Below, one piece after another: positions 1-64,000 of a DNA stretch of 64,000 nucleotides (position 1 is the stretch's first letter; each line of letters opens with the position of its first letter). The stretch is from assembly GCA_038734945.1 (NCBI GenBank), contig JAVYOA010000009.1:248001-312000 (forward strand), in the 5' to 3' direction. The DNA comes from Fervidicoccaceae archaeon (GTDB taxonomy: Archaea; Thermoproteota; Thermoprotei_A; Sulfolobales; Fervidicoccaceae). A program made the position numbers and the translations under genes. The notes beneath the pieces were generated by a model. The model was not told where the DNA came from, searched no databases, and worked only from the letters and a program-made list of their open reading frames with translations.

Positions 1-533
1 AGTTCAAATATTCGCAGGCAGTAGCGCTAGAGGGATCACTTCCTCACATTATAAAAGCAGACGAGGATTTCAGAAAACTGTATGGAAGAGGCTATGGAGT
101 TGTGGACAGCTACAGATTAGAGGATGCTGAAATAGCAGTTCTAGCAACATCTTCATACTATATCAACCTAAAGTATGCTGTAGATGAGGTAAGGAAGAGA
201 GGAATAAAGGCGGGAGCAATAAAGCTGAGGGTTTACAGACCTTTCCCAAGAGAGCAATTGTACTCAATGATCAAAGGGCTGAGTGCACTAGGAGTAATTG
301 ATAGATCTGTTAGCTTCGGCATGACTCCGAGTGGACCAATTGCACTGGACATAATGTCCTCCTACAGATACAGAGATGCTCCTCCCGTTCAGAGTTTCAT
401 AGCTGGTCTTGGGCAGAGAAGGATGCTTATTGAGGATTTCGTAAAAATATTCGAGATATTGGAGAAGAGAGCTGCAACCAATTCAATTTCTGAGAAGAGC
501 ATATTCTATGGGGTGAAGGGAGTTGAGCTTTGA
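1..533 (+). CDS. porA: Pyruvate:ferredoxin oxidoreductase alpha subunit, C-terminal part
   Basis: The reading frame is open from base 3 with no start, so the gene enters from the left edge; about 176 residues are visible. They match the C-terminal half of the alpha chain of 2-oxoacid:ferredoxin oxidoreductases, including the transketolase C-like domain (pattern AGAIKLRVYRPFP near the middle). The family oxidatively decarboxylates pyruvate to acetyl-CoA and reduces ferredoxin in the cytoplasm. It overlaps the start of the beta-subunit gene by 11 bases, which implies translational coupling. The gamma and delta subunits are presumably just outside the window. A GTG at 102 is internal, not the start. 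Confidence 0.9.
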   Translation, partial: FKYSQAVALEGSLPHIIKADEDFRKLYGRGYGVVDSYRLEDAEIAVLATSSYYINLKYAVDEVRKRGIKAGAIKLRVYRPFPREQLYSMIKGLSALGVIDRSVSFGMTPSGPIALDIMSSYRYRDAPPVQSFIAGLGQRRMLIEDFVKIFEILEKRAATNSISEKSIFYGVKGVEL

Positions 534-1479
534 GGAAACCAGAATAAAAACACTGTGGGACATACCTAAAGAGGAGCACTTCGTTGGAGGGCATTCTCTC
601 TGTGCTGGATGCACTGCTTCAACAATAGTAAGACATCTTCTCAAAGTAGCAGGACGAAACACAATCGTTGTCAATGCCACAGGCTGTGTAGAGGTCTCAA
701 CCACTTCATTCCCATATACAGCCTGGAGAGTTCCGTGGCTTCATGTAGCTTTCGAAAATGCTGGAGCTGTTGCCTCAGGAGTTGAATCGGCAATAAAGGC
801 GATGAAAGCCAAGGGAATGATTCCCTTCGAGAAGGAAATAAACGTTATAGCTCTTGCTGGGGATGGAGGCAGCTTTGATATTGGATTCCAGGCACTGAGC
901 GGTCTCATGGAAAGAGGCCACAAAGTGATGTTCGTCATCTATGATAATGAGGCATACATGAACACGGGGATTCAGAGAAGCGGTGCCACTCCATTTGGAG
1001 CTTGGACAACAACAACACCTGTGACAAGGAGAATAAGGGGTGAATGGAGGACAAAGAAGGACATGTTCGATATAGCTATAGCACATGGGCTGGATTATGT
1101 TGCTACAGCTAATCCAGCATACCCAGTGGACATGGATGTTAAGTTCCAGAAGGGTCTCAACACCGATGGCCCTTCCTTAGTTCACGTGATCATGCCATGC
1201 ACCACAGGTTGGAGATTCGAGCCAAGATATGGAATAACCATAGCGAAGCTAGCTACAGAAACTGCCGTGTGGATAAACATGGAATATGATAGGGGTAACT
1301 TCAGCGTAACTGTACCAGTGAGAAAGAGGAAGCACGTGAGAGAATATCTGAAGCTGCAAGGAAGATACTCTCACCTGAGCGATTTAGAAATAGAGCTCAT
1401 TCAGCAGCAGATCGATAGAAAAGTGGAGGAAATAAACAGAAGAGCCGGAAAGGAAGTTATCGGCCCCCTCGAGGCTTAA
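523..1479 (+). CDS. porB: Pyruvate:ferredoxin oxidoreductase beta subunit
   Basis: This 318-residue subunit binds thiamine diphosphate and a [4Fe-4S] cluster and forms the active site with PorA. Visible are the cluster cysteines C27, C30, C55 and C226, and the ThDP-binding motif GDGGSFD near 113-119 followed by the Mg-binding YDNEAYMNTG segment at 140-149. The TTG start is supported by the purine-rich GGTGAAGGG immediately upstream, inside porA. Length and motif order are normal for the family. Its stop overlaps the stop of the convergent gatB by 4 bases, so the two operons collide tail to tail with no spacer. Confidence 0.95.
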   Translation: MSFEETRIKTLWDIPKEEHFVGGHSLCAGCTASTIVRHLLKVAGRNTIVVNATGCVEVSTTSFPYTAWRVPWLHVAFENAGAVASGVESAIKAMKAKGMIPFEKEINVIALAGDGGSFDIGFQALSGLMERGHKVMFVIYDNEAYMNTGIQRSGATPFGAWTTTTPVTRRIRGEWRTKKDMFDIAIAHGLDYVATANPAYPVDMDVKFQKGLNTDGPSLVHVIMPCTTGWRFEPRYGITIAKLATETAVWINMEYDRGNFSVTVPVRKRKHVREYLKLQGRYSHLSDLEIELIQQQIDRKVEEINRRAGKEVIGPLEA

Positions 1480-2942
1480 ACCCTCCTTTTTTGTTTATAT
1501 TCATCTATTCTTTTAGCTAAAAGCTCATAGGTTTCCTTCGGATCAGCCTTCTTGTTGGTAGCTTCCATCACCTTTCCAATCAAAAATTGGATAGCCCTTG
1601 GATTGTTAATAGCATCTTCGACAGCCTTTCTGTTTTCGGAAACTATCTTTTCAATAACTTTGGAGAGCTCCTCACCACTAACTTTCCCGATCCAACCTCT
1701 TGCATTGAGAATATCCTCCAATCTCTTTCCAGAGACTAACTCAGGAATTACTTCCTTAGCAATTTTTATGGAAATAGCTTCAGTTCTTAAGAGCTCTAAC
1801 AGTTTGGCCATTTCGGACGGAGGAACAACATTTCCTATCTCCTTGATTCTCTCAGCACCTATCCACCCAACTAGATCATTGGCTATAAGCGCTGCTGCTC
1901 TTTCAGCATTTATAGTAGTACCCTTCATCACCTCCTCAAAATATTCAGCCAATCTTCTGTTAGAAGAGATTGCATGAGCCAAGTATTCGCTAATCCCATA
2001 CTTTTCTACGAATCTGCGCCTCTTAACGGAAGGTAATTCAGGCATCTCCATTGCAATTTTCCCTAGAAGATCTCTATCTATTTCAATTGGAGGTAAGTTT
2101 GGATCGGGAAAATATCTGTAGTCCTCTTCGCTTTCCTTAGCTCTTGTTCCAAATGTCGCCTTCTTATCCTGATCCCAGTGCCTCGTTTCCATTTCTACTT
2201 CTATTCCTTTTTCTACCAGCGATTTCTGTCTAGTTATTTCATAGAGAATCGCTGCTTCAATATCTGAGAGGCTTCCTATGTTCTTAATTTCCACTCTCTT
2301 TCCTTTCCCAACACTTATATTGACATCAACTCTCATAGCGCCTTCAAGATCGAGATCTGTAATATCCAGATATTCAAGCACGGTTCTAAGCTCACGCAGA
2401 AAAGCAAGAACTTCCTTTGAACTTCTGAAATCAGGCTCAGTAACAATTTCCAGAAGTGCAACTCCGCTTCTGTTATAGTCTATCAGGCTGTACTTGCTAG
2501 TGAGCATTGAGCCACTATGATATAAAATTTTTCCAGGATCTTCCTCTAAATTGATCCTTCTTATTCTTGCTCTCTTCACGCTTCCATTTAAGTAGTAATC
2601 TAAATAGCCATCTTTGGCTATGCTTGCTACACCCTTCCCCTCATATTGGGTTATTTGGTAATTCTTTGGGAGATCCGGATAGAAGTAATGCTTCCTAGCC
2701 CAGGAAACGCTCTCAGCTATCTTCATGTTCAGCGCAATGGCAACCATCAGAGCCTTTTCAATAGCTTTCTTATTCACCTTGGGAAGGGCTCCAGGGAGAC
2801 CAAGGCAGACAGGACAAACATTGGTATTTGGAGGCAGGTTTCTGTAGTCAGAAGAGCAGCCACAGAAGAGCTTTGTCTTCAGAGAAGTTATCTGCACATG
2901 AATTTCCAGGCCAATCATTACGTCTATAAAATTCTCGCTCAT
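1476..2942 (-). CDS. gatB: Asp-tRNA(Asn)/Glu-tRNA(Gln) amidotransferase subunit B
   Basis: GatB carries the kinase-like site that activates mischarged Glu-tRNA(Gln) or Asp-tRNA(Asn), which is then amidated with ammonia from GatA. The 488-residue product starts MSENFIDV and shows the zinc cysteines C27, C29, C43 and C46, then the body and C-terminal YqeY-like tail (GKVMEATNKKADP) typical of GatB. I chose the ATG at 2942 rather than an in-frame codon 18 residues earlier because it overlaps the gatA stop in an ATGA, as expected for coupled translation. Last gene of gatC-gatA-gatB. Since archaea normally use GatDE for Gln, GatCAB here probably serves Asn-tRNA formation (inference). Confidence 0.95.
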   Translation of the reverse strand: MSENFIDVMIGLEIHVQITSLKTKLFCGCSSDYRNLPPNTNVCPVCLGLPGALPKVNKKAIEKALMVAIALNMKIAESVSWARKHYFYPDLPKNYQITQYEGKGVASIAKDGYLDYYLNGSVKRARIRRINLEEDPGKILYHSGSMLTSKYSLIDYNRSGVALLEIVTEPDFRSSKEVLAFLRELRTVLEYLDITDLDLEGAMRVDVNISVGKGKRVEIKNIGSLSDIEAAILYEITRQKSLVEKGIEVEMETRHWDQDKKATFGTRAKESEEDYRYFPDPNLPPIEIDRDLLGKIAMEMPELPSVKRRRFVEKYGISEYLAHAISSNRRLAEYFEEVMKGTTINAERAAALIANDLVGWIGAERIKEIGNVVPPSEMAKLLELLRTEAISIKIAKEVIPELVSGKRLEDILNARGWIGKVSGEELSKVIEKIVSENRKAVEDAINNPRAIQFLIGKVMEATNKKADPKETYELLAKRIDEYKQKRRV

Positions 2943-4357
2943 CCAAAGATCTCCTCCATGACTTTTGCCAATTCGATGAGGCGATCGTCCGACCATGGTG
3001 GACCTATTAGCTGAATAGAGAGAGGAGAATTGAAAGCTGTTCCCATTGGAACAGTGATTGCCGGGAGACCTGCTAGGTTCGCAATCATCAAGGGTGCATC
3101 GATTGAGTTCAACTTGGAGAGATCCGTAGCATCATAATCTATGGGAAGAGGCCTTATTGGTGAGCCCGGGGTAGCTATTACTCTCCCCTTCCCTAATAGC
3201 TCTTCAACCTTCCTTTTAATCATACCTCTTGCCTTCAATGCCTGAGAGTAATACATGTCGTAGTAACCCTTGCTCAGAATGAATGAGCCGAGAACTATTC
3301 TTCGCTTGACCTCCCATCCAAACATCGAACGATTCTCCATATAGTAGCTGTCCCAGTCCAAATCATCTGGGGGAACGACTCTTGAACCGTATCTGACTCC
3401 ATCAAACCTTGCAAGGTTGCTGCTTGCTTCACTGAATGCTATTACATAATATATCTGAGGCACTTTCAGAAAGAGGGGCTCAGAAATCTCAATTATTTGA
3501 GCCCCCTCACCTTCGAGCTTTTTTATTCCTTTCCAGAAGTTAGAGACAATATTCTCATCAGCTTCTGGATGCTCTGCAAGCTCTCTTGGCACAACAATGT
3601 TCAGCCCATGTAGGTGATCGAAATTTGGTGGACTTAGCGATATTTTTTCTAAACTGTTTCCCCAGGGGTTTTGGGAGCTAGTTGGATCCATGGAATCATA
3701 AGATGATATAATGGAGAAGAGAAGCGCCAAATCGCTAGCACTGGAAGACATTGGCCCAATTTGATCCATGCTATCAGCGTATGATATCAGTCCGAATCTG
3801 CTCACAGCACCATATGTTGGTTTCAATCCAAATATTCCTGTCCAAGCTGCTGGAAGCCTTATACTTCCTCCCGTATCGCTACCAAGTGCAATATCAACAA
3901 CTCCAGATGCCACAGCTGCAGCGCTCCCAGAGCTACTTCCTCCCGGGGAAAGGTCTGGATCAAGAGGATTTAATGTTGGACCAAATGCGCTTGTTGTTCC
4001 AAGCGCCCCCATAGCAAATTCATCCATATTGGTCTTTCCAATTATAATGGCACCCTCTTTCTCAAGAAGCTTTACTACTGTTGCTGAATATTGAGGAATG
4101 AAGTTTTCCAATATTCTGCTAGCACAGGTAGTTCTAAGACCTCTTGTAACAATGTTGTCCTTTACTGCTATGGGAACTCCTGGCAACCTTCCCTTCAAAT
4201 TTATCTTTTCAGGAATTTCGCTTCTTATTGTAATGAACATATTGAATAGGGGATCCTTTCTCGCAATTTCTTCCAGTGACTTTTCTACATATTTATGTGG
4301 ATCGGCATCTCCTCTCCTCACCGCATCAACAAAATCGACAACCTTCCCTCTCCCCAT
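2939..4357 (-). CDS. gatA: Asp-tRNA(Asn)/Glu-tRNA(Gln) amidotransferase subunit A (amidase)
   Basis: Amidase-signature enzyme that releases ammonia from glutamine or asparagine for the GatCAB transamidosome. The 472-residue protein shows the Ser-cisSer-Lys triad: K66 in VKDN, the PGGSSSGS block near 138-145, and nucleophile S165 in GSDTGGSIR. Full length for the family. It follows gatC by 3 bases and overlaps gatB by 4, so the three subunits are one operon with coupled translation. Compared with long fungal or bacterial amidases nothing is missing. The GatC-GatA-GatB order makes an unrelated amidase unlikely. Confidence 0.95.
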   Translation of the reverse strand: MGRGKVVDFVDAVRRGDADPHKYVEKSLEEIARKDPLFNMFITIRSEIPEKINLKGRLPGVPIAVKDNIVTRGLRTTCASRILENFIPQYSATVVKLLEKEGAIIIGKTNMDEFAMGALGTTSAFGPTLNPLDPDLSPGGSSSGSAAAVASGVVDIALGSDTGGSIRLPAAWTGIFGLKPTYGAVSRFGLISYADSMDQIGPMSSSASDLALLFSIISSYDSMDPTSSQNPWGNSLEKISLSPPNFDHLHGLNIVVPRELAEHPEADENIVSNFWKGIKKLEGEGAQIIEISEPLFLKVPQIYYVIAFSEASSNLARFDGVRYGSRVVPPDDLDWDSYYMENRSMFGWEVKRRIVLGSFILSKGYYDMYYSQALKARGMIKRKVEELLGKGRVIATPGSPIRPLPIDYDATDLSKLNSIDAPLMIANLAGLPAITVPMGTAFNSPLSIQLIGPPWSDDRLIELAKVMEEIFG

Positions 4358-4360
4358 ATT

Positions 4361-4684
4361 TCATCCCTTATAGACCTTGGGTCCTTTCACATATCCGTTT
4401 TCCAAAATAGACTGATGTAAAAGATCTATGCCATTTTCAACATCTATCTGGACAACATCATCTCTTAGAGTTCCAGGAGAGAGATGCGTAACCTCCTCTG
4501 CACCAATATCCAAAGATAAAATATCATTTATGTAGCTGAGAATTATTTCGATCTCTTCAAGCAATCTCTTTTTCTCTTCTTCTGTCAGCTTTATTCTTGT
4601 GAGCCATGCGAGCCTATCGACTAGCTCGTAGTTCAGCTCGATTTTCTTATGATTCATTCCTCTCAATCTCCAGTATGGCTTCAT
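4361..4684 (-). CDS. gatC: Asp-tRNA(Asn)/Glu-tRNA(Gln) amidotransferase subunit C
   Basis: Small stabilising subunit of GatCAB; it wraps around the GatA-GatB interface. Up to 107 residues, with the family pattern of an N-terminal helix (YELVDRLAWLTRIKLTEEEKKRL) and a C-terminal segment containing LRDDVVQ. Two starts are possible: the ATG at 4684 or the ATG nine codons later (MNHKK). The AT-rich stretch just upstream suggests a leaderless or near-leaderless transcript beginning close to 4684. First gene of the gatCAB operon. Sequence conservation in this subunit is low, so identity leans on its position. Confidence 0.9.
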   Translation of the reverse strand: MKPYWRLRGMNHKKIELNYELVDRLAWLTRIKLTEEEKKRLLEEIEIILSYINDILSLDIGAEEVTHLSPGTLRDDVVQIDVENGIDLLHQSILENGYVKGPKVYKG

Positions 4685-4900
4685 TTAATAATGGGATTAT
4701 TATTTATCACCCTTCCTTTTTTAAAATTTTTTCAATAGTAGAGTCAAAATTTGGAAAATATTTATCGAGCTTGCACCTTTAGATATCAAAGGAAAAAACA
4801 TCCCCAATTTTCTCTGGATCTCCGATTTGTAAAAATTGAGTTTATAATCAGTTGATTATTTGTTCAAATTCCTCCGAATATCATGATCGTTTTCTCTCTG
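4685..4900 (-). promoter_or_regulatory. AT-rich intergenic region holding the gatCAB promoter
   Basis: This 216-base gap separates the metallophosphoesterase stop from gatC, both read leftward. It is strongly AT-rich with a TTTAAAAAA run about 35-40 bases before the gatC ATG that could serve as the TATA element, and T-rich tracts that could end transcription of the upstream operon. No small gene or RNA structure is evident on either strand. Confidence 0.4.
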
Positions 4901-5644
4901 CTATATTTTCTCATCCAGGAAGTCCATTAGGGAAATCTTTCCTTTCTTGAACTCATATTTAAAAAGGTCCTTTCTTGCTGGAAGCGATACATTGTAGACT
5001 TCAGCTTCCCCTATTTTTACTGAAAGAACCTTTCCTCTATGAGCATGTCCATGTATTACCAAATCGACTCCACCAAGCTTTTTTATAAGTTCTTCAGCTC
5101 TCCTTGAACCCATTTCATGCCAAGCAAATGAGGGCTCTCCATAAAGAGTTTTATATGTTGGAGGGTAATGGAAAACAGCTATTTTTGTCCCATTGAATTT
5201 GATTTTCAGAAACTCTTCGAGTTTTCTCAACCTAGCGTTATACCTTTCTTCTATTGAGGGAATGTTTTTTCTCTGCCAAATAGTCGGCTCATCTAAAATC
5301 CCAGTTGAGCCAAACACCAGAATTTTTTCGCCGTTAATACTGATATCCTTCACATCGTCATTGAGCCACAAAACCCATTCATTGTTTTTCTCTATTTCAT
5401 CTCTCAGATCATCAAATTCCTCGTTTCCAAAAATACCAATAGTAATCCTTGCCTTGCATTTGCTCAATATCTCCTTCACTCTTGGATATAGAGCGATTTT
5501 TCCTCTCTCTATCATATCTCCAGCCAGTATGAGAACATCTACTTCCTCTCCCTGTCCGCATGATGCCTCTACAGCCTTTTGGAGTTCAGCTTCTCCCTTT
5601 GGGATATGTGCATCACTAGTGGCCAAGATCTTCAATCTACTCAC
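4901..5644 (-). CDS. Calcineurin-like metallophosphoesterase
   Basis: A 247-residue cytoplasmic protein of the calcineurin-like phosphoesterase family, which uses two metal ions to cleave phosphomono- or diesters. Metal-ligand motifs appear in order: D11-x-H13, GD at 42-43, GN at 73-74, H159 (FHYPP), and H198-G-H200-x-H202. The usual GNHE/GNHD motif reads GNEE, so the catalytic histidine is replaced by glutamate; this may lower or alter activity. Substrate cannot be told from sequence. It overlaps the upstream TatD-like gene by 4 bases (ATGA), so the two are coupled, downstream of thrS. Confidence 0.85.
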   Translation of the reverse strand: MSRLKILATSDAHIPKGEAELQKAVEASCGQGEEVDVLILAGDMIERGKIALYPRVKEILSKCKARITIGIFGNEEFDDLRDEIEKNNEWVLWLNDDVKDISINGEKILVFGSTGILDEPTIWQRKNIPSIEERYNARLRKLEEFLKIKFNGTKIAVFHYPPTYKTLYGEPSFAWHEMGSRRAEELIKKLGGVDLVIHGHAHRGKVLSVKIGEAEVYNVSLPARKDLFKYEFKKGKISLMDFLDEKI

Positions 5645-6378
5645 CTCAGCAGCTTCAGAGCATTCTTCAATACTATTTCTCTCATCTTTTCTAAATCAAT
5701 ACCAACTTCTTTAGCTAAAAATTCCAGGAGCACTGGAATTCTATCAGTAGTTAGCTTCTGACCTCTGTAAGTATAGGGACCATCGCTTTCTGTTAGTACA
5801 TTATCTAATTTTGCCGTTCTAATTAATTCTGCATGCTTTTTCTGAATTACTGCTGCCACGTTGAATGAAATAAAATACCCAAAATCTTGAAGCCTATACA
5901 TAAGATCTGGAGGGCCGGTGTACCAGTGGAACAATGCTTTTGAAATATCTTTCTTAATTACCAGTTCTGCTACTTCCTGCCACGCCCCAGCAGCATGCAA
6001 GTTAATAACTGCATCATTCTCTCTTGCAGCCTGTAAAAATCTCTCAAAGGCTCTCAGCTGAAGCTCATATGTAGAAGGAACAAACTTTTTGTCCAAGCCA
6101 ATTTCGCCTAGGCATGGATGATCCATTTCATTCAGCAGTGTCTCAAGTTCTTTCAATGCTTCCTTGTTTGCCATCTCAATTTTCCAGGGATGGATTCCAA
6201 TGCATGGTTTCACAAAATCAAATCTTGCGGATAGGTCAATGGTTCTTCTTGAGCTCTGGATATCATCAGAAACAGCAATTATGATAAACTCGTTCCCAAG
6301 CGACTTTAAAAAATCCACATCATATTCATGAGCATGTGAATGTGCATCAACATATTTCTGAAAAATTCCTTCGCTCAT
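5641..6378 (-). CDS. TatD-family metal-dependent hydrolase
   Basis: A 245-residue TIM-barrel metallohydrolase of the amidohydrolase superfamily. Metal ligands of the TatD family are visible: D11-x-H13-x-H15 near the N-terminus, E92 in the GEIGLD motif, H128 (NLHA), H151 (FHWYTG) and the Asp in TESDGPY. TatD enzymes are 3'-5' exonucleases or deoxyribonucleases acting on damaged DNA or RNA ends; exact substrate here is unknown. Length is slightly under the bacterial average. It lies 3 bases after thrS and overlaps the phosphoesterase by 4 bases, so it forms part of a thrS-tatD-phosphoesterase operon. Confidence 0.85.
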   Translation of the reverse strand: MSEGIFQKYVDAHSHAHEYDVDFLKSLGNEFIIIAVSDDIQSSRRTIDLSARFDFVKPCIGIHPWKIEMANKEALKELETLLNEMDHPCLGEIGLDKKFVPSTYELQLRAFERFLQAARENDAVINLHAAGAWQEVAELVIKKDISKALFHWYTGPPDLMYRLQDFGYFISFNVAAVIQKKHAELIRTAKLDNVLTESDGPYTYRGQKLTTDRIPVLLEFLAKEVGIDLEKMREIVLKNALKLLR

Positions 6379-6381
6379 TCT

Positions 6382-8394
6382 CTATAGGACCCCATTTGTC
6401 TGCTTTGATATAGTTTCTTTTATCCATTCCAGCATGCTTTTTTCACTGCTGAACTCAATTTCCTCTTCTTTTGGAACGAATCTTCTTCTTTCATCCTCAG
6501 AATAAGTAATATATTTAGCAGAGATCCCTCCACTTTTCATTTCCCGCTCCCCAACAATTGCTATAAGTGGCACTCTCATAGCTCTAGCATCCCTCAATCT
6601 TGGATTAAGCCTTCCCTCGGTCAGCAAAACAGATCTTACACTGCTGGAGATCAAGAACTTGTAAATATCCTCAGCTCTCCTAACTTGCTCGCTGTTGCTT
6701 TCCTCAACTGGTAGAACAGCTACCTGAACCGGTGCTAGCCATAGAGGAACCCTTCCCGCATATTGCTCCAGCATGATTCCAATGAATCTTTCGAGACTTC
6801 CCAATATAGCCCTATGTATAATAACCATTCTCTTCAGAGAATTATCCTTGTCTACATATGATAGATCGAATCGCTCGGGCAAGTTGAAATCGAGCTGTAT
6901 TGTTGCTGCCTGCCACTCTCTTCCGAGGGAATCTGTGAATATTACATCAATTTTTGGTCCATAGAATGCTGCATCTCCAATAGATTTAGTAAAGCTTAGC
7001 CCCATCTCCTTCATTGCTCTCTCGAGTGAGCTCTCCGCATGATCCCAGATCTCGTCGCTGCCCATATAGCTTTTCTTGTCGCTGGGATCCCTGAGGCTCA
7101 ATATGAACTTGTAGTCCTTGAGTCCCATGGCGCTGTAAATTTCTCTAATGAGAGATAGAATCTGTGATATTTCCTGTTCTATTTGGTCCTCCCTTACAAA
7201 TATGTGAGCATCATCTATTACGAAGCCTCTAACCCTTGTTAATCCATGCAAAGTGCCAGCCCTTTCATATCTGTAGACATTTCCCATTTCGAAATATCTT
7301 ATTGGTAGATCCTTATAGCTCCATTTTTTCCTCTTTAGTATCAATATGTGAAATGGACAATTCATCGGCTTCAGCGCATGCTCTTTTTCATCGAGATTGA
7401 AGAGAAACATATTCTGCCTGTAATATGATAGGTGGCCACTTATTTGAAAAAGATCAGTTGTAGCAACATGAGGAGTAGCTACAAGCTGATATCCTTTTTT
7501 CTGATGAAGCTTCACTATGTACTCATCTAGTGCCCTCCTCATTGCAGCTCCATTAGGAAGCCACAAAATTAGACCAGCTCCCACAAGAGGGGAAGTCATG
7601 AATATGTCCATCTCCTTTCCCAGCCGAACATGATCCCTCTTCTCAGCCTCTTCTCTCCTTTCTTCAAAAATTGCTTTGTCTCTACTGGAAGGAAATGCTG
7701 CTACATGTATGCTATTGAGTAGAACAGAGTCTTCCCTTCCCATCCAATGAGATGTGCTTATATTTGTGAGAGAGATCTCCTCTATCTTCCCCAACATCTT
7801 TGGATGAAGATCGGAATCACAAACTGTCTTTATTCCATCTACTACAATTATTTTAGGAGAACCCATCCTTCTGACCAAGCTTGCAAGGAAATCCTCCCCG
7901 CTCTTCTTCAGCTCTTCTTCAGCCTCCGAAGAAGATGTATTAACTGTCACTATTTCTGCCTTCTCAGCAATGTTCCTTGCTAAATCTACTATTCTTTCAG
8001 CATCAACTCTGCTGATCTTTCCTCCTTCCATGTAGAAATCTACTCTGACTTCTCCCTCTCTCACGTAATACCCTGCCAGCTTTGCTGAGGGAAATAATCT
8101 TTTAATTGATGCCTCAATTAAGTGAGCTATAGAGTCCATGAAAATTTCGTATCCTTTTTTGCTGAAGAAATATAGAACTTCAGCCTTTTCCCAATCCTCC
8201 TCCACCTTTGCCGGAATTCCAACGATCTCTTTCTTCTTTGCTTTTGTTAGAACCAGGAGAAATATGGAAGTGCCTAGAGAATCATCGAACTTTCTCTCCA
8301 CAATGTATCCAGGAGAAACTTCTTTAGCTTCAGAGGAATCTATGAGGGAAACCAACTGAGCTTTCCCCCTTTTATTCTTCTTCTGGTTCCGCAC
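6382..8394 (-). CDS. thrS: Threonyl-tRNA synthetase, bacterial-type architecture with degenerate editing domain
   Basis: Charges tRNA(Thr) with threonine. The roughly 670-residue protein has an N-terminal region, an SAD-like second domain (about 90-235), a class II catalytic core with motif 2 (RYFEMGNVYRYE), the zinc-site NCPFH and an anticodon-binding C-terminal domain. The SAD-like domain aligns with the bacterial editing domain (compare HWMGREDSVLLNSIH), but its HxxxH motif reads H91-LIE-A95 and its CxxxH reads C192 then H197, with one extra residue, so cis-editing is probably lost. The start is uncertain: GTG at 8394 overlaps the upstream small gene by 23 bases, while TTG at 8355, preceded by AAGGGGGA, would remove the overlap. 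Confidence 0.92.
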   Translation of the reverse strand: MRNQKKNKRGKAQLVSLIDSSEAKEVSPGYIVERKFDDSLGTSIFLLVLTKAKKKEIVGIPAKVEEDWEKAEVLYFFSKKGYEIFMDSIAHLIEASIKRLFPSAKLAGYYVREGEVRVDFYMEGGKISRVDAERIVDLARNIAEKAEIVTVNTSSSEAEEELKKSGEDFLASLVRRMGSPKIIVVDGIKTVCDSDLHPKMLGKIEEISLTNISTSHWMGREDSVLLNSIHVAAFPSSRDKAIFEERREEAEKRDHVRLGKEMDIFMTSPLVGAGLILWLPNGAAMRRALDEYIVKLHQKKGYQLVATPHVATTDLFQISGHLSYYRQNMFLFNLDEKEHALKPMNCPFHILILKRKKWSYKDLPIRYFEMGNVYRYERAGTLHGLTRVRGFVIDDAHIFVREDQIEQEISQILSLIREIYSAMGLKDYKFILSLRDPSDKKSYMGSDEIWDHAESSLERAMKEMGLSFTKSIGDAAFYGPKIDVIFTDSLGREWQAATIQLDFNLPERFDLSYVDKDNSLKRMVIIHRAILGSLERFIGIMLEQYAGRVPLWLAPVQVAVLPVEESNSEQVRRAEDIYKFLISSSVRSVLLTEGRLNPRLRDARAMRVPLIAIVGEREMKSGGISAKYITYSEDERRRFVPKEEEIEFSSEKSMLEWIKETISKQTNGVL

Positions 8395-8614
8395 TGAGTT
8401 TAATTCTTGCTAGTTCATCTATCCTCTCCAAATCCTCCTCTTCTGTATAGCCCTTTCTAGTCAGCTCTGCTATTTTTTTCAAGGCTTCATCCAGCTTTTC
8501 CTTCTGAACCCATATTATTACTCCCTCGCTATCCTCGAAGAAAATAGCAAATTTTTTCCTTCTATCATCAGTTACCACGTGAAGGCATGGTGGAAACTCG
8601 CATTCTTCCTCCAT
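8372..8614 (-). CDS. Small acidic protein upstream of thrS, unknown function
   Basis: An 80-residue acidic, soluble protein that I do not recognise. It has a short beta-rich N-terminal half (HVVTDDRRKKFAIFFE, then GVIIWV) and a charged helical C-terminal half ending in AEPEEE. The ATG at 8614 is preceded by a GGGTG motif about nine bases upstream. Its last codons overlap the first possible start of thrS, so it heads the thrS operon. There are two cysteines (C5, C10) but no metal motif. Codon use matches its neighbours, which supports it as a real gene. Confidence 0.65.
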   Translation of the reverse strand: MEEECEFPPCLHVVTDDRRKKFAIFFEDSEGVIIWVQKEKLDEALKKIAELTRKGYTEEEDLERIDELARIKLSAEPEEE

Positions 8615-8717
8615 CTATAGCACCCTTTTCAGCGCACTTAGCTATTTAATGAAGAACTTTATCATAATATATACTTGTCTATGCTCCTATCTTTATTACA
8701 ATAGAAAGGGATTGAGA

Positions 8718-9311
8718 TTGAAGGCAACAATAGTTTTAGCAGTTAACAAACGTTATTCCCAGGCGATATATTCAGAGTTGAGAAGGAGACGTTTTATTTA
8801 CCTGCGGGATATGGGATGGCTTATTCCTGTAGAAAGAGTAAAAGAATTTGAGGAAGTTACAGGAACAGCAATCGAATTAGATGACAATGATATAAGCATT
8901 GTAAGATCTTTACAGAGGAGCGTCGAGGAAGCTGAGGTCATAATTGAGGAAAAAGGGGAAAGCTCGAGAAATATGGAAATTGCCTATGACGAATCTGTCT
9001 ACAGAGTCACTCTCCCGAGTGGAATGAAATACACAATTCCATCCTCAATAGTTCAGGCTTATAGAGAGGTAGTCGAGGAGCTCAGAAAGCAGGGTATTTC
9101 TCGAATAAAGAAAAAAGAGCTCGTAGAAATAGTTCTGAGAAAAATTGGATTTTCAAAATTCTTCAGCAGGGATGGAAGCTACTTTTATTGGGAGACTTTC
9201 TACGGAGATAGAGTCTCATATCATACTCATTATTACATTCCAGTAAAAATACTCGAAAGTATGGGGCTCATAATTGTGACAAAACAGGACGAAGTGATTA
9301 TAAGGAAGTAA
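8718..9311 (+). CDS. Hypothetical protein, crenarchaeal-type, function unknown
   Basis: About 197 residues, starting MKATIVLAV if TTG at 8718 is used; GGGA six bases upstream supports this over an in-frame ATG at 8649 whose N-terminal 23 residues look like promoter sequence. The protein has a basic N-terminal segment (RYSQAIYSELRRRRFIYLRDMGWLIPV), an acidic linker, and a C-terminal half with helix patterns such as AYREVVEELRKQGISRIKKKELVEIVLRKIG that could be a winged-helix or DNA/RNA-binding fold. I cannot assign a family. It stands alone, divergent from thrS and convergent with the flavin dehydrogenase operon. Confidence 0.65.
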   Translation: MKATIVLAVNKRYSQAIYSELRRRRFIYLRDMGWLIPVERVKEFEEVTGTAIELDDNDISIVRSLQRSVEEAEVIIEEKGESSRNMEIAYDESVYRVTLPSGMKYTIPSSIVQAYREVVEELRKQGISRIKKKELVEIVLRKIGFSKFFSRDGSYFYWETFYGDRVSYHTHYYIPVKILESMGLIIVTKQDEVIIRK

Positions 9312-9345
9312 TTTAGTGATGAACATAGATAAATAACAAAATTTG

Positions 9346-10500
9346 CTATCCAATGACGAACTTTTCCTCAAGGGTTCTTTTCTCTTCAAACCTATCAGGA
9401 TTATAAGGAATCATGAGCTTGGGCTCCTTTCCTGTGAAGATGTACTCGGCAATAAGCTTACCTGCGAGAGGTCCAAGCATGAAGCCATGACCGCTGAATC
9501 CACCAACAACGTATAAACCCTCTGGCCACCTCTTGGATCTTCCCATTATATGAGACCTATCAGGAGTCATCTCATAGAATCCACTCCAAACCCTCATTAT
9601 TCTGATAGAAGAAGCCCCCTTTAAAGCAGTCATTAGTCTCCTAGCATACGTTCTGAGCCAAGAGAAAGTGTTGTCCATTTTTACCAAACCCTTCGGCTCA
9701 TTCCCAGTACTAGTTGATCCAATTATTTCTCCCTTCAGCGTCTGGGAAAAGTATAAGTGCAGAGATGAGTCCACAATGAACGGAGAAATTTTGAAAGAAT
9801 AGGCCTCAGTTACTGCTATTTCCTTCCTAACTGGCTCTATAAGAAGCCCCAAACCTAACTTATCTGAAAATTCTCTCATCCAAGCTCCATTCGCCAGTAC
9901 GACTCTCTCCACACTGATCTCTTTATTTCCTAAAACGATTGAATAAACTCTGTTATCTTTAATCAATACGTTGTCTACCCTAGAATTTTCGAAAATCTTC
10001 ACTCCGAGCTCTCTGGCTTTTCTCTCCATACCAAATATCACGGAATCAGGATGAATCGAACCGTTTTCCTTTCCAAAGAAACCAGCAATTATCTCCTTTC
10101 TTTCTCTTAGATAGGGGTACAATCTGTACAGCTCTGAGTCAGGGATCTCTTCAAGGGGAACTCCATGTTTTTTAAATAGAGAATTAGTATCTCTAAGCGT
10201 TCTGTATGCTGCTTCATCAGACGCTATCCACAAATAACCTGTTTTAACAATCAAAGGATTCATCTTGGTTACTTTTGACAGAGTGCTCAGATATTCAGCT
10301 GATTTAATAGCGAATTCCAGATTTCTCTCATCTCCAAAGTGAACCCTGAATCTTCCAGCATTTCTGAGAGATGATCCGTAGCCAAGATATTTCTCATCAA
10401 ATATGCATATTTTTTCTCCCTTTCCTTCAATCATTGCTAAATTCATTGCTACAGATAGTCCAACTACTCCTCCCCCGACAATAGAGGTCTGGCAGTTCAT
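9346..10500 (-). CDS. FAD-dependent amino-acid dehydrogenase, beta-type subunit (DAO family)
   Basis: A 384-residue flavoprotein of the D-amino acid oxidase/sarcosine oxidase-beta family. It begins with a dinucleotide-binding fold (GGGVVG at 9-14), has a central substrate domain, and ends with the family FAD-contact block YVVGGFSGHGFMLGP. Such subunits oxidise secondary or D-amino acids (proline, sarcosine, opines). Twelve bases upstream lies an alpha-type subunit with Fe-S cysteines, as in archaeal dye-linked proline dehydrogenases and in opine oxidases (OoxAB). It is the last gene of an operon with a DegT aminotransferase. The substrate is not decidable from sequence; proline is one candidate. 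Confidence 0.85.
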   Translation of the reverse strand: MNCQTSIVGGGVVGLSVAMNLAMIEGKGEKICIFDEKYLGYGSSLRNAGRFRVHFGDERNLEFAIKSAEYLSTLSKVTKMNPLIVKTGYLWIASDEAAYRTLRDTNSLFKKHGVPLEEIPDSELYRLYPYLRERKEIIAGFFGKENGSIHPDSVIFGMERKARELGVKIFENSRVDNVLIKDNRVYSIVLGNKEISVERVVLANGAWMREFSDKLGLGLLIEPVRKEIAVTEAYSFKISPFIVDSSLHLYFSQTLKGEIIGSTSTGNEPKGLVKMDNTFSWLRTYARRLMTALKGASSIRIMRVWSGFYEMTPDRSHIMGRSKRWPEGLYVVGGFSGHGFMLGPLAGKLIAEYIFTGKEPKLMIPYNPDRFEEKRTLEEKFVIG

Positions 10501-10512
10501 AGCTCATCTGCC

Positions 10513-12078
10513 TCATGACAGAAACTCTATCTCAATTGGTTCGAGCGGAGGCCTTTGCCTAAAAGTTCCTAGAGATTCTAAGGAAACACTCCTAAGATAT
10601 GAGAGTATCATTGCTGTTGAAAATCTGCATATTCTTCCCTGGCAGCTCCCAGTTCCCAGGGCTGTGAATCTCTTTATTCTCTCTATATCCTTGTATCCCA
10701 AATCGTATGCCTTCACTACATCGCTGAGAGTTACATCTTGACACGGACAAATGAACTTCATCCCCTCGATATTCCTCGCTAAAAAGAATTCAGGCGGCTC
10801 TCTAATAGTAGCTTCATTTAGTGGAACGAGGCCTTTTGCTCTGTCTATCCTTTCCATCTCCTCTTCCTCATTGCCTGATAGCTTCTCGCCGGATAGGAAT
10901 TTTGAAAATATTTCTATCTCCATGTTTACTAAGCTATTTGGAGTTCCAGAAGCTCTGCCCAATAGGTATACTCCATCTATACCATCAACCGCACCCCTTT
11001 TTGTCGCAATCGTTGGTCTGCCTATCGATACGCTAAAAACAACACTTCCACCCATCTGCAATAAGGACTCTATGTCCGGAAAGCCTGTAATAGCAGAAAC
11101 AAGGAGATCTGTATGAATTCTTTCCTTTCCTGGATGAACAATCTCCAGCTCTCTTATGTTTGGATAACCCCTTGCCATTATTTCGCTTGCAAATACGATA
11201 TCCTTGCTCTCAACTTCACTCAGGCCATCTTTTTTAGTAAGAGGAGCAATTATCCTCACATCCTTCTTTTTTGATATTTCTTCAGCAACGCTGATGCCTC
11301 TTTGGCCATCGGCTAGAACAGAAACCTTATCCACTTCTTTCAGTGCTGAATATTCAAAGATTAGTTGAATGGCTAGGTCAGAGCTCACAATTCCTGGAAG
11401 ATCATTGTTTTCAAATATCGGAAAAGCGTCCCTAATTGCTGGAAAGAACACTACTTTTTGGGAGGAGATTCTATATATTTTCCTCTCTTCTCTGTTAACA
11501 GCAAACATTCCGTCTTCGAATTTCCCCAAATATACCGCATTTATTGTTAGAACACCACTGCGAACTCTCTCTCCAGCTTCTTTTTCCAAAAAATTACGCG
11601 ATTTTGTTTGAATGAGCAAAACAGTGCTCCCAGACATTTCAGCTAGTCTATTGGCAAATTTTATTCCAGAACCTTCACCTGCAATTACTAGGAATTCTCC
11701 AGATATGGCTTCTTCTTTTATCCCGCCGCCAATAGAATCATGTGATGGAATATCAGGATTTCCGCTCATAGTGGCAACTCTCTTTCCAATAAAATTCCAG
11801 AACTTTCTCATGAAAAAAGAATGGTAGAAGCCCCCCTTTCCCAGCATCATTCTTAATCTGCTCATCATCTCTCCACTGTACTTAGGTGAGACACCTTCCA
11901 CACTGTGCGGAGAATAGAGATATACAGCATATGCAGATTGTCCCCTTATCCAAGGACACCAGCTCTCTAAATAGAAGGGAGCTCTTGGTCTTTTGAACTT
12001 AGGGCTGGTGGATGTTGGAATTACATTATTTTTAAATAAATTTGAGAGGGGAAAGTAGCTCAATTGCTTAACCCTCAC
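10513..12078 (-). CDS. Amino-acid dehydrogenase alpha-type subunit with BFD-like [2Fe-2S] site (OoxA/HcnB/SoxA family)
   Basis: A 521-residue protein resembling alpha subunits of sarcosine oxidase, opine oxidase and archaeal dye-linked L-proline dehydrogenase. It has an N-terminal SoxA-like segment (GGFYHSFFMRKFW), a nucleotide-binding fold (AGEGSGI, about 152-158), and a C-terminal BFD-like module with C-P-C near 430 followed by GSCQGRIC, the C-x-C...C-x4-C [2Fe-2S] pattern. It presumably passes electrons from the flavin subunit to a carrier. It overlaps the upstream aminotransferase by 4 bases and precedes the beta subunit by 12. The first ~30 residues are poorly conserved, so the true start may be a little later. 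Confidence 0.82.
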   Translation of the reverse strand: MRVKQLSYFPLSNLFKNNVIPTSTSPKFKRPRAPFYLESWCPWIRGQSAYAVYLYSPHSVEGVSPKYSGEMMSRLRMMLGKGGFYHSFFMRKFWNFIGKRVATMSGNPDIPSHDSIGGGIKEEAISGEFLVIAGEGSGIKFANRLAEMSGSTVLLIQTKSRNFLEKEAGERVRSGVLTINAVYLGKFEDGMFAVNREERKIYRISSQKVVFFPAIRDAFPIFENNDLPGIVSSDLAIQLIFEYSALKEVDKVSVLADGQRGISVAEEISKKKDVRIIAPLTKKDGLSEVESKDIVFASEIMARGYPNIRELEIVHPGKERIHTDLLVSAITGFPDIESLLQMGGSVVFSVSIGRPTIATKRGAVDGIDGVYLLGRASGTPNSLVNMEIEIFSKFLSGEKLSGNEEEEMERIDRAKGLVPLNEATIREPPEFFLARNIEGMKFICPCQDVTLSDVVKAYDLGYKDIERIKRFTALGTGSCQGRICRFSTAMILSYLRSVSLESLGTFRQRPPLEPIEIEFLS

Positions 12079-13181
12079 TTCCCCTGGTTGAAGAATTCCA
12101 ATATAGAAATTGCAATATATTCGAGATCGTCTTTGCTCAAGAGAGGATGAACAGGAATGCTGAGAACCTCCTTAGCTACTTTCTTCGAAACAGGATTGAG
12201 GCTTTCAGGGTATCCAAGAGCTCTATATACAGGATGGTCGTGGAGCGGATATGGGTAATGTATTGCTGTCCCAATTCCCTTCTTAGTTAGATAATCAATT
12301 AGCTTGTCTCTAATCTCCGCTGGAACCCTTATGACAAATTGGTGATAGACATGTTTGTATCCAGGAAGCTCACTTGGAAGAACTATATCCTTGACAGAGG
12401 AGAGCTTTTCTATGTAGAATTTCGCATTATTCCTCCTGATATCGTTCCACTTGTCCAGCTTTCTAAGCTGAACCCTTCCCAATGCAGCCTGCATCTCAGT
12501 CATGAACAAATTGCTTCCAATCATATCGCTCAGATATCGCTTAGCCTCTCCATGCTTTCTCAACTTCAAGAGAAGCTCGTGAACACTATCTATGCTAGTT
12601 GTTACCATTCCTCCTTCTCCTGTCATCATGTTCTTCGTAGCATAGAAACTGAATGCTGATGCATGGCCAAGGGATCCAACTTTCTCTCCTTTTATTTCAG
12701 CTCCATGTGCTTGAGCAGAGTCCTCAAGAACAAGCAGCCTATTGTCTTCTGCTATTTCATTAATAGCATCCATATCAGCTGGATGGCCGAACAAATGCAC
12801 AGGTATTATCGCCTTTGTTCTGTTTGTTATTAGCTCATTGATCGAGTCTGGATCGATGCAGTAGGTTCTCTCATCTATATCAGCAAATACAGGTCTCGCT
12901 CCTACATTGATAACTGCGTTTGCCGTTGCTATAAAAGTGAAATCAGGTACTATTACTTCATCTCCACTTCTAATCCCAAGAGCTCTAAGCGCTGTTTCTA
13001 GGGCTATTGTCCCATTCATTACGCTGACTGCATATTTTGCTCCAACATATGAGGCAAACTCCTTCTCGAAGTTCTCGGTCTCTTTCCCTCTTGTCAGCAT
13101 TCCCGATTTCAAGACATTAACAACTGCCTCTATCTCTTCATTTTCTATTATGGGTTTTGAAATTGGAATTTTTATGCTCAT
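12075..13181 (-). CDS. DegT/DnrJ/EryC1/StrS-family PLP aminotransferase
   Basis: A 368-residue aspartate-aminotransferase-fold enzyme. K183 in FYATKNMMTGEGG is the Schiff-base lysine and D154 in LEDSAQAHG contacts the pyridine nitrogen. Relatives transfer an amino group to keto-sugars, usually for cell-surface or antibiotic sugars. Here no sugar genes are adjacent; instead it is translationally coupled (4-base overlap) to a two-subunit flavin amino-acid dehydrogenase. That pairing is unusual and could mean it works on an amino or keto acid, or simply that genes are co-transcribed. The ATG start at 13181 has the standard N-terminus ISKPIIENEE. Confidence 0.9.
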   Translation of the reverse strand: MSIKIPISKPIIENEEIEAVVNVLKSGMLTRGKETENFEKEFASYVGAKYAVSVMNGTIALETALRALGIRSGDEVIVPDFTFIATANAVINVGARPVFADIDERTYCIDPDSINELITNRTKAIIPVHLFGHPADMDAINEIAEDNRLLVLEDSAQAHGAEIKGEKVGSLGHASAFSFYATKNMMTGEGGMVTTSIDSVHELLLKLRKHGEAKRYLSDMIGSNLFMTEMQAALGRVQLRKLDKWNDIRRNNAKFYIEKLSSVKDIVLPSELPGYKHVYHQFVIRVPAEIRDKLIDYLTKKGIGTAIHYPYPLHDHPVYRALGYPESLNPVSKKVAKEVLSIPVHPLLSKDDLEYIAISILEFFNQGK

Positions 13182-13388
13182 TTTTCATCACTTGAAGCGG
13201 AATGATATTTTCAAGGAGGAATGAAAAAACATGAAAGGCAGAGAATAAGAGCTCATGCAAAAGTAAGTTTTATGCATAATAAGAAGTAAAGAAGACAAGT
13301 TTATGGGCGAAAGCTTCATTATCAGAGCGCCTCTGACAGGCTGATCATTGAAATATAGAGCTTATAAGCTTTCCAAGAACCTTCACCC

Positions 13389-14525
13389 TCAATCAATTGG
13401 GGAGATGCCCGTGCTCATTATGTTCCTCAGCTCTAAATTTGTCCTCTTTGGCTTCATGAACCATATCAATATTTCATCGTTTTCCCTTTCCATGTTTTTT
13501 ATGTTTAGAAGAATTCCCTGTTTCTGCATGAAGCTCAAGAATTCATCTATAACATTCTCTGAATAGAACTTCAGCACAAATTCCTCAGCTACTGCTTCTC
13601 CTAAATTAACCTTTCTTATAGCCTCAATAGGTTCCAGCAAGAGAGCCTCGCCCAACATCCTCGCTCTTTCACTTAGAACTTCCTTAGGAGAGCTTTCCTC
13701 GAAGTTCTTAAAAATTTCTCTGAGCACCCTCGGAAAAATGTAGGTTTTTCCCTCATCAAAGAGGAACTTCATTCCCTCAGCAATATCTCCAATGTTTGTT
13801 GTAGACGTAGTATATTTGAGAGGTGGAACTCTGTTGAAGGGATCTTTGAGAACAACCCCCTCTCTCCGCTCAACTTCCATCTTTTTGATTATTTCCCATA
13901 TCTTCTCAACTTCATCTTTTTTTACCCTTGCTAATTCTCTAACACAGTCTAGGCCTTTGGATTCACAGAACTCCTTTTTCGAATCTACCGGGAGAAAAGA
14001 CCTATTTTTCATAATATCGATAACATAGAAGCAGAAATCTCTGCACTCTGGATAGCTGTATCTCGTATATGGATTTTCCTCGCCAACAACCTCTCCGAAG
14101 ACAATGTGCCCATCCAGCTCATCCACCTCTCTTTCCCTAAAAATCCTCTCGAGCCTATGAGTTGTATATGGGCAAATGAATCCCCCCCTCGTAAGAGCCA
14201 ATAGCTTACCGGCATACTCCACTACTCTCACATTGTATCCATTCATTTTTTCTTCAACAACTACCAAGTCCTTAAAGTGCTGAGGTACTGCCTTATTTAG
14301 GATAAGTATTCGAGCTATTTGCGGATAGCCTGGAATAACAGCAGGTTCGTAATCGTTGTGAAATATAACTGTTGTCCCCTCAGGATATGGACCAAGATCC
14401 CTCCTAAAAACTAAATATTCAAAATCGTTGTAGGATGCTCTTCTCAAGCTTTTAGATTTCAGGAGTCTTCTTGCCCTTATCTCAGTTATGTTTAAAGCCT
14501 TTGCAAGCGATTTATAGGTTATCAT
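13389..14525 (-). CDS. ATP-dependent RNA ligase, Pab1020 (Rnl3) family
   Basis: A 378-residue archaeal RNA ligase that joins 5'-phosphate and 3'-hydroxyl RNA ends; the Pyrococcus homologue circularises RNA. Nucleotidyltransferase motifs are visible: motif I with adenylated lysine K93 (EKMNGYNVR), motif III FGEVVGEENPY at 143-153, IIIa FYVID, motif IV EGVVLKD and motif V PLKYTT. An N-terminal ~80-residue domain and a C-terminal dimerisation-type domain flank it, as in that family. The ATG has a GTGAG element just upstream. It lies downstream of a gene for the family-specific PIN partner, with a candidate C/D box sRNA between them. Confidence 0.9.
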   Translation of the reverse strand: MITYKSLAKALNITEIRARRLLKSKSLRRASYNDFEYLVFRRDLGPYPEGTTVIFHNDYEPAVIPGYPQIARILILNKAVPQHFKDLVVVEEKMNGYNVRVVEYAGKLLALTRGGFICPYTTHRLERIFREREVDELDGHIVFGEVVGEENPYTRYSYPECRDFCFYVIDIMKNRSFLPVDSKKEFCESKGLDCVRELARVKKDEVEKIWEIIKKMEVERREGVVLKDPFNRVPPLKYTTSTTNIGDIAEGMKFLFDEGKTYIFPRVLREIFKNFEESSPKEVLSERARMLGEALLLEPIEAIRKVNLGEAVAEEFVLKFYSENVIDEFLSFMQKQGILLNIKNMERENDEILIWFMKPKRTNLELRNIMSTGISPID

Positions 14526-14542
14526 TTTTTCTCACTTTCCGA

Positions 14543-14604
14543 TCAGTCAGGGGATTTTTCTTCATTACCAGGTGAGCTCAGTTTACCATCGTATCATCAT
14601 TTCT
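14543..14604 (-). ncRNA. Candidate C/D box sRNA (2'-O-methylation guide)
   Basis: Read leftward, the gap between the PIN gene and the RNA ligase gene contains, in order: C box ATGATGA (14600-14594), a 12-base guide (14593-14582), D' box CTGA (14581-14578), a 10-base spacer, a C'-like TAATGA (14567-14562), an 11-base guide (14561-14551) and D box CTGA (14550-14547). Order, spacing and guide lengths match archaeal C/D box sRNAs, which pair with rRNA or tRNA to direct ribose methylation through fibrillarin, Nop5 and L7Ae. The C' box deviates from consensus and the terminal stem is weak. The target RNAs were not determined. Confidence 0.6.
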
Positions 14605-14678
14605 TAACATGATTTCATTCTAATTAAAAAAGGTAAAATACTCAAATAAATCAATTACGTTTTTTAAAAGAAGAGCTA

Positions 14679-15305
14679 TTATCCTGATAGCATTATTTTT
14701 AGCTTCTTTAATCCTTCTATAAATGTTATTGGATCAATTACAATAATTCCCATCTTCTCTGCCAACCTCTTGATTCCTTCATCGTTGGTGACGAGAGTTC
14801 CTTTGAGCTCGTATGCTAATATTATAACATCGAAGTCCTCAGGACTATCGACAATTCCCTTCCTCATGATTTCACGATACTTTTCTCTTGCTTCATGTAT
14901 GAGCTCAGCATACACTTTATTTTTATCTAATTTATCTAGATTACTTGCTATTGCTCTCTTTATCAAATCTTCCAGGAGCCTGAGTCCTCTAAACGTTCTG
15001 AGTCTAATAGATGAAATGTATTCATTCATAATTACTGCAGGAATCTTTGTAGTAAGCATATCTGGAGCCTTTACTATTATCCAGGCAAAAAGATCATTAA
15101 CAGTGTTGATGCTCACTCCATTTGATAGCAAATACTTTCTCATCTCGTTTGCCATTGAAGGGGTTGTATAGAAAAGCAAGTCAAGCTTGAACCTGAGCTC
15201 AGCTATAAGAGCAGAAATGGCCTTCATTGTCGAGTCAAGATCGCTGGATTCAAGCAAATTCTTTAGCCTAGGATCGCTGAATGCACTAGTGTCTATTACA
15301 TGAAT
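14679..15305 (-). CDS. RNA ligase partner protein, PIN domain (MJ_0950 family)
   Basis: A PIN-fold protein of the family found beside archaeal RNA ligases. The in-frame sequence upstream of the first TTG (15257) encodes HVIDTSAFSDPRL, the classic PIN N-terminus with its catalytic aspartate, so the gene must begin earlier. Conserved acidic residues also appear in SPEDFDVIILAYELKGTLVTNDEGI. No ATG, GTG or TTG exists between the in-frame stop (15368-15366) and 15257. I place the start at ATT 15305; ATA 15359, which follows AGAGGTAGATC, is the alternative (226 residues). PIN domains are metal-dependent RNases. Together with the ligase it suggests an RNA cutting-and-joining pair. Confidence 0.8.
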   Translation of the reverse strand: MHVIDTSAFSDPRLKNLLESSDLDSTMKAISALIAELRFKLDLLFYTTPSMANEMRKYLLSNGVSINTVNDLFAWIIVKAPDMLTTKIPAVIMNEYISSIRLRTFRGLRLLEDLIKRAIASNLDKLDKNKVYAELIHEAREKYREIMRKGIVDSPEDFDVIILAYELKGTLVTNDEGIKRLAEKMGIIVIDPITFIEGLKKLKIMLSG

Positions 15306-15509
15306 GGAGAGAGGTCCTTTCCTCGAGCGACGATTTTTTGACTCCTGTTGAGTTACTATTGGGATCTACCTCTTGTAACCTTATCGCAACTTTCGCGCGC
15401 CATCAAAAATAATTCTTTGTTCTGTTTTAACTTATAATCTATTAGTAAGGCAAAGAGGAACTTATTTATTGTAGAGATCTACAGAATTGAAAATTCAGGC
15501 CTAGCTCAA

Positions 15510-15556
15510 ATAGTTTATTAATTCGTTACCTTTCCTATTTCATAAAAGATGGTGAT
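15510..15556 (+). promoter_or_regulatory. leuS promoter and Shine-Dalgarno site
   Basis: A TATA-like TTTATTAA at 15514-15521 lies about 30 bases before a strong Shine-Dalgarno GGTGAT at 15551-15556, which sits 5 bases before the CTG taken as the leuS start. The in-frame TGA at 15553-15555 is inside the SD itself, ruling out an upstream start. The ATG at 15549 is out of frame and closes after 14 codons. Confidence 0.55.
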
Positions 15557-15561
15557 TCGAT

Positions 15562-18489
15562 CTGAAGGAACAGAAGAGCTTCAGCGACTATGATCTGGAA
15601 ATCTCAAGAAAGTGGAGAAAACTTTGGGAAGATGAAAGGCTATATGAACCTGAACCAGATTCTAGCAAGAAAAAATTCTTTCTTACAGCAGCATATCCTT
15701 ATCCCAATGCTCCTCTACATCTTGGACATGCCAGAACATACCTTATTCCGGACATAGTAGCAAGGTACAAGAGAATGAGGGGATATAACGTACTCTTTCC
15801 CATGGGATTTCACTTTACTGGAACTCCAATACTTACCGCGACAGAGTCCCTTCTCAAGCGTGATGAGGGATTGCTCAGGGAGTACAGAGAGCTATATGAA
15901 GTTAGCGATGAGGAAATTGAGAAGATTAAGACTCCACTTGACCTAGCTACCTACTTCAAAAGAAGAGCAGAAAACGATATGAAAGATTATCTTCTCTCCA
16001 TTGATTGGAGAAGAGAGTTCACTACAGTAGATGAGGAGTACAAATCATTCATTAGATGGCAGTTCTCCAAGCTCAGAGAAAAGAACTACATAGTCAGGGG
16101 AACGCATCCCGTAGGATGGTGTCCCCTTCATCAGATGCCTGTGGGGATGCATGACACCAAGGGCGATGTTGAGCCAGAAATTGAGGAGCTCTTTCTTATA
16201 CACTTTCAAGCAGTTGACGGAACGATTTTTCCAGCTGCAACGCTTAGACCTGAAACAGTTTTTGGTGCCGTTAACATTTGGGTAAACCCAAATTCGACGT
16301 ACGTAATCGCAGCTATTGATGAGAGGAAAATGCTTCTTTCCAAGGAAGCTTATAGAAAGATATCATTCCAGAAGAAAAATGTTAATCCTCCTGAAAGAGA
16401 ATTGAAGGGAAAAGAGCTTGCCGGTACTTATGTAAAGAATCCAATGACAGGGAAGAGAATACCAGTTATTCCAGCATCATTTGTAGATGAGGGCTTCGGC
16501 ACTGGAGTTGTTATGAGCGTTCCTGCTCATGCGCCATACGACTTTGTCTCACTCCTTGAATTGAAAAAGGAAGCAGTTAGAAGCGAAGCAAATAGTGATT
16601 TCTCAAATATAGAGCCAATAAAGGTAATCCATCTGAGAGGATATTCTGATATTCCTGCCAGGGATATAGTGGTATCAATGAATATTGAGAGCACAAATCA
16701 GAAAGAACTTCTTGACAAAGCAACTAAGGAATTATATTTGAAAGAATTCAATGAAGGGATAATGGATCCATCAATAGGCAAAATTCCAGAGGACGAAGAA
16801 TCAAAAAGGTTTGCCTCAAGCATTGCTGGAATGCCTGTAAAGGAAGCGAGAAGGATCGTTGTGGAATTCCTAAAAAAGAGAGGCAGCGCTGACACTTTTT
16901 ATGAGATTGCTAATAGACCAGTCTATTGCAGGTGCGGTACAGAAATTGTCGTAAAGATTCTCGAGAACCAATGGTTCATAGACTATGAGAACGAGGAATG
17001 GAAAAGCATCGTGAGAAGGGCCTTGAATGAAATGGTCGAAATAATTCCTCCTGAATACAAGAGCTGGTTCCTAAATGTAGTCGATTGGCTGAAAAAGAGG
17101 GCCTGTGCTAGGAGCAGAGGAATGGGAACCCCTTTGCCTTGGGATGATAAATGGATAATTGAGAGTTTGAGCGATTCTACAATTTATATGGCTTTCTATA
17201 CAGTTATTTCAAAAATAAGGGGCTTGGGGATTCGCCCAGAATTGCTGGATGGAGAGTTCTGGGACTATGTCTTTCTTGGAAAGGGAAATTCAGAGAAGCT
17301 CTCTGAGAAACTGGGAATCAGCTTAAATGCTCTGCAGAGTATTAGGAATGAGTTTCTTTACTGGTATCCCCTTGACAATAGACACAGTGGAAAGGATCTT
17401 GTTCCGAACCATTTAACTTTCATGATATTCAACCACGCAGCCATATTTCCAGAAAAACTATGGCCAAAGAGAATTATAGTGAATGGCCATATAATGGTCG
17501 AAGGAGAAAAAATGAGCAAGAGCTTGGGGAACTTCATACCCCTTTTTAGGGCAATTAGAGAAGTCGGGCCAAACTCGCTGCGCCTCATATTAACATATTC
17601 TGCTGAAATTGGTAATGATGCGAATTACAGCAGAGAGCTTATTCCCATAGTTCAAGATAGGCTCAGAAGGATATCTGAGCTAATAGAAGTAATCAGTTCA
17701 AACAATGCTGAGGAAGAGGAAGAGGACATCGCAGATAAATGGCTAAAGAGTATGATGAGAAGGAGAATCATTAATGCCACAGAAAGTATGGAAAAATATG
17801 CGTTCAGAGACGCTTCCATAGAAATATATTTCAAGCTGGAACAGGATATACGCCGATACATCTCAATAAAAAGCTCCCCCAATTGGAGAGTTCTCAAGAG
17901 CATTGCTGAGGAATGGGTAAAAATGATGTCTCCCATTACACCAGCATTTGCTGAAGAGATGTGGCATCTCCTTGGAAAGAATAGTTCCGTAACTGTTGAA
18001 GAATGGCCCTCTCCAGAGAAAATGGATTACCATCCACAAGAAGAGGTACTCTTCACCATGATAAACAGAATAGAAAATGATGTTGAGAACATTAGAAAAG
18101 CCCTCAAGAAGGAGCCGAGTGAAGTTGTGGTAGTAGTGTCTTCTTCAGATAAATGGGCAGTGATTCAGAAGCTGTTCGCAATGCTTCATTCAGGAGCTCA
18201 GATGAGAGATCTCATGAAAGAAATTGCAAGGCTTAATCTCGGAGCAAGGCCTCAGGAAACTTCAGAATATATATATGAGCTCTTCCAGAGCCTTCCAGAA
18301 GATCTGAGAAAATTCCTCATGCATTCTAACATAGACGAAGCAGAAACTCTAAAATCTGCTTCCTATATACTGGAGAAAGAGCTTGGATTGAAGGTCAGAA
18401 TAATAAGAGAGACCGAAATCGAAGCTCAAGAATTGATAAGAAGAAGGAGACCAATACCATTTCGCCCAACAATTAGCTTCATTTTCTAA
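15562..18489 (+). CDS. leuS: Leucyl-tRNA synthetase, archaeal type
   Basis: Charges tRNA(Leu). From the apparent CTG start at 15562 the protein is 975 residues, normal for archaeal LeuRS. Class I signatures are HLGH at 53-56 and KMSKS near 650-654; the CP1 editing domain shows the threonine-rich TLRPETVFG block and the GFGTGVVMSVPAH motif. An ATG at 15775 (MRGYNVLFPMG) lies after the HIGH motif and cannot be the start. Upstream in frame there is no ATG, GTG or TTG before the TGA at 15553, whereas GGTGAT lies ideally before CTG. So either CTG is a genuine start or the base is a sequencing error for TTG. Confidence 0.93.
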   Translation: MKEQKSFSDYDLEISRKWRKLWEDERLYEPEPDSSKKKFFLTAAYPYPNAPLHLGHARTYLIPDIVARYKRMRGYNVLFPMGFHFTGTPILTATESLLKRDEGLLREYRELYEVSDEEIEKIKTPLDLATYFKRRAENDMKDYLLSIDWRREFTTVDEEYKSFIRWQFSKLREKNYIVRGTHPVGWCPLHQMPVGMHDTKGDVEPEIEELFLIHFQAVDGTIFPAATLRPETVFGAVNIWVNPNSTYVIAAIDERKMLLSKEAYRKISFQKKNVNPPERELKGKELAGTYVKNPMTGKRIPVIPASFVDEGFGTGVVMSVPAHAPYDFVSLLELKKEAVRSEANSDFSNIEPIKVIHLRGYSDIPARDIVVSMNIESTNQKELLDKATKELYLKEFNEGIMDPSIGKIPEDEESKRFASSIAGMPVKEARRIVVEFLKKRGSADTFYEIANRPVYCRCGTEIVVKILENQWFIDYENEEWKSIVRRALNEMVEIIPPEYKSWFLNVVDWLKKRACARSRGMGTPLPWDDKWIIESLSDSTIYMAFYTVISKIRGLGIRPELLDGEFWDYVFLGKGNSEKLSEKLGISLNALQSIRNEFLYWYPLDNRHSGKDLVPNHLTFMIFNHAAIFPEKLWPKRIIVNGHIMVEGEKMSKSLGNFIPLFRAIREVGPNSLRLILTYSAEIGNDANYSRELIPIVQDRLRRISELIEVISSNNAEEEEEDIADKWLKSMMRRRIINATESMEKYAFRDASIEIYFKLEQDIRRYISIKSSPNWRVLKSIAEEWVKMMSPITPAFAEEMWHLLGKNSSVTVEEWPSPEKMDYHPQEEVLFTMINRIENDVENIRKALKKEPSEVVVVVSSSDKWAVIQKLFAMLHSGAQMRDLMKEIARLNLGARPQETSEYIYELFQSLPEDLRKFLMHSNIDEAETLKSASYILEKELGLKVRIIRETEIEAQELIRRRRPIPFRPTISFIF

Positions 18490-18513
18490 AACAGATATTT
18501 TAGCCTAGGAATT

Positions 18514-19311
18514 TTATTTTAGAAATAGAAAAATCTCATTTCCAAAGCTCCATATTTCATAATTGGCATAGATGCCCCTCTCTTCAATTTTCCTCGCTAA
18601 AGTTAGGAGAAAATTCCTTTCCCTCCTTCTGATCTCTCTCTTTTTCACTAAGCTTATTGTTGGTTCGCTTATAAGTATCGAACTGGCTGGAATTGATTCT
18701 ATGAATTCTAAGGGATCTATTTTTCTAGTTCTCATAAGCACTCTGAGAACTCTCAGAAGAAGAGCAAGATCGGCCCTTAAAAATCCATTATCTTTCAAGA
18801 TGCTTCTGAAGTCTGCCTTCGAGGCATCACATAAAACAGGAATCAAATTTATCCCTTGATAAGTAAATCTTCTTAGATCATCAATGACTTCTCTTCTTGA
18901 GTCAATAGCTATATATACAGTACCAGCCGGAAGCTTTTTTGCTAGATATATGGGAAAAGTCCCACTGCCAATATCAAGAATTGTCCTTCCATTCATATGT
19001 GTGAATATCGATGCTATTCTGTCGGTTATTTTTTCCAGATCGCTTCCTCTTTCCTCTATGCTGATTTCCTCTCCTTTACTACCTCTAAATCTCCTTTCTT
19101 CATAATATCCTATCATTCTGCACTTTTTCACGAGAGCCTTGAATTCCTTAAGTCTTCTTAAATCTTCGGAGGATTTTCCTCTAGACAAGGTTTCAAGGAG
19201 TATTTTCATTTCTCTACTTTTCAAAACTATATCAAGATGTCTATTCAGAAACTCCTCTCCAATTTCTTTTTTCAATTCTCTCATTACTTTTTCAACATCC
19301 TCTGATGGCAC
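18514..19311 (-). CDS. SAM-dependent methyltransferase resembling 16S rRNA m7G1405 (Arm/FmrO) enzymes
   Basis: A 265-residue Rossmann methyltransferase. Motif I is ILDIGSGTFPI (about 109-119) and motif II ends YIAIDSRREV. The C-terminal half, with LALLLRVLRVLMR and SEPTISLVKK followed by a basic patch, resembles the Arm family that methylates G1405 of 16S rRNA and gives aminoglycoside resistance in actinomycetes, though the usual GGR triplet after SFPT-SL is changed. The first ~100 residues are helical and basic, as in Arm proteins. A native rRNA-modifying role is plausible (inference); a different RNA or protein target is possible. GTG start at 19311. Convergent with leuS, divergent from glnA. 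Confidence 0.65.
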   Translation of the reverse strand: MPSEDVEKVMRELKKEIGEEFLNRHLDIVLKSREMKILLETLSRGKSSEDLRRLKEFKALVKKCRMIGYYEERRFRGSKGEEISIEERGSDLEKITDRIASIFTHMNGRTILDIGSGTFPIYLAKKLPAGTVYIAIDSRREVIDDLRRFTYQGINLIPVLCDASKADFRSILKDNGFLRADLALLLRVLRVLMRTRKIDPLEFIESIPASSILISEPTISLVKKREIRRRERNFLLTLARKIEERGIYANYEIWSFGNEIFLFLK

Positions 19312-19539
19312 ACCTTCTCATCCTTCCAATGGAAAAGGCTCATCTATCCTCTTAAAAGTATTACTCGCAATTATCACTCTGTGCTCATAAAAACATTTCT
19401 GTTAAAGGCATCTTGATTCAATTTATATTGAAATTTTTTTTGATAAATGACAAATTACAGGAATAATTTTCAAAATAAAATACAAAAAGCTTTTATTTAT
19501 TAAGACATACCTCTTATTTCATAAAAAAAGGTTATTGAT

Positions 19540-20934
19540 ATGAGCGAAAACGTGCTTGAAGAGATAAGAAAAAACAAGCTAAGATGGATAAACCTATTTC
19601 TCACAGATCTTGTTGGCCAGCTCCACCAGGTAACAATATCTTCAACGCTAGTTAATGAGGAAACAATTAAAGACGGTTTTGGGAAGCTGGATGGAAGCAG
19701 CATAGCTGGCTTCAAAGAAATATTTGAAAGCGACCTGGTTCTCCGAATCATAGCAGATACATTTAGAACCGATCCCTTCTTTCAAATGACTGGGGATGCC
19801 TTCGTTGCAGTTTTTGATAGTTTTGGCACTAATAGACTTGAAAAGGATCCGAGATTCGTGGCAGAAAAAGCTGAGTCAGCTTTGAACTCTGAAGGATATT
19901 CTCCTCTAGTTGGAACAGAGCTGGAGTTCCACATATTTGATGATGTTAAGGCCTGGCTTTCAAGTAAATCCTCTGGATATAGAATACGCTCCTCAGTTGC
20001 TGGATTTGAGAAGAAAAGGAACTACTCTCTATCTCCAAAGGGAGGATATTACGTTCCTCCTCCTTTTGATGACTCCCTGGAAATAAGGAAAGAAATAGGG
20101 GAAATACTTGAGAACAGCTTCAAAATATCCGTTGAGGCTCACCACCATGAAGTCGGTGCAGCAGGACAAGGTGAGATAAATTTTCAATCATCGACCCCTC
20201 CAAAAATAGGAGACTCAGTTCAGATAGTGAAGTATGTGTCCAGATTGGTTGCAAGGAAATACGGTAAAATTATAACATTTATGCCAAAACCAATTTATGG
20301 AGACAATGGAAGCGGAATGCATGTGCATGTAAGCTTGTGGAAAGGTAGCAGCAACTTGTTCTATGATGAGTCAGACAGCTATGCTAGCCTCAGCCAAATA
20401 GCTAGGTATTTTATTGGAGGGCTGATTGAGCACGGAAGAGCTATTTCAGCTATAGTATCTCCAACCGTCAATAGCTATAAGAGGCTTCTTCCAGGCTACG
20501 AGGCTCCAATATTTCTTGCTTGGAGCAAGGGGAACAGAAGTGCAGCAATTAGAATACCTTCTTATCATAAAGACACAAAATCATCAAAGAGGATTGAATA
20601 CAGACCTCCAGATCCCTCTTCCAACCCATATTTAGCAGTTTCGGCGGTACTTCTTGCAGGCCTTGATGGCCTTAAAAAGAAAATCGATCCAGGAGATCCT
20701 GTTGATGAGAACATCTATCATATGCCTCCTGATAAAATCAGAGAGAAAGGTATCTTGAAGCTCCCATCATCATTGGATGAAGCTCTTGACGAGCTTGAAT
20801 CAGATCATGAATTTCTCCTCCCAGCATTTTCGAAGAGCCTAATAGAGAAATACATAGAAGTTAAGAGAGAGGAGGCTAGGAAGCTGAGTTCCTTGATATC
20901 ACCTGCAGAAATTTACTTCTATCTGAATACTTGA
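19540..20934 (+). CDS. glnA: Glutamine synthetase, type I
   Basis: Condenses glutamate and ammonia to glutamine with ATP in the cytoplasm. The 464-residue protein has the beta-grasp N-terminus, metal-ligand motifs GTELEFHIFD and HHHEVGAAGQGEINF, the NGSGMHVHVSLW signature, RIPSY and YRPPDPSSNPYLA. The site equivalent to the bacterial adenylylation tyrosine is kept in NIYHMPPDK, though crenarchaea are not known to use it. Start ATG at 19540 follows AGGT and a TATA-like TTTTATTTATT near 19493. Length is normal. It stands alone, divergent from the methyltransferase gene. Confidence 0.93.
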   Translation: MSENVLEEIRKNKLRWINLFLTDLVGQLHQVTISSTLVNEETIKDGFGKLDGSSIAGFKEIFESDLVLRIIADTFRTDPFFQMTGDAFVAVFDSFGTNRLEKDPRFVAEKAESALNSEGYSPLVGTELEFHIFDDVKAWLSSKSSGYRIRSSVAGFEKKRNYSLSPKGGYYVPPPFDDSLEIRKEIGEILENSFKISVEAHHHEVGAAGQGEINFQSSTPPKIGDSVQIVKYVSRLVARKYGKIITFMPKPIYGDNGSGMHVHVSLWKGSSNLFYDESDSYASLSQIARYFIGGLIEHGRAISAIVSPTVNSYKRLLPGYEAPIFLAWSKGNRSAAIRIPSYHKDTKSSKRIEYRPPDPSSNPYLAVSAVLLAGLDGLKKKIDPGDPVDENIYHMPPDKIREKGILKLPSSLDEALDELESDHEFLLPAFSKSLIEKYIEVKREEARKLSSLISPAEIYFYLNT

Positions 20935-21042
20935 AGTTTACAAGATGCCATCTTTTCGATTCTGCGTTCCTTCTTTTCTTAAAATGCATTGGGAAATAAA
21001 ACTTAAATCCAATGGAAAACTATTTACTTTGAGCGTGGTTCC

Positions 21043-21888
21043 ATGACGCTAACTGATCTGGCAAGCATCCTGTTTTGGCTCATTCTCTTTATACTCATAT
21101 TATCTCCAACTACCTCTCAGGCGAGAATAAGGGCCGCTCGCGCTAAAATTCTGTCCTCTCTTGAGGAAAAAACTGGGATGAAATTCATAACTCTCATACA
21201 CAGGCAGGAGAGAGTAGGAATACTGGGAATCCCCGTATACAGATACATAGACATAGAGGATAGCGAGGAAGTTCTGAGAGCTATAAGAGAAGTTCCAGAA
21301 GACACAGGTATTGCTATTGTTCTGCATACCCCAGGAGGCTTAGTGGTTGCTGCTTCTCAGATAGCTTTAGCCCTAAAGAGACATCCAGGAAAGAAAGTAG
21401 TTATAGTTCCTCACTATGCTATGAGCGGAGGCACTCTCATTTCCTTGGCTGCCGATGAAATTTGGATGGACAGAAATGCTATTCTAGGTCCAATTGATCC
21501 TCAAATTCCCTTCCAACAATACGGATCCCTTCCTGCTCCAAGCATAATAAAGCTTGCAAAGATGAAGGGAGAGAAGGCAGATGACATAACTCTAATAATG
21601 GCCGATGTAGCAGAAAAAGCTATCAGTGGAGTACAAGGTATAGTAGTTGAACTGCTCAAGGATAAGATAGGGGAAGAAAAGGCGAAGGAACTGGCTGAGA
21701 AATTGACCGGAGGTCAATGGACGCATGATTATCCGATAACTTTTGAAGAGGCATTGAAGCTAGGGCTTCCCGTCAAGGATACTGTGCCCTCAGAGATCTA
21801 CGATCTAATGTCTCTCTACAAAGCTCCTCTAATGCAGAGGAGCGGAGTGGAATATATTCCAAAAACTCCGCAGAGAGCAGAGAGATAA
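21043..21888 (+). CDS. Membrane-anchored ClpP-class serine protease (SDH proteinase family)
   Basis: A 281-residue protein of the serine dehydrogenase-proteinase group (ClpP/crotonase fold, related to SppA). An N-terminal transmembrane helix (about 5-22) anchors it, then HTPGG at 95-99 forms the oxyanion region and YAMSGG places nucleophile S128. The segment SAPSIIK/ISGVQG further on fits the catalytic lysine/aspartate region. Members are thought to degrade membrane-associated peptides or proteins. Start ATG at 21043 after GAGCGTGG. It lies about 100 bases after glnA, same strand, and could be read through, though the gap is AT-rich and may hold its own promoter. Confidence 0.85.
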   Translation: MTLTDLASILFWLILFILILSPTTSQARIRAARAKILSSLEEKTGMKFITLIHRQERVGILGIPVYRYIDIEDSEEVLRAIREVPEDTGIAIVLHTPGGLVVAASQIALALKRHPGKKVVIVPHYAMSGGTLISLAADEIWMDRNAILGPIDPQIPFQQYGSLPAPSIIKLAKMKGEKADDITLIMADVAEKAISGVQGIVVELLKDKIGEEKAKELAEKLTGGQWTHDYPITFEEALKLGLPVKDTVPSEIYDLMSLYKAPLMQRSGVEYIPKTPQRAER

Positions 21889-21995
21889 ACGAAATTTCCT
21901 TTCAAATAAACTCAGAATCACTTCATAGAGTGCGGAAAACCAAGAAAGGAAAATTATGGAAAGCGTCTTTTCCAGCATTTTTCTAGAACCATATA

Positions 21996-22691
21996 TTAAA
22001 ATGAAACTCTCCAAGCATTTTCATTAGGGTCGAATGATATTCTTCCCTCAGAAAGCAGCTTCTTATATAGAGTGGCCATCTTTTCTGGTAAAAGTTTTAC
22101 TACTTTGGCTGGATCTTTTTCTTTAACCGATGCCATCTTCGCTTGGAACTTATCCCAAAATTCCGGATCAACAGCAACATATTCCTTTTCTAATTCCAAT
22201 ACTATTGCTCCTTCTCTCCTCAGCTTATCGAAGAATGCTCTTGGATTCTTCAACCATGTGAGCTCGCTTTGAAACACAACCCCCTCAATGCTCAGTCTCT
22301 CTATTGCTGTCCCTCCCCTTGCTGTTCTTGCCGTTCGCCTCTCTTCAATTTCGGGCAAAGGGTGTTCAGACTGTTTCTGGATAGTCTCCTCAAGCTTGTC
22401 TATTCTTTCTCTCAGCTCAGCAATAGAGCGAGCTAGCTCGTCAATCTTCCCTGTAAATGGATTCACAATGTCCTGAACTGCTCTAGCCACACTTTGAGCA
22501 ATCTCTTTTTCCTTCTGAACAGACTCCTGACTTATAGCCTCTTTTTGTGGTTGAAGAGGCTGTAGAGATTTTTGTTCAGCAAAGATGATGCTCTTTATAT
22601 AATCTGAGATGCTCTCAAATCCTTTTGAGGCAGCCTTTGTTCTAAGCTGGTTGAACTCTTCATCAGTAAATTTTATTGTTACTATAGGCAA
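21996..22691 (-). CDS. Ribbon-helix-helix / coiled-coil protein in operon with ESCRT-III gene
   Basis: A 231-residue protein I cannot name. Residues 1-40 (PIVTIKFTDEEFNQLRTKA, then FESISDYIKSIIF) look like a CopG-type ribbon-helix-helix DNA-binding domain. Residues ~60-110 are a heptad-like coiled coil (IDELARSIAELRERIDKLEE). The C-terminal ~100 residues resemble a small winged-helix-like module. TTG start at 22691, six bases after GGTGA. It starts 12 bases after a CdvB-like gene, so the two are one operon. The domain set (DNA-binding, coiled coil, C-terminal module) recalls CdvA, which links DNA or membrane to ESCRT-III, but no sequence match to CdvA is visible. Confidence 0.75.
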   Translation of the reverse strand: MPIVTIKFTDEEFNQLRTKAASKGFESISDYIKSIIFAEQKSLQPLQPQKEAISQESVQKEKEIAQSVARAVQDIVNPFTGKIDELARSIAELRERIDKLEETIQKQSEHPLPEIEERRTARTARGGTAIERLSIEGVVFQSELTWLKNPRAFFDKLRREGAIVLELEKEYVAVDPEFWDKFQAKMASVKEKDPAKVVKLLPEKMATLYKKLLSEGRISFDPNENAWRVSF

Positions 22692-22703
22692 GAGTCTTCA
22701 CCG

Positions 22704-23252
22704 CTAGGGAGGTGAGGGAAGCTTTCCCCTCTCTCTGCTCTTAGCTACTTCTGCAGCTTCTCTCAATATTGACTCTACCTCATTGCTTACCTCATTATTG
22801 TATGTGAAGCTTCCCTCTATCTGAGCGAATGAGCTGATTTCTATTCCCATATCATTAAGCTTTTCCTCAAGGTCTGAAAACATAAGCGAGAGCTCTGGAG
22901 CAGCCTTAATAAAGCTCTTTTTCAGGTCTGCTACCAAAGGGATTACTTCCTTTGCAATATCTATGGTGGCATTCATATCAAGCATCGTCTCAAATTTTAC
23001 TCTGAGCCTCTCCACGGAAAATCTCATGGCCTTTATATTTCCCAGCACCTTCTTTCTCTCTGCCAGTTCAGAAGCTATTTGAAGAGCCATATCTTTTCCA
23101 TAGAGATCATTGACCTTCAATATTTCCTGCATTTTCTCTTCAATTCCTCTCTCTAGCTTTCCTTCAATGAACCTTAGCTTGTTCTCCATAACTCTAAGAG
23201 TAGAGACTGTCCTGGCAAGCTTCGTTCTATCGATCTTTTTCTTACCAAACAA
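22704..23252 (-). CDS. ESCRT-III-like protein, CdvB family (Snf7-type)
   Basis: A 182-residue helical protein with the basic N-terminus and long amphipathic helices of archaeal ESCRT-III proteins (compare TLRVMENKLRFIEGKLE and AMRFSVERLRVKFE). CdvB proteins polymerise at membranes to drive cell division or vesicle budding. It lacks the C-terminal broken winged helix by which CdvB binds CdvA, so it resembles the shorter CdvB1/B2/B3 paralogues. The C-terminus is short and proline-rich (LPSPP). TTG start at 23252, seven bases after GGTG. First gene of a two-gene operon with the RHH protein. Whether it acts in division cannot be told from sequence. Confidence 0.85.
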   Translation of the reverse strand: MFGKKKIDRTKLARTVSTLRVMENKLRFIEGKLERGIEEKMQEILKVNDLYGKDMALQIASELAERKKVLGNIKAMRFSVERLRVKFETMLDMNATIDIAKEVIPLVADLKKSFIKAAPELSLMFSDLEEKLNDMGIEISSFAQIEGSFTYNNEVSNEVESILREAAEVAKSRERGKLPSPP

Positions 23253-23337
23253 CTTTGAGCACCAGAGGGAAAAACAGATACAATTGCCTCTACATGCATA
23301 TATTGTTATCTGGCATTTAAAAATAAAATGGCACTAT

Positions 23338-24624
23338 CTACGTTTTCCTTCTAAAGAGCTTCTTTCCCGAAATTTTGCTTGACAGTATTCTCTCTCCTTG
23401 GAACCACCTAGCTCCTAAATATAGCACTATAGCAAAGTAGAGAATGTTTGCCAAAAAGCTAAGAATCACTGGCTCAGACCATCCCTGTATTGAGGCCTTT
23501 ATTGCTATTAGCGGTGTTGATGCTGGTATGGCAGAAATAGCTAGAACTTGCGCAGTGCTTAGCTGAGAGAGATCTATATACATCAGCAGAATATATGGAA
23601 TCAACATAGGAAGCCATGCATAGGAAGCCATTGCTTGTGCTTCCCTAACATTATTAGCCAAGGAAGCTATGAGAATGGAAGCTGCTAGAAGGAAGAGAAG
23701 CGATAGAAGAAGTCCTAGCGCTGCTTCAACAAGAGATGCTGGAGAAAGGAGCTCCACCGATTCAGCAATGCTAACACTTCCTCCGGGAATATTTGATGTT
23801 ATAGAACTTATGTAATAGTAGAATCCAATAACCATTCCTACCATACCGGCAAGGGATATCAAGAACGCCCCAACTATTTTGCTAATTAATATTTGAGATC
23901 TCTTCACAGGAAACGAAAGCAAGATCTCTAGGGTTTTCTCCTCTTTCTCAATTCCCATGCTGGATGCTGCCAGGCTGGTAGCTATTGAAAAGATCATCAG
24001 AGGGGCAACGATCAGCATTATTGCTCCGCTGAGAAGAGAATTTATGGTTTTGACATTAAATTCCCTACCTCCTATAAATGCTGTTTCATTCAGTGATATT
24101 AGATGAAGGAGAGAAGAGGCGTTCAAATTCGGATATGCCTGGGATATTAGACCTAAAAGTATCTGCTGCTGGAAAGCATTGATGGATGAGGAAATTGCGG
24201 AGAATTTAGCAATGGATGAAATGCTTATGTCTCTAACGACTTCATAAGATTGCAGTGTAGTTCCGGTGCCTGAGCTGATCAGCTTCGTGAAGTTTTCTGG
24301 AATCAGTAAAAGTGCATCAAATTTTCCGCTTGCAAGAATTGATTTAGGATCTGAATTTGCTGGAAAGACCTCAATCTTCGAATTAGTAGATGTCTTTATA
24401 AACTCTACGAGAAGTTTTGAGAGATCTCCACCATCCTCATTTATTACAGCTAAATTTAGTCCTGAAGTAGCTGCCCGTGCCGTATTAGATGTCGCATATC
24501 CTATTACCTGACCAAGGAGTATGAAAATTACTATTGGAGCAAGGATCATCAAAACAAATATCCTAGGATCCCTAAGCAACTCCTTCGTTTCCTTGGAAAT
24601 CAGAGTAACAAGAGGGCTTCTCAA
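23338..24624 (-). CDS. ABC-2 type transporter permease
   Basis: A 428-residue integral membrane protein of the ABC-2/NatB type. One transmembrane helix near 25-45 is followed by an extracytoplasmic domain of about 140 residues, then five or more helices in the C-terminal half, the usual layout for exporters of this class. The family signature around KEEKTLEILLSFPVKRSQILISK is present. Its TTG start overlaps the stop of the ATPase gene by 4 bases, so the two are co-translated. Substrate unknown; relatives export sodium, drugs or lipids. Confidence 0.88.
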   Translation of the reverse strand: MRSPLVTLISKETKELLRDPRIFVLMILAPIVIFILLGQVIGYATSNTARAATSGLNLAVINEDGGDLSKLLVEFIKTSTNSKIEVFPANSDPKSILASGKFDALLLIPENFTKLISSGTGTTLQSYEVVRDISISSIAKFSAISSSINAFQQQILLGLISQAYPNLNASSLLHLISLNETAFIGGREFNVKTINSLLSGAIMLIVAPLMIFSIATSLAASSMGIEKEEKTLEILLSFPVKRSQILISKIVGAFLISLAGMVGMVIGFYYYISSITSNIPGGSVSIAESVELLSPASLVEAALGLLLSLLFLLAASILIASLANNVREAQAMASYAWLPMLIPYILLMYIDLSQLSTAQVLAISAIPASTPLIAIKASIQGWSEPVILSFLANILYFAIVLYLGARWFQGERILSSKISGKKLFRRKT

Positions 24625-25340
24625 GCTCTTATCGCCTCCATGAAAGCCTCCTCTAGGTTTGAGGATCTGTATCTTTCAATGAGCTCTCTAGGGCTCCCCA
24701 TATCGATTATATTTCCATTATGAATGAACGCAACTCTGTCGCAGAGGAACTCTACTTCTAGCATATTGTGGCTACTGAGAAGAACTGTGATGTGAAATTT
24801 CTTCGCCCTTTTCTTTATTTCGTCTCTGAGCTGGAGTGAGTACAATACATCTATACCGCTTGTAGGCTCATCAAGTATAGCAACTTTTGGTCTAATCATT
24901 AGAGCTCTAGCCAATTGAAGTCTCCTTTTCATTCCTTTGCTGTAAGTCTTTATTCTTTCATTCAGGGCTTCTCCTAAGCCAGTTATCTCAATGCCTTCAC
25001 TGACTGCATCTTCTCCAACATTATATAGCGAAGCGACAAATCGAAGGTACTCTATTCCCGTCATATACGGATATGCACCTGCATCTTCAGGAAGATAGCT
25101 AATTATTTTTCTCACTTCCTCTGCTTGACTAACAACATCTTTTCCATAAACCTGTACTTTTCCTCCGCTTGGCTTTAAAAGTGTAGCGATTATCCTCAGC
25201 GTTGTTGTCTTTCCTGCCCCATTTGGACCGACCAATCCAAATATTTCCCCCTCTTTCACTTCAAATGAAATAGATTTGATAGCCTCTTTTTTTCCGAATG
25301 TTTTAACCAAGTCTGCTACAGATATAGCAGCTTCAATCAT
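24621..25340 (-). CDS. ABC transporter ATP-binding protein
   Basis: A 239-residue nucleotide-binding subunit that powers the adjacent permease. Walker A GPNGAGKTT (about 38-46), Q-loop region LPEDAG, signature YSKGMKRRLQLARAL and Walker B VAILDEPTSGID are intact, with the switch histidine in SSHNM. The ATG at 25340 is preceded by GGAGGT with a seven-base spacer, one of the strongest ribosome sites here. Membership in the DrrA/NatA subgroup fits the ABC-2 partner. Confidence 0.92.
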   Translation of the reverse strand: MIEAAISVADLVKTFGKKEAIKSISFEVKEGEIFGLVGPNGAGKTTTLRIIATLLKPSGGKVQVYGKDVVSQAEEVRKIISYLPEDAGAYPYMTGIEYLRFVASLYNVGEDAVSEGIEITGLGEALNERIKTYSKGMKRRLQLARALMIRPKVAILDEPTSGIDVLYSLQLRDEIKKRAKKFHITVLLSSHNMLEVEFLCDRVAFIHNGNIIDMGSPRELIERYRSSNLEEAFMEAIRA

Positions 25341-25471
25341 CTATTAAACCTCCAATATTTTCTTTCTAACTTTCTATCATTCCCTTTTTTCGGATGCAAT
25401 TATATTCGATAATTGTAATGTTTTGATATAATAAGATTTATAGAATTATTTTTCTCGAGAGGTAATGAACT

Positions 25472-26212
25472 ATGAGCAAGTCTTTCAAAATTTCAACTCT
25501 CTTTCCTGTTGATCTAATTGTCGATGTAAACGAAGAAATTCATTCCAAGAATCTATTTGAGGAGCTGAAAAGATTGGGAATAAAGATAGCTGTTTTGAAG
25601 TTGGAAGCGGGCGACTACCTGATTCCAGCAGAAAATGGAGCAGGGATTCTGATTGAGAGAAAAAGAGACGAAGATTTCATTTCAAGCATAATTGACTCTA
25701 GATTATGGAGCCAAGCTGAGCTCCTTTCTAAAGCTTCAAAAGAAAAAGGCTTAATTTCTGTTTTGCTAATTGAAGGAGATCTTTGGAAAGCCATTAAGGA
25801 AAGGGGAATTTCGGAAACTGCTGTCATTAGATCTATAGATGAAATAGCAATTGATTTTAGAATTCCCATCATCTATACTTCTGGTCCGAAATCTACTGCC
25901 TCGTGGATTGCAGCGAAAATAAAATCGATCAATAGAAAAAGAGGAAAAGAAAAATTCCTGCCGTATGTCAGAAAAAAAGCGAGAAGCGATAGCGAAAGGA
26001 TTTTGAATTCTTTAGCCATATTGACAGGATACGAAACTGCTAGGAAACTTCTATTAAAATATAGGACACTGAAGAACGTGTATTCATGCACCATAGAAGA
26101 TCTAATGAGCATAGAGGGAATTGGAGAAACGAGAGCCAGAAAGATTTTCACACTTTTCAATCTGTCCTATGAAGAGAAAAACAATGCGGAGGCCAGGGGA
26201 GAGGAAAGATAA
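25472..26212 (+). CDS. xpf: XPF/Mus81-family structure-specific endonuclease (short crenarchaeal form)
   Basis: A 246-residue nuclease that cuts branched DNA such as 3' flaps and fork structures. The ERCC4 nuclease core shows D48 in GDYLIP and the hallmark E62-R63-K64-R65-x-x-D68. Two helix-hairpin-helix motifs follow, the last being MSIEGIGETRARKI. As in other crenarchaea there is no N-terminal helicase domain (unlike euryarchaeal Hef). The family works with PCNA through a C-terminal peptide; here the tail (EKNNAEARGEER) shows no clear PIP box. ATG at 25472 follows GAGGTAATG. Its stop abuts the 3' CCA end of the tRNA half on the other strand. Confidence 0.9.
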   Translation: MSKSFKISTLFPVDLIVDVNEEIHSKNLFEELKRLGIKIAVLKLEAGDYLIPAENGAGILIERKRDEDFISSIIDSRLWSQAELLSKASKEKGLISVLLIEGDLWKAIKERGISETAVIRSIDEIAIDFRIPIIYTSGPKSTASWIAAKIKSINRKRGKEKFLPYVRKKARSDSERILNSLAILTGYETARKLLLKYRTLKNVYSCTIEDLMSIEGIGETRARKIFTLFNLSYEEKNNAEARGEER

Positions 26213-26251
26213 TGGTAGCCGGGCGGGGATTCGAACCCCGGTCGCGGGGGA
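26213..26251 (-). tRNA. Isolated 3' half of a tRNA gene (candidate split tRNA)
   Basis: Read leftward: T38 (26251), anticodon-stem 3' strand CCCCC (26250-26246), five-base variable loop GCGAC, T stem CGGGG / loop TTCGAAT / CCCCG (26240-26224), acceptor 3' strand CCCGGCT (26223-26217), discriminator A and encoded CCA (26215-26213). All of nucleotides 38-76 are canonical. No 5' acceptor strand (AGCCGGG expected) or D arm occurs within some 100 bases on either side, nor anywhere else I could find in the window. The five-base variable loop excludes Leu and Ser. The break lies exactly at 37/38, the canonical archaeal splice position. The isotype is unknown. A recombination remnant is the alternative. 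Confidence 0.75.
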
Positions 26252-26310
26252 TCTCCCCAGCCTCCTCAACCCCCTTAGATGTTTTTGTATCATCCCCCTT
26301 TTAAATTTTT
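26252..26310 (-). promoter_or_regulatory. TATA element and GC-rich leader of the tRNA half
   Basis: On the minus strand an AT-rich box (ATTTAAAA, 26305-26298) lies about 25 bases before a GC-rich leader that runs from about 26275 to 26252 (GGGGGTTGAGGAGGCTGGGG and on). In known split tRNA genes the 3' half has such a leader, complementary to a trailer on the 5' half. Part of this leader (GGAGGCTGGGGAGA) is nearly complementary to TCTCCCCTGGCCTCC just beyond the CCA end, inside the antisense of xpf. The same TATA region is symmetric and might also serve the recombinase gene. Confidence 0.45.
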
Positions 26311-26371
26311 AATGAAAAGATCCAAGTTATCTCCCTTAAAATCTCAATCAAATCTGTATTGTATTCTGGAG

Positions 26372-27406
26372 ATGGAGAAATTGTTATCTCCTCCGCCCGA
26401 AAGCTTAAAAAAAGGGAATTTGAGAGAGGCGATGGAACTTTTTCTGAATTTACTGAGGGCAGGAGGCTCCAGCGAAAAAACTATCTTGAGCTACCGCGCA
26501 GCAATAGAGGACTTTCTAAATTCAACAGGATTGCAGAAAGCTGAAGACATAAAGCAGGAGATTATTGTTTCATGGATAAATTCAAAGCTGAAAAAAGGAG
26601 GAAGAGAGAGAAAGAAAGTTCAGGCTACAATGCATTATTATACATTGTTTGTTCGGAGATGGCTAGTTTGGCTAGGTTTCTCCAAGGATATTATTCCAGT
26701 TGTAAAGAAGCCCAGCTCATCAGAGGTAACAGCCCTTACAGAGGAAGAAGTAGAAAGACTCATGAACTCATGCAGAGATCTTACGGATTTGCTTATTGTT
26801 TCCCTCCTCTTTGAAACAGGAATGAGAGCGAATGAGCTTCTTTCTATTACAGATGATGATATAGATATCCAGAAGGGAGAGGTTGTAATTAGAAATGCTA
26901 AGTATGGCAAAGAAAGGGTTGTTTTTTTGGGAGAGATATCCAAAAAAGCTGTGGAGATGAGGCTTGAAGAACTGAGAAAGATTGGCGGAGGAAGAATTGT
27001 GAGCTTATCATATAATGGGCTATACAAGAGATTGAAGAGCTTGGCAAGAAGATCTGGATTGGACGAAGAGAAGGTTCATCCACACATTCTCAGACATACT
27101 TTTGCTACCGTTGCTATACGAAGAGGTATGAGCCTTCCTGCTCTGCAGAGAATACTTGGTCATTCTGATATAAAGATCACTCAAGTCTACATGCACCTCG
27201 TAAAGGATGATTTGAAGAGAGAATACAGAGAAAAATTCTTTAAAGAAACCATGATCTCAGAAAAAATTAACTCCAACCCAGCAGAAAAGAAGAAAATCAA
27301 CTATTGCCCAAATTGTGGAAGCAGAATAATACCTGGTTCAAAATTCTGTCCATACTGTGGATTCCATCTTGAGTTGAATTCTGAAGCAGCAGAAGATGTT
27401 TCATGA
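26372..27406 (+). CDS. xerA: XerA-like tyrosine recombinase with C-terminal zinc ribbon
   Basis: A site-specific recombinase of the XerC/D class; XerA resolves chromosome dimers at dif in archaea. From the ATG at 26372 it has 344 residues: an N-terminal SAM-like core-binding domain, then the catalytic domain with R (GMRANELL), K (KYGKERVV), H-x-x-R (HILRHTFA), H (LGHSDIKIT) and nucleophile Y (QVYMHL). A zinc ribbon CPNCGS...CPYCGF is appended, which short XerA proteins lack. An earlier in-frame ATG at 26312 is possible. Its position next to a tRNA fragment recalls integrases of mobile elements, but the neighbouring genes are housekeeping genes, so I favour XerA. Confidence 0.8.
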   Translation: MEKLLSPPPESLKKGNLREAMELFLNLLRAGGSSEKTILSYRAAIEDFLNSTGLQKAEDIKQEIIVSWINSKLKKGGRERKKVQATMHYYTLFVRRWLVWLGFSKDIIPVVKKPSSSEVTALTEEEVERLMNSCRDLTDLLIVSLLFETGMRANELLSITDDDIDIQKGEVVIRNAKYGKERVVFLGEISKKAVEMRLEELRKIGGGRIVSLSYNGLYKRLKSLARRSGLDEEKVHPHILRHTFATVAIRRGMSLPALQRILGHSDIKITQVYMHLVKDDLKREYREKFFKETMISEKINSNPAEKKKINYCPNCGSRIIPGSKFCPYCGFHLELNSEAAEDVS

Positions 27407-27602
27407 TTTTTAGAAGTTTTCAATATTTGCTATAAATAACTATATCTTTGCAGTCTTGTTAATACCTTTTTATTACTTTATCACAGGCAGAAAGAATATT
27501 TGTTCAGGACAGTTTTAATTAATATTTAAATTTTTTGTTTTTATCTATAACTATCATAATGTTTTATAAGAACAAAAGAAAAACCTAATTACGGTGTTCG
27601 GA

Positions 27603-27776
27603 ATGAAAAAGCTAAAAGTTAAAAAAATTGCAATGATCGGAAAGCATCTTTACTTGGAGCTCCCCATCGAATGGACTTCGAGAAATAATCTATCGCCTGG
27701 AGACACTGTTTATGTAGTCGACTCAAATGGTGAGCTAAGAATAATACCTTTGCCATCCCAAGGAAGAACAAAGTAA
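27603..27776 (+). CDS. Small SpoVT/AbrB-domain protein
   Basis: A 57-residue swapped-hairpin DNA-binding protein of the AbrB/SpoVT type, with the family pattern LELPIEWTSRNNLSPGDTVYVV. The start ATG at 27603 is six bases after GGTG, so the preceding in-frame GTG is not needed. It sits 10 bases before a PhoU-like gene whose own N-terminal domain is a close relative (compare ITLPKTWVNRLGIRPGDSVYLV), so it looks like a tandem duplicate of that domain. It may bind DNA as a dimer and regulate this operon or phosphate genes (inference). Confidence 0.8.
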   Translation: MKKLKVKKIAMIGKHLYLELPIEWTSRNNLSPGDTVYVVDSNGELRIIPLPSQGRTK

Positions 27777-27786
27777 GTGAGGTTAA

Positions 27787-28779
27787 ATGGTCGAGATAAG
27801 GAAAGTACAGAAATTAGGAACTTCATCTCTTATAATAACTTTGCCGAAAACTTGGGTTAACAGACTAGGTATAAGACCTGGAGATTCCGTCTACTTAGTT
27901 GAAAAAGAAAGAGAGCTAAGAATAATTCCATTTCAAGGAGAAGGAGAATTTACAGTCTTACTGAAAAATGAAGCAGTAAAGGAAAAGGATGTTACAAAAA
28001 TATTGAGATGTGCTATGATGATGGGCTTCTCAAAGATAAGGATAAAGTTTGAATCTCCCATAACAAAAAATGAGGAAAATATCATCAGCTCAGTTGTTTC
28101 TCTCGACAGAGACTATGAAGGGAAAGTTGTAGATCCATTTACCTACGATGTGAACCTAGTAAATAGGATAGGTATCGAGGAAGTTGGCGCTATGATTAGA
28201 GAAACGCTCTCGTTATTAGAAAAATCTCTTATGCAGCTAGCAGAGGCGGTTGAATCTCTCTCTCCAAAAATTCTCGAAGATCTGGAGAGAACGCAGAAGC
28301 TATTAGAGCAAAGGAGATTCAATAGAAAGCATGTGGCAAGGATAATTGAGGGCAGTAGGGGAGACCTCATTGAAGAAAGAAGAGTATGCTCCTTTGTCTA
28401 CTCATCTTATAACGTGTGCATGGGATTCAACAGTCTTCACAGATCACTAATTGAGATTGTCAAGGAAATTGGACCAGAGGGAATAGTTAGCAGAGAAAAT
28501 GCTGAGCTAATAAAAAAGATAATTTCGATGTATTTGAATGCTCTCTGGGAGACAATTGGAGCATTGACAAATGAGAGCCTAAAAAGAATAGACAATGCAA
28601 GGGAAATTCTGACAAATCTAGCTTCTTATTACAGGACTATATTCAAAAATGAAAATATCAAGAACCCCGCTATTATGGGAATATTAGTAACAATACTCAA
28701 CTCACTTAGATACTTTGAAGTACTTCTGGAAGATATCTATTGCTATATTGAGTCAAAGAACTTAGAATTTGTTGTCTAA
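27787..28779 (+). CDS. PhoU-domain protein with N-terminal AbrB domain
   Basis: A 330-residue protein joining an AbrB/SpoVT DNA-binding domain (1-50) to a PhoU-like helical-bundle region (about 110-330). Archaeal PhoU-like regulators of this form are thought to control phosphate uptake genes. The PhoU acidic metal-binding motifs are only partly kept. ATG at 27787 follows GTGAGGT. It forms an operon with the small AbrB protein, 10 bases upstream. No phosphate transporter genes are nearby, so the target is unknown. Ends convergently toward the TFE-beta gene, with a 217-base gap in which I see no gene. Confidence 0.85.
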   Translation: MVEIRKVQKLGTSSLIITLPKTWVNRLGIRPGDSVYLVEKERELRIIPFQGEGEFTVLLKNEAVKEKDVTKILRCAMMMGFSKIRIKFESPITKNEENIISSVVSLDRDYEGKVVDPFTYDVNLVNRIGIEEVGAMIRETLSLLEKSLMQLAEAVESLSPKILEDLERTQKLLEQRRFNRKHVARIIEGSRGDLIEERRVCSFVYSSYNVCMGFNSLHRSLIEIVKEIGPEGIVSRENAELIKKIISMYLNALWETIGALTNESLKRIDNAREILTNLASYYRTIFKNENIKNPAIMGILVTILNSLRYFEVLLEDIYCYIESKNLEFVV

Positions 28780-28996
28780 ATTTTCTACTTTAGTGAAGAA
28801 TGATTTTTCGTCTGCAAAAAAGAATAGAGAATGTTAGGAACTCAAATTACTTGATTTTATGAATATGGGAAAATTTCAAGTAGGAAGCCCCTTTCTTCAT
28901 TGGAATATATGCTATGTCATGAATTTACAGCCTGATATTATTGTTCGCGCGCACGGTAATTTTAAGCTCATGCTGCATGAAAGCAGCGAAGAATTT

Positions 28997-29383
28997 TCAA
29001 GACAGATCGCTGCCTCTCTTTCTTTCCAGCCAAATCTTGAGTATCTCGCAAGTTTGTGGAGAAGGATTCTTATCAACTTCACATTCTTTTAGATATTTAC
29101 ATATGAAGCAAGGGACTTCAGAAACAGTGTTCAAGGATATCGGAATTGTAGGTATTTTTATCCTAGCAGGATAAATAATGAATTCCTCCTTGCTTCCTTG
29201 CTTCACCTTAACAACTTTAACCAGCTTTCGCTTGCTCAGCATCGTTAAAGTCTCGTTCAATTCATCGCTATCAACTTTAAAATATTTGACTAAGCTCTTC
29301 AACGATATTCCACTTGTTCCAGATGCCTCAACTATTTTCAATAGCTCCTTTTGGAAGGTCTTCTCCTCTGAAATATTTTTCAA
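28997..29383 (-). CDS. tfeB: Transcription factor E beta subunit (RPC34/39-like) with Fe-S cysteines
   Basis: A 128-residue archaeal homologue of the RNA polymerase III subunit hRPC39/RPC34. The N-terminal winged helix (about 5-65) is followed by a C-terminal cluster domain with four cysteines: C-F-I-C, then C after five residues and C after ten, the arrangement of the TFE-beta [4Fe-4S] site. TFE-beta pairs with TFE-alpha to help RNA polymerase open promoters. TTG start at 29383, seven bases after GGTGA. Single gene, downstream of uppS on the same strand. Confidence 0.82.
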   Translation of the reverse strand: MKNISEEKTFQKELLKIVEASGTSGISLKSLVKYFKVDSDELNETLTMLSKRKLVKVVKVKQGSKEEFIIYPARIKIPTIPISLNTVSEVPCFICKYLKECEVDKNPSPQTCEILKIWLERKRGSDLS

Positions 29384-29485
29384 ATTTCTTTCACCTTTTT
29401 GCTAAACAGGAATCAATCTGAAATTCCTCAGCAGCAATATAATATTAGAAAAGTTAGGACTATTAAATTTGTGAGTTGTAAGAAT

Positions 29486-30307
29486 CTAGGAACCAAAATT
29501 TCTCCTCCTCTTTTGGTAGGACCTAATCGCTCTCCAAAGATCAATCTTTCTGAATTCAGGCCAATAAACATCGGTAAAATAGAGTTCCGAGTAAGCGCTC
29601 TGCCAAAGAAGAAAATTGCTTATCCTTTCCTCCCCGCTTGTCCTTATAATAAGATCAGGATCAGGCGAATCTTTTGTAAAAAGATAACTGCTGACCAGCT
29701 TCTCATCTATTTCATCAATTCGCAATTTTCCACTGCTGAAGTCTCTGGCAATTGACTTGATTGCTTCAATAATTTCATATCTTCCTCCATAGCAAACAGC
29801 TATGTTGAGCAACCTTTCTCCATGATTAGCCGTAGCTATCTCCACCTCCCTGGCGAGCCGCTTCACATCATCCGGAATCAAAGATTCATTCCCTATTACC
29901 CTGACTTTAACTTTGGAATCATAAATTCTTCTTTCCTCCTTTATCTTTTTCAAGGCTTCAGTGAGGAGGAAAAAAATATGCTCTCTTTCTTCTTTGCTCC
30001 TTTTTATGCAATTTTCCGTAGAAAGAACATAGATCGTGACAACTTTTACTCCAAGATCCCATATCCACTGCAGAACATCCTGAGCCCTCTCATATCCTAC
30101 TCTATGACCTATGAACTCTTCAAGTCCCTGCCTTCTTGCCCATCTCCTGTTTCCATCTGGTATTATTGCGATGTGTTGAGGCATGTCCTTGTTCTTTATT
30201 TGACTCCACAAGTACTTCTCATATATACGATAGATCGGCTTAATTGCTTTCTCTACTATTTTCTCCATCTTTGACAAAGCAGGGCACGCTCTGTTGCTTG
30301 CTTTCAA
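29486..30307 (-). CDS. uppS: Cis-prenyltransferase (undecaprenyl/dolichyl diphosphate synthase type)
   Basis: Builds long cis-polyprenyl diphosphates, in archaea the lipid carrier for protein glycosylation. The 273-residue protein has the family motifs IPDGNRRWARRQG with catalytic Asp, VVTIYVLSTENCIKR, NIAVCYGGRYEI, and DLIIRTSGEERISNFLLWQSAYSELYF. The start is uncertain: TTG at 30307 or the ATG at 30268 (MEKIVEKAI); the first 13 residues look unconserved. Divergent from eS8. A membrane glycosyltransferase at 38.8 kb may use the same lipid carrier (inference). Confidence 0.9.
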   Translation of the reverse strand: MKASNRACPALSKMEKIVEKAIKPIYRIYEKYLWSQIKNKDMPQHIAIIPDGNRRWARRQGLEEFIGHRVGYERAQDVLQWIWDLGVKVVTIYVLSTENCIKRSKEEREHIFFLLTEALKKIKEERRIYDSKVKVRVIGNESLIPDDVKRLAREVEIATANHGERLLNIAVCYGGRYEIIEAIKSIARDFSSGKLRIDEIDEKLVSSYLFTKDSPDPDLIIRTSGEERISNFLLWQSAYSELYFTDVYWPEFRKIDLWRAIRSYQKRRRNFGS

Positions 30308-30397
30308 ATCCTTTTCAGTATTCTATCCAAATAAGCTTTTAAGATGAGGAATCCTTAAAAACCTGGTTTATTTATGAGTAGCTGGAGGGAAGCAGTT

Positions 30398-30784
30398 ATG
30401 GGGATATATCAGGAAAATGACCTAAAGAAACCCAGCGGAGGAAGAAGGAGAAGAAATTATAAAGTTAAAAGGAAGGCCCTACTAGGGAGAAACCCCACAG
30501 AAACCAAGCTTGCCCAAGAGGATGATAGGATTAGAGAAAGAGTAAGAGGAGGCGGTTTCAAGATAAGGCTGAAGAAAGCTAGCAAGGCAGTAGTCGTTGA
30601 TAAAAAGGAAAACAGAGTGAAAGTTGAAAAAATTCTGAGGGTTATTGAAACTCCGAGCAATAAGGAATATGCTAGGAGAGGGATCATAACAAAAGGATCC
30701 ATAATAGAAGTTGAGTCTGGGAAAGCTATCGTAGTTTCAAGACCTGGTCAGGATGGAGTAATCAATGCCATTTTAATGAAGTAA
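30398..30784 (+). CDS. rps8e: Ribosomal protein eS8
   Basis: Small-subunit ribosomal protein of archaea and eukaryotes. From ATG at 30398 the protein (128 residues) opens MGIYQENDLKKPSGGRRR, the family N-terminus, and ends with the conserved SRPGQDGVINAIL. GGAGGG eight bases upstream sets this start; an ATG at 30374 would add eight non-conserved residues. Basic throughout. Followed 35 bases later by the SRP19 gene, a common archaeal neighbour. Confidence 0.95.
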   Translation: MGIYQENDLKKPSGGRRRRNYKVKRKALLGRNPTETKLAQEDDRIRERVRGGGFKIRLKKASKAVVVDKKENRVKVEKILRVIETPSNKEYARRGIITKGSIIEVESGKAIVVSRPGQDGVINAILMK

Positions 30785-30819
30785 TCAAACTGCAAAAAGA
30801 CCTCCAAGGATACGCTCCT

Positions 30820-31137
30820 ATGAGCAGCTCTAGAAAATTCATTGGGAAAAAAGTGATTATTTACCCCTCAAATTTGGACTCCTCTCAATCCAAAGGTAAG
30901 GGAAGAAAGATTTCTATTTCGAATGCAGTTTCAAAACCTTCCGTGAAGGAAATTATTATGGCAGCCGAGAGGCTTGGATTGGAGCCCATTCTTGAGCAGA
31001 AAAAATATCCAAGGAAGTGGTGGGAAGAAACTGAGAGAGTTGTTGTTAACAAGGCTGGAAGCAAGAGAGATATATTGAAAAGAATTTCAGCTGAGCTGAA
31101 GAGAATAAGAGAAGAAAAGTCATTATCTTCCCAGTAA
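30820..31137 (+). CDS. srp19: Signal recognition particle subunit SRP19
   Basis: A 105-residue RNA-binding protein that folds the SRP RNA for SRP54 binding. The family pattern is clear: KVIIYPSNLDSSQSKGKGRKI at the N-terminus and a central AVSKPSVKEIIMAAERLGLEP block, followed by KKYPRKWWE. Start ATG at 30820 follows AAGGAT. It lies after eS8 on the same strand and probably shares its transcript. Confidence 0.93.
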   Translation: MSSSRKFIGKKVIIYPSNLDSSQSKGKGRKISISNAVSKPSVKEIIMAAERLGLEPILEQKKYPRKWWEETERVVVNKAGSKRDILKRISAELKRIREEKSLSSQ

Positions 31138-31250
31138 TGGTTCCTTCTGTTCGGGCTCTGGGAAACCTCATTATCAAAGTCCTATTGCCTAAGCCTTTGC
31201 CCTCTACTATTTAAATTTATCTTTTTGTAATACTTTGAACCCAAATAGGA

Positions 31251-31308
31251 ATTACCGATTTTTGCTCAATAATTAGGAAAATTGTCTAACTCTCGGTAAA
31301 TCGGTAAT
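31251..31308. repeat. 11-bp perfect inverted repeat upstream of gar1
   Basis: ATTACCGATTT at 31251-31261 and AAATCGGTAAT at 31298-31308 are exact reverse complements separated by 36 bases. The right arm overlaps a direct repeat of CGGTAA. The pair lies 60-117 bases before the gar1 start, upstream of the likely TATA box (TTTTAAAC near 31322), so it could be an operator pair or a structure ending the srp19 transcript. Confidence 0.6.
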
Positions 31309-31367
31309 ACCCATCAAACTAGTTTTAAACCAAAAATTCTATAATTCGAATACGGGCGTGGCCTTCA

Positions 31368-31637
31368 ATGAAGTTAAAGGGAAGGGTTGAGAAGGCTATT
31401 AACGGAAAAAGATTTCTAATTGCACTCGAAAATGAAAAGATCCCCGAGCTGGGAGACGCTGTTCTTTCTCCAGATATGATGCTCATAGGAAAAGTAGTAG
31501 ATGTTCTGGGGAAGGTTACATCCCCCCATGTTCTAGCTGTTACAATAAGGCCAGATATAGATCCAGGCAAATTGATTGGAAGGGATGTGCTGATAGTAAA
31601 GAAATCGGTTGGAAGGCCACCCCGGAGGAGAAAATAA
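31368..31637 (+). CDS. gar1: H/ACA RNP component Gar1
   Basis: An 89-residue beta-barrel protein that works with Cbf5, Nop10 and L7Ae in guided RNA pseudouridylation. It shows the Gar1 pattern: GDAVLSPDMMLIGKVVDVLGKVTSPHVLAV and a basic tail (VGRPPRRRK). ATG start at 31368. The stop is two bases before the TFB start, so gar1-tfb is an operon, an arrangement seen in other crenarchaea. Confidence 0.9.
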   Translation: MKLKGRVEKAINGKRFLIALENEKIPELGDAVLSPDMMLIGKVVDVLGKVTSPHVLAVTIRPDIDPGKLIGRDVLIVKKSVGRPPRRRK

Positions 31638-31639
31638 GC

Positions 31640-32536
31640 TTGTCAAGCATGTCCACTAGCAGTAATAATTGCCCAGATATAATTGTGGATCAAGAGAGAG
31701 GAGAAATAATTTGCTTGTCAACAGGTGAAGTTCTCGGTAGCATATTAGATTCAGGTCCTGAGTGGAGGGAATTCGAGAGTGGAGAGGGAAAGCGTAGATC
31801 GAGAGTTGGTTCTCCTTTAACTAATTCCATGCATGACTATGGGATTTCAACTACAATAAGTGAGCAGGATATAAGAAAGTTGAATTTTTCTCAGAGAAAG
31901 AAAATGTACATGCTAAGAAGAAGAATAGCATCTACGCGCATGAGAGAGAACAAAAGAATGATCTCGGCACTGACCCTATTGAAAGAAGAAGCATCAAGAC
32001 TTCAGTTGCCTCAAGTAGTCATAGAAACAGCTTCATTGTTAATGAGGAAAGTTGTTGAAGCAGGATTAGGAAGAGGAGAAAAGATAAGAGCATACGCTGC
32101 AGCTGCCTTATATATCTCATGCAAGTTAGCCAAAATTCCAAGATCTTTCGCCCATCTTGCCAGTGTCATGGAAGTCGATGAAGAAAGTGTTAGATATGCA
32201 TATAGAAAAATAGTGGAGCTCAGCGGAGGGAAAATAAATGCCAAGGTCTCAAAGCCGATAGAATATGTCCCATCTTTCGTGAAAGTCCTTTCCCTAAGCA
32301 AGGGTACAGAAAAGCTCATGTATAGGCTCTCTAATGCTGTCGAGAGGACGAACATGCTTCAAGGCAAATCTCCAATTGCTGTGGCAGCTGCCATAGCATA
32401 CATATCTTCTGCTATAATGGGAGAAAAGAGAAATCAGAGAGATATTGCTTCAGCCTTTGGAACATTCACAGATGTGGCCGTGAGAAATAGATACAGAGAC
32501 ATTGTAGACAACCTCTATATAGAAGTTATCCTATAG
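31640..32536 (+). CDS. tfb: Transcription initiation factor IIB with degenerate zinc ribbon
   Basis: TFB bridges TBP-promoter and RNA polymerase. The 298-residue protein keeps the B-reader/linker (GPEWREFE and following) and both cyclin repeats, including the C-terminal HTH for BRE contact. The N-terminal ribbon should have four zinc cysteines in CPxC...CxxC; only C11 and C25 remain (CPDIIVD and ICLSTGEV), so zinc binding is doubtful. TTG at 31640, nine bases after GGAGGAG, is preferred to the ATG at 31649. Another TFB elsewhere in the genome may be the general one (inference). Confidence 0.92.
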   Translation: MSSMSTSSNNCPDIIVDQERGEIICLSTGEVLGSILDSGPEWREFESGEGKRRSRVGSPLTNSMHDYGISTTISEQDIRKLNFSQRKKMYMLRRRIASTRMRENKRMISALTLLKEEASRLQLPQVVIETASLLMRKVVEAGLGRGEKIRAYAAAALYISCKLAKIPRSFAHLASVMEVDEESVRYAYRKIVELSGGKINAKVSKPIEYVPSFVKVLSLSKGTEKLMYRLSNAVERTNMLQGKSPIAVAAAIAYISSAIMGEKRNQRDIASAFGTFTDVAVRNRYRDIVDNLYIEVIL

Positions 32537-32553
32537 CAAGAATTTCTGAGAAG

Positions 32554-33651
32554 CTATTTCTCGAAGTACTTTTTCTCAATATAAGTTATTGCCACAGTTA
32601 GCAATCCTGCTGCTCCAATACCTATAACGAGGATATCGAGAAAACCAGAGCTGAATATTGCTGTATGGAGAGCATCAAGTGTGGTCTTTTCTGTTCTCGA
32701 TGATAGAGCATCACCGAATCTCATAAATGCAAAGACAAATATCAGCGTGAGAATCATTCCTATTATATCCCTCCATACTTTTATGCTTCTGTTTATCAAC
32801 TTAATGATGCCTCTTCCTACTAGAATGGCGAATATGCTCAGACCAAAGATTGGAGATGAATTCTCTATGGCAGAGCCCACAGAATATATTGATGGGGAAG
32901 AAGATACAGTATAGAAGAATAGGACTGTTCCAGTAACTATCAAGATTGTTGCCACACTTGAAGATACAAACATGATAGGGCTGCTTGCCCAATATTCGTA
33001 TATTTTTTCCTCCAAATTGAAACCTCTCACAATCATCGCTCCGCTCAAAATAATACCAATTACAAGAGTGGCATACTGCAAATATCCGATGAAGCTCAAT
33101 ATAACTAATGAGAGCAGTAAAATTCCGGGAACTCCCAGAAAAATTCTAGAAAATCTCGGCTCAAATATGGCTTTTCTTATATATTTGCCCAAAAGTATAT
33201 ATGTTTCTTCCACTCCTCTCAGTTGCTCTACAACAACCCTTCGTACAGAGATAATTGGAATAATTGACTGAAGGACAGGTATAATTACTTCATCTTCTGT
33301 ACCATCACTTATTACTATAGCTCCATCTACCGACAGTTCGCGCTTGAGCCTCTCAACATCATTTCTTATTCTGAGATCTCCCTTCACAGGATCACTCTCA
33401 TCTCCAGCAACAAGGGCTATTTCTGTATTGTATCCTTCTTTGATCATTTTTTCTAGGAGCTGAAGTCCTGAAAACATCACATTCAGGTCGCTATCCTCAG
33501 GTGAATGTTTTGCAAATTCTATTGCTGCTTTAAGAAGCTCCTCTTTTCCTATGATGGGTGCCTTCAGCCCTGTGTACTTCTCAATATCATTATCTCTATC
33601 AATCACCAGAAGCAGTATCTTTTTCTCTGACAATCTCTTCACTCTCTGCAT
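32554..33651 (-). CDS. DUF373 family membrane protein
   Basis: A 365-residue archaeal protein of unknown role. Residues 1-150 form a soluble alpha/beta domain that opens KKILLLVIDRDNDIEKYTGLKAPIIG, the typical DUF373 start, with GDE and DGAIVISDGTEDE motifs. The C-terminal part has about six transmembrane helices (roughly 165-355). The N-terminal domain resembles nucleotide- or ligand-binding folds, but no function has been shown to my knowledge. ATG at 33651. Single gene between tfb (convergent) and ogg. Confidence 0.85.
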   Translation of the reverse strand: MQRVKRLSEKKILLLVIDRDNDIEKYTGLKAPIIGKEELLKAAIEFAKHSPEDSDLNVMFSGLQLLEKMIKEGYNTEIALVAGDESDPVKGDLRIRNDVERLKRELSVDGAIVISDGTEDEVIIPVLQSIIPIISVRRVVVEQLRGVEETYILLGKYIRKAIFEPRFSRIFLGVPGILLLSLVILSFIGYLQYATLVIGIILSGAMIVRGFNLEEKIYEYWASSPIMFVSSSVATILIVTGTVLFFYTVSSSPSIYSVGSAIENSSPIFGLSIFAILVGRGIIKLINRSIKVWRDIIGMILTLIFVFAFMRFGDALSSRTEKTTLDALHTAIFSSGFLDILVIGIGAAGLLTVAITYIEKKYFEK

Positions 33652-33705
33652 ATTTGAAGATTTTTACCATTTAACAATTTCCTCTGCAGAGTTGAAATAA
33701 AATTT

Positions 33706-34341
33706 TCATTTCAACACTTTTCCTGTTTCCAAATACCATAAATATAAGTCGAGCGCGTCGAGGCCTATCTTCATTCTGGAGGCAATACCTTCTAAAATTG
33801 TCTCTATCTCTAGATATTTTTTCTTGGTTAGCGTTTTTGGTCTTTCATATATTCTATATCTCTCAAGAAGGTCGAGGATATGGAAATCTATTATCGCAAC
33901 ATCAGAAAAACCCACGTTTCTAAGAAAGTGACTTGCTTCTTTTAGCCCGATTCCATTCACCCTCTCAACCAACCAATTCCTTTTAGCCTTCCCCGATCCC
34001 TTTAACTTAACTAACTTGCAAATCTCATTGAGGAGAGGCCTATTTCTAACTATGAATTCTGCTCTCTTTTCAGGGAATCTATGACCAAGCTCTCTGAGAG
34101 TCTTGGTCAGTTGGGAATAAGAGAGGGTTAAAAAACCCCGCCCCAAGACTCTTTGAATATATATGCTTCTCTCTGCTGAAAAATTCGCTGTGAGAATGCA
34201 GAAGGATAGCTCAGAGAAAATATCCTCACAGCTCCCCTCCTCGCCGAGCTTCTTGAATTCCTCTAGCCTGCTCTGAACCAATCTCTTCACACTTTCATCT
34301 TCGAGCAGCTTCTTCACTGACTCTTCAAGAGAGCTCTCCAT
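33706..34341 (-). CDS. ogg: 8-oxoguanine DNA glycosylase/AP lyase, Ogg2 family
   Basis: Removes 8-oxoguanine from DNA and nicks the abasic site. The 211-residue protein has the helix-hairpin-helix GPD architecture: hairpin VNGIGLKEASHFLRNVG with the catalytic lysine, followed by VAIIDFHIL with the catalytic aspartate. Size and motifs match the archaeal Ogg2 type rather than Ogg1 or AGOG. ATG at 34341 follows AGGGGT. It lies about 70 bases downstream of an SDR gene on the same strand. Confidence 0.9.
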   Translation of the reverse strand: MESSLEESVKKLLEDESVKRLVQSRLEEFKKLGEEGSCEDIFSELSFCILTANFSAERSIYIQRVLGRGFLTLSYSQLTKTLRELGHRFPEKRAEFIVRNRPLLNEICKLVKLKGSGKAKRNWLVERVNGIGLKEASHFLRNVGFSDVAIIDFHILDLLERYRIYERPKTLTKKKYLEIETILEGIASRMKIGLDALDLYLWYLETGKVLK

Positions 34342-34411
34342 AAAAACCCCTTGCTTCCTTTCTGGCCTCTTTCCCGCTCTAAAGGAAGAGGCTTTCAGGT
34401 TATTAAAAAAA

Positions 34412-35185
34412 TTAGGAAAGAACTATTCCTCCATCAATCACAACAACGCTTCCGTTCATGTAAGATGAGTCTTCAGATGCCAAGAAAGCAACTAAGTTCG
34501 CTATCTCGTTCGGCTCAGCAAATCTACCAAGGGGGATTCTCTGCGAATTAACCTTCTCAAATTGCTCAAGCGTCAGATTAGATGCTTTTGCTGCTCTCTC
34601 AACCATGGGTGTTCTAACCCAACCAGGAGCAACTGCATTAACCCTTATTTTGTACTTGCCAAGCTCCAATGCCGACAACTTCGTGAGCATTATTACTCCT
34701 GCCTTGGATACTGAGTAAGGAAAAGCTCCAGCCAGAGGCTTTATGCCTGCCACAGAAGCTATGTTGACTATAGAACCCCCACCCCTTGATATCATATGTG
34801 GGGCAACATATTTTATCATAAACCAAATGCCCTTCAAATTAACATTCATCACTTTGTCGAACCATTCAGTGGAAGTTTCCAGGATTGAAGCTGGTGGAGG
34901 CTCAATACCTGCATTGTTTATGAGTACATCAATTCCTCCAAATTTTTCCACCACGGAATTTACTACTTGCTTTACACTTGACTCATCCGAGACATCTAGT
35001 TTTATGAACTCTGCCTTTTTACCAAGAGATTTTATATAATCAACAGTTTCTTTTCCGCCTTTTTCAGAAATATCAAGCACAGCGACTGCAGATCCCAGAG
35101 AAGCGAGCTTTATCGATATTGCCCTTCCAATGCCGCTCCCCCCTCCTGTCACAACTGAAACCTTTCCTTCTAAGTTCATTTCCAT
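34412..35185 (-). CDS. Short-chain dehydrogenase/reductase
   Basis: A 257-residue classical SDR oxidoreductase using NAD(P)H. Cofactor motif TGGGSGIGRA (near 14-23), NNAG, catalytic Ser in NIASVAG, and Y-S-V-S-K are all present; the C-terminus MNGSVVVIDGG is standard. The aspartate in VAVLDIS at the end of beta-2 suggests NAD(H) preference. The substrate is not predictable; relatives reduce 3-oxoacyl groups or oxidise sugars and alcohols. ATG at 35185, or two codons later. Confidence 0.88.
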   Translation of the reverse strand: MEMNLEGKVSVVTGGGSGIGRAISIKLASLGSAVAVLDISEKGGKETVDYIKSLGKKAEFIKLDVSDESSVKQVVNSVVEKFGGIDVLINNAGIEPPPASILETSTEWFDKVMNVNLKGIWFMIKYVAPHMISRGGGSIVNIASVAGIKPLAGAFPYSVSKAGVIMLTKLSALELGKYKIRVNAVAPGWVRTPMVERAAKASNLTLEQFEKVNSQRIPLGRFAEPNEIANLVAFLASEDSSYMNGSVVVIDGGIVLS

Positions 35186-35354
35186 CGCCTATGCTCTTTT
35201 TTTACTATAAAATTAATAATAATCTTTTTCTACATATTTCTACTGCTCTATTTAAGATGGAAAAAGAAGGAGAAGCAATAAAGGCAAATATCAACAGAAT
35301 GAATTATAAACCTCATAGAAAAGATATTTAAATGAATAGCCTGGGGGATATAAA

Positions 35355-35519
35355 TTGCCAAGCCACGGATCGCTTACTAAGGCTGGAAAGGTTAGAAACC
35401 AAACTCCAAAAATTGAGCCAAAGGGAAAGAAGAACAAACCACCGAAAGTTAGAAATAGAATTGAATATTTTGTACGAGTCATAAAGCCTACATTGAAAGC
35501 AGCCCCATCCAGAAGATGA
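35355..35519 (+). CDS. rps30e: Ribosomal protein eS30
   Basis: A 54-residue basic protein too short for default gene callers. It begins [20 protein letters not shown], contains [11 protein letters not shown] and ends APSRR, the eS30 pattern of archaea and eukaryotes. The TTG start at 35355 is preceded by GGGGGAT with a five-base spacer, and a TATA-like ATATTTAAAT lies near 35325. It stands alone upstream of a small membrane protein gene. Confidence 0.92.
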
Positions 35520-35554
35520 AGTCATGAAATTGAAGTAAGCAGGAAGATAGTATC

Positions 35555-35839
35555 TTGCCGTGCAGACTATCACCAAGGAGAATTTTGAGGGCTTTCGCAG
35601 TAGGTAGTCTTATCTCATTTTTCGGCTTTTTTGGGGTTCTTTTATCCTTCACCCTCATTAAGCTCATCTATTTAGCTTTTTCCTCAGAAATGCTCATTAT
35701 TGTCATTCTCAGATTTCTGGCTTCTGGGCTCATCATTCTCCTTTGGCTCGTTCTATGGTGGAAAACAACTTTATACATCAGGAACACTCTAATCAGGAAA
35801 ATGAGCAGGGATGATGAGAAAGGGGGATACCAGCGCTAG
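35555..35839 (+). CDS. Small two-helix membrane protein, unknown
   Basis: A 94-residue hydrophobic protein I do not recognise. Two transmembrane helices are evident (about 15-40 and 45-70), with a basic N-terminus (RLSPRRILRAF) and a charged C-terminal tail (RKMSRDDEKGGYQR). TTG at 35555 follows AGGAAGAT. It begins 35 bases after eS30 and may share its transcript. No catalytic motif. The stretch after it (35840-36018) is AT-rich, with only a weak hairpin (AAGATGTGGAA / TTCCATCTT). Confidence 0.55.
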   Translation: MPCRLSPRRILRAFAVGSLISFFGFFGVLLSFTLIKLIYLAFSSEMLIIVILRFLASGLIILLWLVLWWKTTLYIRNTLIRKMSRDDEKGGYQR

Positions 35840-36018
35840 AATTACAAGATGTGGAAAATGGTAGCCCCTGACCTAAATGATATTCCATCTTTTCTACAAG
35901 CACAACAGCTTTTCTCGAATATTTCAAAAATAGACTCATGTATTGCCATTTAGTTGTAAAATATATATGTTAGCATTATACTTAATTAATTAATAGGAAT
36001 CCCTGAGGACGGAAAGTA

Positions 36019-36939
36019 TTGATCGGAATAATATCGCACTGGGATATAGATGGCATTGCTTCGGCAGCAATGTTAGCCACTACTCTTGGAGTATCGAAAG
36101 ACAACATAAGGCTTTCAAGTACAACTAAGACGCATTATTATTTAAAGGAGCTCAAAAAAGCCAGAGCGAAGGAAATATACATAGCAGATCTCAATCCCGG
36201 ACCGGATATAGCTGAACTGATCCTCAAGGAAACTACTAAAAAATGTCAGACAAGAATTCACTGGATAGATCACCATCTTTGGGATGACGATACTCTAGAA
36301 ACACTAAAGCTCTGCTCAAACATAGAGCTCATTTTATCTCCTAGCGCTGAATGCACATCGAAACTTATAAGCCAAACAGTTCTTAGAGGCTATGATATTC
36401 CCAGCCACTTGCTTGACCTCATGAATCTAGCAGAGGACGATGATACATATTCAAACAAGTACGAATTAACTCCAAAATGGAGAATAATTTTGAGATGGGG
36501 CGATTGGGAAATTAGATATAAAACCCTGGAGAGCTGGATAGATGGATATATTTGGCCTAAATGGGCGCAGGAGTTCTATGAAAAGGCCCACAGAGAGTAT
36601 AGAGAACTCATGGAAAAGGCAATAGGAACAGCAGAATACTCACTATTTGATGAAAAGAGAATAATCTTTCTCTACCCAAGCGAAAAGATTCATCCTGGAG
36701 ATCTGCAGAGATTTGTTGAGGAAAGAAGCGGTTCAAAAGCAGATGTCTATGTTTTTGTTTATAAAAAGGGAATTAGCTTGAGAAGCAAAACAGTAGATGT
36801 ATCTCTCCTTGCAAAGGCAATGGGCGGTGGAGGACATAAATATGCAGCAGGAGTTATTCTGAGAGAGCCTCTAGAAGATAAGGAGAGCATAAAGCAAAGG
36901 ATAGTCTCTATTTTCAAAAAGATCTATCAGAGAAAGTGA
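36019..36939 (+). CDS. DHH/DHHA1-family phosphoesterase
   Basis: A 306-residue phosphoesterase of the DHH superfamily (RecJ-like nucleases, cyclic-dinucleotide and oligoribonuclease phosphodiesterases). N-terminal metal motifs are HWDIDGIAS, ADLNPGPD and the name motif DHH in IDHHLWDDD; the C-terminal DHHA1 domain carries GGGGHKYAAG. Size fits archaeal nano-RNase or RecJ-like forms. The start is TTG at 36019 after GAGGACGG. Substrate unknown; archaeal relatives include GAN (GINS-associated nuclease), but that is longer. Convergent with the phosphatase gene. Confidence 0.85.
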   Translation: MIGIISHWDIDGIASAAMLATTLGVSKDNIRLSSTTKTHYYLKELKKARAKEIYIADLNPGPDIAELILKETTKKCQTRIHWIDHHLWDDDTLETLKLCSNIELILSPSAECTSKLISQTVLRGYDIPSHLLDLMNLAEDDDTYSNKYELTPKWRIILRWGDWEIRYKTLESWIDGYIWPKWAQEFYEKAHREYRELMEKAIGTAEYSLFDEKRIIFLYPSEKIHPGDLQRFVEERSGSKADVYVFVYKKGISLRSKTVDVSLLAKAMGGGGHKYAAGVILREPLEDKESIKQRIVSIFKKIYQRK

Positions 36940-36945
36940 AATTAA

Positions 36946-37749
36946 TTATTTACCGACTAGCTTTGCCTCCGCAATAGTCTTGCAAAGCTGAGCAAAACCG
37001 TATCCACTATCGTAATCAGTGACAATCTCTACCCTCTCCCTGAGCTCAGGATCTCCATTAGCGACTGAAACCTTTATTCCAACCTCTCTTATGAAGTCCC
37101 AATCCATTATGCTATCTCCAATTCCAACGATTTCCTCCAGGCCGAGATCGAACATTGATAACAGGATCTTCAGACCATTTAGCTTTCCAGCACCTCTTGG
37201 TGTTAGATGGACAGCATACCCGCTGTAATTAACATCCACCTTGTCATGGAACCCTTCCTTTTCCAGTATTTGCTTCACATAGCTTACAATTTCTTCTTTA
37301 CTCAAAGAACTATTTAGAACCTCGAGGGCAAAATCGAATTTTCTGAAATCATTCTGCCAAGATTCTCTGAACAAGGCAGGGAGCTTCTCTGCCACTATTT
37401 TGGCTGCTTCTCTGAAGGACTCCCTGCAGATCTCCTTTATTTGTGGCCTCTTCACAGATTCATCGATTCTAGCAACTATGCATCCATTCTCAGCAACAAC
37501 TCCATCAAATCCAAGGTATCTTGCTATTCCAAATACTATTGGAAAAGCATTGGCAGATACTAGAAATATCTTCACACCAGCCTTCTTTACCAGGAAGGCA
37601 CCTTCTATTGCTTCAGGAGGTATACGATATCCTTTCCTGTTCTCTGTTAGTGTTCCATCCAGGTCTGTTGCGAGACCCCTAGCAAATGACAGCTTCTCAA
37701 CCAGCTTCATTCCCCTGGTAATGCGCTCTACCATCGCTGTTTCCCTCAT
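36946..37749 (-). CDS. HAD-family phosphatase, phosphoglycolate phosphatase type
   Basis: A 267-residue HAD hydrolase of subfamily IIB, as in archaeal phosphoglycolate phosphatases (TA0175 type). Motif I is DLDGTLTE with the nucleophilic aspartate, motif II SAN, motif III lysine in the RGAGKLNGL region, and motif IV GDSIMDWDF. It would remove phosphate from 2-phosphoglycolate formed in DNA repair, or sugar phosphates. The true start may be the ATG five codons in (MVERITRGM). Upstream of the 5S gene, divergent. Confidence 0.85.
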   Translation of the reverse strand: MRETAMVERITRGMKLVEKLSFARGLATDLDGTLTENRKGYRIPPEAIEGAFLVKKAGVKIFLVSANAFPIVFGIARYLGFDGVVAENGCIVARIDESVKRPQIKEICRESFREAAKIVAEKLPALFRESWQNDFRKFDFALEVLNSSLSKEEIVSYVKQILEKEGFHDKVDVNYSGYAVHLTPRGAGKLNGLKILLSMFDLGLEEIVGIGDSIMDWDFIREVGIKVSVANGDPELRERVEIVTDYDSGYGFAQLCKTIAEAKLVGK

Positions 37750-37782
37750 AAATAGGAAACTATTTTCAAGAGAGCACTAATC

Positions 37783-37790
37783 TTTAAAAA
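37783..37790 (+). promoter_or_regulatory. TATA box of 5S rRNA gene
   Basis: TTTAAAAA at 37783-37790 is centred about 27 bases before the predicted 5' end of 5S rRNA at 37814, the standard archaeal spacing. Confidence 0.6.
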
Positions 37791-37813
37791 CCTTTAAGCA
37801 ATATGTATTTATC

Positions 37814-37941
37814 GGTCCGGGCCGGCCATAGCGGCTGGGCAACACCCGGTCTCGTCAGATCCCGGAAGTTAAGCCGGCCGCGTTGGGGCTCCCAGTGAGC
37901 GCCGAGAGGGCTCGCAGGGACCCCAAGCTGGTGCCGGACCG
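37814..37941 (+). rRNA. rrf: 5S ribosomal RNA (orphan)
   Basis: A GC-rich island in an AT-rich region, with the 5S hallmarks: 5' and 3' ends pair as helix I (GGTCCGG with CCGGACC), the loop A-helix II sequence GGCCATAGCGGC, loop B-C region CCCGGTCTCGTCAGATCCCG, the universal GAAGTTAAGCC segment, and a loop E/helix IV region AGTGAGCGCCGAGAGG. Crenarchaea commonly carry 5S apart from 16S-23S, as here. Ends are placed from helix I pairing. Its 3' end abuts the stop codon of a small gene on the opposite strand. Confidence 0.95.
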
Positions 37942-38112
37942 CTATATTTTCATTTTCAGCGAAAGGAGAAGAGCAGTAATCAAAATCGCGGTTTCCACAA
38001 AATGTCTTCTATCTTTCGTTAACACATATGCAATTATGCTCATAGCTAGTGCAACGATTACGAAGAAAATTGTTATCATGCTCAACGCTCTTCCTGCTCT
38101 TCTCAAACTCAT
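37942..38112 (-). CDS. 56-residue two-helix membrane protein, unknown
   Basis: Begins MSLRRAGRALSM, then a hydrophobic helix (ITIFFVIVALAMSIIAYV), a short charged loop (LTKDRRHFVE) and a second helix (TAILITALLLSL) ending KMKI. The positive-inside pattern and clean ATG-to-TAG frame suggest a real gene, though it is short. GGAG lies about 11 bases before the ATG. It is 75 bases downstream of the Lrp gene on the same strand, and its stop touches the end of 5S rRNA. No family recognised. Confidence 0.55.
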   Translation of the reverse strand: MSLRRAGRALSMITIFFVIVALAMSIIAYVLTKDRRHFVETAILITALLLSLKMKI

Positions 38113-38187
38113 ATAGGGATACTCTCCAATTTGTGAACTTATTTCATTTTTTATTCAAATTCAAAATCAAAAATATTCAAGAACAAG

Positions 38188-38664
38188 CTATAGTGGTACA
38201 TGGGGGTGCATTTCCTTCACAACCCTCAATGCTATGCTCGTCGTGGTTTTCTTCACATGTGGATTTCTCAATGTATCTTTGACAAATTTATCCAGCTCCT
38301 CTATGCTTCTGAATCTGGCAACAGCCAGAATATCGAATTCCCCAGTAATGTCATAAAGGAATATGACATTTTGCTTGGAGGAAAGCTGCTTCTCTATTTC
38401 TTCTAAATAGGGACCTTCAACGCTGAAGTGTATAATGGCAGTTATTTTATAGCCAAGCTTCTCGTGGTCTAAGTCCAAAGTGTATCCCCTAATTATCCCG
38501 AGCTGCTCTAGCCTTCTTATTCTAGAGAATGCTGTCGATATTGGTATTCCGGCTACCTCGGAAATTTCCTTGAGACTTCCTCTTGCATTTCTTGCAAGGG
38601 CTTCAAGGATCTTGAGATCAACTTCTTCCAATACGAGCTCTTCAACTTCTTTTTTCCTTGGCAT
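38188..38664 (-). CDS. Lrp/AsnC-family transcription regulator
   Basis: A 158-residue regulator with an N-terminal winged-helix DNA-binding domain (LKILEALARNARGSLKEISEVAG, with HTH continuing to TAFSRIRRLEQLGII) and a C-terminal RAM ligand-binding domain (ITAIIHFSVEG and GEFDILAVARFRS). Such proteins sense amino acids and form octamers. Start ATG at 38664 is six bases after GGTG; a GTG three codons earlier overlaps that site. The helix-turn-helix is intact. Its targets are unknown; the adjacent small membrane gene is a candidate. Confidence 0.9.
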   Translation of the reverse strand: MPRKKEVEELVLEEVDLKILEALARNARGSLKEISEVAGIPISTAFSRIRRLEQLGIIRGYTLDLDHEKLGYKITAIIHFSVEGPYLEEIEKQLSSKQNVIFLYDITGEFDILAVARFRSIEELDKFVKDTLRNPHVKKTTTSIALRVVKEMHPHVPL

Positions 38665-38773
38665 TGCTGGCACCTGAAATTATTTATTAATTCCTTGGAA
38701 GGGAATGGATAAAAATTTTAATTCAATACCATTATAAAAAATATACTTTTCAATGTGAGGGGTAGTTGGTACT

Positions 38774-40186
38774 TTGCCGGAAAAGAAGCTATGGCAGGCC
38801 CTCAACAATAGGGGAAAGAAAGCTCTAGTAATTTCCCTCGTTGTGATAACCTTCCTATCTTTTTCAAAGATCTATTTAACATTCTCTCAGGCTTCAGCTC
38901 TTTCTGGATATATTAGCGATGAAATATGGTATGTGCCAAGTGCTAGATTAATCGCTAATTTTGTCCTCGGAATTCATACATCATATGTCTACAATGGCAT
39001 GTATGGCTATACAATACAATTGAACTCCTCAGAAGCTGTTGCCTCATGTAAATTGAAAGCCCTAGAAACTGGGGGAATAATACTGAAGGACGACTATGTG
39101 AAGAACAATGCTATAGCCATCGCCCTTCCAAAAGGAACATCCCCCAGTGATCTATGTGAGGGAACTTTGAAGATTGTTCCAGGCTATCCAATGCCAGACA
39201 ATGAGGGAGTTTTCGAATATGTGAATCCTGAACATCCTCCATTGGGGAAATATATAATAGCCCTCTCCATGTATGTCCTAGGAGACTATCCGACAGCATG
39301 GAGGATCCCAGGAGTAATAGAGGCCGGATTCATTGTATTAATAGCTGGCTTGATTGGGTGGAAGTTATCGGGAGCATTCGGCTCTATCCTCGCATCTCTT
39401 GCGGCATCGCTCGATCCCCTTACAAAAAACATGGGAAGTGTAGCTATGCTTGACATACATCTTGCATTCTTCACAGCTCTCGGGCTCCTCTTCTATGTTT
39501 ACAACAGACCCCTTCTGTCGGCACTTTTCATATCACTTTCAGGACTTGTCAAGTACAGCGGATTCTTTCTCCTTCCGTTCATCATGCTCTATATCTCGAG
39601 AGAGAAGAGGGACTTCTTTGGAGCTATATTATATCCATCTCTATTTTCTCTGCTTCTAGCGATAATTGCATTCTTACCTCTGGCCTACCACTACAGCATT
39701 GGATGGGTCTTCATGCAGATCAGATCTGCTCTCGCGTGGCACATGGAGAGCAGACCTCCAGGACCCCCAACGAGCACACCTATAGAGTGGATTCTGGGAT
39801 ATAGTCCATTCTATCTTTCTTACAACCCGGACATATCAGCATCTGGCTCTCCAATTATCTACGTTCCTGTTTTTGTTGTTTCACTCATAGCTCCATTTCT
39901 CTATTTAGTTGAAAAAGAGAGACCTGGCTATGAGCTAAAGAGCTACGGAGTCATGTTCTCAATTGACATTTTTTTGCTGATGTACTGTATTCTCTACGCA
40001 ATTGGAAACAGAACATTATACAGCTTTTATTTCACGCAGATAGTACCAGCTTTCTATGCTTCTTTTCCACAATCTATTCTTATTCTCTCTGATCGCTACA
40101 AATCATTCGAGGAGCTGGGAGGCATAATAAAGAATTTTTTCTTAGGATATCGAAGAAAAAATCAACTAGGTGGGAACAGTGCTTAA
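38774..40186 (+). CDS. Multi-pass membrane glycosyltransferase, PMT/GT-C type
   Basis: A 470-residue integral membrane protein with roughly nine or ten helices. The first luminal loop carries D-E (SGYISDEIWYVPSAR), and a further NPEHPPLGKYII motif is typical of dolichyl-phosphate-mannose:protein mannosyltransferases (PMT_2, GT39/GT83). These use polyprenyl-phosphate sugars to modify proteins or lipids outside the membrane. A large loop of about 110 residues after the first helix is unusual. TTG start at 38774. Its end overlaps the next gene by 8 bases, so the two are coupled. Confidence 0.8.
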   Translation: MPEKKLWQALNNRGKKALVISLVVITFLSFSKIYLTFSQASALSGYISDEIWYVPSARLIANFVLGIHTSYVYNGMYGYTIQLNSSEAVASCKLKALETGGIILKDDYVKNNAIAIALPKGTSPSDLCEGTLKIVPGYPMPDNEGVFEYVNPEHPPLGKYIIALSMYVLGDYPTAWRIPGVIEAGFIVLIAGLIGWKLSGAFGSILASLAASLDPLTKNMGSVAMLDIHLAFFTALGLLFYVYNRPLLSALFISLSGLVKYSGFFLLPFIMLYISREKRDFFGAILYPSLFSLLLAIIAFLPLAYHYSIGWVFMQIRSALAWHMESRPPGPPTSTPIEWILGYSPFYLSYNPDISASGSPIIYVPVFVVSLIAPFLYLVEKERPGYELKSYGVMFSIDIFLLMYCILYAIGNRTLYSFYFTQIVPAFYASFPQSILILSDRYKSFEELGGIIKNFFLGYRRKNQLGGNSA

Positions 40187-40859
40187 ACTGGAAGATTTGG
40201 GGATCTGGGAGAGAGCATTAGTATTGACGCATCATGCTACAGCTGGATCTTACCTAGCAGCACTTGCATGCGCTAATGCGTTGAAAAGCAGCAGAACACC
40301 ACTTTTGATCGAGCTTTCACCCATCAATAGGAGATTGTTTGAAGAATTTCTAGAAAGAAGGAGCCTTTCGTTTGAGAAAATATCTATATCAACTGACCTT
40401 CATAACGAGTTCTCATTTCCAACAATCATATATGCAGTCGGATATGATTTGAGGCAGCACATGGAGTTGCTCCGAAAAAAACAGCATGATATAACTTTAG
40501 TTGTCACTCATGTGGGTAGCTTCATTGGGAATATTCTAAGAGCTAGAGCATTTTCGCTGAGGAAAATCGAGGAGGACATATTTCTATTAGAGGAAAAAAG
40601 AGGAGGAGATAAGCTATATCTCGAAATGAACAATATGGAAGTAAAATTGGTTGAAAGGAAGGAAAATAAAATGGCTTTTGAAGGACTCAGAGCGCTAGAG
40701 GACTCAATGTTCGAATATGGTTCATTGAGAACCAAGGATGCCATTTTTATCCTCCAGGGACGACTGAAGATAGAGAAGGAAGAAGCAAGAAGGATATTGG
40801 ATGAATTGGTGAGAATGGGTAAAATAAAAATAATACATGGAATGATTGAGCTTGGTTGA
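40179..40859 (+). CDS. Hypothetical protein coupled to the GT-C glycosyltransferase
   Basis: About 226 residues, function not recognised. The N-terminal half is alpha/beta with a THHATAGSYLAALACANAL segment that might bind a nucleotide or phosphate; the C-terminal ~60 residues (LRTKDAIFILQGRLKIEKEEARRILDELVRMGKIKII) look like a winged helix. GTG at 40179 is preferred because GGTGG lies five to six bases upstream; GTG at 40170 is inside that site. Overlap with the glycosyltransferase gene implies co-translation. Confidence 0.65.
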   Translation: MLKLEDLGIWERALVLTHHATAGSYLAALACANALKSSRTPLLIELSPINRRLFEEFLERRSLSFEKISISTDLHNEFSFPTIIYAVGYDLRQHMELLRKKQHDITLVVTHVGSFIGNILRARAFSLRKIEEDIFLLEEKRGGDKLYLEMNNMEVKLVERKENKMAFEGLRALEDSMFEYGSLRTKDAIFILQGRLKIEKEEARRILDELVRMGKIKIIHGMIELG

Positions 40860-40866
40860 ACTTTTC

Positions 40867-41604
40867 TTAAATCAACTTTCTCTTCCTTAAGATCTCCAAG
40901 GCTCTCTCCAGAACTTCTTCGGGGGGGAGAGATGCATCTATTATGTCAATTGGTGGGCTCTCTATCTTCGATGATAGCTTTAGATAAGTTTCTCTGAGCT
41001 TTCCCAATATCTCTCTGGCTTCTAGATGCTGAAGCTGTCTGTCCCCCTTCTTTTTCAGCCTTTCCCAGGCAATTCCGGGATCCACATCTAGCAATATAAT
41101 AGCATCAGGTTCCACAGCAAATGAATTAATTGATAGAATTATCTCAAGTGGTGCCCCCCTTGTGCTCTGATAGACAAGGCTTGCCAGATAGCTCCTGTCT
41201 CCGATCACTATTATCTCATCTTCCCTGAGCAATCGAATTAGCTTTTCTGTATGCATTATTAGCCTATCTGCTGCGAAAAGATATGCCTCAGCAATTGGAT
41301 TCATGTTTGGCATTTTGTGGAGAAGTGCCTTTATTTCCTCATAGAATGGCTCTCTAACTATCTCACATTTTTCTCCGGCCTCACTCATTTTTCTACATAT
41401 TAGGTTTGAGAGAGTGGTCTTTCCTGAGCCATCAATGCCCTCTATTGCCACATATTTACCCCGTCTCTCTTCCTTCGGTATCAATGTCACCGAAGGCTCC
41501 AGTATATCTTTTTCATCAATTGTTTTCTTCCCTCTCAAAACAGTTCCAGGCTTCAGAATCCTCTCTTTTCTGAACAGCTCATCTACGCCCAAGATAGCAT
41601 GCAC
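40867..41604 (-). CDS. tmk: Thymidylate kinase with N-terminal extension
   Basis: Phosphorylates dTMP to dTDP. The core has the P-loop IEGIDGSGKTT (about 54-64), the REP motif region EIVREPF, DRSYLASLVYQ and a lid with KKKGDRQ. It is unusual in carrying about 48 residues before the P-loop (GVDELFRKERILKPGTVLRG...), with no internal ATG that would remove them; GTG at 41604 is the likely start. Downstream of dnaG by 25 bases on the same strand, so dTTP supply and replication or RNA functions share an operon. Confidence 0.88.
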   Translation of the reverse strand: MHAILGVDELFRKERILKPGTVLRGKKTIDEKDILEPSVTLIPKEERRGKYVAIEGIDGSGKTTLSNLICRKMSEAGEKCEIVREPFYEEIKALLHKMPNMNPIAEAYLFAADRLIMHTEKLIRLLREDEIIVIGDRSYLASLVYQSTRGAPLEIILSINSFAVEPDAIILLDVDPGIAWERLKKKGDRQLQHLEAREILGKLRETYLKLSSKIESPPIDIIDASLPPEEVLERALEILRKRKLI

Positions 41605-41629
41605 CCTTGCTTATGTTGCGATTACTGTT

Positions 41630-42877
41630 CTACCCTAGCAGATCCCCCATTGTTAGCAGGGTTATTCCATCCCCCCTCTTGGCAATGTTTCCTATTCTGG
41701 AGGCAATAAGTAGCTTCACCTTCTTTTCAGAAGCAGCATCCATTATTCTCTGCGTTACTATTCCATCAAATACAACTGCTCCTGCCTTTCCCGGCTCCAT
41801 CTTTTCAAGTTCATTGTATAGATCTCGCACTGGTATCCTTTTGAGTTGGTTCCAATTCTCATCAAAGATTATTGCTTCAAGCGTCCCCCTCAATTCTGTT
41901 ATCATCTTCATGGCGTTCTCTGGAATTTCGATTGAGACTGGGAGAGGCTGAGGGGGAGCAAGCTCAGCTTCCTGGGGGGGAGGAGATAGCTCTTGAGTCT
42001 CCACTGAGGCCTGCGGGGCTTCAGCCTTTATTTGCTCTGCTGCCTTTTTCTCAACTTTGCGCTCAATTTCTGCCCTATATTGTTCAGCTGGGACAATATT
42101 CTGGAGCGCTTGCTCAATTTCCCTTCCAACAAGATCCTCAACCTCCTTTCCCGGAGGAGCTCTCGCCACAAAATCCACTTTTGTGGAATTGAGAAGAGTT
42201 CTCAGTATAAGCTCCCCGCCATGATCACCATCAACAAATGCGATTACTCTCTTTTTCTTGGCGGCCAGCTGTTTCACAGTATCAGGTATGCTCTCCTTAG
42301 CACCCTCAACCGCTATAGTATTGTTGTAACCATAGCGAGCTAGGTTGAGCACATCGGCCCTCCCCTCGACTATTATGAGCTCATCACTCCTTTCAACATC
42401 GCTTCCTGCTGGAAGCTTCTCGGGGCCATATTCTATTATTTCAGCTGGTCTAATGGCGCTCTGTATTTCTCTCAACAAATCCCTGATATCTGGCATTTCT
42501 GTGGCCTGCCATGTTCTAAGAAGCTCTTTTGCTCTCTCCACGGCCTTCTTCAGCTTCTCTACTCTCAGATCAACAATCCTGACAATTTGTATTTTTGCTG
42601 TATATGGACCAACTTTGTCTATGGTTTCGAGGAGCGCAGCTATCAGGGCAGTCTCTGCCTTGTCAAGGTTTGATGGAATCTTTATTTCTCCCTTTATTTT
42701 CCCGTTGCTTGGCTTTAGATCCACCTGTATTCTTCCTATCCTTCCCTTGTCCTGAAGCTCTCTTAGATCCAGCTCAGGAGAAAGTAGACCCTCTGTCTGT
42801 CCAAATAGAGCTCCAATTACATCATTTTTATCAACTATACCGTCCACTTCTATTCTTGCTCTTACCAGATATTTCAT
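41630..42877 (-). CDS. dnaG: Archaeal DnaG (TOPRIM primase-like, exosome-associated)
   Basis: A 415-residue protein. In archaea DnaG associates with the exosome and aids poly(A)-rich RNA decay, and has also been reported as a primase. The TOPRIM domain shows E in ELIIVEGRADVLNLARYG and D-x-D in IAFVDGDHGG. A proline-rich, low-complexity linker (SPPPQEAELAPPQPLP, about 300-315) precedes a C-terminal domain. ATG at 42877 is preceded by GGAGGATGA. Followed by tmk. Confidence 0.93.
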   Translation of the reverse strand: MKYLVRARIEVDGIVDKNDVIGALFGQTEGLLSPELDLRELQDKGRIGRIQVDLKPSNGKIKGEIKIPSNLDKAETALIAALLETIDKVGPYTAKIQIVRIVDLRVEKLKKAVERAKELLRTWQATEMPDIRDLLREIQSAIRPAEIIEYGPEKLPAGSDVERSDELIIVEGRADVLNLARYGYNNTIAVEGAKESIPDTVKQLAAKKKRVIAFVDGDHGGELILRTLLNSTKVDFVARAPPGKEVEDLVGREIEQALQNIVPAEQYRAEIERKVEKKAAEQIKAEAPQASVETQELSPPPQEAELAPPQPLPVSIEIPENAMKMITELRGTLEAIIFDENWNQLKRIPVRDLYNELEKMEPGKAGAVVFDGIVTQRIMDAASEKKVKLLIASRIGNIAKRGDGITLLTMGDLLG

Positions 42878-42882
42878 TTGTA

Positions 42883-42992
42883 ATCATCCTCCACACCAAA
42901 AAGCAGGTGTGCTTGATGATGTAAGCGTGATGCTCGAGGAACCCCCTTTACTCGGAACTTTAGCATTTACGTTTCCGAGTATATGGGGCCTC
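42883..42992 (-). promoter_or_regulatory. Structured leader of dnaG (two hairpins)
   Basis: Between tyrS and dnaG, bases 42936-42992 form a long hairpin: GAGG/CCTC, CCCC/GGGG and an 8-bp ACTCGGAA/TTCCGAGT stem, with small internal loops between. A second hairpin, CACACC/GGTGTG (42892-42897 with 42906-42911), lies next to the Shine-Dalgarno GGAGGATGA of dnaG. A TATA-like TTTATTTT near 43005-43012 (minus) would start transcription close to the first hairpin. It could be an RNA regulatory leader, a separate small RNA, or a terminator for tyrS. Confidence 0.45.
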
Positions 42993-43042
42993 ACTATAAG
43001 CTCAAAATAAACAAAAATTAAGTTTTCTCTCTTTTAGAAAAG

Positions 43043-44137
43043 CTAAATAGATATCTTCATATTGAAGTAGCCGGCTATGTCCTCCGCTAATCTCTTTGCC
43101 TCTGCATTGTCCCTAAAGTAATCCCTGACGGGCTTGAGCCTTCTAGCTAATTCTCTTGCTGTTGCTCTTTTCAAGTCTAGCGGATGTATTTTTCCCTCAA
43201 TGAACATTCTCTCAAGCTCCTCATAGCTATTGATCTCAAGGCTACCTCCATACTCTTGAGGTCTATCTATGACTAAGGTGAAGTCTCTCTCATAGAATAG
43301 GATGTATTTGTTTATCTCAAGTATAGGATTGAACTCTTTAATTCCCCGGGGACAATATGCTGATAGTATCTTTCTCTCGATCTCCTCCTCAGCATCGTGA
43401 ATCAAAATCGTGGATTCAGGCGAGGATTTGCTCATCTTTGTTTGGGAAAGAACTTCATCTCTTGATCCTTCTCCCCCAGCTCTTCCCCTCCCCATAAGGC
43501 CGGTTAAAATGGGTGTATGAACAGCCACAATTTTCCTCCTTTTGAGCTTCTCTGCTAATTCTCTAGCAAGCATATGCGCTTTCCTCTGATCCATACCGCC
43601 CAGCGCAATATTTAGATCCATATAGAAAATGTCTGAAACTTGCATGAAGGGATAGATGATCTTGCTGGAATCTAGTTCTGCCTCATCCTCTTTTCTTCCC
43701 ATAATCGTGAGAGCCCTCTTTGCTCTGGCCAGAGATGTTCCCTTTGCCACTCTTATGACAAGTTCCCAATACGACTTATCACTGACGAGCTTCTCCGCAT
43801 CGATAAAGGTTATTTTATCTACAGGTATGCCTAGTGCTCTAAGCCCATGCTTTATATATGCTGCAGCCTCTCTTATTAGATTCAAGTTACCTCCGAATTT
43901 ATCGTTTATCATAGCATGCCAAGTCGCTTCTAGCAACCTGAAGTTTACCCCAGCTTCTATCATGTCCTTTACCTTATATGCCCAGATGACCCATCCTATA
44001 TGGAACAGCCCGCTTGGCTCATAGCCCAGATATCCATCAAGCCTCTCTCCAGTCTCCAGCATCTCCCTGAGCTCTTCCTCCGTTATAATTTCCTCCGCAT
44101 TCCTAGTTATTAGCTCAAGTCTTCTCTCCATGTCCAC
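43043..44137 (-). CDS. tyrS: Tyrosyl-tRNA synthetase, archaeal type
   Basis: Charges tRNA(Tyr). The roughly 364-residue class I enzyme has YEPSGLFHIGW as the HIGH region, the tyrosine-pocket segment ALGGMDQRKAH, and KMSKS in QTKMSKSSPE. Lacks the bacterial S4-like C-terminal domain, as usual for archaea. The gene overlaps the end of sufS region: GGGGTGATC at the sufS stop serves as the SD, so GTG at 44137 (five bases downstream) is preferred; GTG 44146 lies inside the SD and ATG 44131 is 11 bases away. Operon order valS-sufS-tyrS. Confidence 0.92.
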   Translation of the reverse strand: MDMERRLELITRNAEEIITEEELREMLETGERLDGYLGYEPSGLFHIGWVIWAYKVKDMIEAGVNFRLLEATWHAMINDKFGGNLNLIREAAAYIKHGLRALGIPVDKITFIDAEKLVSDKSYWELVIRVAKGTSLARAKRALTIMGRKEDEAELDSSKIIYPFMQVSDIFYMDLNIALGGMDQRKAHMLARELAEKLKRRKIVAVHTPILTGLMGRGRAGGEGSRDEVLSQTKMSKSSPESTILIHDAEEEIERKILSAYCPRGIKEFNPILEINKYILFYERDFTLVIDRPQEYGGSLEINSYEELERMFIEGKIHPLDLKRATARELARRLKPVRDYFRDNAEAKRLAEDIAGYFNMKISI

Positions 44138-44142
44138 GAAGA

Positions 44143-45375
44143 TCACCCCAAGTACTTCTTTCTAGCATCGATGAGTGAAGTTGTAAGATAATCAACTTCC
44201 TCGACAGTATTATAAATATAGAAGCTGGCTCTAACAGTACCTTCTTCTGCTCCCATAGCATAATGATAAGGATGTGCACAGTGAAGCCCAGTTCTGACTG
44301 CTATATGGTAAAAATCTCCCAGAACTTTTCCCACAACATGTGGGTTCTGTCCCTTTACGTTGAATGCTACGGTGCCGACGAAGGAGCTTTCCAGCTTTTT
44401 TGGATAAACATCTACCCACTCGATTTCTGTTAGTCTCTTTCTAAGCTCACTAACGAGTATCTTCTCATGTGCTGCAATGTTTTCCTTCCCAACATTCTCT
44501 ATATATTCAACAGCAGCCCTGAGCCCAACAGCTCCTGCCACATTTGGAGTTCCAGCTTCTAGCTTGTATGGAGGTCTTGCATATAGAACATTTTCCAAAG
44601 TAACATCCTTAATTGTGCCTCCTCCTGTAAATACGGGATTCAATTCTTCCAGAATTTCTTTTTTTCCATAGAGGGCGCCAATTCCAAATGGTCCCAACAT
44701 TTTATGTCCGCTGAAGGCAAGGAAATCAACGCCCAAATTCTTAACGTTTATTTCCATGTGTGGGATGCTCTGGGCGGCATCCAAAACAACCAAAGCTCCA
44801 TATTTTTTTGCTTTCCTTACTATTTCCTCAACAGGATTCACAATTCCCGTAACGTTGCTAGCATGTGGAAGAGCTATAGCAATCAAGTCTTCATCCAGCT
44901 TACTCTCAAGATCTTTCAAATCCAAATAACCCTCTCTGCTAACCTTAACATAGTCGATTTTAGCCTTCAGGAGATCAGCAGCTCTCCTCCAAGGTAGCAT
45001 GTTGCTGTGATGATCCATTTCTGTCACAAGGATCCTCCTTCTCCCTCTTTTTATCCCCCATTCAACAATAGGTATAGCAATTGATGATATCGCATGGGTT
45101 GTATTATAGAAGAAGGAAATTTCTTCCCAACTCTCAGCACCAACGTGTTTAGCTACCACTTCATGGGCTTCTTCGTATAGCCTATCTGCTTTTTCACTCA
45201 AAGGATAGTGACCTCTGTGAACATTTGCATTGCTATTTTCGTAGAATTCCTTTATCGATTCTATTACTACTCTTGGTCTCTGAGTAGTTGCTGCGTTATC
45301 CAAGTATACTAGAGGCCTTTCCTCTCCTTTTGCGAAAATTGGAAAATCTTTCCTTATTATATACGGATCAAGCAA
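44143..45375 (-). CDS. sufS: Cysteine desulfurase, SufS/CsdA type
   Basis: PLP enzyme that takes sulfur from cysteine for Fe-S clusters or tRNA thiolation. The roughly 410-residue protein has the opening VYLDNAATTQRP, pyridoxal lysine in FSGHKMLGPFG, and the persulfide cysteine in RTGLHCAHP, a group II pattern. The TTG at 45375 is chosen because GGAGGTGA precedes it by five bases; that SD also contains the stop codon of valS. An upstream in-frame TTG (45402) would lie within valS. No SufE or scaffold gene is adjacent. Confidence 0.92.
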   Translation of the reverse strand: MLDPYIIRKDFPIFAKGEERPLVYLDNAATTQRPRVVIESIKEFYENSNANVHRGHYPLSEKADRLYEEAHEVVAKHVGAESWEEISFFYNTTHAISSIAIPIVEWGIKRGRRRILVTEMDHHSNMLPWRRAADLLKAKIDYVKVSREGYLDLKDLESKLDEDLIAIALPHASNVTGIVNPVEEIVRKAKKYGALVVLDAAQSIPHMEINVKNLGVDFLAFSGHKMLGPFGIGALYGKKEILEELNPVFTGGGTIKDVTLENVLYARPPYKLEAGTPNVAGAVGLRAAVEYIENVGKENIAAHEKILVSELRKRLTEIEWVDVYPKKLESSFVGTVAFNVKGQNPHVVGKVLGDFYHIAVRTGLHCAHPYHYAMGAEEGTVRASFYIYNTVEEVDYLTTSLIDARKKYLG

Positions 45376-45380
45376 AAATT

Positions 45381-47843
45381 TCACCTCCTCTCCTTTATCC
45401 AAACAACCTCTCCTATTTTGCTGGCATCGCTTGGTGGCTCAGAATAAATTGCCTTCTGAAGTCGATGAAAACCTTCTATGTCCTTAGATGCTTTGATAAG
45501 AGGAGGAGGCAAATATACCTCTAAATCCAATGGCTCTGTAAGTTTCATCCCTCTATCTATCTTGTACTTCCAAATATCATTGTTCACCTTTATAGCAAGT
45601 TCCATCAGCTCTGCCTCCTCATCTACCCTTTCACCAGAAAGTTCCTCTTGAGTAAATTTCTCTCTATGGATGCTGTTCCCATATCCCATACTCCTCCAGA
45701 TCTCATCTGTTACTATTGGCATGATTGGTGCCATCATCTTCAGAGAGACCTTCAATATAGTATGCAGGCTCTTCCATGCTGATTTTTGCTCGCTTTCACT
45801 AAATGCCCCCCCATCGTTATATGCCCTCCTCTTTACAAGCTCTATGTAGTGACTAGCAAAAATGTTCCAGATGAATTCATAGGCAGTAGTAGTAGGTTCA
45901 AACGTATCCATCTCATCGAATCCCTTAATGTACTTTCTCAGATATTTCTTCATCAGAGCTATTGCTGAAGCATCGATGGGAAGAATGTTATCAACATCAT
46001 CGATCTGCTCTGGAAACTGAGAGACAAATCTGGCAATGTTCCAGAGCTTTGTTGCAAAAAGCTGCCCAGTTCTCAAGAGCTGGGGACTGAAGCGATAATC
46101 ATAGCCAACTTTTGCTGAAGCAGCCGACCAGAACCTGAAAGCATCAGCCCCATACTGCTCAATAACAGGAATGGGATCTATGACGTTTCCCTTAGACTTG
46201 TGCATTGCTTCTCCCTTCTCATCCAAGCCCATTCCCGTTATTCTAACCCACTGGAAAGGCATTCTACCTGTCAGTTGATAAACTCTCAGCACGCTATAAT
46301 ATAGCCAAGTTCTTATAATTTCGTATCCCTGAGGTCTCATTACAGAGGATTTCACCTTCTCATAGAAGTTATTATCTCTCTTGAAGCCTGTAACATACAG
46401 CATTGAGATGCTCGAGTCAAACCAAGTATCGAAAACTTTTCTCTCACCTTCCAGATTTTCCTTTCCTGCCCCACATACTGGACATCTCTCGAAAGGAGGA
46501 TCCTCCTTCCATGGTCTATAATACCTGAACTCCTCTGGAACAAGAAGGGCCCCACACTTCCTGCACTTCCATACTGGAATTTCTGTAGCATAATATCTAT
46601 CTCTCGAGATTGGCCAATCAGTCGATATTGACTTTATCCAATCTATTAGCTTCTGTCTGTGCATTTCAGGAAAGAACTTCATCTTGCTTATTTCAGTGAG
46701 CAGCTTTTCCTTGTATTCTACCTGCTTCAAGAAGTACTCCTTGACATGAATGAACTCAACTGGGGTTCCGCATCTCCAGCAAATAGGAATCTTATGGACA
46801 ATTTTCTCCTTCTTTTCCAAGAGACCAGCCTGCTCCAACTCCCTAGCAATTCTCTCTCTTGCCTCAGATATGCTCAGACCCTTAAGAAAGCCGGATAATT
46901 CATTCATTCTTCCATTCCTATCTATGAGTACTGTTGGTTCTAAGTTAAGCTCTCGGAATAGCCTAACGTCTGTAGTGTCTCCATAGCTACAAACCATGAC
47001 TAAACCTGTACCAAATGAGGGATCTGCGGCCTCGCTCTCCAGTATGGGGATTTCCTTCTTATAAATGGGGACAACGGCTTTCTTGCCCTTCAAGCCAACA
47101 TATCTTTCATCCTTTGGATTGTATATCACAGCACTGCATCCTGCCAGTAGCTCAGGTCTGGTCGTTGCTACAGTGATTTCTCCTCCTTCCCTGAGGCCGA
47201 ATTTTATATAATAGAGAAAGGTTTCCTTTGTGGAGTACTCGAGCTCTGCATCGCTGAGAGTTGTTCTGCATCTGGGACACCAATTGACTGCCCTCTCAGC
47301 AAAGTAGACCAACCCCCTCTTCCAGAGATCTACAAATGTTGCTTGAGTTAGCTTTCTATATTCTTCGCTATCAGTCCCATCTTTCCAATATTCATAGCTG
47401 CATCCCAGCCTCTTTAGAATTTCAACGAGCTCTTTTTCCACACCATCAAGCTCCTTTCTGCAGAGCTCTAGGAACTTCTCCCTTCCAGAGGGCGTTGAGG
47501 AGAGCTCATGAGGGTTCAAGCCAGTCTTTTTCTCCACACTAACTTCAACTGGAAGCCCATTTCTATCAGCATAGAATGGAAGGAGAACATTGTAACCTCT
47601 CATTCTGAAGTACCTGGCAATTATGTCATGCTGCACATAGTGAGCAGCACCAGCTACATGCCATTTTCCGCTTGGATATGGTGGAGGAGTATCTATTATT
47701 AGCACATTGGAAAAATCAAGAGCATTTCTGTCAAATTTTGGTAAATCACCTTCTTTTTCCCATCTAAGAAGCACTTCGTTTTCTCTAGATTTGTCCCATC
47801 TTTTTTCCTTAATCTTTGCCTCAAACTTCTCGCTTGTTCCCAA
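45381..47843 (-). CDS. valS: Valyl-tRNA synthetase, archaeal type
   Basis: Charges tRNA(Val). The 820-residue class I enzyme has DTPPPYPSGKWHVAG as its HIGH region, then FYADRNGLPVEVSVEK, a signature of archaeal-type ValRS, the CP1 editing domain (TVATTRPELLAGCSAV) and HKSKGN in place of KMSKS. Two Cys-rich zinc sites are visible (CPRCRTT; CRKCG...CPVCG). The TTG start at 47843 is preceded by GGGGGCC. Upstream is a divergent HD-domain gene. Its stop codon lies inside the sufS ribosome site. Confidence 0.92.
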   Translation of the reverse strand: MGTSEKFEAKIKEKRWDKSRENEVLLRWEKEGDLPKFDRNALDFSNVLIIDTPPPYPSGKWHVAGAAHYVQHDIIARYFRMRGYNVLLPFYADRNGLPVEVSVEKKTGLNPHELSSTPSGREKFLELCRKELDGVEKELVEILKRLGCSYEYWKDGTDSEEYRKLTQATFVDLWKRGLVYFAERAVNWCPRCRTTLSDAELEYSTKETFLYYIKFGLREGGEITVATTRPELLAGCSAVIYNPKDERYVGLKGKKAVVPIYKKEIPILESEAADPSFGTGLVMVCSYGDTTDVRLFRELNLEPTVLIDRNGRMNELSGFLKGLSISEARERIARELEQAGLLEKKEKIVHKIPICWRCGTPVEFIHVKEYFLKQVEYKEKLLTEISKMKFFPEMHRQKLIDWIKSISTDWPISRDRYYATEIPVWKCRKCGALLVPEEFRYYRPWKEDPPFERCPVCGAGKENLEGERKVFDTWFDSSISMLYVTGFKRDNNFYEKVKSSVMRPQGYEIIRTWLYYSVLRVYQLTGRMPFQWVRITGMGLDEKGEAMHKSKGNVIDPIPVIEQYGADAFRFWSAASAKVGYDYRFSPQLLRTGQLFATKLWNIARFVSQFPEQIDDVDNILPIDASAIALMKKYLRKYIKGFDEMDTFEPTTTAYEFIWNIFASHYIELVKRRAYNDGGAFSESEQKSAWKSLHTILKVSLKMMAPIMPIVTDEIWRSMGYGNSIHREKFTQEELSGERVDEEAELMELAIKVNNDIWKYKIDRGMKLTEPLDLEVYLPPPLIKASKDIEGFHRLQKAIYSEPPSDASKIGEVVWIKERR

Positions 47844-47961
47844 TTTCGGCCCCCATGCTATTGTTTGAATTTTGAGAGTGTTAATTAGATTAGATAAGTA
47901 AACCTATTAATATTGCTTTGATATATCTGGAGCACTATCCAGGTAATGGGGGGTGAATGCA

Positions 47962-48771
47962 TTGGAATCACTGGAAAAGGAGGTAACTGTGGGTCCATCA
48001 CTCATAAACAAGCATTTACAGAGGAATCCATTGCTGGAGAGAGCTCTCAATATAATATGGGAGGATCCCGAGTTCTCAGCATTGGTCGAAATGAGCAACA
48101 TAATTGCTGTCAAGAGACTTAGATATAATGATCACGGCCCGGTCCATGCCAAAGTAGTTGCAGGTTCTAGCCTGGAAATTTTCAGGAGAATAATAGCAAG
48201 AGGAATATTGCCCACAACCGTCTCCGATGGAACAACATCGAGCATTGATGAGGCTGAGCTCATAGTTCTTCTAGCAGCTCTTCTTCACGACATCGGGAAC
48301 AGCATCCACAGAACAAACCACGAGCTTATTGGTGCTATAATCTCCAAAGAAATCTTGGATAGAGTTCTTTCCTCTCTCATTCCCGATGATGCGAGAAAGA
48401 GGTTCATGATTAGGCAGGAGATAATGCATGCTATATATTCAACTAGCTTCGATGTGCATTCTTTGACAATTGAAGCTGGTTGCGTTAAAATAGCGGATGG
48501 AACAGATATGTCGGAGGGGAGGGCAAGGATCCCCTATAGAATGGGAAAGAACGACATTCATGCTATCTCAGCTCTAAGCATAGAAAAGGTAACGATCAGC
48601 AGCTCAAATGAATTTCCAGTTTTAATCACTGTCTACATGAAGGAGAGAGCAGGAGTTTTCCAGATAGAGCAGGTTCTTGCCCCAAAAATAAGAGGAAGCG
48701 GTCTCTCAAACTACACGAGGGTTAAAGCTGTTTGGGCAGGCAACGAATTGCCAATGGATATCTCAAGGTGA
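47962..48771 (+). CDS. HD-domain phosphohydrolase
   Basis: A roughly 269-residue metal-dependent phosphohydrolase. The HD domain shows H in YNDHGPVHAKVV, the doublet in AALLHDIGN, H in HRTNHELIGA and the distal KIADGTDMSEGR. A C-terminal ~70-residue beta-rich domain follows. Such proteins hydrolyse nucleotides or cyclic nucleotides; the substrate is unknown. TTG at 47962 lies five bases after GGTGA; GTG at 47953 falls within that site. Seven bases downstream begins a CYTH-domain gene, so the two form an operon. Confidence 0.82.
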   Translation: MESLEKEVTVGPSLINKHLQRNPLLERALNIIWEDPEFSALVEMSNIIAVKRLRYNDHGPVHAKVVAGSSLEIFRRIIARGILPTTVSDGTTSSIDEAELIVLLAALLHDIGNSIHRTNHELIGAIISKEILDRVLSSLIPDDARKRFMIRQEIMHAIYSTSFDVHSLTIEAGCVKIADGTDMSEGRARIPYRMGKNDIHAISALSIEKVTISSSNEFPVLITVYMKERAGVFQIEQVLAPKIRGSGLSNYTRVKAVWAGNELPMDISR

Positions 48772-48778
48772 TGATATT

Positions 48779-49321
48779 TTGGAAGTTGAAGTGAAAATAA
48801 AAATATCACTGGAGGAATATGAAGAATTGAAGAAAAAGCTCAGTAGCATTTGTAAAGAAATAAATGAAACTGAAATGAGCGACACCTACTTTTCCCATCC
48901 TTGCTATGATCTTGCAGAGAGAGATGAAGCAATCAGATTGAGAAGAACATCTACTGTTAGCGGAAAAGTTATCTCGGAGCTCACATATAAAGGAAAAAGA
49001 ATGGAGGCTGGATATGTGAAGACAAGAAATGAAATAACAGTTAACGTGGAGAATGACAGCACAATTCTGCAATTGCTTAGAGCTCTGGGCTTCAAAGAGG
49101 CAATTGTGGTCAGAAAGAAAAGAACGGAATTCGACTGCTCTTCATACATTGTTTCTCTAGATGAGGTATCTGGTCTGGGAACATTCATAGAGATCGAGGG
49201 AAAAGAGGGGTGCGGTCCTGACTGCGTCATGCGAGCAAGGGACTCGCTTGGAATAAAAGGAACAATAGAGAGGAAGACATACTTGGAACTACTGATGGAG
49301 AGAGAAGCAAAGAGAAAATAA
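48779..49321 (+). CDS. CYTH-domain protein (CyaB-type class IV adenylyl cyclase family)
   Basis: A 180-residue triphosphate-tunnel protein. It opens with E-x-E-x-K (EVEVKIK) and has the basic and acidic rows expected: ERDEAIRLRR, SELTYKGKR, RNEI, VVRKKRTEF and GTFIEIEGKE. The family binds triphosphates and includes class IV adenylyl cyclases, thiamine triphosphatases and tripolyphosphatases. TTG at 48779 follows GGTGATGATATT. Coupled with the HD hydrolase upstream; together they could make and break, or successively hydrolyse, a nucleotide or polyphosphate (inference). Confidence 0.87.
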   Translation: MEVEVKIKISLEEYEELKKKLSSICKEINETEMSDTYFSHPCYDLAERDEAIRLRRTSTVSGKVISELTYKGKRMEAGYVKTRNEITVNVENDSTILQLLRALGFKEAIVVRKKRTEFDCSSYIVSLDEVSGLGTFIEIEGKEGCGPDCVMRARDSLGIKGTIERKTYLELLMEREAKRK

Positions 49322-49466
49322 TGCCTTTTCAATGAGAATAGCAACCTTCGATTTTTGGAATAAAATTTCAAGATCAGGATTTATTATGGAGTGAAAAGCG
49401 GCAAAAATTCCATATATAAACAACAATCTTTAAACTTCCAAGCAAAAAGAAAAAACGGGGTTTGGC

Positions 49467-50456
49467 ATGTCGCTCAGATTAGGAGCACCGAAGCCAAAAG
49501 AAGAAAAAATTGATACTGATGTATTAATCATAGGAGGAGGTCCTGCTGCATTTGGAGCAGCACTTTACACAGCACGTTATAGGCTAAGGGGTCTAGTAGT
49601 TGGTGAATCTCTTGGAGGACAGCTGAACAATACCGGAGACATAGAAAACTACTTGGGCTTTGAGAGGATCTCGGCTAGTGAGCTGATAAACAAATTCAGA
49701 AAGCATGTCGAAATTTATGGAACCAGAATCCTGAGTGATCGCATCATTGATTTGAAGAAAGAAGGCGATAGCTTCATTGCTTTTACGAAGGGGGGAACTA
49801 GGATAACCGCCAAGACAGTTATTGTAGCCATAGGACTTAAGAGGAGAACGCTTGGAGTCCCCGGAGAAAAAGAATTTGTAGGAAGGGGAGTAAGCTACTG
49901 CAGCATATGCGATGCTGCTTTCTTCAAAGACGCTGATGCTGTGGCAATTGTAGGAGGAGGAGACTCTGCTATGGAGGGAGCATCCATTCTCAGCAGCTTT
50001 GCGAAGAAGGTTTACCTTATACATAGGAGAAGCGAGTTCAGAGCCCAGCCAATCCTAGTCGAAGAAGTAAAGTCAAAGAATAACATTGAGCTAGTTCTTG
50101 ATAGCATCATAACAGAGATTCAGGGAGACACGAAGGTCAGAGCAGTGAAGGTAAGGAATCTGAAAAGCATGAGCGAAAGAACAATCCCAGTAAACGGAGT
50201 ATTCATTGAGATAGGGTTCGAACCAGACGTGCAGTTCATAAAATCAATAGGGCTGGAAACCGATGACTACGGATTTATAAAAGTTCATGGTTATATGGAA
50301 ACAAACATTAAGGGGATATTTGCTGCTGGAGATTGTACGGACCTATGGAAAGCCTTCAGGCAAATAATAACGGCAGCAGCTCAGGGTGCTGTGGCTGCTC
50401 ATGGAGCCTTCAGGTACATTGAGGAAATGAAGCTGAAGAAAAATACCACTCAATGA
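49467..50456 (+). CDS. trxB: Thioredoxin reductase
   Basis: A 329-residue FAD/NAD(P)H disulfide reductase. It has an N-terminal FAD motif GGGPAAFGAAL, the redox pair in C-S-I-C-D, a NAD(P) motif GGGDSAMEGA and the C-terminal FAD contact GIFAAGDCTD. The HRRSEFRA basic patch suggests NADPH preference. About 15 N-terminal residues precede the core. ATG at 49467 follows GGGGT. Stop overlaps that of the convergent geranylgeranyl reductase by 7 bases. Confidence 0.92.
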   Translation: MSLRLGAPKPKEEKIDTDVLIIGGGPAAFGAALYTARYRLRGLVVGESLGGQLNNTGDIENYLGFERISASELINKFRKHVEIYGTRILSDRIIDLKKEGDSFIAFTKGGTRITAKTVIVAIGLKRRTLGVPGEKEFVGRGVSYCSICDAAFFKDADAVAIVGGGDSAMEGASILSSFAKKVYLIHRRSEFRAQPILVEEVKSKNNIELVLDSIITEIQGDTKVRAVKVRNLKSMSERTIPVNGVFIEIGFEPDVQFIKSIGLETDDYGFIKVHGYMETNIKGIFAAGDCTDLWKAFRQIITAAAQGAVAAHGAFRYIEEMKLKKNTTQ

Positions 50457-51832
50457 GACAGGTTGAGCTCCTCGAAGAAGCTTTTTCTCAGAGCTCTCTG
50501 CTCTTCCTGCCATTCTCTGAGTCCACTGGGAGATTTCGGATAGTTGAGGTAGAATAGCTTCATTTTATTCATATAGCTCTGAAGCAATCTGAGCTTTAGC
50601 AAGAGAGAAGGCCTGGAGCTCAGTTTGAGAACTTTGAAGAAATCGTCAATAATTCTCATAGCTCTTTCAATGCTTCCCTCTCTCAGCTCTCCTTTTCTCC
50701 CCAAAATATCAACATCTTCCTCATCAACAATTCTTCTCTCCATGATGAACTCAAGATCTCTATCGCTTAGATTCTGAAGGAAAATTCTAGTAAGCTCTAG
50801 AGATGCCTGCTTGGCGCCAATCATCCTCATGTAGCCCAAATTGGTTTCCCACATATCAAAGGCAGAGAATCTTCCTTTTTCATGAGCCTTCTCAATTCCC
50901 TGAGCAGCCCAATAAGCAGCTATCATCGCGTACCCCATTCCCCCTCCATGCACTGGATTGACTGTGAATGCTGCATCTCCGATAACTATGAAACCGTTCC
51001 AGACTAAGCTGTCAATAGGTCTTCTTGTTGGCACGCTTGCACCCTGGCTGGATAAAACAACCCTCCTTCTCGAAATATCTGGCCTTTTCAACAATTTTGA
51101 ATTGTATATGCTCATTGGGCTTGGATAGCCCATCCCCCCTTGGACGCCCAGCCCTATGTTAGCTCTATTTCCTCCTTCCGGAAAGAACCACCAATAACCT
51201 CCAGGAGCTATGTCCTGGTTAAGATAGATCCTTATTATGTCCTTATTGCGAACTTCATAGTCCAACTCCACTATTTCTCTGAAGGCGATATCGCTATCCT
51301 TTGGATCGAGTTGCTCCGACACAGGCCATTCTCTTGGAAGGCTTCTCTTGAGGACACCAGCAGTGCCCGAGGCATCGACTACTACATTTGCAAGATATTC
51401 TTTCTTCCCATCGCTGCTGCTCGTTTCTATCCCCCTTACAAATCCCTCACTGACAATTGGTCTTACCGCATGTGTGTGCGGATAGAATTCAACTCCATTG
51501 TTGACTGCATCCTTGAGAAGTCTGTTTCCCAGCTTGTTTCTATCTATTATATATCCCTCTCCATAGACTGTGAAAACATTTCTCTCTGTTGGACTGTAAA
51601 TGCTTATTCCTCTTATCTTCTGCTTTATCTCATCAGCTCTTGGTGAGGGAATTCCTAGCTCAGTGAAATGATGTGCCCCTATAGCATTTCCGCACGGCTT
51701 TCCCCAGAGATCTTCCCAGCTTCTAGTATCGAAAATTGCAACTTTGTAGGACTTTTTTGTTGAAAGAATATAAGCAAGAGTTGAGCCAGCTGGGCCTGCT
51801 CCCACTATTATTATATCATATTTTTCGCTCAT
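50450..51832 (-). CDS. Geranylgeranyl reductase family flavoprotein (lipid double-bond reductase)
   Basis: A 460-residue FAD enzyme that saturates the isoprenoid chains of archaeal membrane lipids or other geranylgeranyl groups. Motifs: GAGPAGS at the N-terminus, the family KPCGNAIGA segment, YWWFFPEGG in the substrate domain, and the FAD contact GDAAFTVNPVHGGGM. A C-terminal helical tail of ~100 residues is normal. Downstream of two small genes and a second reductase, all on this strand. Which paralogue makes the lipid cores and which has another substrate is not clear. Confidence 0.9.
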   Translation of the reverse strand: MSEKYDIIIVGAGPAGSTLAYILSTKKSYKVAIFDTRSWEDLWGKPCGNAIGAHHFTELGIPSPRADEIKQKIRGISIYSPTERNVFTVYGEGYIIDRNKLGNRLLKDAVNNGVEFYPHTHAVRPIVSEGFVRGIETSSSDGKKEYLANVVVDASGTAGVLKRSLPREWPVSEQLDPKDSDIAFREIVELDYEVRNKDIIRIYLNQDIAPGGYWWFFPEGGNRANIGLGVQGGMGYPSPMSIYNSKLLKRPDISRRRVVLSSQGASVPTRRPIDSLVWNGFIVIGDAAFTVNPVHGGGMGYAMIAAYWAAQGIEKAHEKGRFSAFDMWETNLGYMRMIGAKQASLELTRIFLQNLSDRDLEFIMERRIVDEEDVDILGRKGELREGSIERAMRIIDDFFKVLKLSSRPSLLLKLRLLQSYMNKMKLFYLNYPKSPSGLREWQEEQRALRKSFFEELNLSH

Positions 51833-51884
51833 CTTCTACAACCCCCATAACCAGCAATCAGATAAGAATAGCTAAAAATCAGGA

Positions 51885-52271
51885 CTATATATTTGAGCCC
51901 ATCCAAATCGAATCTGTATGCTTGCACTTAGCAGCAATTTCCTCCTCTGCCGATTTCAACAGCGCGATTAAATCATTGGCAGATAATCTTCTTCCTGATC
52001 TCAGCTCTAGGCTTATTATCTGCACTATTCTGTACTCCTCATCAAGAAGCATTTCTACTCTTCTATCAATGCCGTCGATAGTGGGCAAGGGAATCTCGCA
52101 TATAGAAATTCCTCCCTGAACTTTCAACTGACTTTCAATATCCTCTTCTCTAAAGAACATGTTTGCACACTGCAGAAACATATCAACAAAATAGATAAAG
52201 GAACCGTCTTGTAATGGACCTATTTCTAGCGCTCTCCTATGCGGATCTATCCAAATATAATTGTGGCTCAT
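51885..52271 (-). CDS. Hypothetical protein between two geranylgeranyl reductases
   Basis: A 128-residue soluble protein of unknown function. It has a beta-rich N-terminal half (YIWIDPHRRALEIGPLQDGSFIYFVDMF) and a helical C-terminal half (SANDLIALLKSAEEEIAAKC). Four cysteines are scattered without a clear metal motif. ATG at 52271 is preceded by AAGGGG. It starts 10 bases after the zinc-finger gene, so they are one operon. Conservation of context with lipid reductases could point to membrane lipid metabolism, but that is only a suggestion. Confidence 0.6.
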   Translation of the reverse strand: MSHNYIWIDPHRRALEIGPLQDGSFIYFVDMFLQCANMFFREEDIESQLKVQGGISICEIPLPTIDGIDRRVEMLLDEEYRIVQIISLELRSGRRLSANDLIALLKSAEEEIAAKCKHTDSIWMGSNI

Positions 52272-52281
52272 CTGGGCCCCT

Positions 52282-52515
52282 TCACTTCAATCTTTCTGTG
52301 AAGAGGACCAGCTGACCCTTACAATAGGGACATCTATAATGCAGCAATTTAGCATCTGCTTCGCAGAAATAAGCACTATATTTTTTCTCACATGTCGGGC
52401 ACTTGTAAACTATTTGTCTGGTTACGTCCATAAGCCTTCCGCAAATTCTGCACCTCTTTGTTACCCATCCTAGATGTCCATGCGTATTTATTCCCTTGAC
52501 TTTTCCCACTGACAC
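52282..52515 (-). CDS. Small zinc-ribbon protein
   Basis: A 77-residue protein with three Cys pairs: C-R-I-C, C-P-T-C and C-P-Y-C, plus a single C in FCEAD, enough for two zinc sites. It may bind nucleic acid or protein; no family recognised. GTG at 52515 is seven bases after GGTG. It is the first of two small genes between the geranylgeranyl reductases; the 150-base gap upstream is AT-rich and may hold its promoter. Confidence 0.7.
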   Translation of the reverse strand: MSVGKVKGINTHGHLGWVTKRCRICGRLMDVTRQIVYKCPTCEKKYSAYFCEADAKLLHYRCPYCKGQLVLFTERLK

Positions 52516-52665
52516 TGCACTGCACCTCTTAGCTTTGAATAAATTACAATTACGTTTTGCAGCAGAATGCTATTAGGATAAAAATTAATAAACTTAGTGA
52601 TTTATTCTGGAGCCTCACTCTTTATGATAGTCAGGGAAATCAGCATTCCAGGAAGACAGCTATTT

Positions 52666-53718
52666 CTAGAACCTGCCCAGAAGAGAGGAAAATGGCAGCT
52701 CGTCATATCTTATATATCTATCGATGGAGAGAGACAGAGCGCTTATCATGTTTCTTCTGATCCTTGGTGGAATTGTTGAAAAAATATTCAGGAGCCTTCT
52801 CTGCCACTTGATCTGTCTAACTATTTGGGCTACATCTTTTGCTTTGAAGCTCTCCAAATACGCTTCATTTGCAGTATCTCCAAGGGCAAGGGCTCTTGCA
52901 AATTCCCTAGAGTGCGTAATAGATGGTCTAATTCCTTCTCCTGAAAGAGGAAATACCATCCCTGCTGCCTCTCCAATCTTGAAAAATTTTCCATTTGCTG
53001 TTTGACTAGGGCCGCTCAAAGTAATTATTGAACTAGAGATCTCCACAATTTTTTGACTGGTGAGCTTTTTTCCAATATAATTAAGAAGATAATTTGCTGG
53101 ATCCTTTACTTGAATAGAACCATAACCAACGTTTAGCTTCCCCCCCTTCGATGGAAAAATCCAGTAAAACCCAACATTCTTGAAATCCAACTCCATTATT
53201 ACACCCTCATGCGGCGCTTTTCCATCAACGATGGCCCTAGATATTGGTACTCTAAGCTTTCTTTCCTCCGTAAATGGCCCTCTGGCATCAATTATTAAAT
53301 CATCATTCAGAGAGGAAGGGCGCACGCGAGCACAGGAAAATTTTCCTCCCTCTTTTTCAATTTTATTCCTCATCAGCTCGATCCACAATTTCTTATCAAC
53401 TATGAACCATGGTGGAGTATTGTAATGTCTCTCAACCAAAAGCTTTCCATCCACATATATATAGAAATCCCTGATTTCTTCAATCACCGGCGGTTGAACC
53501 TCATACTTGTCAATTCCAATGCTGAGGATGGCTTCACCGCAGGGCTTTCTATATGGACAATCCCCATCATATACTCGAACTTCAGGAACACTGCGGGCCT
53601 CTCTCAGATAAACAATGGAAAAAGTAGCACCAGATGGGCCCCCTCCCAATACCCTTACTCTATCCCTGATCAATTTCAAGGCACCTAATGCATTTACTGC
53701 TTTGCTAAGCCTCAACAT
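52666..53718 (-). CDS. Second geranylgeranyl reductase-like flavoprotein
   Basis: A 350-residue FAD-dependent reductase related to the one at 50.4-51.8 kb. It has an FAD motif (GGGPSGATF), the family Cys motif YRKPCGEAI, FYWIFPSKGGKLNVGYG in the substrate domain, and the C-terminal FAD contact GEAAGMVFPLSGEGI. It is about 110 residues shorter, lacking most of the C-terminal tail. An extended N-terminus of about 20 residues precedes the fold, so the start could be later than the ATG at 53718. Probably acts on isoprenoid lipids or quinones. Confidence 0.82.
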   Translation of the reverse strand: MLRLSKAVNALGALKLIRDRVRVLGGGPSGATFSIVYLREARSVPEVRVYDGDCPYRKPCGEAILSIGIDKYEVQPPVIEEIRDFYIYVDGKLLVERHYNTPPWFIVDKKLWIELMRNKIEKEGGKFSCARVRPSSLNDDLIIDARGPFTEERKLRVPISRAIVDGKAPHEGVIMELDFKNVGFYWIFPSKGGKLNVGYGSIQVKDPANYLLNYIGKKLTSQKIVEISSSIITLSGPSQTANGKFFKIGEAAGMVFPLSGEGIRPSITHSREFARALALGDTANEAYLESFKAKDVAQIVRQIKWQRRLLNIFSTIPPRIRRNMISALSLSIDRYIRYDELPFSSLLGRF

Positions 53719-53872
53719 TTAAAAACATTGTAGATTGATTAAGCATTTTCAGCAAATGAGCTTTAATTACATTTATTTAGCCCTATTGAGGTCACCTTCG
53801 GAAAAGTTTATCTTCCAATCTCATATCATGTTCTGGGATTTCAATTTCAAATCAGCAAAAGACTTATTGTTA

Positions 53873-53883
53873 AATTATAAATA
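53873..53883 (+). promoter_or_regulatory. TATA box for leaderless acetamidase gene
   Basis: AATTATAAATA at 53873-53883 is centred about 26 bases before the ATG at 53904, and no Shine-Dalgarno motif precedes that ATG, so the transcript is probably leaderless. Confidence 0.5.
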
Positions 53884-53903
53884 TATAACACTGGTAACAT
53901 CTC

Positions 53904-55205
53904 ATGACAGTGGAAAGCTTTATTGTAAATGAAGAATTTACCAACGGGATAATAGGTCCCCATGTAAGGATGTTAGGAACACTTGCTGATGGAGGAAAAG
54001 TCAGATTTGTTACTGCTCCAGGTTGCTGGGGTCCTATGATTACACCAACACTTAGAGGAGGACATGAAGTAAATGTCCCCGTTCTCATTGAAGGGGCGAA
54101 TGTAGGAGACTCAATTGCCATTAAAATTGAGAAAATATCCGTGAGGTCGAAAGTATCCACAACTGGAGTTGATAGCTCCGTAGCAAACGCATTTATAGGA
54201 GATCCCTATGTTTTCAAAAAATGTCCTGTATGCAATGAGCCTTGGCCTAATTTTGAAATTGTAGGTATAGGAGTTGAGGCTATAAGATGCAAAAAATGTG
54301 GCTCGCCAGTGTCGCCCTTCAGGATGCTTCATGGCTATACTGCAGTATTCGATGAAAAAATGAAATATGCTTTAACTGTAAGAAAGGAAATGGCAGAGAG
54401 AATAGCTCAAGATGCAGAGAAGGAAATAGCACTGCCGAAAAACTCAAAACAGATTCCAGCACCTCTATTAGCAAAGGCAGATATTGTGGGAACTCCATCG
54501 AGATTGAGACCATTTCTTGGGCAGATAGGAACGAGCCCAGCAGTTGATATACCAGATTCTCATAATGCTGGAGATTTTGGTTACTTCCTCATAGATGCTC
54601 CGCATCCTTATAGAATAACAAGAGAGCAGTATGATAAGGCCCTCACAGATGGACACTTAGATGTTGATGCAACGAGGGAAGGAGCAATAATCATTGCCCC
54701 ATCAAAGATAAAAGGAGCTGGCGTGTACATTGGAGATGCTCATGCCCTTCAGGGAGACGGAGAGGTAGCGGGGCATACACTCGACGTTTCCAGCGAAGTT
54801 GTTTTGAGGGTTGAGGTTATCAAAGGTCTGGAAATCGAGGGCCCAATAATTCTTCCTCAAGAACAGGATCTTCCTCCTCTAGCTAAACCCTGGAGAAAGG
54901 ATGAATGGGAAGAGGTACTATCTTACGCCAGATCATCTGGAATTGAAATTGAACAAGTTGCCCCAATTCAAGTCATTGGCTCAGGTCCCACATTAAACGA
55001 TGCTGCTAAAAAGGGATTTGAGAGAGCTTCAAAGCTACTTGGAATGAGATATGAGGAAGTTTTGAACAGGGTAACCTATTCCGGTGCTGTTGAAATTGGT
55101 CGTCTGCCAGGGATAGTTCAAGTTTCTCTGCAGGTTCCAATTGAGAAGCTAGAAAAAATAAACCTAGCAGATATTGTAATCAAGCACTACAACCTTCCAT
55201 TCTAA
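53904..55205 (+). CDS. Acetamidase/formamidase family protein with zinc-ribbon insert
   Basis: A 433-residue member of the FmdA/AmdA family, which hydrolyses formamide or short amides to ammonia and acid. Conserved pieces include GPMITPTLRGGHEVNVP, DIPDSHNAGDFGYFLIDAP, and the strongly conserved GDAHALQGDGEVAGHTLD. A CPVC...CKKC zinc-ribbon-like segment (about 107-138) is inserted in the N-terminal half. Physiologically it may supply ammonia, or act on another amide. Single gene with its own TATA element. Confidence 0.85.
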   Translation: MTVESFIVNEEFTNGIIGPHVRMLGTLADGGKVRFVTAPGCWGPMITPTLRGGHEVNVPVLIEGANVGDSIAIKIEKISVRSKVSTTGVDSSVANAFIGDPYVFKKCPVCNEPWPNFEIVGIGVEAIRCKKCGSPVSPFRMLHGYTAVFDEKMKYALTVRKEMAERIAQDAEKEIALPKNSKQIPAPLLAKADIVGTPSRLRPFLGQIGTSPAVDIPDSHNAGDFGYFLIDAPHPYRITREQYDKALTDGHLDVDATREGAIIIAPSKIKGAGVYIGDAHALQGDGEVAGHTLDVSSEVVLRVEVIKGLEIEGPIILPQEQDLPPLAKPWRKDEWEEVLSYARSSGIEIEQVAPIQVIGSGPTLNDAAKKGFERASKLLGMRYEEVLNRVTYSGAVEIGRLPGIVQVSLQVPIEKLEKINLADIVIKHYNLPF

Positions 55206-55210
55206 AAGAT

Positions 55211-56020
55211 CTACTTTTTTTCAAGGAGAGAGAGGTATTTCTTCAAAACATTTTCATCTAAATATATCATCTTTTTCGTCATTCCACCATCAATAATTAT
55301 ATCAATACCAGTCATCCAATCTGCTTCATCCGAAGCAAGAAAAGCAACAAGGTTTGCGACATCCTCCGGTCTTCCAACTCTTCCAGCAGGATGCTGCAAA
55401 TGATCAAGAGGGGAAAGCTCTACTTTTTTCGGAGGAACTTGCCATTCGCTTGTGTCTATCCAGCCTGGAGATATCGATACTACTCTGATTCTATATTTTG
55501 AGAGACTAATAGCAAGTGAATGCGTTAGAGCGATTACTCCTCCTTTGGATGCTGAATACGGTTCAGTATTCTCCTCCGATTGATATGCTCTAGTCGATGC
55601 AATGTTAACAATCACACCACCTCTTTCCTTCATATACTTCAAAGCATATTTAGCACAAAGCCATAATCCATATAAATTAGTTTCAATTATCCTTCTGAAT
55701 TCATCCTCAGTTTGTTTCTCAATATCGTTCCCAGTGAAGGGTATTCCTGCATTGTTCACTAATACGTCGATCCTCCCCTTGAACTCACCGGCTGTATCCA
55801 TCAATCTTTTCACTTCATCGCTTTTCGTTACATCGGCTTTCAAAAAGTAAACTTCCATTCCTTCTCTTCTTAATTCCTCCTCTCTGAATTTTCCAGCATC
55901 AGAATCGATATCTCCTATTATTACGAGACACCCCTCTCTTCCAAGTCTTGAGGATATTGCAGCTCCAATCCCCTTAGCGCCACCAGTTACAACACAAACT
56001 TTCCCAAAGAATCTCTTCAT
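55211..56020 (-). CDS. Short-chain dehydrogenase/reductase
   Basis: A roughly 269-residue classical SDR. TGGAKGIGAA is the cofactor loop, VNNAG and NIASTRAY (catalytic Ser) follow, and the catalytic pair is Y-S-A-S-K. The acidic residue in VIIGDIDS suggests NAD(H). The C-terminus extends beyond the usual end with YLDENVLKKYLSLLEKK. ATG at 56020 lies five bases after GGTGA and is chosen over the TTG at 56032. It is 14 bases downstream of an HtrA-like gene, so likely co-transcribed. Substrate unknown. Confidence 0.85.
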   Translation of the reverse strand: MKRFFGKVCVVTGGAKGIGAAISSRLGREGCLVIIGDIDSDAGKFREEELRREGMEVYFLKADVTKSDEVKRLMDTAGEFKGRIDVLVNNAGIPFTGNDIEKQTEDEFRRIIETNLYGLWLCAKYALKYMKERGGVIVNIASTRAYQSEENTEPYSASKGGVIALTHSLAISLSKYRIRVVSISPGWIDTSEWQVPPKKVELSPLDHLQHPAGRVGRPEDVANLVAFLASDEADWMTGIDIIIDGGMTKKMIYLDENVLKKYLSLLEKK

Positions 56021-56034
56021 TACAATCACCAAAA

Positions 56035-57024
56035 CTATAGCTCTTCTACTATAATGTCAACATCTGTCTCAAAAACAATCTCTCCCCTTTTTATCTCAAT
56101 CTTCACTCTCCCTCTTTCCACGCTATCCTCTATAGCTTCCCTCAAATTGCTTACTTTTCTAACAACCCTCCCATTAGCTTTAAGGATTACATCGCCTTCT
56201 CTCAACCCAGCTTTGCTTGCCGGAGTTCCAGGAATTACCCTCACAACCATGAGCCCCTCCCTTGCTCCAAGGCCATACATCCTCGCAATCATTGGTCCAA
56301 TTGAGGTAACATTAACTCCTATCCAAGCCCTAACTGGCTTTCCAAACTTTCTCAGCATATATATAAATCTCTTCACACTATTTATCGGAAGGGCAAAGCC
56401 TATTCCCTGTGCAAATGGAACAATTGCCGTCGTGACTCCAATAGCTTCTCCTCTCAAATTCACCAGAGGTCCACCGCTGTTTCCTGGGTTTATTGCAGCA
56501 TCGGTCTGGATGAGGTCTTCTAGAGAAAAGGACTCATTCACTATTATTCTACCAGTTGCGCTGACAATCCCCATGGAGACCGATGGGCCTGGGAGCCCAA
56601 GAGGGGATCCTATGGCCAGGACTATTTCTCCAACATTTATATTTTCTGAATCCCCCATGCCAATTGGCTTTCCATGCGAAGTTGCTTCAAGGAGTGCCAG
56701 ATCTCTGGAATTGTCTGAAGCAATAACTTCCGCAGTTTCTGCGTACCCGTCCCAATACATTACGTTTACTCTTTTGGCATTTTGGACAACATGAGCGTTT
56801 GTTATTATAAACCCTTCCTCCACAAGGAAGCCAGACCCAAAGCTCTTCAATGGTTCAAAGCCAAAAAGAGTGAGAGGATGGGGTATCTGAGAAGCTATAG
56901 TGACAACGGATTCTTTTGCCTGCTCTACAATCCTGACAATATCTTTGCTAAGATGATCTATCGACATTCTATCAACCAATTTTTCCTCAGTGCGGTTACA
57001 TTTATTGTTTCCGATGCACTTCAA
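56035..57024 (-). CDS. HtrA/DegP-like serine protease with one PDZ domain
   Basis: A trypsin-fold protease followed by a PDZ domain (about 230-320), total up to 329 residues. The catalytic triad is complete: H in ITNAHVV, D in RDLALL, S in NPGNSGGPL. HtrA proteins degrade or chaperone misfolded proteins. There is no signal peptide or transmembrane helix, so it would act in the cytoplasm unless the N-terminus is wrong; ATG at 56967 (MSIDHLSK) is a possible later start. HtrA is patchy in archaea. Same strand as the SDR downstream. Confidence 0.9.
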   Translation of the reverse strand: MKCIGNNKCNRTEEKLVDRMSIDHLSKDIVRIVEQAKESVVTIASQIPHPLTLFGFEPLKSFGSGFLVEEGFIITNAHVVQNAKRVNVMYWDGYAETAEVIASDNSRDLALLEATSHGKPIGMGDSENINVGEIVLAIGSPLGLPGPSVSMGIVSATGRIIVNESFSLEDLIQTDAAINPGNSGGPLVNLRGEAIGVTTAIVPFAQGIGFALPINSVKRFIYMLRKFGKPVRAWIGVNVTSIGPMIARMYGLGAREGLMVVRVIPGTPASKAGLREGDVILKANGRVVRKVSNLREAIEDSVERGRVKIEIKRGEIVFETDVDIIVEEL

Positions 57025-57128
57025 ACTATAACTTTTTAAGCTCGTCTGAATTGTCTAGGTTGATTATATAGAAAAGTTACCCTTTTTGAGCGTATGATAT
57101 CCGACAGATTCTTTCGCGCAGATTCCAA

Positions 57129-57944
57129 TTAAGGATAGAGAAGGAAATTGGCAGCGCTCTCCTGATATAGAGAGCATTCTTTCTTCTTGCTTACAAGCTC
57201 GCTTTTCAAGAAATTCTCCATTCTCCTCAGAAGGAATCCTATGGAAACCGTTCCAACTAATAAAGAAATTATTCCTATTGCTGTGCTGAAATAGAACAAT
57301 GCGAAGAGAAGGAAAACAAACCCTCCAGAAAGGACTCGAACCTCCAGACTTAGCCTCTTGAATCTATCGCTTTTTTCCACCAATTCTTTCTGCTTTCTGC
57401 ATTCTCTTATCATAGAAACTAACTCACTGGGAGGCTCTGAAAATACAGTTAGAAGCAGCACTGTTGTGAGCTTGATAAGCTTCAATACATTCTCATTGGG
57501 ATTTCTGCTCTTCTTCATGCTCTCAGCTATATAGCTTTCAATAAATTGCAGAGAGAGCTTGAACTCGTTTTTTCCTTTCTCTATCTCCTCATCCAAGGCT
57601 TTTCCAAGGCATTTTTCCAAGCTACTTATCTCTGAGCACTCAGATATAGCGATTTTATTCGTGAGCAAATGCTCTGCTGCAAAATAAAGTGCCAAAGAAG
57701 CAATTTCTACAGACTCCTCTCTTTTCTTCTCCATCCAAAGCTTTCTTGCCTGCAGTGCTGCCCTAATGATCCATTCTGGGGAGCGATATCTCCAATACAG
57801 CAGCTTTTTTCCGAATGATCTTTCTTCCTTTTCCAATTTGCCTATAGAAGAGAGAGCTTCAAGCAGATCCGTTGAGCTGCCTTCTGGCAACTTCAATCTC
57901 TTCACAACTTCCTCCACGATATTCTCCAGCAAATCCCTTCTCAA
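57129..57944 (-). CDS. Membrane protein with long helical N-terminus, unknown
   Basis: A 271-residue protein I do not recognise. The first ~200 residues are charged and helical (for example ALQARKLWMEKKREESVEIASLALYFAAEHLL). Two transmembrane helices sit near 207-245 (GGFVFLLFALFYFSTAIG, IISLLVGTVSIGFLL) and a short charged tail follows. TTG at 57944 lies seven bases after GGTG. It is alone on this strand, divergent from the ferredoxin oxidoreductase operon. A membrane-linked scaffold is conceivable, but nothing specific is shown. Confidence 0.65.
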   Translation of the reverse strand: MRRDLLENIVEEVVKRLKLPEGSSTDLLEALSSIGKLEKEERSFGKKLLYWRYRSPEWIIRAALQARKLWMEKKREESVEIASLALYFAAEHLLTNKIAISECSEISSLEKCLGKALDEEIEKGKNEFKLSLQFIESYIAESMKKSRNPNENVLKLIKLTTVLLLTVFSEPPSELVSMIRECRKQKELVEKSDRFKRLSLEVRVLSGGFVFLLFALFYFSTAIGIISLLVGTVSIGFLLRRMENFLKSELVSKKKECSLYQESAANFLLYP

Positions 57945-58044
57945 TTAGCAGCACCTTATGGATAAAAAGATGCCAGCATTTCAAAATAATAAATACTATT
58001 TCTTTATAAAAAAATACTACGACATTATCCTTAGGTGGAATCAA

Positions 58045-58365
58045 TTGTCCAAAAAAGGCACTTGCTATGAGTGTCTCCACTATCGTCCTCACCTCTTCTT
58101 TCAACAAATGGGAATCTGTGATGCTAAGAACGAGCTCACGAGTGCTTCAACGCTAGCTGAAAATTGCCCTCTTTTTAGCGAGAAAAGCAGAGAATCTCTA
58201 CTAAGAGCTCTTGAGGAAAACGGATGGATATTCTGCTCAACATGCTACAAGATGCTCACAGAAAAGGATGAGCTTATATCCCACTATAGCGAGAGAGGTC
58301 ATGCCTTATTTATCTCTCCCTTCTTGGATAAATCAACTAGTGAAGAGTCCTACGCTGCTGACTAG
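58045..58365 (+). CDS. Cys-rich protein heading a 2-oxoacid:ferredoxin oxidoreductase operon
   Basis: A 106-residue protein with two metal-binding-like regions: C-Y-E-C with later C (GICDAK) and C (ENCPLF), then a C2H2-like finger FCSTCYKMLTEKDELISHYSERGHAL. TTG at 58045 lies seven bases after GGTG; a frame open from 57958 reads through AT-rich promoter sequence and is not used. It starts 10 bases before the alpha subunit of an oxidoreductase, so it is co-transcribed. It might bind iron or zinc and act as a regulator or cluster-assembly aid (inference). Confidence 0.65.
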   Translation: MSKKGTCYECLHYRPHLFFQQMGICDAKNELTSASTLAENCPLFSEKSRESLLRALEENGWIFCSTCYKMLTEKDELISHYSERGHALFISPFLDKSTSEESYAAD

Positions 58366-58375
58366 GTGAATCTCA

Positions 58376-61220
<2,845 letters not shown>

Positions 61221-61281
61221 ACTTTTTTAGACTATACGTTGCGAATTTAAGCATGGATACTTATCTGAGAAATGATGGATC

Positions 61282-61452
61282 ATGACAGTCGAAACAGACC
61301 CAGTCTGTGGCATGAAGGTCGATACCTCAAAAACAAAGCACAAGACGATATACAAGGGGAGAACATATTACTTTTGCAGCGAGAGATGCCGAAAAGCCTT
61401 CGAGGAAAAGCCTGAATATTATTTAGAGCATGGTCCACAGGGAATGCCGTAA
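61282..61452 (+). CDS. YHS-domain metal-binding protein
   Basis: A 56-residue protein too short for default gene callers. It has the YHS/TRASH pattern: DPVCGMKVD near the start, then YKGRTYYFCSERCRKAFEEKPEYY. YHS domains bind copper or other metals and often sit with copper ATPases, as a separate protein or a fused domain. It begins with ATG and is 28 bases before the P-type ATPase, so the two form an operon. It may hand copper to, or sense it for, the pump (inference). Confidence 0.88.
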   Translation: MTVETDPVCGMKVDTSKTKHKTIYKGRTYYFCSERCRKAFEEKPEYYLEHGPQGMP

Positions 61453-61480
61453 TTAAGCATTGCAGGAAAGAGAGCATCCC

Positions 61481-63871
61481 ATGGTCAGAGAGAAAATAAA
61501 GATAATTGGAATTGACTGCCCAACGTGCGTTTATGCCATAAATAAAAGCTTGTTGAAAGTTATAGGCTTCATGAAGCTTGAAGTAGACGTTTCCAGCGGA
61601 GTTGCAATAATTGAATATGACAATAGCCTAACAAATTTGAACAAAATTTATGAAGCTATTAGGGAGGCAGGCTATGATGCTGAAAAAGAAATTATTGAAT
61701 TTACAGCAGATTTTGAGGCTGAGCAGGTTAAGAGCATCGAGGAAAAGATTCTCAATGCCCGAGGAATTTTCGACGTAAAGGCCTCTCCACTTTCAGGAAC
61801 TATCAGAATTGCGCTTAATCCGCATTCATCTGAAAAAGAGAAGCTTGGAGAGATGCTGGAATCTATCGGAATCAGGAAGAAGGAAACTACAAAGAAAGAA
61901 GGAGGAAAGGAAGAGGGTAAAGCAGTTCTAGCTAAGAAGCTGTTGGCCTTCTCCCTTGGAATTTGTGTGATAGCTCTCTCCATGCTGGGCCTCGGCTCAA
62001 GCGGAGGGATCCCCCTTCTTGCAATAATACTTCTAGCATCAATCGTTCAGCTCCTATCTCTTGAGACATTGAAAAGAGGACTGAAAAGTCTGATTGTTGG
62101 AACCCCAATTATGGACTCTCTCATCGCTTTATCTTCCACAATTTCCTTCGTTTTTGGATTGTTTTTTTCAATATTGGAGCCATCACCATCTATAAGTCCA
62201 GTCCACCCCACCTCATTCTTCGAGGCATCATCGGGAGTCCTCGGCTTTGTCGGTCTAGGAAAATATCTTGAGGGCAGACTCAGATATAGGGCAGCAAGTT
62301 ATCTTAGAGAAATTGAGAGAACGATGGAGGGAAAAGCCAGGGTTTTAAGAGATGGAAGCTTGGTTGAAGTCGAAGCGAAGGAGCTTAAACCAAATGACAT
62401 AATTGAGGTCAAGAATGGTGAGAAAATTCCTGCTGATGGAATAGTGATAGAGGGAAAGGGCTATGTGAATGAATCAGCCTTCACAGGGGAGAGCTTGCCA
62501 GTCTTCAAGACAAGTGAAAGGAGGGATAGTGTATTAGCGGGGACAATGCTGGTGTCTGGTTATATGAAGATTAGAGCAACGAGAGTTGGAAAAGATACCT
62601 CCATTTCTCATATAGCGGCAAGTGCGAGGGAGGCACAGCTATACAAGCCCCGCTTTCAGATGATGGCAGATAGAATAGTTGGACGAATGACTTGGGCTGT
62701 TATCATAATTGCTCTATCTTCCTTCTTAGCATGGTTCACCTATACACACAATATATCTCTTTCCCTAATTTTTACAGCATCTGTCTTGGCCGTTACTTGT
62801 CCTTGCCCCCTTGGTATAGCAATTCCAATGGTTGTTTCCCTTGGTATTTCTAACCTTGCCAGAAAGGGGGTTATCGTAAGAAGGGGAGATGTATTCGAAA
62901 GGGCAAAAAATGCCACAATGGTAATCTTTGATAAGACAGGAACGCTTACAAAAGGCAAGCCGAAGGTAGCTAAATTTATTTCTTTGAGCAATCAAAACAA
63001 TATTGATTTTTTATCATATGTTTGCTCCATTGAGAAGAAAAGTGAGCATATTCTGGGAGAGGCAATACTGGAGTTTTGCGCGGCTAAAGGTATAGAAAAA
63101 GCCGACGAACCCTCAGATTTTGAGAACTTTCCTGGTCTCGGAATTGTTTCCAGATTCAACGAGGAAATTTTCGCTGTAGGTAGCATCGAATTGATGAAAA
63201 AGATGGGAGCTCAAATTGAAGAAAGTGTTTATGATGAGGTGAGCAGAATAGGAAGAAATGGTGGTACCCCTATACTTGTATATCACAATGGCAGAGTTTG
63301 GGGGATATTCGAAATACATGATGAGCTTAGAGAGGAGGCAAAGGAGATTGTGGATTTCTTCAAGAAAAGGGGATTGAAGGTTGGAATTGCTAGTGGAGAT
63401 GTGGAAGAGAGCGTGAAGAATATAACTGAAAAAGTCGGTGCTGATTTTTTCAGAGCATCCCTAAGGCCTGAGGATAAGGCAGATCTCATTAGGGAGATGG
63501 AGAGTAAAGGGGAGAAAGCGGTCTTTGTTGGCGATGGAGTCAATGATGCAGTGGCTCTGGGGGCATCATTTCTCGGCATTTCCACAAGCAAGGCAGCAGA
63601 TATTGCGAAAGAAGCAGGAGACGTGGTTCTCGCTTCTGATGGCCTCAATGGACTGAAGGAACTATTCATTGTGAGCAACAAAGTTCTGAAGGGAGCCAAG
63701 GAAAATTTGATTTGGGCTTTTCTCTACAATGGAGTGCTAATTCCAGTTGCATCAGGCCTTCTCTATCCTTTCTTCGGCATCATTCTTATGCCCCACTTTG
63801 CTGCTCTTAGCATGGTTCTCAGCGATATAACCGTAATACTTAATTCATTTAGGGTTCTCACTGTGGGTTAA
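61481..63871 (+). CDS. copA: Heavy-metal (copper-type) P1B ATPase
   Basis: Membrane pump that moves a soft metal ion using ATP. About 796 residues: an N-terminal HMA domain with GIDCPTC, a second HMA-like domain without cysteines, about eight transmembrane helices, TGES in the actuator (FTGESLPVF), metal-site CPC (about 440-442), D484 in DKTGT, and GDGVND. Two hallmark residues differ: CPC is followed by P instead of A, and the histidine-proline pair reads SEHI (about 521-524) instead of SEHP. ATG at 61481 is preferred; TTG at 61460 lacks a ribosome site. Copper is likely but not proven. Confidence 0.9.
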   Translation: MVREKIKIIGIDCPTCVYAINKSLLKVIGFMKLEVDVSSGVAIIEYDNSLTNLNKIYEAIREAGYDAEKEIIEFTADFEAEQVKSIEEKILNARGIFDVKASPLSGTIRIALNPHSSEKEKLGEMLESIGIRKKETTKKEGGKEEGKAVLAKKLLAFSLGICVIALSMLGLGSSGGIPLLAIILLASIVQLLSLETLKRGLKSLIVGTPIMDSLIALSSTISFVFGLFFSILEPSPSISPVHPTSFFEASSGVLGFVGLGKYLEGRLRYRAASYLREIERTMEGKARVLRDGSLVEVEAKELKPNDIIEVKNGEKIPADGIVIEGKGYVNESAFTGESLPVFKTSERRDSVLAGTMLVSGYMKIRATRVGKDTSISHIAASAREAQLYKPRFQMMADRIVGRMTWAVIIIALSSFLAWFTYTHNISLSLIFTASVLAVTCPCPLGIAIPMVVSLGISNLARKGVIVRRGDVFERAKNATMVIFDKTGTLTKGKPKVAKFISLSNQNNIDFLSYVCSIEKKSEHILGEAILEFCAAKGIEKADEPSDFENFPGLGIVSRFNEEIFAVGSIELMKKMGAQIEESVYDEVSRIGRNGGTPILVYHNGRVWGIFEIHDELREEAKEIVDFFKKRGLKVGIASGDVEESVKNITEKVGADFFRASLRPEDKADLIREMESKGEKAVFVGDGVNDAVALGASFLGISTSKAADIAKEAGDVVLASDGLNGLKELFIVSNKVLKGAKENLIWAFLYNGVLIPVASGLLYPFFGIILMPHFAALSMVLSDITVILNSFRVLTVG

Positions 63872-64000
63872 CCTTGTAGGTTTTTCAACGCTCTTGAATA
63901 ATTAGGAGTCGCAAGCCTCTAGAGGGATATACTTCTGTACCTTCTTATTGATGCTATGAAGCACATTGAAATCGTGAATATATTGAGACCTATAACTATG

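What the first reader, a model, noticed from the sequence alone, without database searches (positions are those of the whole stretch)
26213..26310. Isolated tRNA 3' half with its own TATA box and GC-rich leader: candidate split (trans-spliced) tRNA
Seen: a perfect T arm, 3' acceptor strand, discriminator A and CCA, five-base variable loop, and anticodon-stem 3' strand, starting exactly at position 38. No matching 5' half occurs nearby, before or after it. Upstream on the same strand are a GC-rich leader and a TATA-like box at the right distance. Known: split tRNAs joined by splicing endonuclease at 37/38 occur in Nanoarchaeum, Caldivirga and several Desulfurococcales. Inferred: the leader base-pairs with a trailer on a distant 5' half; central-helix pairing would favour pyrimidines at 34 and 35. 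Alternative: a tRNA fragment left by integration next to the recombinase.
Basis: partly seen in the sequence, partly recalled or inferred. Interest (0 to 1): 0.8.

Follow-up and report, generated by a model that had tools for sequence, protein, structure and literature searches.

The report
Split glutamine tRNA sharing one half
This hot-spring-type archaeon appears to build both of its glutamine tRNAs by joining two RNA pieces made from different places in the genome, and both tRNAs use the same right-hand piece, the one found in this window; related species show different stages of how such split genes arose.

Summary
The isolated 3' tRNA half is real (window 26274-26213, minus strand: leader, C38, T arm, acceptor strand, CCA). 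The genome holds exactly two matching 5' halves, on two other contigs: Gln(CUG) at C4:17898+ and Gln(UUG) at C3:24362-. Their trailers pair with the single 3' leader by 14 and 11 perfect base pairs, and both junctions form a bulge-helix-bulge motif at 37/38. No intact Gln tRNA gene exists in this 99.95%-complete genome, and every other tRNA of the standard set was found. Both splicing-endonuclease subunits and RtcB ligase are encoded. Leader and trailers change together in every related genome where both halves were found. In one relative each isoacceptor has its own 3' half. Most other families of the order keep the gene whole or with a short intron at the same site. So this is a trans-spliced tRNA-Gln pair sharing one 3' half, not an integration scar. 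Split tRNAs and shared 3' halves are known (Nanoarchaeum, Caldivirga). New, as far as I could find, are a split Gln(CUG)/Gln(UUG) pair joined at 37/38, its spread through two families, and evidence that a CUG-type half took over the UUG partner. Expression is untested.

The parts
26213..26215 (-). encoded CCA end of the 3' half
   Evidence: sequence; abuts the stop codon (26210-26212) of the convergent ERCC4/XPF-like gene
26216..26250 (-). 3' exon of tRNA-Gln: C38, anticodon-stem 3' strand CCCCG, variable loop, T arm, acceptor 3' strand, discriminator A
   Evidence: joined in silico to either 5' half gives tRNA-Gln(CTG) or tRNA-Gln(TTG) in ARAGORN
26251..26252 (-). two leader nucleotides (AT) of the 3' bulge before the cut
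   Evidence: bulge-helix-bulge geometry
26253..26256 (-). GGAG, leader strand of the 4-bp central helix pairing tRNA positions 32-35; its second G faces wobble position 34 and can pair with C34 or U34
26257..26274 (-). GC-rich leader GGGGGTTGAGGAGGCTGG; GGGGGTTGAGGAGG pairs with the CUG trailer (14 bp), GAGGAGGCTGG with the UUG trailer (11 bp, plus 5 bp past a 2-nt bulge)
26298..26310 (-). BRE/TATA-like promoter AAAAATTTAAAAG, 23 nt upstream of the leader
   Evidence: motif trained on 30 tRNA upstream regions of the same genome; score 7.8, near the top 0.1% of window positions, and in the lower part of the range of the tRNA promoters (5.3-14.3)

Best explanation
The element is the 3'-half gene of a trans-spliced tRNA-Gln. 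It is transcribed from its own promoter as a leader plus 3' half. Two other loci transcribe 5' halves carrying anticodon CUG or UUG, each followed by a GC-rich trailer. Trailer and leader pair in trans. Positions 32-35 pair with GGAG of the leader, which forms a bulge-helix-bulge with G36-G37|N on one strand and A-U|C38 on the other. The two-subunit splicing endonuclease cuts both bulges and RtcB joins G37 to C38, giving mature tRNA-Gln(CUG) or tRNA-Gln(UUG). One 3' half can serve both because the leader contains overlapping complements to both trailers and places a G opposite the wobble base. Shown by sequence: the halves, the complementarity, the absence of intact genes, the enzymes, and covariation and synteny across relatives. 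Inferred: transcription, cutting, joining and charging.
For: Two 5' halves with the predicted start, on other contigs. Perfect 14- and 11-bp leader/trailer matches, reached by 0 and 7 of 2000 shuffles. Joined molecules are complete tRNA-Gln. 46-tRNA inventory in which Gln exists only as halves. No second copy of the 3' half. Endonuclease subunits and RtcB present. All seven other genomes of the family also have Gln halves; matched leader/trailer sets differ from genus to genus but keep pairing, and G005 has two 3' halves each matching only its own 5' half. A second family (f5) shows the same. Relatives have short introns at the identical 37/38 site with the same central helix. Zero intact or short-intron Gln genes in the five f1 and four f5 genomes of at least 85% completeness that were sampled.
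Against: No transcript evidence is available here. The CUG junction has a small internal loop (1 x 2 nt) near the central helix. Free-energy minimisation of the GC-rich precursors prefers other folds by about 10 kcal/mol, although even the unmodified mature tRNA is not folded as a cloverleaf by the same program. The promoter score of the 3' half is moderate and that of the UUG 5' half low (5.5), although both motifs lie at the right distance.
Confidence: 0.94

Rival explanations
1. A tRNA fragment left by integration of a mobile element next to the recombinase gene.
For: A tyrosine-recombinase gene (26372-27406; Phage_integrase E 7e-33, with a zinc ribbon) starts about 60 bp from the promoter of the half; tRNA 3' ends are common attachment sites (general knowledge).
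Against: No intact tRNA-Gln or second copy of the 3' half exists in the genome. The half carries a promoter and a leader matching two trailers elsewhere. The order ERCC4 nuclease - 3' half - recombinase is conserved in G001, G002 and G006, which suggests a resident chromosomal recombinase.
Confidence: 0.02
2. One gene with a very long intron or a read-through transcript, spliced in cis.
For: Cis introns at the same site are common in relatives. In a member of another family (G043) the UUG halves lie about 700 nt apart on one strand.
Against: In this genome the halves lie on three contigs of 536, 42 and 81 kb, far from the contig ends, and one 3' half serves two 5' halves. In the single-contig genome G004 the halves are 46 kb or more apart.
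Confidence: 0.02
3. The 3' half is functional but serves only one of the two 5' halves; the other isoacceptor is decayed or depends on another, missed 3' half.
For: The CUG helix has an internal loop near the junction, whereas the UUG helix is perfectly in register.
Against: Only one 3' half in the genome at 99.95% completeness. Both trailers carry long matches to the same leader; the same sharing occurs in G001, complete G004, and four genomes of family f5.
Confidence: 0.05

Closest known systems
Nanoarchaeum equitans split tRNA-Glu(CUC/UUC), one shared 3' half
   Same: Two synonymous 5' halves share one 3' half; join at 37/38; complementary GC-rich arms; bulge-helix-bulge (PMC3218864 Table 1; PMC4033280)
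   Different: Other amino acid, unrelated lineage (symbiont); here the sharing can be traced against sister genomes with dedicated halves
Nanoarchaeum equitans split tRNA-Gln(UUG)
   Same: Same tRNA, also trans-spliced
   Different: Joined at 32/33 rather than 37/38, and only UUG (PMC3218864 Table 1)
Caldivirga maquilingensis split and tri-split tRNAs (Gly, Ala, Glu)
   Same: One constitutive 3' transcript combined with alternative anticodon-bearing transcripts (PMC4390854, PMC4033280)
   Different: Other amino acids; no three-piece tRNA here for Gln
Split tRNA-Asp (Aeropyrum pernix, Thermosphaera aggregans) and tRNA-Lys (Staphylothermus)
   Same: Desulfurococcales-type recent splits with 13-14-bp arms, join at 37/38 (Asp) or 30/31 (Lys) (PMC3218864)
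   Different: Halves adjacent or kilobases apart, one partner each; here three dispersed loci and a shared half

Membership tests
Archaeal split (trans-spliced) tRNA genes | 5' and 3' halves encoded at separate loci | tested here: met
   C9 (window), C4 and C3
Archaeal split (trans-spliced) tRNA genes | halves together give one complete, correctly typed tRNA | tested here: met
   ARAGORN calls Gln(ctg) and Gln(ttg) on the joined sequences; 97% identity to intact Gln tRNAs of relatives
Archaeal split (trans-spliced) tRNA genes | GC-rich trailer/leader complementarity beyond chance | tested here: met
   14 bp and 11 bp perfect; 0 and 7 of 2000 shuffles reach this; covaries across genera
Archaeal split (trans-spliced) tRNA genes | bulge-helix-bulge at the junction (two 3-nt bulges, 4-bp central helix) | tested here: met
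   4/4 central pairs in all 20 half pairs examined; explicit structures -65 to -67 kcal/mol, not the minimum-energy fold
Archaeal split (trans-spliced) tRNA genes | no intact gene for the same tRNA | tested here: met
   46-tRNA inventory, Gln only as halves
Archaeal split (trans-spliced) tRNA genes | separate promoter for each half | tested here: inconclusive
   TATA-like boxes at the right distance for all three halves, scores 7.8, 5.5 and 12.1 against 5.3-14.3 for 30 tRNA genes
Archaeal split (trans-spliced) tRNA genes | broad-specificity splicing endonuclease and ligase encoded | tested here: met
   two PF01974 proteins (C1:82711+, C2:192847+) and RtcB (C3:17402-18709-); two-subunit (alpha-beta) type inferred from two diverged subunits
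Archaeal split (trans-spliced) tRNA genes | mature joined tRNA detected | not testable with these tools
   no RNA data
tRNA integration-site remnant | intact tRNA or second attachment copy elsewhere in the genome | tested here: not met
   single copy of the 3' half, no intact Gln tRNA
Permuted tRNA | 5' half downstream of the 3' half on the same transcript | tested here: not met
   5' halves on other contigs

The most novel reading that the evidence does not exclude
Sharing of the 3' half arose by takeover. In the family's ancestor each Gln isoacceptor had its own 3' half, and in this genus the CUG-type half, with a G opposite wobble base 34, captured the UUG 5' half, whose own 3' half was lost. 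The capture can go only one way, because G pairs with both C34 and U34 while the A typical of UUG partners pairs only with U34. This would be a rule for how split tRNA parts become interchangeable.
Probability: 0.5. Interest if true: 0.72.

Novelty: new member of a known kind. Interest (0 to 1): 0.62.

Why it matters
Only about 29 split tRNA genes in seven genomes had been listed in a 2014 review (PMC4033280). This adds a split essential tRNA pair fixed across a family, with close relatives that have a whole gene, a cis intron, dedicated halves or a shared half. That series bears directly on the old question of whether split tRNAs are ancient or recent: here they look derived from introns. It also suggests what decides which halves can be combined.

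Tried and rejected
Integration remnant: rejected (no intact copy, conserved neighbourhood). Cis intron: rejected (three contigs). A first look at the initiator tRNA locus suggested a permuted gene; a relative with the cis-intron form showed it is split at 30/31 instead. RNA co-folding did not return the functional fold as the minimum-energy one, so explicit structures were evaluated. The strict in-register pairing test understates pairing where there is a small internal loop. The CUG 5' half of G006 and of some incomplete genomes was not found.

Full report
WHAT IS THERE. On the minus strand of the window, 26274-26213 reads GGGGGTTGAGGAGGCTGG GGAG AT | CCCCCGCGACCGGGGTTCGAATCCCCGCCCGGCTA CCA. 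The part after the bar is the 3' half of a tRNA from base 38 onwards. An AT-rich box lies 23 nt upstream of the leader. ARAGORN finds no tRNA in the window.

THE PARTNERS. The window lies in a 1.34-Mb archaeal genome of nine contigs, 99.95% complete. A search for AGCCGGGTNG finds exactly two places. On contig C4, 17898+: AGCCGGGTAGTCTAGCGGCCAAGGATGCGGGGCTCTGG followed by TCCTCCTCCTCAACCCCC. On contig C3, 24362-: the same with CTTTGG, followed by ACCAGCCTCCTCCCCCC. Joined to the window's half they give tRNA-Gln(CTG) and tRNA-Gln(TTG). The leader pairs with the first trailer over 14 perfect base pairs and with the second over 11, then 5 more past a two-base bulge. Shuffled leaders reach such runs in 0 and 7 of 2000 trials.

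NO OTHER GLN GENE. Covariance-model hits plus a T-arm pattern scan give a full 46-tRNA set, by my own reading of the anticodons of the intron-containing ones; both Gln tRNAs exist only as halves. The pattern for an intact or short-intron Gln gene has no match in G000 or in any sampled genome of families f1 and f5.

MACHINERY. Two tRNA-endonuclease subunits and one RtcB ligase are encoded. In Crenarchaeota two diverged subunits mean the broad-specificity alpha-beta enzyme (general knowledge; PMC4033280 links this type with split tRNAs).

RELATIVES. All eight genomes of the family (G000-G007) have separate Gln halves. G001 and the single-contig G004 have two 5' halves and one 3' half, like the window's genome. 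G005 has two 3' halves: one leader pairs with the UUG trailer (12 bp), the other with the CUG trailer (12 bp), while the crossed pairs do not match (4 and 6 bp, as expected from shuffles). G003, G006 and G007 have a UUG 3' half 3.4-3.9 kb from the UUG 5' half on the opposite strand. A second family (f5) is also split: shared halves in G021, G031, G048 and G055; only CUG found split in G011 and G040. In G043, of family f8, the UUG halves lie 0.7 kb apart with long complementary arms. Other families carry the whole gene or a short intron at exactly 37/38.

HOW SHARING WORKS (inference with a test). In the central helix the second leader base faces wobble position 34. In cis introns of the order, all 23 distinct CUG introns have G there; of 28 distinct UUG introns 22 have A, 5 G and 1 T (Fisher p about 1e-9, not corrected for relatedness). 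Dedicated UUG halves in G003, G005, G007 and G043 have A (GAAG); dedicated CUG halves have G; G006's UUG half is an exception (GGGG). Every shared 3' half has G, which pairs with C34 and wobbles with U34. So a CUG-type half can serve UUG, but not the reverse.

HISTORY (inference). The shared half between the ERCC4-nuclease gene and the recombinase gene is in the same place in G001 and G002. A second 3' half in G006 lies at that place too, and the CUG-dedicated half of G005 lies beside the same nuclease gene. The UUG 5' half sits at the same locus in six of the family's genomes. The simplest reading is that the nuclease-linked CUG half took over the UUG partner after the latter lost its own 3' half. 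G006's CUG 5' half was not found, G004's 3' half is elsewhere, and several genomes are incomplete, so this remains a model.

RIVALS. The neighbouring recombinase is a phage-integrase-family protein with a zinc ribbon, but it keeps its place in relatives and there is no second tRNA copy, so the half is not an attachment-site scar. A cis intron is ruled out by three contigs and by sharing.

KNOWN KINDS. Split tRNAs with 13-14-bp arms and shared 3' halves are established (PMC3218864, PMC4033280, PMC4390854). N. equitans has a split Gln(UUG), joined at 32/33. I found no report of a split Gln(CUG), of a Gln pair sharing a 3' half, or of split tRNAs in Fervidicoccus in the open library; subscription papers and tRNA databases were not searchable. 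The family may be Fervidicoccaceae (from my memory of genome size and base composition; not verified).

LIMITS. No RNA evidence. Minimum-energy folding does not return the functional fold, though the explicit fold is within about 10 kcal/mol. Promoter scores of two of the three halves are modest.

Noticed in passing
genome contig C2: L139 332 onwards (C2:38731+) and L066 (C2 about 36360-36269, minus strand): The initiator tRNA-Met also looks split in this genome: 5' half ...CGCGGG|AGGTGCGTGGGCTACCGCC and 3' half with leader GGCGGTAGCCC..., convergent, 2.4 kb apart, joined at 30/31, with a further cis intron at 37/38 in the 3' half. In G004 the same gene is in one piece with introns at both sites, a direct intron-to-split comparison.
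   Followed up: partly
L139 about 310-335 and L066 3' flank; L140: The flanks of tRNA-iMet (GGCGGGG before, CCCCGCC after) are complementary and could form an extra stem around the precursor; a similar pair is seen in G004.
   Followed up: no
L152 (G043, another family of the order): UUG Gln halves about 700 nt apart on one strand with more than 20 nt of complementary arms: an adjacent-halves arrangement like tRNA-Asp of Aeropyrum pernix, while its CUG gene keeps a cis intron.
   Followed up: partly
L043 (C9:44240 region): A tRNA with a long intron of about 120 nt, probably tRNA-Trp with an intron containing C/D-box-like motifs; missed by the tRNA model threshold.
   Followed up: no
window 22704-23252 (-): A protein with a weak Snf7 (ESCRT-III/CdvB-like) match, next to a 231-aa protein.
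   Followed up: no
L113/L164 (G006): A second 3' half in G006 with an unusual, less GC-rich leader, and no CUG 5' half found (91% complete genome).
   Followed up: partly
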